A DNA stretch of 31,104 nt from a virus. Positions 1 to 31,104 of the stretch are shown piece after piece. Below the pieces are notes generated by a model, which had not been told where the DNA came from, made no database searches, and worked only from the letters and a program-made list of their open reading frames with translations. The position numbers were made by a program, and so were the translations under genes. The DNA is taken from IMG/VR virus record IMGVR_UViG_3300044971_000242, positions 1 to 31,104 of that record, one strand, 5' to 3'. Within the stretch, counting starts at the first letter, position 1, and every line of letters starts with the position of its first letter.

Positions 1-1
1 C

Positions 2-187
2 ACGATTGACGAGCTGACCCTTTACAGTTATAAGCAAGACCCACTGACAGGTAAGATTCTGCCGATCCTGGAGGACAAGAAAAACCACGTCATCGACGCC
101 TTGCGATACGCCTGCGAGGCGGTGCGGAGGTCCAGTGCGGCCAAGCCTGCCGTCTTCACGCCTTTGCCAAACGTAAAGAAGTGGTGA
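2..187 (+). CDS. terL: Terminase large subunit, C-terminal end (partial)
   Basis: The open frame runs in from the left edge and stops at 185-187, giving about 61 residues. The segment KKNHVIDALRYACEAVRR carries the conserved 'H-x-x-D-A-x-R-Y-A' end of the RNase H-like nuclease domain of phage large terminases; the Asp is one of the metal ligands in that family. The protein would cut and translocate concatemeric DNA into the prohead through the portal, whose gene follows 28 bp downstream. The ATPase domain lies outside the window. Identification rests on this short motif plus the portal neighbour. Confidence 0.8.
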   Translation, partial: TIDELTLYSYKQDPLTGKILPILEDKKNHVIDALRYACEAVRRSSAAKPAVFTPLPNVKKW

Positions 188-215
188 GACAATCGCACAA
201 ATTGAGGAACTAATT

Positions 216-2276
216 ATGGCCAGAATCTCCAACGACCAGCGCCTTGCCAATCTTCACACAGAAGCCTTGGCGCAGTTCGACGATGTTCAGAGCGCACTGC
301 GCGATGAGCGCCTGCAGTGCCTGCAGGATCGGCGCTTCTACAGCCTGGCAGGCAGTCAGTGGGAAGGCCCACTCTGGGACCAGTACGAGAACAAGCCGAA
401 GTTCGAGGTCAACAAGATCATGCTGGCCGTGATCCGAGTGGTCAACGAGTACCGCAACAACCGGATCACGGTGGACTTCGTGTCCAAGGATGGCACCGAG
501 AACGACAAGCTGGCCGAGGTCTGTGACGGTCTCTACCGTGCCGACGAGCAGGCATCAGTCGCAGACGAGGCCTACGACAACGCCTTTGAGGAGGCGGTTG
601 GAGGTGGCATCGGAGCCTGGCGTCTGCGCACCGTCTACGAGGACGAGGAAGACCCAGAGGACGACCGGCAGCGCATTCGCATCGAGCCGATCTTCGACGC
701 TGACAGCTCGGTGTTCTTCGACCTCGGTGCCAAGCGCCAGGACAAGAGCGACGCCAAGTTCTGCTTCGTCGTCACCAGCATGACCCGTCAGGCCTACAAG
801 GATACCTGGGGCGACGACCCGACCGACTGGCCCAAGATCATCCACCAGTACGAGTTTGACTGGTGCACGCCTGATGTGGTCTACGTGGCCGAGTACTTCA
901 AGGTCGAGGAAAAGACAGAGACCATTCGCATCTTCCAGGCCATCGACGGCACAGAGGAGCGTTACAGCCAGGCCGACTTCGCAGCCGACGAGACCCTAGA
1001 GGACACGCTGGCTGCCATCGGCACACGCGAGGTGCGGCAGAAGAAGATCAAACGCAAGCGCGTGCGCAAGTACGTCATGTCCGGTGGCCGAGTGCTTGAG
1101 GACGCTGGCTACATCGCAGGCAACTGCATTCCCATCGTCGTGGTGTACGGCAAGCGGTGGTTCGTGGACAACGTGGAACGCTGCATGGGCCACGTTCGCT
1201 TGGCCAAGGATGCCCAGCGCCTGAAGAACATGCAGCTCAGCAAGCTGGGCGAGATCAGCGCACTGTCCAGTGTCGAGAAGCCGATCCTCACGCCTGAGCA
1301 GGTGGCTGGCCACCAAGTCATGTGGTCTGAGGACAACCTTAAGGACTACCCGTATCTGCTGATCAACCCGATCACGGACCAGAACGGAAACCAGGCCGTC
1401 AGCGGTCCAGTGGCCTACACGAAAAGCCCACAAATCCCACCGGCGATGGCTGCGCTCCTGCAGATCACCGAGACCGACATGCAGGACATCTTGGGCAACC
1501 AGCAAGGCGCTGACAAGATGGTGAGCAACATCTCCGGCAAGGCTGTCGAGATGATCCAGGCCCGAGTCGATGGCCAGGCCTACATCTACATGAGCAATTT
1601 CGCTAAGGGCATGAAGCGCTGCGGCGAGATTTGGCTCTCGATGGCCCGTGACATCTACACCGAAGAAAAGCGCAAGATGAAGACGGTGGCGGCTACTGGC
1701 GAGGCTGGCATGGTCGAGCTGATGCAGCCGAGCATTGACCAAGAGACCGGCGAGGTGGTCATGCAAAACGACCTGTCCAGCGCCACCTTCGATGTGATCG
1801 CAGACGTCGGCCCGTCCAGCTCGAGCAAGCGCCAGGCGACCGTCAGGGCGCTGACCGGCATGCTGCAGATCACGCAAGACCCAGAGACCGCACAGGTGCT
1901 GACGGCAATGGCCATGATGAACATGGAGGGCGAGGGCGTCGGCGATGCAAATGCCTACTTCCGCAAGAAGCTGCTGCGCATGGGCGTGGTCGAGCCGACC
2001 GAGGACGAGGCCCAAGAACTCATGGCCGAGATGCAGGGCAAGCCCAAAGACCCGAATGCCATGTACCTCCAGGCCGCTGCCGAGGAGGCCACCGCCAAGG
2101 CGGCACAGGCCCGTGCCAACACGGTCAAGACCGTGGCCGATGCAGAACTCAGCCGTGCCAAGACACTTGAGACGCTCGGCAAGGTTGACGAGACAGCCCA
2201 AAACATGGCGCTCACAAATGCAGAGGCCGTGCAGGAGATTCTGCGTGGCCAGATCATTCAGCCTGTTGTCAGGTAA
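216..2276 (+). CDS. Portal protein, P22 gp1-like
   Basis: The 686-residue product resembles the P22-family portal (gp1, 725 aa), the dodecameric ring at the packaging vertex that joins terminase, head and gp4. The N-terminus has the family pattern of a helical start followed by AGSQWEGPLW and KPKFEVNKIMLAVIRVVNEY (about residues 45-80), then NRITVDFV. The last 70 residues are a long Ala/Glu/Lys helix (EEATAKAAQARANTV), as expected for the portal barrel or crown. The ATG at 216 follows GAGG at 204-207. It lies between the terminase end and the scaffold-like gene, the usual P22 order. Family identification is from remembered sequence patterns. Confidence 0.88.
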   Translation: MARISNDQRLANLHTEALAQFDDVQSALRDERLQCLQDRRFYSLAGSQWEGPLWDQYENKPKFEVNKIMLAVIRVVNEYRNNRITVDFVSKDGTENDKLAEVCDGLYRADEQASVADEAYDNAFEEAVGGGIGAWRLRTVYEDEEDPEDDRQRIRIEPIFDADSSVFFDLGAKRQDKSDAKFCFVVTSMTRQAYKDTWGDDPTDWPKIIHQYEFDWCTPDVVYVAEYFKVEEKTETIRIFQAIDGTEERYSQADFAADETLEDTLAAIGTREVRQKKIKRKRVRKYVMSGGRVLEDAGYIAGNCIPIVVVYGKRWFVDNVERCMGHVRLAKDAQRLKNMQLSKLGEISALSSVEKPILTPEQVAGHQVMWSEDNLKDYPYLLINPITDQNGNQAVSGPVAYTKSPQIPPAMAALLQITETDMQDILGNQQGADKMVSNISGKAVEMIQARVDGQAYIYMSNFAKGMKRCGEIWLSMARDIYTEEKRKMKTVAATGEAGMVELMQPSIDQETGEVVMQNDLSSATFDVIADVGPSSSSKRQATVRALTGMLQITQDPETAQVLTAMAMMNMEGEGVGDANAYFRKKLLRMGVVEPTEDEAQELMAEMQGKPKDPNAMYLQAAAEEATAKAAQARANTVKTVADAELSRAKTLETLGKVDETAQNMALTNAEAVQEILRGQIIQPVVR

Positions 2277-2378
2277 ATGAAAAAGCGCGAGAATGTGATA
2301 AACGGCATCCACCCAGCCGTGTCAATGGGTGAGTTTGATGGGGTCATAGATGAAGCAAAAGGCAGTATCAGGAGATGA
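2277..2378 (+). CDS. Possible 33-aa protein between portal and scaffold
   Basis: An ATG directly abutting the portal stop opens a 33-codon frame (MKKRENVINGIHPAVSMGEF...), overlapping the start of the scaffold-like gene by 29 bp. There is no clear Shine-Dalgarno, so translation would have to be coupled to portal termination. I do not recognise the peptide. It may only be a leader that carries ribosomes to the next start at 2350, which itself has only a weak GGGG. Confidence 0.3.
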   Translation: MKKRENVINGIHPAVSMGEFDGVIDEAKGSIRR

Positions 2379-3243
2379 AAGCCAAGACGACGAGACCGTA
2401 GTTATCGAGGACGAAGGCCAAGGCTCTGAGCAAGAAACCAGCGAGTATCAATCCACTGGTGACCAGGGCGATGGACAGAATGCCGAAGATGGCGAGGGCG
2501 AGTCGGACGAGGTAATCGTCTCCATTGGTGAGGAAGCGCCACCTCCCGAAGAACAGACTCATGCGCCTGAGTGGGTGCGCGAGCTGCGTAAGACGAACCG
2601 AGAATTGCAACGTCAGAACCGAGAGCTACACAGCAAGCTGCAGACAACCGCACAGACTGAGACCAAGCCGGTCGTGCTGGGACCAAAGCCGAAGCTGGAA
2701 GATCACGACTACGACGCTGACAAATTCGAGGAGGCACTGGCTGGTTGGTTTGAGCGCAAGCGAAAAGCCGATGAGATGCAGGCCGCGCAGGAAGCTGAAG
2801 TTATGAATCAGCAGAAGGCGTGGAAGGCAAAGCTGGATGGCTACGGCAGGGCGAAAGCTGAGCTGCGAGTCAAGGATTTTGAGGATGCCGAGGCCGTGGC
2901 CCAGGAACTCTTCAACATCACCCAGCAGGGCGTGGTGCTTCAAGGTGCAGATAACCCTGCGCTCGTTATTTACGCACTCGGCAAAAATCCAAAGAAGGCA
3001 AAGGAGTTGTCCGATATCAAAGACCCCGTGAAGTTTGCCTTTGCGGTAGCGAAACTGGAGAAAGAATTGAAAGTTACCAACCGTAAGGCAGCCCCGCCAC
3101 CCGAGAGAGTCGTGTCAGGAACTGGCCGAGTATCTGGGGCGGTGGACTCAACCCTCGAACGGCTGCGAGAAGAAGCGGCTCGTACTGGAAACATGACCAA
3201 GGTCATCCAGTACAAGGCGCAGAAGCGTGCAGCTTCAAAATGA
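2350..3243 (+). CDS. Scaffolding-like capsid assembly protein
   Basis: The 297-residue protein lies between portal and coat, where P22 encodes scaffolding gp8 (303 aa). Residues 1-70 are extremely acidic and low-complexity (runs of DE, GEGESDE). Residues 75-100 (RELRKTNRELQRQNRELHSK) form a clear coiled coil. The middle is helical and charged, and the C-terminus is basic (VIQYKAQKRAASK), like the coat-binding basic helices of P22 scaffold. It would direct coat polymerisation into proheads and then leave. Function is inferred from position, length and composition rather than a conserved motif. The start has a weak ribosome site, so exact initiation is uncertain. Confidence 0.65.
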   Translation: MKQKAVSGDESQDDETVVIEDEGQGSEQETSEYQSTGDQGDGQNAEDGEGESDEVIVSIGEEAPPPEEQTHAPEWVRELRKTNRELQRQNRELHSKLQTTAQTETKPVVLGPKPKLEDHDYDADKFEEALAGWFERKRKADEMQAAQEAEVMNQQKAWKAKLDGYGRAKAELRVKDFEDAEAVAQELFNITQQGVVLQGADNPALVIYALGKNPKKAKELSDIKDPVKFAFAVAKLEKELKVTNRKAAPPPERVVSGTGRVSGAVDSTLERLREEAARTGNMTKVIQYKAQKRAASK

Positions 3244-3262
3244 CATTTTTTAGGAGTTAACC

Positions 3263-4534
3263 ATGTCCAATAGTTTCTCGAAAGAAGAGCGCGTCGCGTT
3301 TGAAGACATCCTCGAAGGTTTCCAAGACCTGCTGGTGCTGTCGCGTCACGTGAACATCTACAACACCGACCAGACGATGATGGCTCGTACCAACGACACC
3401 ATCTGGCGTCCGCAGCCTTACATCGCGCAGTCCCAGAACAGCACTCCTGGCACTCCCGTGACGTATCAGAACATGACCCAGTTGGCTGTTCCTGCAACTC
3501 TGGGTTTCAGCCAGACCGTGCCCTGGACCATGACCACCCTCGACCTGCGCGATGCGCTGCAAGAAGGTCGTCTGGGCGAGTCTGCCAAGCAGAAGCTGGC
3601 CTCCGACATCAACGTGGCGATCATGAACGTGGCGGCTGCCCAAGGCACGCTGGTTGTTCCTGTGTCCACCGCTGCCGGTGACTACGATGACGTCGCCCTG
3701 TGCGACACCATCATGAACGAGCAGGGCGTGCCTGACTACGACCGTTTCCTGGGCCTGTCCAGCCGTGACTACAACGGTCTGGCCGGTAATCTGTCCCAGG
3801 CTTCGCGTTCGTTTGGAAACCAGAAGTCGGATCGTGCTTACGAGCGCAGCTTCGTCGGTATGGTCGCTGGCTTCGACACCTACAAGTTCGACTACGCCAA
3901 CCGCATCGCTGTGGCCGGTGGTGGCACGACCACCATCGACACCACTGGTGCCCAGGCTCAGTACGTGCCGCAGGCCACCTCGACCGCTGTCGGCGGCCAG
4001 ATCAACGTGGACAACCGCTACCAGTCTGTCGTCGTGAACAACACGGTCGGCGTGGTTGCTGGCGATTGCTTCACCATTGACGGCATCGAGGCAGTGCATC
4101 ACATCACCAAAGTGTCCACTGGCCGCCTGAAGACCTTCCGAGTCATCAGCGTGACCAACAGCACCACGATGGTGATCAGCCCTCCGATCATCGCGGCCAC
4201 CGCACCGGCCACCGATGCAGAGCTGCAGTACAAGAACGTGCAACTGGTTGCCGCTTCTGCCGCTGCACCGCTGAACTGGCTGAACACTGGCGCTTCGGCG
4301 ATCAACGTGTTCTGGCAGCGCGATGCTCTGGAAATCTTGCCTGGCCGCTATGCCGTCCCGTCCGATGCTGGCACCGCAGTGATGCGTGCCACCACCGACC
4401 AGGGCGTCGAGCTGGTGATGCAGAAGTTCTACGACATCGACAGCATGGTGATCAAGTACCGCCTCGACACCCTGTTCGGCGTGGTCAACAAGCAGCCTGA
4501 AATGTCCGGCGTCTTGTTGTTCAATCAGCCCTAA
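3263..4534 (+). CDS. Major capsid protein, P22 coat (gp5)-like
   Basis: The 423-residue product matches the P22 coat protein family (gp5, 430 aa), an HK97 fold with an inserted I-domain. Shared landmarks include NTDQTMMARTNDTIWRPQPY near residues 33-52; INVDNRYQSVVVNNTVGVVA and GDCFTIDGI around 250-280, in the position of the I-domain start; and INVFWQRDALEILP near 345. It forms the icosahedral shell with help from the upstream scaffold-like protein. The ATG follows TAGGAG. It is the last gene before a strong terminator at 4549, which fits the very high expression expected of coat protein. The gene is GC-rich with strong C-ending codon preference. Confidence 0.93.
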   Translation: MSNSFSKEERVAFEDILEGFQDLLVLSRHVNIYNTDQTMMARTNDTIWRPQPYIAQSQNSTPGTPVTYQNMTQLAVPATLGFSQTVPWTMTTLDLRDALQEGRLGESAKQKLASDINVAIMNVAAAQGTLVVPVSTAAGDYDDVALCDTIMNEQGVPDYDRFLGLSSRDYNGLAGNLSQASRSFGNQKSDRAYERSFVGMVAGFDTYKFDYANRIAVAGGGTTTIDTTGAQAQYVPQATSTAVGGQINVDNRYQSVVVNNTVGVVAGDCFTIDGIEAVHHITKVSTGRLKTFRVISVTNSTTMVISPPIIAATAPATDAELQYKNVQLVAASAAAPLNWLNTGASAINVFWQRDALEILPGRYAVPSDAGTAVMRATTDQGVELVMQKFYDIDSMVIKYRLDTLFGVVNKQPEMSGVLLFNQP

Positions 4535-4548
4535 GCTGAGCTAGAGAG

Positions 4549-4574
4549 GAAGGGGCTTCGGCCCCTTCTTCTTT
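4549..4574 (+). terminator. Intrinsic terminator after coat gene
   Basis: A perfect 8-bp stem GAAGGGGC / GCCCCTTC (4549-4556 and 4561-4568) closes a UUCG tetraloop and is followed by the pyrimidine-rich TTCTTTCC. It lies 15 bp after the coat stop. UUCG-loop stems of this kind are typical bacterial and phage intrinsic terminators. Since late genes continue in the same direction, it probably works as a partial terminator or 3' mRNA stabiliser that raises coat expression relative to downstream genes. Confidence 0.85.
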
Positions 4575-4595
4575 CCACATTTCAAGGAGCGCATC

Positions 4596-4766
4596 ATGCC
4601 GTTGACCAAGGGTTATTCGCAGAAGTCCATCAGCAAGAACATCTCCAAGGAGATGAAGTCTGGCATGCCTCAGAAGCAGGCCGTGGCCGTGGCCCTGTCC
4701 ACTGCACGCAAGGCTGCAATGAAGGCTGGCAAGCCCAGCAAAGCACCTGCAAAGGCCAAGAAGTGA
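4596..4766 (+). CDS. Small lysine-rich phage protein (56 aa)
   Basis: The 56-residue protein begins MPLTKGYSQKSISKNISKEM and continues with GMPQKQAVAVALSTARKA, a signature I recognise from tiny phage proteins of unknown function encoded near capsid or tail genes. The tail is a Lys/Ala/Pro-rich stretch (AGKPSKAPAKAKK). It follows AAGGAG with 6-nt spacing, the first start after the coat terminator. It is strongly basic, which suggests nucleic-acid contact, but no function is known to me. It overlaps the next small gene by 4 bp. Confidence 0.75.
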   Translation: MPLTKGYSQKSISKNISKEMKSGMPQKQAVAVALSTARKAAMKAGKPSKAPAKAKK

Positions 4767-4927
4767 AGCAGGGTCTCTACGCCAACATTCACGCCAAGCG
4801 CGAGCGCATCGAGCGCCAGAAGGCCGCAGGCAAGACGCCTGAGCGCATGCGCAAGCCTGGCACAAAGGGCGCACCGACCAAGGCCGCATTCGTGGCGTCG
4901 GCCAAGACAGCAAAGGCAAAGAAATGA
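4763..4927 (+). CDS. Small basic phage protein (54 aa, GTG start)
   Basis: The GTG at 4763 overlaps the preceding stop (GTGA) and opens a 54-codon frame starting (M)KQGLYANIHAKRERI, with MRKPGTKGAPTKAAF and an AKTAKAKK tail. This 'GLYANIHAKR...MRKPG.KGAP' pattern recurs in many tailed phages as a protein of unknown function. It is about one third Lys/Arg, like its upstream neighbour, and ends in a very similar AKAKK tail. It overlaps the next start by 4 bp (ATGA), so the three genes are probably translationally coupled. Confidence 0.75.
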   Translation: MKQGLYANIHAKRERIERQKAAGKTPERMRKPGTKGAPTKAAFVASAKTAKAKK

Positions 4928-5382
4928 GCGTGTTCCCCTCATTGGTCTACAAAAGCCCAGGCATCTACCAAAAGCCAAACGGGAAAAGCTACGGCTTTGC
5001 CAGCGTACAAAGCCAGGAAGAACTGGACGAGAAGCTGGCCGATGGCTGGTTTTTGTCGGCTGCAGAGGCCATCGAGGCGGCAGGCGACAGCGCATTTCCT
5101 CCGACCAAGCCCAGGCCAAAGTGGGCGATCAAGCCCGTCAAAAAGAAAAAGCCAGCCAGGCCGCTGGACTGGCGCGAGCAGGCCAAGGCCAAAGCCGCTG
5201 CCGCAGCAGTTGTGCCGGTGGCAGAGCCTGAGCCGAAGCAGATCGAAGACGATGCACCGCCAACCCGTGAAGAGCTGGAGGCCAAGGCCACAGAACTCGG
5301 CATCCGATTTGATGGTCGCACAAGGGACAAAAAGCTGGGACAATTGATCCAAGATCGGCTGTCCGAGCAAACGGGAGAATGA
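4924..5382 (+). CDS. HeH/LEM-like domain phage protein
   Basis: The 152-residue protein has an N-terminal segment (VYKSPGIYQKPNGKSYGFAS, then EELDEKLADGWF) seen in many phage head-module proteins. A Lys/Ala/Pro-rich linker follows (about 68-110). The C-terminal 35 residues (REELEAKATELGIRFDGRT, then DKKLGQLIQDRL) have the two-helix pattern of HeH/LEM or SAP-like motifs. Such motifs usually contact DNA or another protein. It sits between the tiny basic proteins and the gp4-like gene, so a minor head or assembly role is plausible but unproven. Confidence 0.65.
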   Translation: MSVFPSLVYKSPGIYQKPNGKSYGFASVQSQEELDEKLADGWFLSAAEAIEAAGDSAFPPTKPRPKWAIKPVKKKKPARPLDWREQAKAKAAAAAVVPVAEPEPKQIEDDAPPTREELEAKATELGIRFDGRTRDKKLGQLIQDRLSEQTGE

Positions 5383-5383
5383 C

Positions 5384-5866
5384 ATGGGATGGACCAAGCG
5401 CCAATTCATCGAGCAAGCCTTCGACGAGATCGGCTTGGCCTCCTACGCCTTCGACCTCGGCCCAGAGCAGATGCAGTCAGCACTGCGCAGGCTTGACACC
5501 ATGATGGCCGCATGGAATGCTCTGGGCATCCGGCTGGCTTACCCGCTGCCATCAAGCCCACAGGACAGCGACCTTGACGAGCAGACCAACGTGCCGGACA
5601 GCTCCAACGAGGCCATCTACACCAACTTGGCCATCAAGCTGGCCCCGAGCTACGGCAAGCAGGTGATGCCAGACACCAAGGCCACGGCCAAGGAGTCCTA
5701 CAACACGCTCCTGTCCCGTGCGGCCATGCCGATGGAGCAGCAGATGCCTGGGACCATGCCATCCGGTGCAGGCAACAAGCCCTGGCGCGTCTACGACGAT
5801 CCGTTCTTGCGCCAACCCGTCGATCCACTCCTGGCAGGCCAGGACGGGCCACTCGAATACAACTGA
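5384..5866 (+). CDS. Head completion / tail accessory protein, P22 gp4-like
   Basis: The 160-residue product matches the P22 gp4 family (166 aa), which plugs into the portal after packaging and stabilises packaged DNA; P22 gp4 also has reported peptidoglycan-hydrolase activity. Shared features are the N-terminal helix pattern RQFIEQAFDEIGLASYAFDL, the LDTMMAAWNALGIRLAYPLP segment, NLAIKLAPSYGKQVMPDTKA, and the terminal PGTMPSGAGNK followed by Trp. It starts 1 bp after the previous stop region, behind GGGAGAATGAC. Confidence 0.87.
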   Translation: MGWTKRQFIEQAFDEIGLASYAFDLGPEQMQSALRRLDTMMAAWNALGIRLAYPLPSSPQDSDLDEQTNVPDSSNEAIYTNLAIKLAPSYGKQVMPDTKATAKESYNTLLSRAAMPMEQQMPGTMPSGAGNKPWRVYDDPFLRQPVDPLLAGQDGPLEYN

Positions 5867-5878
5867 GGACAACCAGCC

Positions 5879-6334
5879 ATGCCAACGATCAATCAACTTT
5901 CACCACTCACGCAGTTATCTGGTGGAGACCAGTTCCCGATCTACGTGCCGAACAACGGCGACGCACGCAGGGTCTCGGTCACGCAGCTCCTGCAGTATTT
6001 CCAGCAGACGTTTGCAGCCCCGACGGTATCCACCAATCTGTACACGCCTGGGACCGGATTCAACATCACGGTTCCGACGCCAACCACCGAGCAGCAGTGG
6101 ATGCTGATCCAGCCTGCTGGCACCTTGGCCGCTGGCACGGTCACGCTGCCGCTGAATACTGGCGTGCCTGATGGCACCCAGGTGCTGGTGACCACCACCC
6201 AGATCATCACCAGCTTCACGCTGGCCTTGAATGGTGCGGCGGCATCCTTTGGCGCACCGACCACGCTGGCCGCTAATGCCTTCTTCACGATGCGCTACTA
6301 CCAGGCCACGAATTCTTGGTATCGGGTGGCCTGA
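5879..6334 (+). CDS. Conserved structural-type protein, beta-rich
   Basis: The 151-residue protein starts with a pattern common in phage head-tail genes: LSGGDQFPIYVPNNGDARRV followed by SVTQLLQYFQQTF. The rest is a beta-rich, Thr/Ala/Val domain with no Cys. I recognise the N-terminal signature as recurrent but know no function. Its location between gp4-like and gp10-like genes suggests a minor virion component. The ATG follows GAGGAC in a 12-bp spacer. Confidence 0.6.
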   Translation: MPTINQLSPLTQLSGGDQFPIYVPNNGDARRVSVTQLLQYFQQTFAAPTVSTNLYTPGTGFNITVPTPTTEQQWMLIQPAGTLAAGTVTLPLNTGVPDGTQVLVTTTQIITSFTLALNGAAASFGAPTTLAANAFFTMRYYQATNSWYRVA

Positions 6335-6335
6335 C

Positions 6336-6620
6336 ATGGCCACGAAAGACAGCCGCCTGGCTCGCGTTGGAGTGGAGGGCTACAACAAGCCCAAGCGCAC
6401 GCCATCGCACCCGACCAAAAGCCACGTTGTCGTGGCCAAGGTCGGCGACCAAGTGAAGACCATTCGCTTCGGCCAGCAGGGCGTCTCAGGCAGCCCAAAG
6501 AAGGAAGGCGAGTCCAATGCCGACAAGGCTCGGCGCGAGTCTTTCAAGGCCAGGCACGCTGCCAACATTGCCAAGGGCAAGATGAGTGCTGCATATTGGA
6601 GTAATCGCGTGAAGTGGTAA
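6336..6620 (+). CDS. Conserved basic phage protein (94 aa)
   Basis: The likely start is the ATG at 6336, next to the upstream stop (CTGACATGG). A longer in-frame start at 6231 would overlap the previous gene heavily. The 94-residue product has MATKDSRLARVGVEGYNKPK, TPSHPTKSHVVVAKVGD, IRFGQQGVSGSPKK and a C-terminal KGKMSAAYWSNRVKW. All are hallmarks of a very widespread phage protein family of unknown function found in structural modules. It is strongly basic, like the small proteins at 4596 and 4763. The HNH gene begins 42 bp downstream. Confidence 0.75.
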   Translation: MATKDSRLARVGVEGYNKPKRTPSHPTKSHVVVAKVGDQVKTIRFGQQGVSGSPKKEGESNADKARRESFKARHAANIAKGKMSAAYWSNRVKW

Positions 6621-6661
6621 ACAATCCAAAATGGTGCTACAGTGTTCCAAAGGAGCAATGT

Positions 6662-7129
6662 ATGCCAAATGGACTTCTAAAGTATGAGGTGCGGTGTCCA
6701 AACTGCGAGGAAAAGAGAATGGTTCGATCTGATGTCCTATCGAAATTGCAGAAAGAAGGAAAGCCTTTGATCTGTAAACCGTGCCATAACAGGCTGCGGT
6801 TCGATGGACGAGACCACCCGCGCAAAGGCACTGGCGTGAAAAATGACCCAGCCTTGTCAAGGACACGCGCAAGCTACTACAAGGCAAGACAGCGCAGCCT
6901 GGCTGGCGCAAAACACCACGCATGTTATGCCGAAGTGGAATTCAGATTTGTTTCATTGCAGCAACTAATTGATTGCATTGGCGTTAGGCCTGAAGGCATG
7001 ACGCTTGACCGCATTGATCCTCTTGGCCACTATGAGCCAGGCAATGTGCGATGGGCCACAATGGCGCAACAAAACGCAAATCGTCTGCCCCGTGGCTACT
7101 GGCAAAAGCAAAATCAAATGGCGGCTTAA
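6662..7129 (+). CDS. HNH-type endonuclease with zinc ribbon, probable homing-type insert
   Basis: The start at 6662 is chosen because AGGAG lies at 6651-6655 with 6-nt spacing; an upstream in-frame ATG at 6614 has none. The 155-residue protein has an N-terminal zinc-binding pair C12/C15 and C38/C41. Its C-terminal DRIDPLGHYEPGNVRWAT (116-133), followed by QNANR, has the LDRID-x-x-G-x-Y-x-P-x-N-x-RW pattern of phage HNH homing-type nucleases. It separates the conserved 94-aa gene from the gp10-like gene and is less C-ending in codon use than its neighbours. The classic central His-Asn of HNH is only partly evident, so activity is uncertain. Confidence 0.75.
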   Translation: MPNGLLKYEVRCPNCEEKRMVRSDVLSKLQKEGKPLICKPCHNRLRFDGRDHPRKGTGVKNDPALSRTRASYYKARQRSLAGAKHHACYAEVEFRFVSLQQLIDCIGVRPEGMTLDRIDPLGHYEPGNVRWATMAQQNANRLPRGYWQKQNQMAA

Positions 7130-8575
7130 ATGCAAGTTCCAATCCTCTCCGGCATCTACGCTGACAACACGCCAGAACTGCGCACCGCATACCCTGTGAA
7201 CATGGTGCCGGTGCCAAAGGCGTCTGGCATCAGCAATGGCTTTCTGCGGCCTGGCGACGGCATCGTGGCCAACGGCACAGGCCCAGGCGTTGACCGTGGC
7301 GGCATCAACTGGAACGGCGTCTGCTATCGTGTCATGGGCACCAAGCTGGTGACCGTGGCCAGCAATGGCACTGTGACTGTGCTGGGCGATGTTGGTGGGC
7401 CAACCACAGAGCTGGTGACGATGGACTACAGCTTCGATGTGCTGGCCATTGCGTCCGGTGGCCGCCTGTACTACTGGATTCCGGTCAACACAACAGCGAC
7501 ATCGGTCTGGAACCCAACAGCTCCCATCTTGCGGCAAGTCACAGACCCAGACCTTGGCGTGGTGCTTGATGTGGTATGGGTGGATGGCTTCTTCATGACC
7601 ACCGACGGTGCCAATTTGGTCGTCACTGAGCTGTCAGACCCGATGCAGGTCAACCCGCTGAAGTACGGCAGCTCCGAGGTTGATCCAGACCCTGTGGTGG
7701 CACTCATCAAGCTGCGCAACGAGGTCTATGCCCTCAATAGCAACACGCAAGAGGTGTTTGACAACGTGGGCGGCGCACTGTTTCCTTTTCAGCGGATTGA
7801 CGGCGCACAAGTTCAAAAAGGTGTGATTGGCACGCACGCTTGCTGCACCTATCTGGAGCGCATCGCATTCTTGGGCGGTGGCCGCAACGAAGCGCCAGGC
7901 ATTTATCTTGGCGCAGCAGCAACCACCCAGAAAATCAGCACGCAGGAGATCGACACCCTGCTACTGCAGTACACCGAGGCGCAACTGGTCAAGGTTAAGC
8001 TGGAGGCACGCAACGACAAGGCGCACCAACACCTCTACGTTCACCTGCCAGACCGCACGGTGGTATACGATGCCTCGGCCAGCGAGGCGCTTGAGCAGCC
8101 CGTCTGGTTCACTCTGACCACGGCTGTGGTCGGCTTTGCTCAATACCGCGCACGCAATCTGGTCTGGGTCTATGACAAGTGGCTGGTAGGCGATCCGCAA
8201 AGCAGCAACATCGGCTATCTGGTGCAGGACACCGGCCACCACTGGGGACAGCAGGTGCGCTGGGAGTTCGGCACGCTCATCGTTTACAACGAGGGCAACG
8301 GCGCGATCTTTAACCGCCTTGAGCTGGTCGCATTGACCGGCAGCGTGGCGCTGGGCAAGAACCCGCAAATCAGCACCAGCTACAGCGTCAACGGCCTGTC
8401 CTGGAGCCAGGACCGCAGCATCAGCGTCGGCACCATTGGCAACACCGCCAAGCGCCTGGCTTGGTTCCAGCAGGGACACATGCGCAACTGGCGCATCCAG
8501 CGCTTTCGTGGCGACAGCGATGCCCATGTGTCGTTTGCAAGGCTTGAGGCCCAGATCGAGGCATTGGCGTACTGA
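7130..8575 (+). CDS. Tail hub / packaged DNA stabilisation protein, P22 gp10-like
   Basis: The 481-residue protein matches the P22 gp10 family (472 aa), the hexameric tail hub assembled onto gp4 that closes the head. Shared features include an early PVNMVPVPK followed by GFLRPGDG, the VQKGVIGTHACCTYLERIAF segment in the middle, APGIYLG, LHVHLPDRTVVYDAS-like spacing near residue 310, and a C-terminal WSQDRSISVG. The ATG follows immediately after the HNH stop, and no Shine-Dalgarno is visible in the preceding 20 bp. Translation may depend on coupling to the inserted gene. Confidence 0.87.
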   Translation: MQVPILSGIYADNTPELRTAYPVNMVPVPKASGISNGFLRPGDGIVANGTGPGVDRGGINWNGVCYRVMGTKLVTVASNGTVTVLGDVGGPTTELVTMDYSFDVLAIASGGRLYYWIPVNTTATSVWNPTAPILRQVTDPDLGVVLDVVWVDGFFMTTDGANLVVTELSDPMQVNPLKYGSSEVDPDPVVALIKLRNEVYALNSNTQEVFDNVGGALFPFQRIDGAQVQKGVIGTHACCTYLERIAFLGGGRNEAPGIYLGAAATTQKISTQEIDTLLLQYTEAQLVKVKLEARNDKAHQHLYVHLPDRTVVYDASASEALEQPVWFTLTTAVVGFAQYRARNLVWVYDKWLVGDPQSSNIGYLVQDTGHHWGQQVRWEFGTLIVYNEGNGAIFNRLELVALTGSVALGKNPQISTSYSVNGLSWSQDRSISVGTIGNTAKRLAWFQQGHMRNWRIQRFRGDSDAHVSFARLEAQIEALAY

Positions 8576-9600
8576 TGGCAACCGCACCCGTCTCCCGCAG
8601 GCTGAACCTGACACGCGACCAGCTCGCGCAGTTTCTGACCGACCAGCAGCAGATCAGGCAGTTCGAGCTGCTGTTTGCTGCTGTGGACGAGCTGCAGGCC
8701 ATTGTTGGCACCGACTTCGAGTACCAGGCCGACACAGCGGCAGCCACGGCCAACGAGGCTCTGGCCCAGATTGCAGCACTGGCGCAAGACACAGCCGTTG
8801 AAGATGCAGTTCTGAACGCCAAGATTCAGCAGGCACTGGACGCGATTCCAAGGCTGGCCCAAGTGCTCAACCTGCTGGCTCTTGCGCCAGTAGAGCAGCA
8901 CAACAACTCGGTCACCACCGACTACATCGACTTCAATACCAATGCACCTGATCCGGCCACGAAGGTCGGCAGGTTGCACTGGAATGGTGGCTACACGCTC
9001 AACCTGGACATGACGCCAAACGTCAACCAGTCCATTGGCGAGTCGCAGTACTACTACATCAAGGCCTCGGCCAACATTGCCAAGGGGCAACTGGTGATGT
9101 TCGATGGCGCTGTAGGCTCGTCTGGCGTGCTCAAGGGCAAACCATCGACCGGCTTGACCAATGGCCAGCTTGTCATGGGCGTGGCGGCAGAGGCCATTGT
9201 GCTGAACGACTTCGGCTTGGTCTCCAGTTTCGGTCTGGTGCGAGGATTCAACACCACAGGCACGCCTTATGGCGAAGTCTGGGCAGATGGCGACATCCTG
9301 TACTACAACCCATCGTTTGCTGGTGGCCTGACAAAGAATCTGCCACAAGCCCCAATCCCTCATGTGGTGGTGGCTGCGGTGGTCAATGCTGGGTCTGGAG
9401 GATCTGGCTCCGTATTTGTCAGGGTTCAAGCTGAGCCGCTGGTCGGCCAACTTTCAGACGTCTACGCTCCAACACCGGCAACCGGCGACGTCCTCATTTA
9501 CGATGGCGTCCAGCAACGCTGGGAGAGTGGGCCATTGACGTCAGCCGCCTTACCTGCATTTGTCAAATCTAACTTGGTGCTCACATGGCTTTCGATGTAA
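8575..9600 (+). CDS. Phage tail structural protein (341 aa)
   Basis: The start overlaps the gp10-like stop (TGATG). Residues 1-65 (RRLNLTRDQLAQFLTDQQQI...) form the helical N-terminus found in many phage tail genes. The remaining beta-rich part (YYYIKASANIAKGQLVMFDG, VRGFNTTGTPYGEVWADGDI, LYYNPSFAGGLT) is a module I recognise from structural proteins of aquatic phages. It occupies the genomic position of P22 gp26 (tail needle) but does not resemble it. A distal tail or fibre-base role is inferred. Confidence 0.65.
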   Translation: MATAPVSRRLNLTRDQLAQFLTDQQQIRQFELLFAAVDELQAIVGTDFEYQADTAAATANEALAQIAALAQDTAVEDAVLNAKIQQALDAIPRLAQVLNLLALAPVEQHNNSVTTDYIDFNTNAPDPATKVGRLHWNGGYTLNLDMTPNVNQSIGESQYYYIKASANIAKGQLVMFDGAVGSSGVLKGKPSTGLTNGQLVMGVAAEAIVLNDFGLVSSFGLVRGFNTTGTPYGEVWADGDILYYNPSFAGGLTKNLPQAPIPHVVVAAVVNAGSGGSGSVFVRVQAEPLVGQLSDVYAPTPATGDVLIYDGVQQRWESGPLTSAALPAFVKSNLVLTWLSM

Positions 9601-9920
9601 TCACCCCAACCAAGCTGGGCCAGGCTGCGATCACCACTGGCGTGACCACGCTTTACACGGTCCCAGCCAGCACTCGCACGCTGCTCAAAGAGTTCAGTAT
9701 TGCCAACACCACGGCAGCGGCCATCAATGTGCGGGTGTTTCTGGTGCCTTCTGCTGGCACGGCAGGCACGACAAACGCCTTCCTATACGATGTGTCTGTA
9801 CCGGCCAACAATGCCCTGCAGTACAACGGCGTGCAGGTTATGAACGCAGCCGAAACCATCCAAGTTCAAGCAGCATCGACAGGCCTGACAATCACGGCCA
9901 GCGGTGCTGAAGCCACATAA
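9585..9920 (+). CDS. Small beta-sandwich virion-type protein, paralogue A
   Basis: The start lies 16 bp inside the previous gene. The 111-residue protein is almost wholly beta-strand-like and Thr/Ala-rich (LYTVPASTRTLLKEFSIANT, VFLVPSAGTAGTTNAF, LTITASGAEAT). It is a clear paralogue of the next gene: same length, with matching TT-x-YT, NTTAA/NTSAG, SAGTAG/SGGSAG and LTI-x-ASG positions. Such small beta-sandwich proteins often decorate virions or bind cell-surface sugars; neither is shown here. Confidence 0.65.
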   Translation: MAFDVITPTKLGQAAITTGVTTLYTVPASTRTLLKEFSIANTTAAAINVRVFLVPSAGTAGTTNAFLYDVSVPANNALQYNGVQVMNAAETIQVQAASTGLTITASGAEAT

Positions 9921-9930
9921 GGAGCATGAC

Positions 9931-10266
9931 ATGACCGTAACCATCAAGGTGCTGATTCCTGCCAAGCAGGCCGAGAACAGCCAGACAACGCAGTACACGG
10001 CGACGAACTGCAAGACCATCATCGACAAATTCACGGCCACCAACACCAGCGCAGGCAACATGACCATCAGCGTCAACTTGGTGACCAGTGGCGGCAGCGC
10101 AGGCGCGAGCAATTTGATTGTGGACACCCGTGCCATCGCACCAGACGAGACCTACACTTTTCCCGAGCTGGTGGGCCAGGCCTTGGAGCCTAGTGGCTTC
10201 ATCTCCACCGTTGCAAGCGCAGCCACATCGTTGACAATCCGCGCATCTGGCCGCGAGATCACCTGA
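9931..10266 (+). CDS. Small beta-sandwich virion-type protein, paralogue B
   Basis: The start at 9931 follows AAGGAG (9919-9924) with 6-nt spacing; an in-frame ATG at 9904 would overlap the previous gene. The 111-residue protein (TVTIKVLIPAKQAENSQTTQ...) aligns end to end with its upstream neighbour and ends LTIRASGREIT against LTITASGAEAT. The pair looks like a tandem gene duplication that has diverged widely at DNA level. Confidence 0.65.
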   Translation: MTVTIKVLIPAKQAENSQTTQYTATNCKTIIDKFTATNTSAGNMTISVNLVTSGGSAGASNLIVDTRAIAPDETYTFPELVGQALEPSGFISTVASAATSLTIRASGREIT

Positions 10267-10278
10267 TAGGAGTAAGAC

Positions 10279-10686
10279 ATGGACTACGCAAAGATGCCGA
10301 AGATGATGATTTCTGGGTTTGGCGGCATTCCCTATGAGGAAGAGTTCCTGACCACAGCCGAGAACAAAAAGAACACCCAGGTCGCCATCGACGACTGGAT
10401 GCTCGGACCTGAGAACCCAAGCAACGAGCCGACAGCCAACAAGACTTTCTGGGTTGCAGTCGGCAAGGCCATGCAGTGCGATGAGAAAGAGGCCCGTCGG
10501 CGGCGCTGCTCGAACTGCGAGTATTACGACAACTCGGTCGAGATGCAGCTCAAGATGGAGCGCATCCCGCGCAATGAGTGGGACACCGACGCTGGTTTCA
10601 GGGGCTACTGCGAAAAGCTGGAGTTCATCTGCCACGATCTGCGGGTCTGCCAGGCCTGGGAAGAGCGCGAAGACGAAGAAGATTGA
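10279..10686 (+). CDS. Cys-rich metal-binding phage protein
   Basis: The 135-residue protein carries six cysteines: C67, the pair C77/C80 (RRCSNCEYYD), and C111, C118 and C124 in GYCEKLEFICHDLRVCQAWE. The C-x-x-C ... C ... C-x-A-W layout recurs in phage genes next to tail modules and probably binds zinc or a metal cluster. The N-terminus contains SGFGGIPYEEEF, which I do not recognise. It follows a good AGGAG. Function unknown; a structural or assembly role is inferred from location only. Confidence 0.6.
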   Translation: MDYAKMPKMMISGFGGIPYEEEFLTTAENKKNTQVAIDDWMLGPENPSNEPTANKTFWVAVGKAMQCDEKEARRRRCSNCEYYDNSVEMQLKMERIPRNEWDTDAGFRGYCEKLEFICHDLRVCQAWEEREDEED

Positions 10687-10764
10687 CGAGATGTCGAAAT
10701 GTGGGAAAATGCAGTCGCTGAGCCTATCGAGCCGCCAGCAGCTCACCCTGAAGAGGAGCTGCGC

Positions 10765-11214
10765 ATGACTGGTGTCGATTGGCTGAAGGAGAACCTGCAA
10801 AGGTCTCTTGCGCTTCCTGCGCCAGCCGTCGAGTGGCTGCTCATGCTCTATGGTGCCATTCAGGTCTTTGACGATGTGGCCGATGGTGATCCAGTCGAGC
10901 GCGAAGACCTAAATGCGGTGATCTGGAACAGCCTGGTTGGCATGGGCCAGAACGCATTCTGGCAGGCAAACGCACCAACACTCTCTCCCATCGTTGCCTC
11001 AATGATTCTCAAATGGCAGGCATCTGACCAGGCCGAGCGAGCAGGCAAGGCCGATGCGCGATCATTCGTCTGGCGTGCCGGATACTATGACGTTGTGCTG
11101 ATCGCTGTGGCGCTGTGCCACGGCACACAGCGTGCTACAGAAGCGGCGTCTCAAGTCATGGGACTGTATGGCGAGACGCTCGAAGACTACATGAAGGAGT
11201 TCAGCCATGCCTGA
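10765..11214 (+). CDS. Conserved helical phage protein at the gp14 position
   Basis: The start at 10765 is preferred because AGAGGAG lies 6 nt upstream; an in-frame ATG at 10699 would add 22 residues but has no ribosome site. The 149-residue product (DWLKENLQRSLALPAPAVEW, IQVFDDVADGD, DARSFVWRAGYYDVVLIAVAL, VMGLYGETLEDY) belongs to a conserved phage family I recognise without a known function. In P22 the gene in this place encodes head assembly protein gp14 (172 aa). The Asp-rich FDDVADGD is reminiscent of metal-binding motifs, but no second motif supports an enzyme. Confidence 0.6.
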   Translation: MTGVDWLKENLQRSLALPAPAVEWLLMLYGAIQVFDDVADGDPVEREDLNAVIWNSLVGMGQNAFWQANAPTLSPIVASMILKWQASDQAERAGKADARSFVWRAGYYDVVLIAVALCHGTQRATEAASQVMGLYGETLEDYMKEFSHA

Positions 11215-11857
11215 TCCAGTAACTGGCTTAATCGTTGGAGGCACTCAACTGCTCGGCGGCATGATGCAGGCCGATGCAGCAGGCGAGGCCGCAGGTATTC
11301 AAGCAGGCGCAGCAGAGGCTGGCGTAGCAGAGCAGCGCAGGCAGTTTGATGCCCTGCAAGCCTTGCTCAAACCTTACACAGAGGCAGGTCTACCTGCGCT
11401 CCAGCAACAGCAGGCCTTGCTTGGCCTACAAGGTCCAGAGGCAGAGCAGGCAGCCATTGAGCGCATCCGAGGTGGCGAGACTTTCCAAGCACTAACCCAG
11501 CAAGGCGAGGAAGCCCTGTTGCAGCGTGCTTCGGCCACTGGTGGCCTGCGTGGTGGCAACATCCAGGCAGCACTGAGCGAGTTCCGGCCACAGCTCCTGT
11601 CCAGCCTCATCGAGCAGCAATACGGACGTCTGGGCGACATGACGCAATTGGGCCAGCGGTCTGCTGCTGGTGTCGGCGCTGCTGGTATGGAGACCGGAAC
11701 CAATGTGGCCAACCTGCTGGCTCAGCAGGGCGCAGCCCGTGCTGGTGGCGAGCTGGCCGAGGCCAAGGCATTCAGCGGCCTGTTCAACTTGCCTGCTCAG
11801 ATTCTTGGCTTTCAGTACGGTGCAGGCGGCAAGGCTGGCATGGGCTTCGGTTTTTAA
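11207..11857 (+). CDS. Probable DNA ejection protein (P22 gp7 position)
   Basis: The 216-residue Ala/Gln/Gly-rich protein starts with a glycine-containing hydrophobic patch (GLIVGGTQLLGGMMQADAAG). It continues as long helices (EQRRQFDALQALLKPYTEAG, GEEALLQRASATGGLRGGNI) and ends in a Gly-rich tail. This composition and N-terminus are typical of small internal virion or ejection proteins. Its length is close to P22 gp7 (229 aa) and it precedes two larger ejection-like genes, as gp7 precedes gp20 and gp16. It overlaps the previous gene by 8 bp. Confidence 0.65.
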   Translation: MPDPVTGLIVGGTQLLGGMMQADAAGEAAGIQAGAAEAGVAEQRRQFDALQALLKPYTEAGLPALQQQQALLGLQGPEAEQAAIERIRGGETFQALTQQGEEALLQRASATGGLRGGNIQAALSEFRPQLLSSLIEQQYGRLGDMTQLGQRSAAGVGAAGMETGTNVANLLAQQGAARAGGELAEAKAFSGLFNLPAQILGFQYGAGGKAGMGFGF

Positions 11858-11867
11858 GGAATAGAGC

Positions 11868-13931
11868 ATGGCCACCATCAATCCATTCCAAGCCCCGATC
11901 AACTACGCAGTCGATGTGCAAAGCCCGTTTGAGGCTGCACTCGGTGGTTTTAAACTTGGCGCTGGCCTAGAAGAAATTAATGCAGCAAGGCAGAAGCGTG
12001 CCTTTGAGATGCAGCAACTACAAGCAGCCCAAGCACAGCAGCAACAGTATCAATCTGGCCTGAATGCCTTCTTCGCAAAGCCACCTGCCGAGCGCAGGAT
12101 TGAGGAACTGCAGCCACTACTGGTCGGCGCAAACAAGCAGCAGTTTGATGCCTTGAAGCTAATCGGCGAGAACATGGGCGCTGAGAAGCTGGCTTCATCC
12201 AAGCGTTTCACATCACAGGTGCTGCTGGCCCTTGAGTCAAATCCAGAAACAGCCAAGACGATCCTTCAAGAACGTATTGATGCCGAGACAGACCCAAACC
12301 AGAAGCGTGCATTTCAGAACATCCTGACGATCTCCGAGACAAATCCAAAAGGTGCAGCGGAGATGATGGAGTTTCTTGGCGTAGCCTCTGGTTTTGGTTC
12401 AGAGTGGTACAAAGGGATTTCTGATGTTCGGCAAGAGCGCAGGACTGCGGCTCTGCAACCATCAGCGCTTAAGAAGGCCGTTGCCGATGCAGATGCCGCT
12501 GTAGCAGATGCACAGAAAAAGGTTGCAGAGGCAGGAAATACACCTGACAGGCTGAAAGCAGAGCAAGATTTGAGACTGGCTCAAGTCAGGAAAGAAATAG
12601 CGGATGCCGATATAAAAGTCGCAGAGGCAAAAGACGCGCCTTCGCGCTTGGTTGCAGAGCAAGATTTGAGGGTTGCTCAAGCTGCACAACAGCGAGCACT
12701 TACTGCTGCAAGTGTAGGCGCAGAGGAAAGGGCAGCAGCTCTGCAACCAGCAGCACTTAAAGAAGCAACTGCTAAGGCAGATGCTGCTGTGGCTGAAGCA
12801 GAAAGGAAAGTTGCAGAGGCTGAAGATACGCCTTCTAGGCTTGAGGCAGAAGCACAACTAAGACAAGCTCAAACTGCACAGCAACAAGCATTGACCGCGG
12901 CAAGTGTTGGCGGTGAAGCCAGAGCCGCTGCTCAGGCACCAGAAGCACTTAGAAGGCTGGTTGCCGATGCAGACAAAGCCATTGCCGATGCAAAAACAGC
13001 ACAGGCCACAGCAGCAAACGCGGCAGAGACGGCAAAAGCAAATGCTGATCTTGCCAAGGCGCAGGCACAAAAAGCCGTTGTCGATGCAAAGTACGCAGAG
13101 CGTGTTCAAATTGCAGGGCTGGATAAGACCAACTGGGATATCAAAAATCTTCGTGACCAGATAAGGGATCGCTCTGCTCGTTTGAATCTTGACGCTCAAA
13201 AAACAGCGGCAGATGTTGCAGACAAAATGTCCAGCATCAAATCTCGACTGACTGAAATCCCAGCAGAGTCGAGAAAGCTGATCAATGAATCTGCTGCATT
13301 GGCGTCCACTTCCAAACAGGCTGCAGTCCAGTTCAATGATCTGGCCAAGCGAATTGAGGCTGCACAAGGCGGCAAGGGCGCATTTACGTCGGCAACCGAG
13401 TGGCTTGCAAAGGCCACTGGTCGGCAAGACGAGTGGACCCAGATCAGGAACGAATACACCCGCGTGCGCAACACGATTGCGATCAAATCACTGCCGCCTG
13501 GCGTGGCCACCGACAAAGACATTGAGCTGGCTCTCAAGGGAATTCCTCCTGAGACTGCCAATGCAGCAACGCTCGCGTCTTTCCTTCGCGGCATGGCCAA
13601 AATGCAGGACATTGACTCGTCCATCAACAACGCCAAGACCGATTGGCTGTCTCAGAACAACGGCCTGCTGACCCGTGCCAAAGGCACCTTTATTGCTGGT
13701 GACTACGCTGCAAACGCTGGCGAAACGTTCAACGACTTTGCCCAGCGCATTGTTGGTGATGTGGCACAAAAATATCGCTCCCCAGAACAGATTGCAGAAG
13801 AACGGCGTCAACAGGCGATTAGCCAAATACCGACCAACAGAGCGCCTGTAACACCACCAGCAGCGGCACCTGCGGCCACGGCAGCAAGTGTCATGTCTCA
13901 AGCCGATGCAATCCTTCGCGGAGGCAAATAA
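11868..13931 (+). CDS. Probable DNA ejection protein with coiled-coil repeats (P22 gp20 position)
   Basis: The 687-residue protein is helical, Ala/Gln/Lys/Glu-rich and lacks Trp/Cys over long stretches. The N-terminus (INPFQAPINYAVDVQSPFEA) and the KLGAGLEEINAARQKRAFEM helix are typical of internal virion proteins. Residues 192 to about 415 hold repeated coiled-coil units listed separately. The C-terminal half (ATEWLAKATGRQDEWTQIRN, GVATDKDIELALKG, GETFNDFAQRI) resembles the conserved end of phage ejection proteins. It would be packaged in the head and injected to form a conduit. Assignment rests on composition and gene order. Confidence 0.65.
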   Translation: MATINPFQAPINYAVDVQSPFEAALGGFKLGAGLEEINAARQKRAFEMQQLQAAQAQQQQYQSGLNAFFAKPPAERRIEELQPLLVGANKQQFDALKLIGENMGAEKLASSKRFTSQVLLALESNPETAKTILQERIDAETDPNQKRAFQNILTISETNPKGAAEMMEFLGVASGFGSEWYKGISDVRQERRTAALQPSALKKAVADADAAVADAQKKVAEAGNTPDRLKAEQDLRLAQVRKEIADADIKVAEAKDAPSRLVAEQDLRVAQAAQQRALTAASVGAEERAAALQPAALKEATAKADAAVAEAERKVAEAEDTPSRLEAEAQLRQAQTAQQQALTAASVGGEARAAAQAPEALRRLVADADKAIADAKTAQATAANAAETAKANADLAKAQAQKAVVDAKYAERVQIAGLDKTNWDIKNLRDQIRDRSARLNLDAQKTAADVADKMSSIKSRLTEIPAESRKLINESAALASTSKQAAVQFNDLAKRIEAAQGGKGAFTSATEWLAKATGRQDEWTQIRNEYTRVRNTIAIKSLPPGVATDKDIELALKGIPPETANAATLASFLRGMAKMQDIDSSINNAKTDWLSQNNGLLTRAKGTFIAGDYAANAGETFNDFAQRIVGDVAQKYRSPEQIAEERRQQAISQIPTNRAPVTPPAAAPAATAASVMSQADAILRGGK
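12441..13110 (+). repeat. Internal coiled-coil repeats in the ejection protein
   Basis: Three units begin with near-identical heads: RTAALQPSALKKAVADADAA at 12441, RAAALQPAALKEATAKADAA at 12729 and RAAAQAPEALRRLVADADKA at 12921. Each runs into a KVAEA-x-x-TPSRL-x-AE-x-x-LR-x-AQ segment; the first unit contains this segment twice (12525 and 12615 areas). Spacings are 288 and 192 bp. The similarity is clear in protein and partly in DNA, consistent with expansion by duplication. Confidence 0.75.
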
Positions 13932-15851
13932 ATGGCAACCGCACAAGAATATGCAGCCTGGATCGTTAAAAACGCTGATAAGCGTGGCACTCCTGAGTTC
14001 GACACTGTTGCCCAGGCATATCAGTTCGCAAAGGCTCAAGAGACCACAGCCGCCACACAGGCTCAGATTGCACCGCCACCAAGACAGCCAACCATCGGCC
14101 AGCAACTTGTCGGAGCCGGTGAGACTGCTTTGACTTTTGGAACTGCGGCCACTGGCGGCACGCTCGGCACGATTGGCGGAGTATTGAAAGGCTTGTCGGA
14201 GCAAATTCTGTCTGGTCAATTTGGCACACCGGAGGCTATGCGTGCAGTCGAGCAGGCGGCGGCAGCGGGTGGCCAGGCTTTGACCTATCAGCCACGCACA
14301 GAGACCGGCCAGGAAATGTCTCAGGCTGCCGGCCAATTCTTGGCAACAGCCTTGCCTCCTGTCTTGCCGGTGGTTGCTGCGCCTGGTCAATTGGTGCAGG
14401 CCACCAGGCAGGCTGCGCCTATCGTGCAGGCCACAGCTCGGCGTGGCGCTACTGCAGCGCAACAGGCAGCCAGGGCAACTGGGCAAGTTGTGGCCAGGCC
14501 TGTGCAGGCGGTCACTACTGCCGTGCAAGAAACGCTGGGGATTGAGCCTGCTGCGCCTGCTCTGACACCTGGGCGCGTGTCTGTTGGGGCGGCAGCGACT
14601 CCAGAGGTGCTGCGTCGCACAGCGACTGCAGAAGGTCTACCTGTGCCGGTCACATTGACCAAAGGCGCAGCCACCAGGGATGCCCAGCAACTGGCCTTTG
14701 AGAAGGAGCAGATCAAGAGCGATCTGGGTGGACCTCTGCGCCAGCGTGCCGAAGAAAATAATCTGCAGCTTTTGCAGAACTTTGACACCTTGGTGGACAT
14801 GACAGATGCCCAGCTCATGGACTTGGCAAGCACTGGAGGCGCTGTCGTCAAATCCCTGACAGAAGGCCTGACCGCAGCCAAAAACAAGACCCGTGCGGCT
14901 TACAAGGCGGCAGAGAAAGCCGGAGAGCTGGAGAACAACGTCACCCTCAATTCGGTGGTCGAATACATCAATGAGAACATCCCAGAGGGCGATCTGGCTC
15001 CTGTTCTCAAGGCTGCGCGATCAAAGGCCATTGCAGTCGGTGCAGCAGTCCAAGACGAAAGCGGCAATCTGATACCACAGCCGGTCACACTCAAACAAGC
15101 AGAAAGCCTGCGCCAGACCTTCCAGCGTGCTGGCTTTGAGGGTGCAGATCAGTTTCATGGCGGCTCATTGCGCCGAGTCTTTGACACAGAGACCGAAGGC
15201 ATGGGTGGTGATCTGTACAAGAAGGCCAGGGCCACGCGCATTGAGCAAGCTAGAAAGTACGAAAACCGCGCCATTGTTGCACGTCTCATCAAGAACCGCA
15301 AAGGCATGGAAGACCCACAGGTTGCATCCGATCAGGTTTTCCGCAGGTCCATCTTGAACTCGTCGCCTGACGAAATCACGTTCCTCAAGCGCGTCCTGCT
15401 CACAAGTGGCCAAGACGGACAGCAGGCCTGGAAAGAACTGCAAGGTGCAACCGTGCGCCATTTGCGAGACGAGGCCACTAAGGGCATGGGCATGGATTCG
15501 CAAGACCGACCGTTGATCTCTCCTGCCAAGCTGCACCAGACAGTGAAGGCGCTTGATGCGAATGGGCGTCTTGATGTCATGCTGGGCAAGCAGAATGCCC
15601 AGATCGTGCGAGACCTTGACGATGTGGTTCGCTACGTCACCACGGTGCCGCCTGGCACTTTGGTGAACACTTCAGGCACTGCTGGAACTCTCATGGCTGC
15701 CATTGCAGAGGCAGGGGCTACAGGGGCGCTTACAGGCCTCCCGTTGCCAGTGGCAACAGGTCTGCGCCAGATCGTCAAGATGAGGAAAGAAGGCCGCACC
15801 AAGGCACAGATCAATGAAGCACTCAACGCATTGCCACCAGTGCAGCCTTGA
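13932..15851 (+). CDS. Probable DNA ejection protein, large (P22 gp16 position)
   Basis: The 639-residue protein opens with ATAQEYAAWIVKNADKRGTP followed by EFDTVAQAYQFA, a start I recognise from phage internal virion proteins. Residues 60-90 form a glycine-rich hydrophobic patch (TALTFGTAATGGTLGTIGGV) that could insert in membranes. The remainder is helical, with conserved-looking RRTATAEGLPVPVTLTKGAA and a C-terminal hydrophobic segment (LMAAIAEAGATGALTGLPLP). Length and place match P22 gp16 (609 aa). It starts directly after the previous stop (TAAATGG). Confidence 0.65.
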   Translation: MATAQEYAAWIVKNADKRGTPEFDTVAQAYQFAKAQETTAATQAQIAPPPRQPTIGQQLVGAGETALTFGTAATGGTLGTIGGVLKGLSEQILSGQFGTPEAMRAVEQAAAAGGQALTYQPRTETGQEMSQAAGQFLATALPPVLPVVAAPGQLVQATRQAAPIVQATARRGATAAQQAARATGQVVARPVQAVTTAVQETLGIEPAAPALTPGRVSVGAAATPEVLRRTATAEGLPVPVTLTKGAATRDAQQLAFEKEQIKSDLGGPLRQRAEENNLQLLQNFDTLVDMTDAQLMDLASTGGAVVKSLTEGLTAAKNKTRAAYKAAEKAGELENNVTLNSVVEYINENIPEGDLAPVLKAARSKAIAVGAAVQDESGNLIPQPVTLKQAESLRQTFQRAGFEGADQFHGGSLRRVFDTETEGMGGDLYKKARATRIEQARKYENRAIVARLIKNRKGMEDPQVASDQVFRRSILNSSPDEITFLKRVLLTSGQDGQQAWKELQGATVRHLRDEATKGMGMDSQDRPLISPAKLHQTVKALDANGRLDVMLGKQNAQIVRDLDDVVRYVTTVPPGTLVNTSGTAGTLMAAIAEAGATGALTGLPLPVATGLRQIVKMRKEGRTKAQINEALNALPPVQP

Positions 15852-15878
15852 TAGACAATCCACCCAGGAGCAACAACA

Positions 15879-16361
15879 ATGAGCGCACTCAGAATCCAAC
15901 CACCGTACCCAGCATTCGCTGGCGCTGACGGCCTGCCGCTCGAGAACGGGTACATCTGGGTTGGCACGGTCAACCTGAACCCGCAGACGAACCCAATCAG
16001 CGTCTATTGGGACTCGGCTCTGACCATTGCAGCACCGCAGCCAATCCGCACGCTCAATGGCTATCCGGTCTACCAGGGCACGCCAGCACGCTTTTATGCT
16101 GGCAGCGACTACAGCATCTTGGTGCAAGACAGCAGAGGCAGCCTGGTCTACAGCTCGCTCAATGGGAATCTTGATTCTGGCTCGGTGGCCACCAATGCAA
16201 CCGGCGATGGCATACAGCTCATATTTCCGGTGTCTTCCACACCGTTTGCAATTTACATCAATGGCGTCTACCAGAACCAGAACACCTACACGGTGGCCAG
16301 TGGCAATGTGACGTTCTCTCAAGCGCCTCCGCTCACCTCGGTGATCGAATTCCTGTTCTAA
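15879..16361 (+). CDS. Stand-alone tailspike head-binding adaptor
   Basis: Residues 8-105 match the P22 tailspike head-binding domain (Head_binding family): AFAGADGLPLENGYIWVGTV, NPISVYWDSALTIAAPQPIR, LNGYPVYQGTPARFY and DYSILVQDSRGSLVYSS. Residues 109-160 form a second small module (FAIYINGVYQNQNTYTVASG...PPLTSVIEFLF), common in fibre proteins as a linker. In P22 this head-binding domain is the N-terminus of the tailspike gp9; here the gene ends at 160 residues, so it probably acts as an adaptor attached to the tail hub. It follows CAGGAG. Confidence 0.82.
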   Translation: MSALRIQPPYPAFAGADGLPLENGYIWVGTVNLNPQTNPISVYWDSALTIAAPQPIRTLNGYPVYQGTPARFYAGSDYSILVQDSRGSLVYSSLNGNLDSGSVATNATGDGIQLIFPVSSTPFAIYINGVYQNQNTYTVASGNVTFSQAPPLTSVIEFLF

Positions 16362-16371
16362 GGAGAAAGCA

Positions 16372-16857
16372 ATGCTAAAAACAGTTGGATTCCCATCAAC
16401 ACGCACTGGCGATCAGACCATCATCGATGGCAATCTCGTCATTGGCACAGCAGGCAAAGGCATCGACTTTTCTGCCACACCGGGCACAGGCACAAGCGAG
16501 TTGCTGAGTGATTATGAAGAAGGTGATTACACACCAACCGTAACTGCGGCTGCTGGAACAATTACTTCCTATACGCTTACGTCAGCCAAATACACTAAAG
16601 TTGGCAGACTGGTTTTTGCAACTGTGCAATTAACAATTACAAACGCAGGTACAGGTGTTGGCGCTCTTTTAATAACAGTTCCTTTTACTTCAAGCGGCGC
16701 TGCTGCTGGATCAGCAACTGAAACAGCGATAGTGGGGGATGGAGGACGCACTCGAATTGCCAACGCTGACAATACCATGTATTGCGTTTTTTATAACAAT
16801 ACGTCCATGATTGTAAATAACTACGTTATCACTGCTTCAATCACATATAGCGTGTGA
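16372..16857 (+). CDS. Tail fibre accessory domain protein
   Basis: The 161-residue protein has the recurrent fibre signature LVIGTAGKGIDFSATPG followed by LLSDYEEGDYTPTVTAAAG and YTKVGRLVFATVQLTITNAG, known from C-terminal domains of many phage tail fibres. It is a free-standing copy and lacks head-binding or catalytic parts. It may trimerise on the adaptor or bind host glycan. From about 16500 the base composition becomes visibly richer in A and T. It follows AAGGAG in a 10-bp spacer after the adaptor gene. Confidence 0.65.
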   Translation: MLKTVGFPSTRTGDQTIIDGNLVIGTAGKGIDFSATPGTGTSELLSDYEEGDYTPTVTAAAGTITSYTLTSAKYTKVGRLVFATVQLTITNAGTGVGALLITVPFTSSGAAAGSATETAIVGDGGRTRIANADNTMYCVFYNNTSMIVNNYVITASITYSV

Positions 16858-16866
16858 GGAAAAATT

Positions 16867-18465
16867 ATGTCTTTGACCAAAGTTTCTTACTCAATGATCA
16901 GCAACGCACCTATCAATGTGGCTGATTATGGCGCTGTGGGTGATGGCGTGACCGATGACACTGCTGCAATTCAAGCTGCGTTATCAGCGGGCAAATACGT
17001 TGTATTTGGCGATGCCTCTAAGGTCTACAAAGTAACGGCTACATTAAATCTTCAATCAGGGCAAGTGCTTGACTTTAATCGGGCTAAAGTGCAAATGTAC
17101 ACTGCTCAAACGCGCATGTTTAATGCTGTCGGAGTAAACAATGTCATTATCCGAGGTGGTGTTTTTCAAGGCTATCGGACTGATTTTGTAAACTCGTCAA
17201 CTTCGCTGGCGGTATGTATTTCTGTTGGTACTAACTCCACAAGAATTACAATTCAGGACAATTATTTTATTTGGTTTGCTTATTCTCCAGTTAGCACTGT
17301 GAGCTACGGTAAAGTGGGAACTTTTAGTTTCTTGGACAACGTAGTCACTGGCCCCGGTACGTCTGTATTGAGCGACCCAAGTTTTAGAAATTGCACAGGC
17401 ATTACGATTGACGGGTCTTTAATTACCATTCAAGGCAACGTAATTGGAGATACTGCTCAAGGACTAATTGTTGCTGCCGATAGCACTGACGTTAACATTA
17501 TAGGAAACACCATCGATACTATTCCAATTGAACATGGAATGTACATTGATGCTGGTGTTCGTAACATTACAGTTACAGGCAATGTGCTGAAAGCAATTGA
17601 ACTTGACGGCATCAAGTTCCAACACAATGAGGCAAGTTCTTCGCAAGAACCGCAAAACATTGTTTGCTCTAATAATGTGTTGCTAAACATTGGTCAAGAT
17701 GGTATTGCGATAAACAATACCACCGTAACGCCTATTGAATACTCAAATGCTGTCAGCATTACTGGTAATACACTTCGAGTGATTGGTCAAGATGGTATCA
17801 ATGTCCGATATGCTAAAAATTCAACAATTGTCGGAAACAGCATTTTCACAACTGCGCGTTACGGAGTTGCCTGTGTGGAAGCTCCATCGTGTGTAATTGA
17901 CGGTAATGTAATTTTGAATACTCAATCAAACGGCATTTACCACAACAATGGTGGAAATTTTGTTTCCATTACAGACAATGTAATCACAGCACCGGGTTTG
18001 TCAGGTGATCCCACCAACGGAAATAATTCTGGCATTTTGTTTGCTGGCGGCACTGGTGTCGGGCGCGTTATTGAGGGGAATTATGTGTATGGAGACGAAA
18101 TAAAAACTCAATACGCTTTGTATTACGCAGGCGGTGATCAAACTCAAACCCGAATTTCTGGCAACACGTTTGTCAACACTTATGACTACGCTGTTCGGCT
18201 ACAAGCACAAGCGTTGCAGTATTGGGGCGAAAACTACCTCAAAAGTTTTTCTGGTGAAAGATCGGCCACCGGACTGGTGACTGCCACATTGACCCGTGGC
18301 AACCCAGATACATATTTTGCATCTGCTGCGCCAACAACAGGCGCGTGGTCCCAAGGTTCAATTGTGTACAACAACGCTCCAGCTGCTGGAGGTACTATTG
18401 GTTTTGTATGTACCACCTCTGGTACTCCCGGCACTTGGAAAACATTTGGTGCAATAGCCCCATAA
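16867..18465 (+). CDS. Tailspike, pectate-lyase-type beta-helix
   Basis: The 532-residue protein begins SLTKVSYSMISNAPINVADY followed by GAVGDGVTDDTAAIQAALSA, the classic start of the Pectate_lyase_3/phage tailspike family. Residues 80-430 show beta-helix rungs with repeated GN-x-I/V and N-x-x-x-x-I patterns (ITGNTLRVIGQDGINV, VGNSIFTTARYGV, IDGNVILNTQSNGIYHNNGG). The last 60 residues form a small beta domain (GSIVYNNAPAAGGTIGFVCT). It would bind and probably cleave or deacetylate host surface polysaccharide as a trimer; catalytic residues cannot be assigned by eye. It has no head-binding domain of its own and is AT-richer than neighbours. Confidence 0.83.
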   Translation: MSLTKVSYSMISNAPINVADYGAVGDGVTDDTAAIQAALSAGKYVVFGDASKVYKVTATLNLQSGQVLDFNRAKVQMYTAQTRMFNAVGVNNVIIRGGVFQGYRTDFVNSSTSLAVCISVGTNSTRITIQDNYFIWFAYSPVSTVSYGKVGTFSFLDNVVTGPGTSVLSDPSFRNCTGITIDGSLITIQGNVIGDTAQGLIVAADSTDVNIIGNTIDTIPIEHGMYIDAGVRNITVTGNVLKAIELDGIKFQHNEASSSQEPQNIVCSNNVLLNIGQDGIAINNTTVTPIEYSNAVSITGNTLRVIGQDGINVRYAKNSTIVGNSIFTTARYGVACVEAPSCVIDGNVILNTQSNGIYHNNGGNFVSITDNVITAPGLSGDPTNGNNSGILFAGGTGVGRVIEGNYVYGDEIKTQYALYYAGGDQTQTRISGNTFVNTYDYAVRLQAQALQYWGENYLKSFSGERSATGLVTATLTRGNPDTYFASAAPTTGAWSQGSIVYNNAPAAGGTIGFVCTTSGTPGTWKTFGAIAP

Positions 18466-18470
18466 CCGTA

Positions 18471-18514
18471 CTGGTGCGGCCCACCAGCCTTAATGCCTGA
18501 CTGGATGGTCAGGC
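18471..18514 (+). other. Two hairpins between tailspike and next gene
   Basis: CTGGTG (18471-18476) pairs with CACCAG (18482-18487) over a 5-nt loop. GCCTGAC (18495-18501) pairs with GTCAGGC (18508-18514) over a 6-nt loop. No T-run follows, so these are not canonical terminators. They may stabilise the 3' end of the tailspike mRNA or limit entry to the next ribosome site (AAGGAA at 18522). Confidence 0.45.
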
Positions 18515-18532
18515 TGGAAACAAGGAAATGAT

Positions 18533-18778
18533 ATGTTGGAAAAAGTTCAAATCGTTGACCGAATCGAAGTGGTCGAATCAGGTGTTGTGCAAGTGCGCAC
18601 CAAGATCGCCATTTTGGAAGATGGTAAGCAGATCAGCGGCAACTTCCACCGCCATGTTGTTGCACCTGGCGACGACTACGCTGGCGAGGATGCTCGCGTG
18701 CAGGCCATCTGCGCTGCCACCCACACTGCTGCCGTGATCGCGGCGTACAAAGCAGCCACTGCTGCGCAAGGAGTCTGA
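18533..18778 (+). CDS. Small conserved tail-region protein (81 aa)
   Basis: The 81-residue protein (VQIVDRIEVVESGVVQVRTK, EDGKQISGNFHRHVVAPGDD, then a helical AAVIAAYKAATAAQGV end) belongs to a type often encoded right after phage tail fibre genes. Function is unknown to me; a chaperone or minor tail role is only inference. The start follows AAGGAA, 67 bp after the tailspike stop. Composition returns here to the GC-rich style of the late genes. Confidence 0.65.
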   Translation: MLEKVQIVDRIEVVESGVVQVRTKIAILEDGKQISGNFHRHVVAPGDDYAGEDARVQAICAATHTAAVIAAYKAATAAQGV

Positions 18779-18779
18779 C

Positions 18780-19133
18780 ATGGCTGGCAATTCACAAATC
18801 GCATTTGCACCCTTTGGCAAGACCGTTGTCGTGGCAGCCACAACGTCAGCTCCTACTGGCATTCAAGCGCCTGTCTATGAGAAGTTCGACCCGCAGAACG
18901 CAGGCCAGTTTCGATTCATCAATGCAGGCAACACCACGGTGTTCTTGGGCACTGGCAGCACCGCTGCAGAGGCCGCTGCAAATGCTGTGGCACCTGTGGC
19001 TGGAACGCCATCGGCAGCCATCGTGCTGGTGGCCGGTGCCGTGGAGATTCTGCGCTTCAACCAGACCACGTTCTTCAGCGGCCTGTCCAGCGCAGCAGCC
19101 ACGGTCTACATCACGCCAGGCCAGGGGTTGTAA
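18780..19133 (+). CDS. Small beta-rich phage protein (117 aa)
   Basis: The ATG lies 1 bp after the previous stop. The 117-residue protein is Ala/Thr/Val-rich and beta-strand-like (GQFRFINAGNTTVFLGTGST, FFSGLSSAAATVYITPGQGL). Its size and strand pattern resemble the paralogous pair at 9585 and 9931, but sequence similarity is weak by eye. It may be a virion-surface protein; no motif decides this. Its stop overlaps the next start (TAATG). Confidence 0.55.
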   Translation: MAGNSQIAFAPFGKTVVVAATTSAPTGIQAPVYEKFDPQNAGQFRFINAGNTTVFLGTGSTAAEAAANAVAPVAGTPSAAIVLVAGAVEILRFNQTTFFSGLSSAAATVYITPGQGL

Positions 19134-19312
19134 TGTCCACGATTGACGCAACAGACGCACGACTGACCACGCATGAGGAGGTCTGCGCCATTCGCTATGA
19201 TCAGATCAATGCGCGGCTCAAGCGCATTGAGGGCATCATGATCAAGACCGCTGGCATCATGCTTGTGTCAATGGCAGGAACAATTTTTGCGGCGATCTGG
19301 ATGACAAAGTGA
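19133..19312 (+). CDS. Small single-TM protein, lysis region (59 aa)
   Basis: The ATG shares its A with the preceding TAA stop and encodes 59 residues. An amphipathic N-terminal part (LTTHEEVCAIRYDQINARLK) is followed by one membrane segment (TAGIMLVSMAGTIFAAIWM, about 39-57) and a terminal Thr-Lys. The layout resembles XhlA-like or other small phage membrane proteins encoded beside holins. It overlaps the next gene by 4 bp (GTGA). A role in lysis is inferred from location. Confidence 0.65.
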   Translation: MSTIDATDARLTTHEEVCAIRYDQINARLKRIEGIMIKTAGIMLVSMAGTIFAAIWMTK

Positions 19313-19788
19313 TTGACCCTATCACCGCCCTTGCTGCGGTATCTTCAGCGGTAAACCTCGTCAAAAAGGCTGTCAAGACCGTTCAGGATGTCCAGTCTTT
19401 GGGACCGGTGCTTGGGCAGTACTTTGACGCCAAGGCGCAGGCCATCGAGGTCGTCGAAAAGGCCAAGACTGGCGGCTTCAAAGGCTCTGCGCTTGGCAAG
19501 GCGCTGGAACTGGAACTTGCGCTGGAGCAGGCCAGGGAGTTTGAAGAGCAGGTCAAGATGCTCTTCTTCCAGAGCAACAAAATGGACGTCTGGATGCGCA
19601 TCACGGCCAGGGCCAAGCAGATGGAAGCCGATGCCGCCAAGGCAGAGCGCAGACGCAAGGAGGCCCAGCAGCGCAGGCAGGCCGAGATCGACGAAATGTT
19701 TTTGATCGGCATCGCTGTCCTGACCACGGTGTTCGTCTTGGGCCTGACCTTCTACTTCGTGGTGGATGCGATGCAGCGGCGCGTATGA
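19309..19788 (+). CDS. Coiled-coil protein with C-terminal membrane anchor
   Basis: The GTG start at 19309 overlaps the previous stop. The 159-residue protein starts (M)IDPITALAAVSSAVNLVKKA, a beginning I recognise from phage lysis-region proteins. A long charged helix follows (KQMEADAAKAERRRKEAQQR), then one membrane segment near residues 131-153 (LIGIAVLTTVFVLGLTFYFV). Basic residues before the segment favour a cytoplasmic N-domain with a tail anchor. Function unknown; it could modulate the holin. It overlaps the next gene by 4 bp (ATGA). Confidence 0.65.
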   Translation: MIDPITALAAVSSAVNLVKKAVKTVQDVQSLGPVLGQYFDAKAQAIEVVEKAKTGGFKGSALGKALELELALEQAREFEEQVKMLFFQSNKMDVWMRITARAKQMEADAAKAERRRKEAQQRRQAEIDEMFLIGIAVLTTVFVLGLTFYFVVDAMQRRV

Positions 19789-20399
19789 CTGAGAAGCTCA
19801 ACGCCAACACCACCCTGGACAAGATTCTGGGGTACGTGGACAGCCCTTTCAAGCTGTTCGCGGTGATCCTCATGGCGGTGATTGCCTTCGCTGGTTTTGC
19901 CCTGTACGAGAGCCAGGAATTCATCCGGGATGCCTACAAGGAGTCGCAGAAGCTGCCGGAGATACGGACAGACCGAGCCGATGACGCAGCGACGATGCTG
20001 TTCAAGCAGACTGGTGCGACCGTGGTCGCGATCTTCAAGGTCAACCCGCTGTTTAACTCCAGGACGCTCTACAGAGCCTATACCAAGGACGGACGCGACA
20101 AGACCATTGAGAACATCGATGTCGGCCTGTTCACGCACAACTCGTCGAATAACTCAGATGTGGTCAAGCTGATGACCAATGAGATACCCTGCGGCGAGTA
20201 CCGCTATGCACAGTCCGAGGTGGGGCTTTGGTATCTTGAGAATGGCGTGACGTACACCTGTCGAGTCAGCGTGCCGCCAGACTCGCATCGCTTCGTTGGA
20301 CAGATTACAGTTGGCTGGGCGGCGCAGCCAGCAAACCTGGAGCAGACAAAATTCATGCTGGAGATTGCCAGCGCAATGTTGACCAAGAGAGGAAGCTGA
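19785..20399 (+). CDS. Membrane-anchored GAF-like domain protein
   Basis: The 204-residue protein has one N-terminal membrane segment (FKLFAVILMAVIAFAGFALY, about 22-41). The soluble domain follows a GAF-like order: helix (DDAATMLFKQTG), strands (ATVVAIFKVNP, RTLYRAYTKDG), a helix before NEIPCGEYRY, then TYTCRVSVPP, FVGQITVGWAA and a final helix (TKFMLEIASAML). Two cysteines (IPCG, YTCR) could form a disulfide if the domain is periplasmic. It lies between a coiled-coil membrane protein and the holin, so lysis timing or sensing is possible. GAF assignment is by pattern only. Confidence 0.5.
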   Translation: MTEKLNANTTLDKILGYVDSPFKLFAVILMAVIAFAGFALYESQEFIRDAYKESQKLPEIRTDRADDAATMLFKQTGATVVAIFKVNPLFNSRTLYRAYTKDGRDKTIENIDVGLFTHNSSNNSDVVKLMTNEIPCGEYRYAQSEVGLWYLENGVTYTCRVSVPPDSHRFVGQITVGWAAQPANLEQTKFMLEIASAMLTKRGS

Positions 20400-20400
20400 T

Positions 20401-20892
20401 ATGGACTGGCTCAAGCAGATCGCACCAACGATTGCCACCGCACTGGGTGGCCCACTGGCAGGCATGGCCGTCTCGGCTGTCTCCAAGGCCATTGGCGTGG
20501 ACGAGAAGGAAGTCGGCGACCTGATTGCCAGCAACAAGCTGACCGCTGACCAGATCGCGCAGGTCAAGCTGGCCGAGATCGAGCTGGCAAAGCAGGCGCA
20601 GGAGCTGGGCCTGAACTTTGAAAAATTGGCGGTCGAGGACCGCAAAAGCGCAAGGGAGATGCAGGCCACCACTCGCTCGATGATGCCACCCATCTTGGCT
20701 GGGGCTGTGACTTTGGGTTTCTTTGGCATCATGATTATGATGTTTTTCCAGCAGATCGACAGCAACAATCCGGCCATCCTCATGATGCTCGGCAGCCTGG
20801 GAACCGCCTGGACTGGGATCATTGCCTACTACTTCGGCAGCTCGGCTGGCTCGCAGGCCAAAACCGATCTGCTTTCCAAAGCAACCAAGTGA
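20401..20892 (+). CDS. Holin, GTA_holin_3TM-like
   Basis: The 163-residue protein has a hydrophobic N-terminal patch (TIATALGGPLAGMAVSAVSK), a charged helix (QVKLAEIELAKQAQELGL) and two strong membrane segments near residues 98-118 and 127-147. It ends with the hallmark IIAYYFGSSAGSQAKTDLL of the GTA_holin_3TM family. It would form the inner-membrane lesion that releases the endolysin encoded 7 bp downstream. It follows the GAF-like gene immediately, with AGAGGAAG upstream. Confidence 0.82.
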   Translation: MDWLKQIAPTIATALGGPLAGMAVSAVSKAIGVDEKEVGDLIASNKLTADQIAQVKLAEIELAKQAQELGLNFEKLAVEDRKSAREMQATTRSMMPPILAGAVTLGFFGIMIMMFFQQIDSNNPAILMMLGSLGTAWTGIIAYYFGSSAGSQAKTDLLSKATK

Positions 20893-20899
20893 GGACACC

Positions 20900-21412
20900 A
20901 TGAAACAGAACTTCGACGCTGCGCTGGCTGCCGTGCTGCACCACGAGGGCGGCTTTGTGAATCACCCCAAAGACCCTGGCGGCATGACGAACCTCGGATG
21001 CACCAAGAAGGTCTGGGAAGAGCATTGCGGCCATGAGGTGGACGAGAAGACGATGCGTGCGCTCACGCCTGCCGATGTAGCACCTCTGTACAAGGCCAAA
21101 TACTGGGACAAGGTGCGCGGCGATGATCTGCCGTCTGGCGTGGATTATGCTGTGTTCGATGCCGCCATCAACAGCGGCCCAGGAAGGGCTGCAAAGTGGC
21201 TCCAGGCGTGCGTTGGCGTCGAGCAGGATGGTGGCATAGGCCCGAAGACTTTGGCGGCTGTGGCGGCCCTTGATGCGCAGCAGCTCGTTGAGGATTACTC
21301 CAAGCGCCGACTGTCATTCCTTGTTAACCTACCAACTTGGACAGACTTTGGCAAGGGCTGGGGCAGGCGCGTCGCTGATGTGAAGGCCAAGGCAGCCAGC
21401 ATGACTGCCTAA
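20900..21412 (+). CDS. Endolysin, GH108 N-acetylmuramidase
   Basis: The start at 20900 is chosen because GAGG precedes it by 5 nt; an in-frame ATG at 20822 would lie inside the holin gene. The 170-residue protein has the GH108 motif VLHHEGGFVNHPKDPGGMTN with likely catalytic Glu16. A peptidoglycan-binding C-domain follows (VFDAAINSGPGRAAKWLQAC, DGGIGPKTLAAV), i.e. PG_binding_3. No signal peptide is visible, so export should depend on the adjacent holin. It would cleave the glycan backbone of the host wall. It is the last rightward gene. Confidence 0.9.
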   Translation: MKQNFDAALAAVLHHEGGFVNHPKDPGGMTNLGCTKKVWEEHCGHEVDEKTMRALTPADVAPLYKAKYWDKVRGDDLPSGVDYAVFDAAINSGPGRAAKWLQACVGVEQDGGIGPKTLAAVAALDAQQLVEDYSKRRLSFLVNLPTWTDFGKGWGRRVADVKAKAASMTA

Positions 21413-21418
21413 GACCTG

Positions 21419-21697
21419 CTACATGGGCTTGCGCGTGCGGCACGCCTCGCGCATGGCTGGCGTAAAGTCTGGGTGGAATGACGCCATGCTGCAGTCAATG
21501 ATGCGTTTGTCTGGTGCCAGGGCGGCAGACGCAGCGATCAGGGCGATCCATAGGCAGATGACAAATGTCACGCCAAGAACCACCAGCATGGCGGTGGCCA
21601 TCCTTCTGAGGTATCCAGGTGCAGGGCTTGGCGGCAGCGGCTCAGCGGCCAGCATTACCGGCTTGCACTTGGCGACCTTGGAATGGCAGCAGTTCAT
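21419..21697 (-). CDS. Small membrane protein with C-terminal periplasmic-type tail
   Basis: The 92-residue protein has Cys-rich and Pro-rich N-terminal parts (NCCHSKVAKCKP, EPLPPSPAPG), one membrane segment (AMLVVLGVTFVICLWIALIA, about 36-55) and a conserved-looking tail RIIDCSMASFHPDFTPAMRE, a pattern I recall from Burkholderiales phage proteins. The start overlaps the upstream stop (ATGA), which supports it; a later in-frame ATG just before the membrane segment is also possible. It is the last gene of the leftward operon and converges on the endolysin with a 6-bp gap. Function unknown. Confidence 0.55.
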   Translation of the reverse strand: MNCCHSKVAKCKPVMLAAEPLPPSPAPGYLRRMATAMLVVLGVTFVICLWIALIAASAALAPDKRIIDCSMASFHPDFTPAMREACRTRKPM

Positions 21698-21849
21698 TTG
21701 TCCAGGCCCAGAAATAGGCAGGCATATTTGTGGCTGACGCCTTTGGAGTCGATGTAGGTCTCACCGCAGCCGACCATCCACTCCATGATCAGGAGGGCCA
21801 GGGCAATGCCGATCAAGCTGGCCAGCGCCAGGTTGAGAACTTTCTTCAT
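21694..21849 (-). CDS. 51-aa single-TM protein
   Basis: The start at 21849 is chosen because GGAGG lies 7 nt upstream; a longer frame reaching 21969 covers another gene. The 51-residue product MKKVLNLALASLIGIALALL continues IMEWMVGCGETYIDSKGVSH and ends KYACLFLGLDK. The N-terminus is a signal-like or membrane segment after two lysines. The MVGC is only a poor lipobox, so lipoprotein status is doubtful. It overlaps both neighbours by 4 bp. Confidence 0.6.
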   Translation of the reverse strand: MKKVLNLALASLIGIALALLIMEWMVGCGETYIDSKGVSHKYACLFLGLDK

Positions 21850-21998
21850 TTCTTGGCCTCCGAAGGTGGAACCCAGCCCATTGCGCGAAAGCGCTCCATG
21901 ATGTTGGTGGACGCTGCTGGCACGTAGCGCCAGTTCGGGTTGAGCAGACTGGACCGCTGGGCCAGCCAAGAGGGTTGCTTAGGTTGTGTGGCTTGCAT
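21846..21998 (-). CDS. 50-aa conserved-type small protein
   Basis: The start at 21998 follows AAGGAG with 6-nt spacing. The 50-residue product (QATQPKQPSWLAQRSSLLNP, then NWRYVPAASTNIMERFRAMG, WVPPSEAKK) contains the NP-x-WRYVPA-x-x-T motif seen in small phage proteins. It has no membrane segment or cysteines. It overlaps the downstream gene by ATGA. Function unknown. Confidence 0.65.
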   Translation of the reverse strand: MQATQPKQPSWLAQRSSLLNPNWRYVPAASTNIMERFRAMGWVPPSEAKK

Positions 21999-22008
21999 GG
22001 TGGTCTCC

Positions 22009-22158
22009 TTAAATTTTGAACTCATGTGCCTTCAGGAAGGCAATCTCTTGTTCGGTGGCCATGCACACGGCCATCATGTGCTTTTGCAGGTAGGCCTGCA
22101 GCTTGGCCCTGTTGCTGGGCGATGGGCACTTGCGGTAGGTTTCGATCAGTCTGCTCAC
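22009..22158 (-). CDS. 49-aa small phage protein (GTG start)
   Basis: The GTG at 22158 is preferred: AAGGAG lies exactly 6 nt upstream. Longer in-frame starts (GTG at 22212, ATG at 22194) lack a ribosome site. The product is (M)SRLIETYRKCPSPSNRAKLQ, then AYLQKHMMAVCMATEQEIAF and LKAHEFKI, a helical protein of a type I recall from phage early regions. Two cysteines are not arranged as a metal site. Function unknown. Confidence 0.65.
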   Translation of the reverse strand: MSRLIETYRKCPSPSNRAKLQAYLQKHMMAVCMATEQEIAFLKAHEFKI

Positions 22159-22189
22159 GTTCAGCTCCTTGCTGGTTGGTTGCGATGAC

Positions 22190-22201
22190 TGCATCTTACC
22201 A
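22190..22201 (-). promoter_or_regulatory. Extended -10-like element
   Basis: Read leftward, TGGTAAGATGCA lies about 32 nt upstream of the 22158 start. It matches 10 of 12 positions of TGGTAAAGTGCA at the likely operon promoter (31054-31043). TAAGAT preceded by TGG would be an extended -10. No convincing -35 is visible at 16-18 nt, so this is a weak internal promoter candidate only. Confidence 0.3.
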
Positions 22202-22223
22202 CGATTTCCCACAATCTATGCAA

Positions 22224-22251
22224 CTAGGGACAAACCCTAGTCTTTTGCTTT
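22224..22251 (+). terminator. Rightward hairpin plus T-rich tail
   Basis: CTAGGG (22224-22229) pairs perfectly with CCCTAG (22235-22240) over ACAAA and is followed on the + strand by TCTTTTGCTTTTTT. This reads as an intrinsic terminator for rightward transcripts coming through the lysis genes. On the minus strand the same sequence overlaps the stop codon of the NrdR-like gene and has no T-run. A repressor operator is the alternative reading of the palindrome. Confidence 0.55.
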
Positions 22252-22395
22252 TTTCACAGCGATGATCTTGGCCACTTTTTCCAGCGTCGTGAAGCGGTGT
22301 TCATTGGCGCACTCGTAGCGTCGATACTTGGCGTTCTCTGCACGCTGGCGAGTTTCCTTCACCAGCGTCCAGGTGCCGCAGACAGGGCACTTCAT
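22237..22395 (-). CDS. NrdR-like zinc-ribbon protein (52 aa)
   Basis: The 52-residue product starts MKCPVCGTWTLVKETRQRAE and continues YRRYECANEHRFTTLE, closely following the N-terminal zinc ribbon of NrdR (C-x-x-C ... RRY/RREC ... RFTT-x-E) with ligands C3, C6, C29 and probably H33. It lacks the ATP-cone domain of NrdR, so it is a ribbon-only phage version, possibly a small nucleic-acid-binding regulator. The start overlaps the upstream stop (GCATGA). Confidence 0.7.
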   Translation of the reverse strand: MKCPVCGTWTLVKETRQRAENAKYRRYECANEHRFTTLEKVAKIIAVKKAKD

Positions 22396-22559
22396 GCGGC
22401 CACCTTCTTGCCTTCGTCGGCCAGCCCCTGCTTGATGTAGTGCAGCACCTGGGCGGCCAGCGTCCTGGTGTCTTGCTCGGCCTGGCGGCGCAGCGCCAGC
22501 TCAACATCGGCAGGGATGCGGATCGTCATGTAACGGTCCTTGGTCTTCTCGGTGGCCAT
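22392..22559 (-). CDS. Ribbon-helix-helix DNA-binding protein (55 aa)
   Basis: The 55-residue product contains RYMTIRIPADVELALRRQAE followed by QDTRTLAAQVLHYIKQGLAD: one short beta-strand and two helices in the Arc/CopG/MetJ-type ribbon-helix-helix arrangement. Such dimers bind operator DNA through the strand. It could regulate the early operon or the late switch. Its start shares one base with the upstream stop (TGATG) and its stop overlaps the NrdR-like start. Confidence 0.72.
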   Translation of the reverse strand: MATEKTKDRYMTIRIPADVELALRRQAEQDTRTLAAQVLHYIKQGLADEGKKVAA

Positions 22560-22801
22560 CAGTCAGTCCCACCAGCATTGGTGATGGCGGCCTCCTCGAA
22601 CATGTCTGCCGTGGCCTGGCCGGTGGCCAGCTCGACAGGGATGCCGTGCGTCAGCAGGCTCACCAGATCGTCCTGACCAGCGACCTCAATGTCGAACCGA
22701 GTCGAGGCGGCGTACTTGATGGCCTGGGCCTGGTTGGCTGCGCGAATCAGGCGGTGCTTGTTGGTCTCGGTGTCCGTGACCACGTAAATGCGAGTGCTCA
22801 T
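22559..22801 (-). CDS. Conserved hypothetical phage protein (80 aa)
   Basis: The 80-residue product (STRIYVVTDTETNKHRLIRA, then ANQAQAIKYAASTRFDIEVA, GQDDLVSLL) is of a type I recall from beta-proteobacterial phages. It looks like an alpha/beta fold with an N-terminal strand pair and the RAANQAQAI helix. No catalytic motif is visible. It overlaps the VRR-NUC stop by 4 bp (ATGA). Confidence 0.65.
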   Translation of the reverse strand: MSTRIYVVTDTETNKHRLIRAANQAQAIKYAASTRFDIEVAGQDDLVSLLTHGIPVELATGQATADMFEEAAITNAGGTD

Positions 22802-23157
22802 AGTGTTTCCTTGCGTTGGTTGAAAAAGGCACTGATCTGCCTCTTGGCATCGTCAGCACCTTTTCCCACTATACAACAGAATCCCACACTTTCCAGATAC
22901 TTGATCCAGTCTTTTTGCTCTGGGCTGAGGCTGCCGCCTTTGGTGCGCTTCATCTCCACCCACAGCCTCCAGGCAGGGATGAATAGGTCAGGCACGCCAC
23001 TGCTCACGCCAGTCGCTTTCAGCTTGGCGGCCACGGCTGGATGCCGATGGCCACCATTGGGTACAGAGAAAATTCTTACCTCCGGATAGGTTCGCCTGAA
23101 CCACTGCACCAGCATCATCTGCTCATGATCTTCGCTTGGGATGCGGTCAGCGGTCAT
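22798..23157 (-). CDS. VRR-NUC domain nuclease
   Basis: The 119-residue product is a compact VRR-NUC (PD-(D/E)XK) nuclease. Landmarks in order are E9/E12 (SEDHEQMMLVQWF), the FSVPNGGHRH segment, GVPDLFIP with Asp57, LWVEMKRTKGG with Glu68-x-Lys70, then LSPEQKDWI and VGKGADDAKRQI. Stand-alone viral VRR-NUC proteins cut DNA structures, possibly Holliday junctions, during replication or recombination. It overlaps both neighbours by ATGA. Confidence 0.88.
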   Translation of the reverse strand: MTADRIPSEDHEQMMLVQWFRRTYPEVRIFSVPNGGHRHPAVAAKLKATGVSSGVPDLFIPAWRLWVEMKRTKGGSLSPEQKDWIKYLESVGFCCIVGKGADDAKRQISAFFNQRKETL

Positions 23158-23579
23158 GATGCGTTGATCTCTTTGTGGCGTTGCTTATGGCATGGTTGAC
23201 AAAGCCACATCACATCCAGAGGTTTGTCATAGTCTTCGTGATGCGCCAAAGTTTTTTCATCACCGCACCGACAGCAAGGCTCCCTCACCAGTTTTCCATT
23301 TTTGACAGCCCTATAAACAGCGCTATGCGCTTTGCCTCTGCGCCTATCTTCAGCACGCCATATTCGTGTTAATTCAACTCCAGCTTTAATTCTTTCAGAA
23401 CGATTTGCACGATTTCTGTCGTACTGTCGCACCTTCTCAATATTCTGTGCGCGATGCTTACTCACATCATCCTTGGCGCAGTCCTTGCACTTGTTGAGGT
23501 GGCCGTCAGCCATCCTGGAGTGCTTGTAGAACTCAGAGAGTGGCTTTACAACCTTGCATTTGAAGCATGCTTTTTGCAT
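23154..23579 (-). CDS. HNH endonuclease-type zinc protein
   Basis: The 141-residue protein has an N-terminal zinc ribbon C5/C8 and C31/C34 (KACFKCKVVKPLSEF, NKCKDCAKDD). A basic middle (RQYDRNRANRSERI) leads to a C-terminal HNH-like core with C103/C105, H113/H114, then WLCQPCHKQRH giving C127/C130 and H131/H135. It may nick DNA or be homing-type. The gene is more A/T-rich than its neighbours. GGAG lies 6 nt before the ATG; the stop overlaps the VRR-NUC start. Confidence 0.75.
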   Translation of the reverse strand: MQKACFKCKVVKPLSEFYKHSRMADGHLNKCKDCAKDDVSKHRAQNIEKVRQYDRNRANRSERIKAGVELTRIWRAEDRRRGKAHSAVYRAVKNGKLVREPCCRCGDEKTLAHHEDYDKPLDVMWLCQPCHKQRHKEINAS

Positions 23580-23621
23580 GGCGATCTCCTGTGTGGCATC
23601 GCCATCTTACCCGTTTTGAAC

Positions 23622-23819
23622 TTAGAATGGAATCATATCTACCCACTTGTCGCAGCCATCCACCGTGGCCGCAAAGTCCTCGGGCGGTGTCATGTCGAAC
23701 ACCAAGCAATGGCCGGACTGGTTGAAATGCTCGCAGGTGTGGCAGCACTTCGGCGGCCCTGACTGCACCCACTGGCGGTAGTCAAGCAGGAACTGTGGCT
23801 CTTGCGGTCTGGTGGTCAT
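23622..23819 (-). CDS. Small Cys-rich zinc-binding protein (65 aa)
   Basis: The ATG at 23819 overlaps the helicase stop (GCATGA) and has AGAGGAG 6 nt upstream. The 65-residue product has PPKCCHTCEHFNQSGHCLVF with C25/C26/C29 and C38, and later C56 in DGCDKWVDM. This C-x-x-C-x-x-F ... G-x-C ... C-x-x-W pattern recurs in phage early proteins and probably binds zinc. Function unknown; tight coupling to the helicase suggests a replication-linked role. Confidence 0.65.
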   Translation of the reverse strand: MTTRPQEPQFLLDYRQWVQSGPPKCCHTCEHFNQSGHCLVFDMTPPEDFAATVDGCDKWVDMIPF

Positions 23820-25417
23820 GCCCAACTCCTCTTCAAAACACGGTGAAACTTCCCATCCATCTTGTACTCAATGCTGCTCGGCGGCTGGCTGTTGCTCATC
23901 TGCACGGCCAGGTACTCCAGCCCTTCGCTTCCGTCCATGTGCGTGGCCTGGGCCAGATTCGCACCGGACGATGTTGCCATCGTCATCAGTTGGCGCATGG
24001 CCTTGTCGCCTGCATACCCGTCGTGCAGCACAGGCAGGTACTCGGTGATCGGCCTGTCGGACAAGCTGCCATAGTAGGTGCAGGACAGCATCTCCTTGCC
24101 ACTGGCCTTGCTGATGTGCCTGCGCCAGTTCCAGCTTGTCACCTCGAGGTCTTTTCCCTCCAGCCCCATGATGTCGTCGTTCCTCAGCTCGAGCTTTTTG
24201 CGCTCAGGCTCTGGGAAGGCATGGCCGCAGGCAGGGCAGTTGGCCACCGAGATGGCGCACAGCTCGCCACAGTTGTCGCAGACCTTCACTGGCGCTTCAC
24301 CGTTGCCGTCTCCAGCCTTCTTGGGCGGCTGCACTGCGGTGATCGGCCCATGCGTGGCCACCACGCCAGCGAAGTCCAGCACCAGGCAGTGGTCGGTGTG
24401 GCTCTTGACACGCATCCCGCGGCCTGCCATCTGGACATAGAGGCTGGCGCTCATGGTCGGGCGCAGCATGGCGATCAGGTCGATGTCAGGGTAGTCGAAG
24501 CCGGTGGTCAGCACGTTGGCATTGGTCAGCGCACGCAGGCGGCCAGCCTTGAAGTCGGTCAGCATTCGCTCGCGTTCCTTCTTCGGCGTTTCACCCGTCA
24601 CGCAGTCAGCGGCAATGCCTTGCTGTTGTAGGACTTCGGCTACGTGATGGGCGTGCTTGACACCTGTGCAAAACACCAGCCAGGCTTTGCGGTCACCGGC
24701 CAGATCAATCACCTCACGCACAACCCGCTGATTGTTGTCGTCGGTATCGACTGCGGCCTGCAGCTCGGCCTCGATGAACTCCCCGCCACGCTTGTGCACG
24801 CCAGTGGTGTCCAACTTGGCCTTGGTGACCTTGGAGCGCAGCGTGGCCAGGTAGCCCTTGAAGATCAGCTCCTCAATGCTGGTTGGTTCAATCAACGCAT
24901 CAAACAGCGCAGGCTTGTCAGTGATTAGGCCATGACCAAGCCTGTAAGGGCTGGCTGTAAGCCCAACCACCCTCAGCGCAGGGTTGATGGCCTTCAGCTC
25001 ACCCAGCAGTCCTCTGTATCCACCCTCGTCCTTGTGGTTGACCAAGTGGCATTCGTCGATGATCACTAGGTCAACGTGGCCCAGCTCCTTGGCCTTGCTG
25101 CGCACCGACTGGATGCCTGCAAAGGTGATCGGCTCACCGAGCTGCTTCTTGCCGATGCTGGCGCTGTAAATGCCCATTGGAGCGCCTGGCCAGTGCAGGC
25201 GCATCTTCTCGGCGTTCTGCTCGATCAGCTCCTTGACATGCGTGAGCATCAGAATCTGCGTCTCTGGCCAGTTCTGCAGGGCGTCCTTGCACAAGGCGGC
25301 CACGATGTGGCTCTTGCCTGAGCCGGTCGGCAGCACCAGGCATGGGTTGCCGTGGTGGCCAGCCTCGAACCAAGCATAGAGCTGGTCGATGGTGCGATGT
25401 TGGTAGTCACGCAGCAT
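23816..25417 (-). CDS. Superfamily 2 helicase, DECH box, with zinc ribbon
   Basis: The start at 25417 is preferred (AAGGGG upstream, overlapping the previous stop); a longer frame begins at 25456. The 533-residue protein has LRDYQ, Walker A PTGSGKS (30-36), DECH (121-124) in VIIDECH, motif III LTASPYR and motif VI YVQMAGRGMRV. A zinc ribbon CDNCGE...NCPACGHAF and a phage-type C-terminal domain follow the core. It is a RecG/UvrB/RAD25-type DNA helicase, likely acting in phage replication or recombination with the nucleases in the same operon. Confidence 0.9.
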   Translation of the reverse strand: MLRDYQHRTIDQLYAWFEAGHHGNPCLVLPTGSGKSHIVAALCKDALQNWPETQILMLTHVKELIEQNAEKMRLHWPGAPMGIYSASIGKKQLGEPITFAGIQSVRSKAKELGHVDLVIIDECHLVNHKDEGGYRGLLGELKAINPALRVVGLTASPYRLGHGLITDKPALFDALIEPTSIEELIFKGYLATLRSKVTKAKLDTTGVHKRGGEFIEAELQAAVDTDDNNQRVVREVIDLAGDRKAWLVFCTGVKHAHHVAEVLQQQGIAADCVTGETPKKERERMLTDFKAGRLRALTNANVLTTGFDYPDIDLIAMLRPTMSASLYVQMAGRGMRVKSHTDHCLVLDFAGVVATHGPITAVQPPKKAGDGNGEAPVKVCDNCGELCAISVANCPACGHAFPEPERKKLELRNDDIMGLEGKDLEVTSWNWRRHISKASGKEMLSCTYYGSLSDRPITEYLPVLHDGYAGDKAMRQLMTMATSSGANLAQATHMDGSEGLEYLAVQMSNSQPPSSIEYKMDGKFHRVLKRSWA

Positions 25418-25700
25418 CGTCGCCCCTTGCTCGGATGGCGGTGTCAACTTCCTCACCAGTCAACACATGCCAGCGTCTCTGATGCGCCTGACGACAAAGA
25501 CTGCGATAGATGGCATCGTCAGCTTTTGCGATGTCGTCCGCTGTGTCCACGTCGTCCAGCAGCATCCAAAGTTGCAATGACTTCTCACGCTCGGCAGCAC
25601 GGGCAAGCTCGACAAGGCGTTCAAGTGCTGGGGCGTGAAGGTCTGACATTGCCTCGCCGTACCCAGCCTCCCGCGCCATGCGGATGATGTCATCTTTCAT
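25407..25700 (-). CDS. Conserved hypothetical phage protein (97 aa)
   Basis: The 97-residue helical protein begins KDDIIRMAREAGYGEAMSDL and has ERLVELARAAEREKS, a pattern common in Burkholderiales phage early genes. The rest is charged and helical, without cysteines. A second frame on the same strand is open over much of the gene (25460-25693) but shares no phage-like features. It overlaps the helicase start by 11 bp. Function unknown. Confidence 0.65.
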   Translation of the reverse strand: MKDDIIRMAREAGYGEAMSDLHAPALERLVELARAAEREKSLQLWMLLDDVDTADDIAKADDAIYRSLCRQAHQRRWHVLTGEEVDTAIRARGDDAA

Positions 25701-25975
25701 TCGGCCACCTCATAAGTTGCTTCAAAAATGTCTGGCTTGCATGGGTACAACTCACCCTGCACCCCTCGGATAACCCAGTCGTTCTCGCTCACCTTCATGT
25801 CGCCTTCAAGCGTTCTGATCATGGCCCAGCACGGGGCCGTCCAGTCTTGAAACTTTCCAGTGTTGTATATGCGAATGCGCTCATCGCTAACCGCATCGTG
25901 GAACCATTCGGGCCAGTCGAATCGGCGCGTGTACTGCACGGCCTCAATGACAACGGGCTTCTTTCGGAACTTCAT
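25697..25975 (-). CDS. PGDYG-like conserved phage protein
   Basis: The 92-residue protein has the well-known layout KFRKKPVVIEAVQYTRRFDW, then MIRTLEGDMKVSENDWVIRG and VQGELYPCKPDIFEATYE. This family (PGDYG-like) is extremely widespread in phages; its function is unknown. The start carries one of the repeated AAGGAGAAGAGCACATGA junction cassettes and overlaps the upstream HTH gene. Confidence 0.8.
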   Translation of the reverse strand: MKFRKKPVVIEAVQYTRRFDWPEWFHDAVSDERIRIYNTGKFQDWTAPCWAMIRTLEGDMKVSENDWVIRGVQGELYPCKPDIFEATYEVAE

Positions 25976-26166
25976 GTGCTCTTCTCCTTTGGCTCATGGG
26001 TACAGGAGTCCTCGTAGTCGAGAATATCTTTCAGCCGGTAGCGGATCAGACCGCCGATTTTGAGATAGCGCACGCCTTGCTTGAGTGACCTGTCGCGCTC
26101 AAGGGTTGCTTCGCTGATCTTCCAGCGGAAGGCCACTTCCTCTTGCGTCATCAGTTGCTCGCTCAT
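25972..26166 (-). CDS. AlpA/excisionase-like HTH protein (64 aa)
   Basis: The 64-residue protein LMTQEEVAFRWKISEATLER and VRYLKIGGLIRYRLKDILDY matches the MerR-type HTH_17 fold of AlpA regulators and excisionases: HTH at about residues 6-26, wing at 33-45. In phages these act as transcription activators or recombination directionality factors. No integrase is visible in the window, so a regulatory role is as likely as excision. The C-terminus EPKEKST is encoded by the junction cassette that supplies the next ribosome site. Confidence 0.8.
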   Translation of the reverse strand: MSEQLMTQEEVAFRWKISEATLERDRSLKQGVRYLKIGGLIRYRLKDILDYEDSCTHEPKEKST

Positions 26167-26285
26167 TGCGGCCTCTCCTCTTCATCAAACGTCATGTCTG
26201 GGTGCGGTATGTCGTCATGCACGATCACCCCATCGACTGCCTCAATGTACTTGCCGCACACCACGCAGTAATAGCCTTCAGTCAT
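26163..26285 (-). CDS. 40-aa phage protein with Cys pair
   Basis: The ATG at 26285 follows AAGGAG with 5-nt spacing. The 40-residue product MTEGYYCVVCGKYIEAVDGV continues IVHDDIPHPDMTFDEE. C7/C10 form a knuckle, and His residues in HDDIPHP could complete a metal site. I recognise this protein from phage early operons but know no function. It overlaps the HTH gene by ATGA. Confidence 0.72.
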   Translation of the reverse strand: MTEGYYCVVCGKYIEAVDGVIVHDDIPHPDMTFDEEERPQ

Positions 26286-26294
26286 GTGTTCTCC

Positions 26295-26489
26295 TTAGTT
26301 CCGTTTTCTCTGCAAGCACGCAAAGTCGGCTCCCTTTATCGTGCGGTCTGTCAGCTTTTTGGACTCTTTGCCCGCCGCTTGACATTCAGCCGCGCTGCTG
26401 AAGCCGGGGATGCTGGTCAGCGCCACGCTGTCTGTTTTGCTCATTGCGCCAGAATGAACAAAAATTACAAGTACCCACTCAATCATCAT
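26295..26489 (-). CDS. Small conserved secreted/membrane-type protein (64 aa)
   Basis: The 64-residue product starts MMIEWVLVIFVHSGAMSKTD, with a short hydrophobic beginning, followed by SVALTSIPGFSSAAECQAAG and DFACLQRKRN. The 'TSIPGFSS...EC-x-AAG ... F-x-C' pattern recurs in small phage proteins; the two Cys may form a disulfide after export. Its start overlaps the upstream stop inside a copy of the second junction repeat. Function unknown. Confidence 0.68.
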   Translation of the reverse strand: MMIEWVLVIFVHSGAMSKTDSVALTSIPGFSSAAECQAAGKESKKLTDRTIKGADFACLQRKRN

Positions 26490-26638
26490 GCTTCCCCCTT
26501 TATGCCATGCGCGTCAATCATCCGGCACTGGCACTTGCCCGGTCCGTCAATGCAAACGTGATAGTCGATCACATGGGAAGCGCCAAGTGCATACATCGCG
26601 ATGTGAATTAGTCCGACCAAAGCCAGAGCGGTTTTCAT
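26486..26638 (-). CDS. 50-aa signal/TM small protein
   Basis: The start at 26638 is supported by AAAGGGGAAGC directly upstream. The 50-residue product begins MKTALALVGLIHIAMYALGA, a signal-like segment, followed by VIDYHVCIDGPGKCQCRMID with three cysteines, and ends AHGIKGEA. It may be exported. The final residues are encoded by the repeated junction cassette. A longer frame from 26830 is a shadow of the neighbouring gene. Confidence 0.62.
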   Translation of the reverse strand: MKTALALVGLIHIAMYALGASHVIDYHVCIDGPGKCQCRMIDAHGIKGEA

Positions 26639-26826
26639 GCTTCCCCTTTTATGCCGTGGGCAAAGGTGGCATAAACCCAGCACAAATAAAATCCAAGTGA
26701 TGTTGATGCTGCAAACCACCAGTCCCCAGTTTTTCCAAGAACTGCAATGGTTAAATAAACCCCTGTGATGATTGCTGCCAGCTTCCAATAAGAAGGTGAC
26801 CCAACCCACTGCCAAATTGATTTCAT
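26635..26826 (-). CDS. 63-aa two-segment membrane protein
   Basis: The 63-residue product SIWQWVGSPSYWKLAAIITG and VYLTIAVLGKTGDWWFAAST and LGFYLCWVYATFAHGIKGEA has two membrane-like segments around 15-31 and 36-53. It ends with the same AHGIKGEA residues as its downstream neighbour. It has the size of a small holin-like or membrane-modulating protein but sits in the early operon, so lysis is not implied. Start and stop both fall in copies of the junction repeat. Confidence 0.62.
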   Translation of the reverse strand: MKSIWQWVGSPSYWKLAAIITGVYLTIAVLGKTGDWWFAASTSLGFYLCWVYATFAHGIKGEA

Positions 26827-27200
26827 GCACCCCCCTTTATGCCGTGTGCGGCTTCGATGGCTCGGTACTCGTCTTCGCTAATGTCAACAGCACCCCGCGC
26901 ATCTTTTTCACTGTAATAGAGTTTTTCACTGTAATAAAGTGGTCTGATTGCTTCAAACATTTCCTCCTTTGTCAGCGGCTTGCGCTGTGGTGGGGATGTG
27001 TAGAGGCGCACATCGGTGGATTTAATGTCACGATCTGGCAGTAGCGTCGGAAATCCATAACGCATCACAACACCGGGCACAGGCTTCTGCTCTGGCTGCG
27101 CCAGCCTATCGCGCAGGGCAATTCGAACAGCCTCACGCTCGTCGGTGTTGCCGTAGCTCATGGCGTCAAACGCCTGCTGCATCAGTTCGCGGTCGGTCAT
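26823..27200 (-). CDS. Modular early protein with RLAQPEQ linker (125 aa)
   Basis: The 125-residue protein has an N-terminal helix (RELMQQAFDAMSYGNTDERE), the DRLAQPEQKPVPG linker, a DVRLYTSPPQRKPLTKEEMF segment and a C-terminal ISEDEYRAIEAAHGIKGGA. This 'RLAQPEQ ... YT-x-PPQR' scheme recurs in modular small proteins of beta-proteobacterial phages. An in-frame duplication repeats LYYSEK. It shares two DNA stretches with the gene at 27331. Function unknown. Confidence 0.65.
   Translation of the reverse strand: MTDRELMQQAFDAMSYGNTDEREAVRIALRDRLAQPEQKPVPGVVMRYGFPTLLPDRDIKSTDVRLYTSPPQRKPLTKEEMFEAIRPLYYSEKLYYSEKDARGAVDISEDEYRAIEAAHGIKGGA
26904..26939 (+). repeat. 18-bp tandem duplication inside a coding region
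   Basis: TTTTTCACTGTAATAGAG (26904-26921) is followed at once by TTTTTCACTGTAATAAAG (26922-26939), differing at one base. On the minus strand it encodes LYYSEK twice, in frame, in the 125-aa early protein. The single mismatch suggests a fairly recent slippage or duplication event. Confidence 0.85.
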
Positions 27201-27629
27201 GTGTTCTTCTCCTTGAGTTTGTCAAAGCAGTGCCAGCACATATATCCGTGACCCATGACAAACCACCATGTGTATGACATTGGGCTGTTGTTAAATCTGT
27301 TCTTCAAACAGCGCGGGCATTGCTTGATCTTCATGTGTTGCGCTCCTTTGCTTTAGCCAGCACTGCGCGTGCAAATTGTTCGCATATTGCTGTTGGCCCA
27401 CCGTCACCCCGATGCTCAACATAAAGGTAGTCAATCTCTTCATCCGTCAGCCCTACCCATTGGCGCTGTGGTGGGGCGGTGTAGAGGAATGGAGTCCATT
27501 TGTCGGGAATTGCCCTTCCCAAATCAACCCACGGCCCTTGGTAGTTCAAGCGGTTACGCATATCCAAACGAACCACCAGATGTGGGCCATCTAACCACGC
27601 CACAGGCTCCTGCTCTGGCTGCGCCAGCC
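26982..27629 (+). repeat. Two dispersed repeat pairs shared by the 26823 and 27331 genes
   Basis: Pair 1: 26982-27006 and 27463-27487 agree at 23 of 25 bases (GCGCTGTGGTGGGG then GTGTAGAGG). Pair 2: 27081-27106 and 27604-27629 agree at 25 of 26 bases (TGCTCTGGCTGCGCCAGCC core). They lie in the same order and encode YT(S/A)PPQR and RLAQPEQ(K/E)P in the two modular early proteins, whose other parts are unrelated. Confidence 0.8.
27197..27334 (-). CDS. 45-aa zinc-ribbon-type protein
   Basis: The start at 27334 follows AAGGAGCGCAACAC. The 45-residue product KIKQCPRCLKNRFNNSPMSY continues TWWFVMGHGYMCWHCFDKLK. C6/C9 and C33/C36 make a four-Cys zinc ribbon separated by an aromatic stretch. The C-terminal KEKNT is encoded by the junction cassette that carries the ribosome site of the next gene. 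Function unknown; likely nucleic-acid or protein binding. Confidence 0.68.
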   Translation of the reverse strand: MKIKQCPRCLKNRFNNSPMSYTWWFVMGHGYMCWHCFDKLKEKNT

Positions 27630-27708
27630 GTGAGCGCAGTTCGTCGCGCTGCGCTTTGATGCACTCAGGTCGCTCGCAGTAGTAGCTGCATGAATGAATG
27701 TCGCTCAT
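27331..27708 (-). CDS. Modular early protein with Cys-rich N-terminus (125 aa)
   Basis: The 125-residue product opens SDIHSCSYYCERPECIKAQR with three cysteines, then RSRLAQPEQEPVAWLDG and PFLYTAPPQRQWVGLTDEEI, and ends FARAVLAKAKERNT. I recognise the N-terminal signature and the RLAQPEQ/PPQR scheme from phage early proteins of unknown role. It shares two DNA repeats with the 26823 gene while the flanking domains differ, suggesting module exchange. It overlaps both neighbours by ATGA. Confidence 0.65.
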   Translation of the reverse strand: MSDIHSCSYYCERPECIKAQRDELRSRLAQPEQEPVAWLDGPHLVVRLDMRNRLNYQGPWVDLGRAIPDKWTPFLYTAPPQRQWVGLTDEEIDYLYVEHRGDGGPTAICEQFARAVLAKAKERNT

Positions 27709-28076
27709 GTGTTCTTCTCCATTGCCTTCTTCAGCGCTGCTTCCTCAGCTGCTCGTCTTGTCAGCCACTTCGTGTAGGAGGCTCTCAAGTAGCGGCGATT
27801 GCTTGCATCGAACTTGCTGCTCTTTGGCTCGATGTCTGGAGGAGGCTCCAGCAAGGCGGTGCGAATCTGTTCTGCGTCCGCGCCGATCAGCCTTGCGTAG
27901 TCTTCGAACGAAGAGGTCTTGCTGAACAGCCAGTCTATGGCTGCGAAGTTCTCCGCACCCGTGGCCTGCTTGCTCGATGCATCCTGTATGGCCTGGGCAG
28001 TAATCGCGGCCAGCAGGCGAGCGCAAGCCACTGTCTGTGGGTGCGCGTTGGGGTTTGATGAAATGAAGTCGATCAT
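27705..28076 (-). CDS. Hypothetical helical early protein (123 aa)
   Basis: The 123-residue protein (DFISSNPNAHPQTVACARLL, AIDWLFSKTSSFEDYARLIG, RRYLRASYTKWLTRRAAEEA) is helical, with a basic C-terminal part. DYARLIGADAEQIRTALLE looks like a small helix-turn-helix-like unit, but this is not decisive. It ends AMEKNT through the junction cassette. The start overlaps the exonuclease stop by ATGA. Function unknown. Confidence 0.6.
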   Translation of the reverse strand: MIDFISSNPNAHPQTVACARLLAAITAQAIQDASSKQATGAENFAAIDWLFSKTSSFEDYARLIGADAEQIRTALLEPPPDIEPKSSKFDASNRRYLRASYTKWLTRRAAEEAALKKAMEKNT

Positions 28077-29104
28077 CCGACAATCCTCCCGCCAAAATCC
28101 TTGCGCATCTCGGCGATGAACGAATCTCCGCTGGCGCAGGCAGCGGCATTGGCCAGCAGCTCCTTGGAGCTGTAGACACCCTCTTGCTCTGGGTCACCAT
28201 TGGCAATGGTCACGCCACCAATCACATAAACAGCCGTCCACTCGTCCGGCCCGTCCTTGCGCTGCCAGGGCACCAAGTCTGGATGCAGGACATGGCCCTC
28301 GCAGCCGGTGCGTTGGGCCTCCAGCGGTATCGTGTCATCCCACTTAACGCAGTGCCAGGTGCTGTCGCCCTTGGCCGTGCTGTGGGCGCAGGTGCGGCAG
28401 TTCACATGCTCGGTGGTCTTGCTTTGGTGGCAGAAATCATGCGCGTCGCAGAACTTGCACTGATACCAGCTCGGGTCTGTGCTGATAGGTGGCGGCATGC
28501 GGTCTTCCTGCGCCAGCAAATAACCACGCCTGATGTACCTCTCGGCCACATCTTTCTCGTAACGCACTCGCTCGGTGTAGATGCGGTCGTCGTCCTTACA
28601 GACCGCCACGTACAAGGCCCGATCAATCTCTGTGCCGTGCATGTAGAGCTGCATCTGGACGAAGTGTTCAGGCTTGGCACTGGCCACCGCGCCAGCTTTG
28701 AGCAGGTCGTCGAATGACTTCTTGCTGTGCGTCTTGAACTCGGCAACGTGGCGCTTCTTGGGCGCTTCTGGCACGCCAGACTCGATGATGGCGTCCAGGC
28801 TACCGGACACATGGCAGCCAAGGTCTACCCTGGTCTGCTTGCCGGATGTGCTGCGAATGTCCATGCCAATGGCTCGCAGATCGCTGATGATGTTTGCCTC
28901 CTCGAGCTGGCCACGCCTGAACAGGCGCAGGACTCGGCCTGGGAACTTGGGCTGCACAGCCCAGCGAAAGCTCAGCCACAGCCATCGGTCGCAAGGGTGG
29001 CCAAGCTGGCTGCACCCCATGTGCCCCCTTGGCTGCTCAGCCTTTGCTTCGTGCGCTTTGTCAATCAGCGCCTGGATGGTATGCTCTGACTCGGGTATCT
29101 TCAT
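28073..29104 (-). CDS. Cas4/AddB-like Fe-S PD-(D/E)XK exonuclease
   Basis: The 343-residue protein has the RecB/Cas4-type nuclease motifs: GSLDAII (Asp104), AEFKTH (Glu122, Lys124) and VQMQLYM (Gln150/152). Cysteines C31 or C38 (CSQLGHPCDRWLW) with C216, C219 and C225 (QCKFCDAHDFCH) match the split four-Cys iron-sulfur site of Cas4/AddB nucleases. A second Cys group C236, C239, C252 and C268 follows, likely zinc-binding. It would resect DNA ends to make ssDNA for the Sak4-like protein. AAAAGGAG lies upstream. Confidence 0.82.
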   Translation of the reverse strand: MKIPESEHTIQALIDKAHEAKAEQPRGHMGCSQLGHPCDRWLWLSFRWAVQPKFPGRVLRLFRRGQLEEANIISDLRAIGMDIRSTSGKQTRVDLGCHVSGSLDAIIESGVPEAPKKRHVAEFKTHSKKSFDDLLKAGAVASAKPEHFVQMQLYMHGTEIDRALYVAVCKDDDRIYTERVRYEKDVAERYIRRGYLLAQEDRMPPPISTDPSWYQCKFCDAHDFCHQSKTTEHVNCRTCAHSTAKGDSTWHCVKWDDTIPLEAQRTGCEGHVLHPDLVPWQRKDGPDEWTAVYVIGGVTIANGDPEQEGVYSSKELLANAAACASGDSFIAEMRKDFGGRIVG

Positions 29105-29133
29105 GCCCGTCTCCTTTTGGTAGTTGCCAATTC

Positions 29134-29167
29134 AGCCCCAGGTTCCTCACGGTTCCTGGGGCTTTTT
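29134..29167 (+). terminator. Rightward-facing hairpin with T-run in the leftward operon
   Basis: AGCCCCAGG (29134-29142) pairs perfectly with CCTGGGGCT (29155-29163), with a further CC/GG pair inside the loop, and is followed on the + strand by TTTTTCTT. It lies in the 68-bp gap between the DUF669 and exonuclease genes. The T-run is on the strand opposite to the operon, so it would stop rightward transcripts. For the leftward mRNA it is only a stem-loop, perhaps a stabiliser or processing site. Confidence 0.7.
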
Positions 29168-29172
29168 CTTGC

Positions 29173-29697
29173 TTACTTCTTAACCCAGGGCGGCGAGGCC
29201 TTGGCCGGTGCAGACGCTGCTGCCGGAGCTGCTGCTGGTGCTGCAGCCTTGAACGCTGCTGGTGCTGCCCCACCGTTGATGGCTCGGTAACCCTTGACCT
29301 CGTTGCTGGCCTCGTAGGTCTTGCCGGTCTTCTCGTCAGTGCGTGCTGCGCGAATGGTCAGCTTGATGTTGACATTGCCACCGATGAGCTGGTCGGTGTC
29401 GGTCACCTTGGCCAGCCCGACCGCACGCATGATGTCGCCAAGCTGCTGGCGGCCAATCTCCTCGGCCTTGGCGCTCGCGTTCTTGATGTTGAGGTTCGAG
29501 AAGATCACACGACCCTGGTGGCTCGGTCCAGTGATGTCCAGGCGCAGCTTGATGTACTGGCCACCACCGTCGTTCGTGTTCTTCAGCTCAGCCTGCGTGA
29601 TGCTGGCGTTGTAGTTGCCTTCTGGCAGCGGCTCGAAGTTGCCGCCAGTGCCTTGCGGAAGTTCGTTTGCGTCGAAAGTTTGTCCGAGAAAAGCCAT
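29173..29697 (-). CDS. DUF669 single-strand-binding-like protein
   Basis: The 174-residue protein matches DUF669: N-terminal AFLGQTFDANELP, LPEGNYNASITQAELKNTND, GQYIKLRLDITGP, VIFSNLNIKNAS and LGDIMRAVGL, in an OB-fold-like order. An Ala/Pro-rich tail ends in PPWVKK. DUF669 proteins commonly lie beside Sak4/AAA_24 ATPases in phage recombination modules and are thought to act as SSBs. AAGGAG lies 8 nt before the start. Confidence 0.85.
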   Translation of the reverse strand: MAFLGQTFDANELPQGTGGNFEPLPEGNYNASITQAELKNTNDGGGQYIKLRLDITGPSHQGRVIFSNLNIKNASAKAEEIGRQQLGDIMRAVGLAKVTDTDQLIGGNVNIKLTIRAARTDEKTGKTYEASNEVKGYRAINGGAAPAAFKAAAPAAAPAAASAPAKASPPWVKK

Positions 29698-29702
29698 GAT
29701 GA

Positions 29703-30092
29703 TTACTCCTTGATGATGTCAATGGTGAAAGAAGGGCGGCCAGGCTTGGCCGTGATTGCGCCAGCCAGTGGCCGAGTGATACGTTCGTCGGAGGCCTTCC
29801 AGATGGCCATGTTGATCTCAGGCTTCCAGCGAAACAGCGTCGATAGGTGATCGGTCAGGCCAGCCTCTGCGGCCAGCTCCTGCACCTTGTCTGCATCCAC
29901 CTTGCGGTCGATGCGACCCACGACCTTGACTCGAAAGCCTTCGAGCGCCAGGGTCTCAGTGCCTTCAGTGTCGTCACGGATGCTTGCAACCTTGCGCATG
30001 GAGTCCTCGAGGTCGCGGCGCTTCTCGATGGCCACACGCTCGGCCTCTTTGGCCTCCAGCCATTCGGCTGCCATTTGCTCCATCGTTTTCAT
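29703..30092 (-). CDS. Conserved phage protein in the recombination module (129 aa)
   Basis: The 129-residue protein begins KTMEQMAAEWLEAKEAERVA, a charged helix. A middle strand region follows (TETLALEGFRVKVVGRIDRK) and a Pro-rich end (AITAKPGRPSFTIDIIKE). Proteins of this scheme (helical N-terminus, 'G-x-x-V-x-V-x-G' middle, 'KPGRPSF' end) are common between AAA_24 and DUF669 genes in phages. Function unknown; a partner in recombination is inferred from gene order. Confidence 0.68.
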   Translation of the reverse strand: MKTMEQMAAEWLEAKEAERVAIEKRRDLEDSMRKVASIRDDTEGTETLALEGFRVKVVGRIDRKVDADKVQELAAEAGLTDHLSTLFRWKPEINMAIWKASDERITRPLAGAITAKPGRPSFTIDIIKE

Positions 30093-30313
30093 GCGGTCCT
30101 CGCTTTCAGCATGGCGTCTGCTATCTCATACGAAGACGTTGCCCAAATGACGATCAGTTCTTCATCGGTGCCTTTATGGTGCGACCAGTTACGCCCCATC
30201 AAACCGGGCAGCGCTCCAATCGCAAAGTAGTCGCGCAAGCTCATTCCATCATCTAGAACTTGATTTTCTATTGCCACTGGAAACGCTGGCCCACCTGTTT
30301 TTGTATAGTTCAT
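30089..30313 (-). CDS. GMSLRDYFA-type conserved phage protein (74 aa)
   Basis: The start at 30313 overlaps the upstream stop (GCATGA); a longer frame to 30418 lies inside the ATPase gene. The 74-residue product has TKTGGPAFPVAIENQVLDDG, then MSLRDYFAIGALPGLMGRNW and SSYEIADAMLKART. The 'GGPAFP ... GM-x-LRDYFA ... AY-x-x-ADAML' scheme is very widespread in phages and without known function. Confidence 0.75.
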   Translation of the reverse strand: MNYTKTGGPAFPVAIENQVLDDGMSLRDYFAIGALPGLMGRNWSHHKGTDEELIVIWATSSYEIADAMLKARTA

Positions 30314-30987
30314 GCCTTGCCCCCAATCTTGGCAAACACTGCGCTCAGGTCCGGTGCCTCCCAGGCATCCAGCTTGCCGCTGCGGTCCTTGGCCAGCCAC
30401 AGGCCATCGCTGTCGCACATCAGGGCACGCTGGGTGTTGCCGTCGCCATCCTTCTCAACCCGCAGCGCCAGCACCTCGTCGAAGAAGTACGGCAGCGCCT
30501 GGCCGGTCTTGTTGCCTGGCATCGATGGCGCGTACAGAACCCGGCCCATCTCGTCCTGCGTCTTCTCCAGCTTGGCGCTCATGTAGACGTGGCGGCCAGG
30601 AAGGTCGCGGAAGGCGCGAATGATGTCGGCCATCTGCTCCTGCATCGCACCGTAGGCCTGGCGTGGGTCTTTGGTCGCCTTCTTCTCAGTGTTGAGCACC
30701 ACCTCCGCAATCTCGCTGATGGAGTCAAGCGCCACCGACTTGAATGCCTTGGCCTCGTCTGCCTCGGTCAGCCACTTGTAAGCCTCCTGCAGATCGGTCA
30801 TCGATGCGATCTCGATGAAGGGCAGGTCTGCGTCCTGGATGGACAGCAGGCCGCCTTCAGCCGACAGCACGATGGGGCTGGGTAGGGTTTTGATCAGCGA
30901 GGTCTTACCTGCGCCGGCCTGGCCATAAACCAGGACTTTCACACCGTTGGCAGCCAGGCTGCCGGTGGTCTTCACGTTGATTGCCAT
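30310..30987 (-). CDS. Sak4-like AAA_24 RecA-type recombinase
   Basis: The start at 30987 follows AAGGAGAGCCAAC; an upstream frame to 31047 would begin inside the leader hairpin and promoter. The 225-residue protein has Walker A GQAGAGKT (22-29), a likely Walker B FKSVALDSISE with Asp88, and DEVLALRVEKDG and ALMCDSDGLWLAKDR near the C-terminus. This is the phage AAA_24/Sak4 family, a minimal RecA-core ATPase that anneals ssDNA with an SSB partner. It is the first gene of the leftward operon. Confidence 0.85.
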   Translation of the reverse strand: MAINVKTTGSLAANGVKVLVYGQAGAGKTSLIKTLPSPIVLSAEGGLLSIQDADLPFIEIASMTDLQEAYKWLTEADEAKAFKSVALDSISEIAEVVLNTEKKATKDPRQAYGAMQEQMADIIRAFRDLPGRHVYMSAKLEKTQDEMGRVLYAPSMPGNKTGQALPYFFDEVLALRVEKDGDGNTQRALMCDSDGLWLAKDRSGKLDAWEAPDLSAVFAKIGGKA

Positions 30988-31009
30988 GTTGGCTCTCCTT
31001 CTTGGGTTG

Positions 31010-31038
31010 CTGCGCTTTCGGACCATCCGGTTGCGCAG
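31010..31038 (-). promoter_or_regulatory. Dyad-symmetric leader element of the early operon
   Basis: CTGCGC (31010-31015) and GCGCAG (31033-31038) enclose a second dyad CGGA (31019-31022) / TCCG (31026-31029) around CCA. It lies just downstream of the -10 element and about 22 bp before the ATPase start. It could be a repressor operator overlapping the transcription start or an mRNA hairpin in the 5' leader. Confidence 0.5.
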
Positions 31039-31045
31039 TGGTTGC

Positions 31046-31076
31046 ACTTTACCATATTTTCCGGTTAAGATGTCAA
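31046..31076 (-). promoter_or_regulatory. Likely sigma70 promoter of the leftward early operon
   Basis: On the minus strand a perfect TTGACA (31076-31071) is followed after 19 bp by TAAAGT (31051-31046), preceded by TGG, an extended -10. The long spacer is a weakness that the extended -10 could offset. It lies about 60 bp upstream of the first operon gene and points into it. The sequence between is AT-rich around AAAATATGG. Confidence 0.68.
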
Positions 31077-31104
31077 CACCCCGCGAAAATTTATTTGGAA
31101 AGGC

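Follow-up and report, generated by a model that had tools for sequence, protein, structure and literature searches.

Three consecutive gene junctions on the minus strand of the window (the whole 31,104-nt stretch of viral DNA analysed, from IMG/VR record IMGVR_UViG_3300044971_000242) share a 27-bp unit, here termed seam B, and the same unit closes genes of unrelated families in many other viral contigs from environmental samples. In our judgement (probability roughly 0.6), seam B is a piece of DNA that carries the ribosome-binding site of the following gene, is kept by translational coupling and is used as a homology joint for the swapping of genes, the common protein tail being a by-product. 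The unit consists of the last eight codons of the upstream gene, AHGIKG(E/G)A, a Shine-Dalgarno (SD) motif AAGGGG, located a few bases 5' of the next ATG in each copy, and an ATGA overlap in which the TGA of the upstream gene overlaps the ATG of the following one. The original prediction had described a repeat of about 22-24 bp that encodes the end of one gene, the SD and the start of the next; the same unit indeed stands at all three junctions, and its measured length is slightly greater. A degenerate 24-nt pattern, allowed three mismatches at most, matched the window exactly three times and gave no match in any of 100 dinucleotide shuffles, which rules out a chance origin. The features of the region are collected in Table 1.

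Table 1 Seams, seam-flanked genes and neighbouring features in window coordinates
Feature	Position	Strand	Remarks
Helicase-like gene	23816..25418	-	Right flank of island; start at ATG 25418 set by relatives
Cargo island	25407..28076	-	2,655 bp; 11 small genes chained mostly via ATGA overlaps
Seam C (AIRARG)	25423..25439	-	GCCATCCGAGCAAGGGG; just 5' of helicase ATG
Seam A, degenerate copies	25972-25989, 27331-27348, 27705-27722	-	More or fewer changes
64-aa gene downstream of seam B copy 3	26295..26489	-	No tail; PHROG 20786 relative
Seam B copy 3	26486..26512	-	GCGCATGGCATAAAGGGGGAAGCATGA; end of 50-aa gene (AHGIKGEA*), SD, start of 64-aa gene
50-aa protein with tail	26486..26638	-	N-terminal hydrophobic segment
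Seam B copy 2	26635..26661	-	GCCCACGGCATAAAAGGGGAAGCATGA; end of 63-aa gene (AHGIKGEA*), SD, start of 50-aa gene
63-aa hydrophobic (membrane) protein with tail	26635..26826	-	Kyte-Doolittle
Seam B copy 1	26823..26849	-	GCACACGGCATAAAGGGGGGTGCATGA; end of modular gene (AHGIKGGA*), SD, start of 63-aa gene
125-aa modular small protein	26823..27200	-	N-terminal helices, linker, PPQRKPLT module, RAIEA helix, AHGIKGGA tail
Seam A	27197..27214	-	AAGGAGAAGAACACATGA; ...KLKEKNT*
Cas4-like exonuclease (phrog_1990)	28073..29104	-	Left flank of island
Sak4-like single-strand annealing protein	30310..31047	-	phrog_124, E 3.6e-59; candidate short-homology exchange enzyme

The three window proteins that end in the tail have nothing else in common. 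The first, predicted to be modular, is a two-part modular small protein without a Pfam or PHROG family at E 0.01. The 63-aa protein, for which two transmembrane segments had been predicted, has a clearly hydrophobic segment (mean Kyte-Doolittle value of 1.84 over 17 residues from residue 15, among its top windows). In the 50-aa protein the segment starts at residue 4 (mean 2.0); the signal peptide that had been proposed for it fits, as does a transmembrane helix, and a weak PHROG match ends at residue 37, ahead of the tail. Searches of the viral contigs for relatives of the 63-aa and 50-aa proteins returned the duplicate record only, and GenBank phages contained nothing that matched the modular protein, the 63-aa protein or the 344-bp DNA. 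When the tail was removed, the three bodies showed no mutual blastp match at E 10; the full-length homology that would have made the shared ending a matter of simple descent was looked for at this threshold and was not found.

The seam B tail, in any synonymous codons and followed by the ATGA overlap, occurs in at least 119 viral-contig stretches. Sampling was pattern-based, and the counts given here are those among the matches listed, which include 122 seam B junctions. Three of these junctions lie in L116, a record 100% identical to the window across 7,010 bp and hence no independent observation. Identical contexts were counted once, and the loci sets exclude the copies of the window (L001-L003) and, in some analyses, L169 and L116, as well as L290 in the analysis of conservation. 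In the three stretches where the stop codon after the tail is unable to form ATGA, all three have a start on the stop as TGATG instead. Among 84,980 bacterial and archaeal species, seam B was found in one stretch only, a Burkholderiaceae metagenome-assembled genome (MAG), and a host search in the family of this MAG found it in none of 26 genomes.

Collecting proteins that end in AHGIKGEA, as the original prediction had proposed, yielded unrelated bodies joined to the same DNA seam, with gene exchange on both sides of it. The 150 AHGI tails, from 115 contigs, gave 147 bodies, which single-linkage clustering of blastp matches at E 1e-3 sorts into 20 groups; the tails and the groups both include L052, a capsid-like protein ending in AHGIIADLTP, which is a chance match with no start following. 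The largest group (n=117) is the modular family, chained through its linker; the parts conserved in this family, separated by variable stretches, are a pair of N-terminal helices, EPVAW, PPQRKPLTDEEI and FARAIEAAHGIKGEA. The 33 tail-bearing proteins that lack the linker and the ARAI motif form 20 blastp groups, or 19 without the one chance match. Profile scans of two sets of 10 tail-bearing proteins left the majority without a family, and three proteins received assignments that stop just ahead of the tail: an HNH endonuclease (phrog_99, ending at residue 148 of 156), a DUF551 protein (residue 234 of 242) and a phrog_5086 protein (residue 105 of 116). The proposal that the three window proteins represent one extremely diverged family, of which the tail is the last conserved piece, can practically be discarded: the linker, ARAIEA and the tail are indeed common to the large modular family, but the window bodies are without similarity, the tail-bearing HNH, DUF551 and phrog_5086 proteins belong to other families, and the tail-bearers without linker or ARAI are spread over 19 groups.

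At the DNA level, 58 upstream-distinct KG(E/D/G)A seams carry about 2 bits per base throughout, except at positions 3, 12 and 21, and the information drops to about 0.1-0.2 bit right past the ATGA. The 28 bodies without ARAIE show the same profile, with a sharp onset a few bases 5' of the Ala codon. The consensus is GCNCACGGCATNAAGGGGGANGCATGA. Within it, ATTAAGGGGG amounts to a long SD, with one G-U in eight pairs on inspection against the anti-SD sequence; a long SD accounts for IKG and the final GC-ATGA and leaves AHG unexplained. A ribosome-binding site alone was therefore rejected as the cause, since AHG and the preceding GCC codon lie outside the SD and are nevertheless uniform, in agreement with the earlier claim that the repeat is longer and more exact than an SD requires. 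Codon usage in the tail is more uniform than the amino acids alone would demand: His is CAC in 88 of 90 seams (background 0.59) and Gly is GGC in 85 of 90 (background 0.44), while the third bases of the Ala and Ile codons vary. The variable bases at positions 3, 12 and 21 are linked among 62 distinct seams (permutation p 0.0005, 0.0005 and 0.009); contig GC differs somewhat between seam types, so phage lineage or GC content may account for part of this linkage.

Conservation upstream of the SD might also be caused by an RNA element, a GCCG-CNCA-CGGC hairpin just 5' of the SD that regulates translation, and all four of its pairs can form in 73 of 88 distinct seams, with the variable base in the loop. 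We regard this as very improbable: a pair is broken in the other 15, window copies 2 and 3 included, no two-sided compensatory change is seen among the listed variants, and seam A (see below) has the GCC codon without, on inspection, such a hairpin. Folding was no better than that of shuffles, and the hairpin was rejected as the main cause on this ground together with the broken pairs; a known RNA family was rejected for want of any Rfam match.

Genuine seams are read in a single frame. Exact seam cores stand in the AHGI frame in 129 of 130 cases; six matches were listed as out of frame, five of them unrelated chance matches and the sixth (L053, the one exception among the cores) on inspection an in-frame seam whose other frame is longer. 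A single frame would fit coupling and equally a role at the protein level. In this regard, the AHGIKGEA peptide might itself be useful, for localisation, turnover or docking, and be kept by different proteins for that reason, as the uniform frame and the retention of AHGI where the SD half changes (AHGIKE, AHGIKENT, AHGIGEKK) would suggest. We nevertheless consider such a protein tag improbable in view of the codon uniformity, which exceeds what a protein would need, and of near-identical bodies on which KLKEKNT replaces the tail. A start codon and open reading frame follow directly after 147 of the 150 tails, a proportion that sampling for ATGA favours, as compared with 813 of 1105 ORFs of at least 120 aa in the same contigs. 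In a structure model of the modular protein, of modest confidence (mean pLDDT 70.6), the last helix stops at residue 118, and the tail, which starts at this point, is modelled as coil.

Seam B is one of several such joints. Seam A (CATCGAAGCCAAACTCAAGGAGAAGAACACATGA, KLKEKNT) has the same plan, is represented by 130 distinct seams, occurs in at least 120 stretches and matches the window four times as compared with a shuffle mean of 0.02. Seam C (GCCATCCGAGCAAGGGGACAAGC-ATGA, AIRARG), again of the same plan, is represented by 41 distinct seams; its window match is by itself not beyond chance (10 of 100 shuffles contain one). With seam A copies at 27197, 25972, 27331 and 27705, several kinds of seam lie in one island. 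Hybrid seams (AHGIKEKNT, AHGIKENT) also occur, and one protein (L225:1128-1535) ends in AHGIGAKLKEKNT, which is the B end followed by the entire A seam. A pattern for the right half of seam B only (ATYAAGGGGGAMGCATGA) found 118 distinct junctions across the loci collected, 83 of them preceded by AHG; the remainder have other residues there, including a few near variants of AHG. A separate family that ends in ...ILREYGLIKGEA (YGLIKGEA) contains the right half of the seam at 12 junctions (L125, L126, L132, L135, L138 and others).

Genes change partners at these seams, in both directions and with sharp borders. Contigs L012 and L113 are alike, save four bases, over the 90 bases 5' of the ATG and are unrelated past the ATGA. 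Conversely, L012 and L031 have the seam and all of the 3' side shown in common and differ upstream of the FARAIE region, a pattern repeated in L021 and L098. In L278 the body of L012/L113 ends not in seam B but in seam A (IEA-KLKEKNT), and L231 shows the same exchange on the body of L018. One and the same gene is preceded, via AHGI seams, by an HNH endonuclease in L120 and by a modular protein in L054 and L056; the endonuclease gene (L120:129-599) has an AHGIKGLV tail, and its activity could help to seed seam swaps. Counted over groups with a conserved upstream side, the downstream partner has switched in 16 of 17 groups at seam B and 9 of 10 at seam A, as compared with 31 of 43 at ATGA junctions without a cassette within 2 kb and 27 of 49 at distant ones. 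In groups with a conserved downstream side, the corresponding values are 10 of 11 (B), 10 of 10 (A), 34 of 46 (near) and 22 of 46 (distant).

Switching at the cassettes is therefore clearly above that at distant ATGA junctions (A and B together, p 0.0007 for upstream-conserved and 0.0001 for downstream-conserved groups) and only marginally above that at neighbouring ones (25/27 versus 31/43, p 0.06, and 20/21 versus 34/46, p 0.05). The first count, with near and far junctions pooled, gave 34 of 37 cassette groups versus 68 of 116 others. A stricter, earlier definition gave the opposite sign in the downstream direction (B 4 of 11, near 31 of 46), which we attribute to shared module pieces scored as upstream similarity. 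The original prediction had offered two options, duplication of the seam at insertion or a seam preferred by recombination; the pair as a whole is supported, since the sharing of seams fits both, while the marginal excess over neighbouring junctions does not single out one of them.

A rival account has the genes arriving by illegitimate insertion, with selection keeping the downstream ribosome-binding site and a clean stop, so that the seam is a scar and not a target. Retention of this kind would explain the conserved frame, ATGA and SD, the existence of partial seams with only IKG(E/D)A in common and the nearly equal switching (31/43) of cargo junctions without a cassette. It seems to us rather unlikely, as AHG and the preceding GCC codon extend beyond the SD and are still uniform across unrelated genes, switches are seen on either side of a single seam, and seams A and B interchange on the same body at IEA.

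According to the homology-joint reading, which we prefer, seam B would most likely have been, at first, just the normal 3' terminus of genes of the modular ...FARAIEAAHGI family. When a new gene was spliced ahead of a resident gene, the retained seam would supply its stop codon and preserve both the ribosome-binding site of the resident gene and its presumed coupling to upstream translation; a protein spliced in this way would inherit the AHGIKGEA tail. Identical stretches of 27-46 bp at many junctions in many phages would then act as homology joints at which more genes could be swapped, probably by annealing at the seam through the Sak4-like protein of the phage, together with its Cas4-like exonuclease. 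A broader and more doubtful proposal is that seams A, B and C form a small vocabulary of interchangeable, translation-coupled joints, a common cloning junction into which small genes could drop in frame and be expressed at once, the seams being selected for the evolvability of the cargo island.

Both empty and filled islands occur among the 13 records surveyed, one of which (L168) gave no sensible distance. The exonuclease and helicase genes touch in four loci (L111, L189, L264 and L065; distance -7 to +5 bp) and are separated by 144-2,655 bp in eight, the window included: 144 bp in L093, L266 and L272, 231 bp in L170 (MW202867.1), 423 bp in L167, 1,296 bp in L029, 1,648 bp in L069 and 2,655 bp in the window. 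The Manatee Spring record MW202867.1 (circular, 34,522 bp) matches positions 23816-31100 in three pieces, with a mean identity of 76%; of the cargo island it has one gene only.

The lambda ninR region and the boundary-linker sequences of lambdoid phages likewise combine a chain of small genes, ATGA overlaps and similar junctions in a mosaic early region. The window seam resembles them in its stop/start overlap and in the SD placed inside the upstream gene; here, three interchangeable seams are distributed over many otherwise unrelated contigs.

The nearest described kinds of element, as far as the available passages of the sources go, are the Start-Associated Sequence (SAS) repeats of cluster K mycobacteriophages and PeSL, the mobile regulatory cassettes of T4-like phages. 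The SAS is a 13-bp sequence, GGGATAGGAGCCC, to which the ESAS adds inverted repeats (PMC3203893). Like seam B, which stands immediately before the starts of genes from different families, the SAS is described there as a repeat that is short and exact, extends beyond an SD and directly precedes starts in many gene families of one phage group, and that is nearly absent from hosts (PMC3203893). It differs in its hosts, in that no common protein tail is described in the passages concerned (PMC3203893), and in sequence, since GGGATAGGAGCCC and the seam consensus show no likeness on inspection. PeSL is likewise a regulatory repeat, located where gene content is plastic and credited with the shuffling of genes, and consists of a promoter and a stem-loop (PMC4503421); the seam is instead a translation signal inside a coding end. 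As to the PeSL attributes, no sigma-70-like site, the one type of promoter scanned for, was found in 26250-27250, and a promoter within the seam was rejected on this basis; a 4-bp stem, the hairpin described above, is possible in 73 of 88 seams, with no compensatory changes seen; and gene shuffling is seen at seam B, with its marginal excess over neighbouring junctions. The SAS and PeSL passages among open-licence PMC papers contain no common tail on many unrelated proteins, and a search of the same kind of papers found no report of the tail letters or of a shared C-terminal tail with coupling.

The relaxed recombination of lambdoid phages offers a further likeness, in that short homology suffices for mosaics; the minimal pairing segment for Red-beta is given as 23-27 bp in the part of the source available (PMC3945230). 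A seam of at least 27 bp is thus long enough in principle, with the reservation that this value belongs to Red-beta and not to Sak4. That source concerns Rad52-like recombinases of lambdoid phages (PMC3945230), whereas the candidate here is a Sak4-like annealing protein known from its gene. Whether the joints of phage mosaics arise through homology between conserved linkers or at random, with selection afterwards, is an old question, and an explicit short linker in more than 100 contigs, with natural recombinants near-identical on one side, makes it directly testable. For annotation, a C-terminal peptide shared by small phage proteins can be a remnant of the joining of genes, and need signal neither homology nor a protein tag.

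Two further observations concern repeats in the window. Within the modular genes, the stretches 26959-27006, 27078-27118, 27433-27478, 27595-27629 and 25663-25695 match many otherwise unrelated contigs; these internal stretches (PPQRKPLT, LAQPEQEPV, DIIRMAREAG) do so at roughly 82-100% DNA identity, and such internal seams suggest that the modular proteins may themselves be shuffled. In addition, positions 12434-12873 contain degenerate direct repeats with a spacing of 96 bp and multiples thereof.
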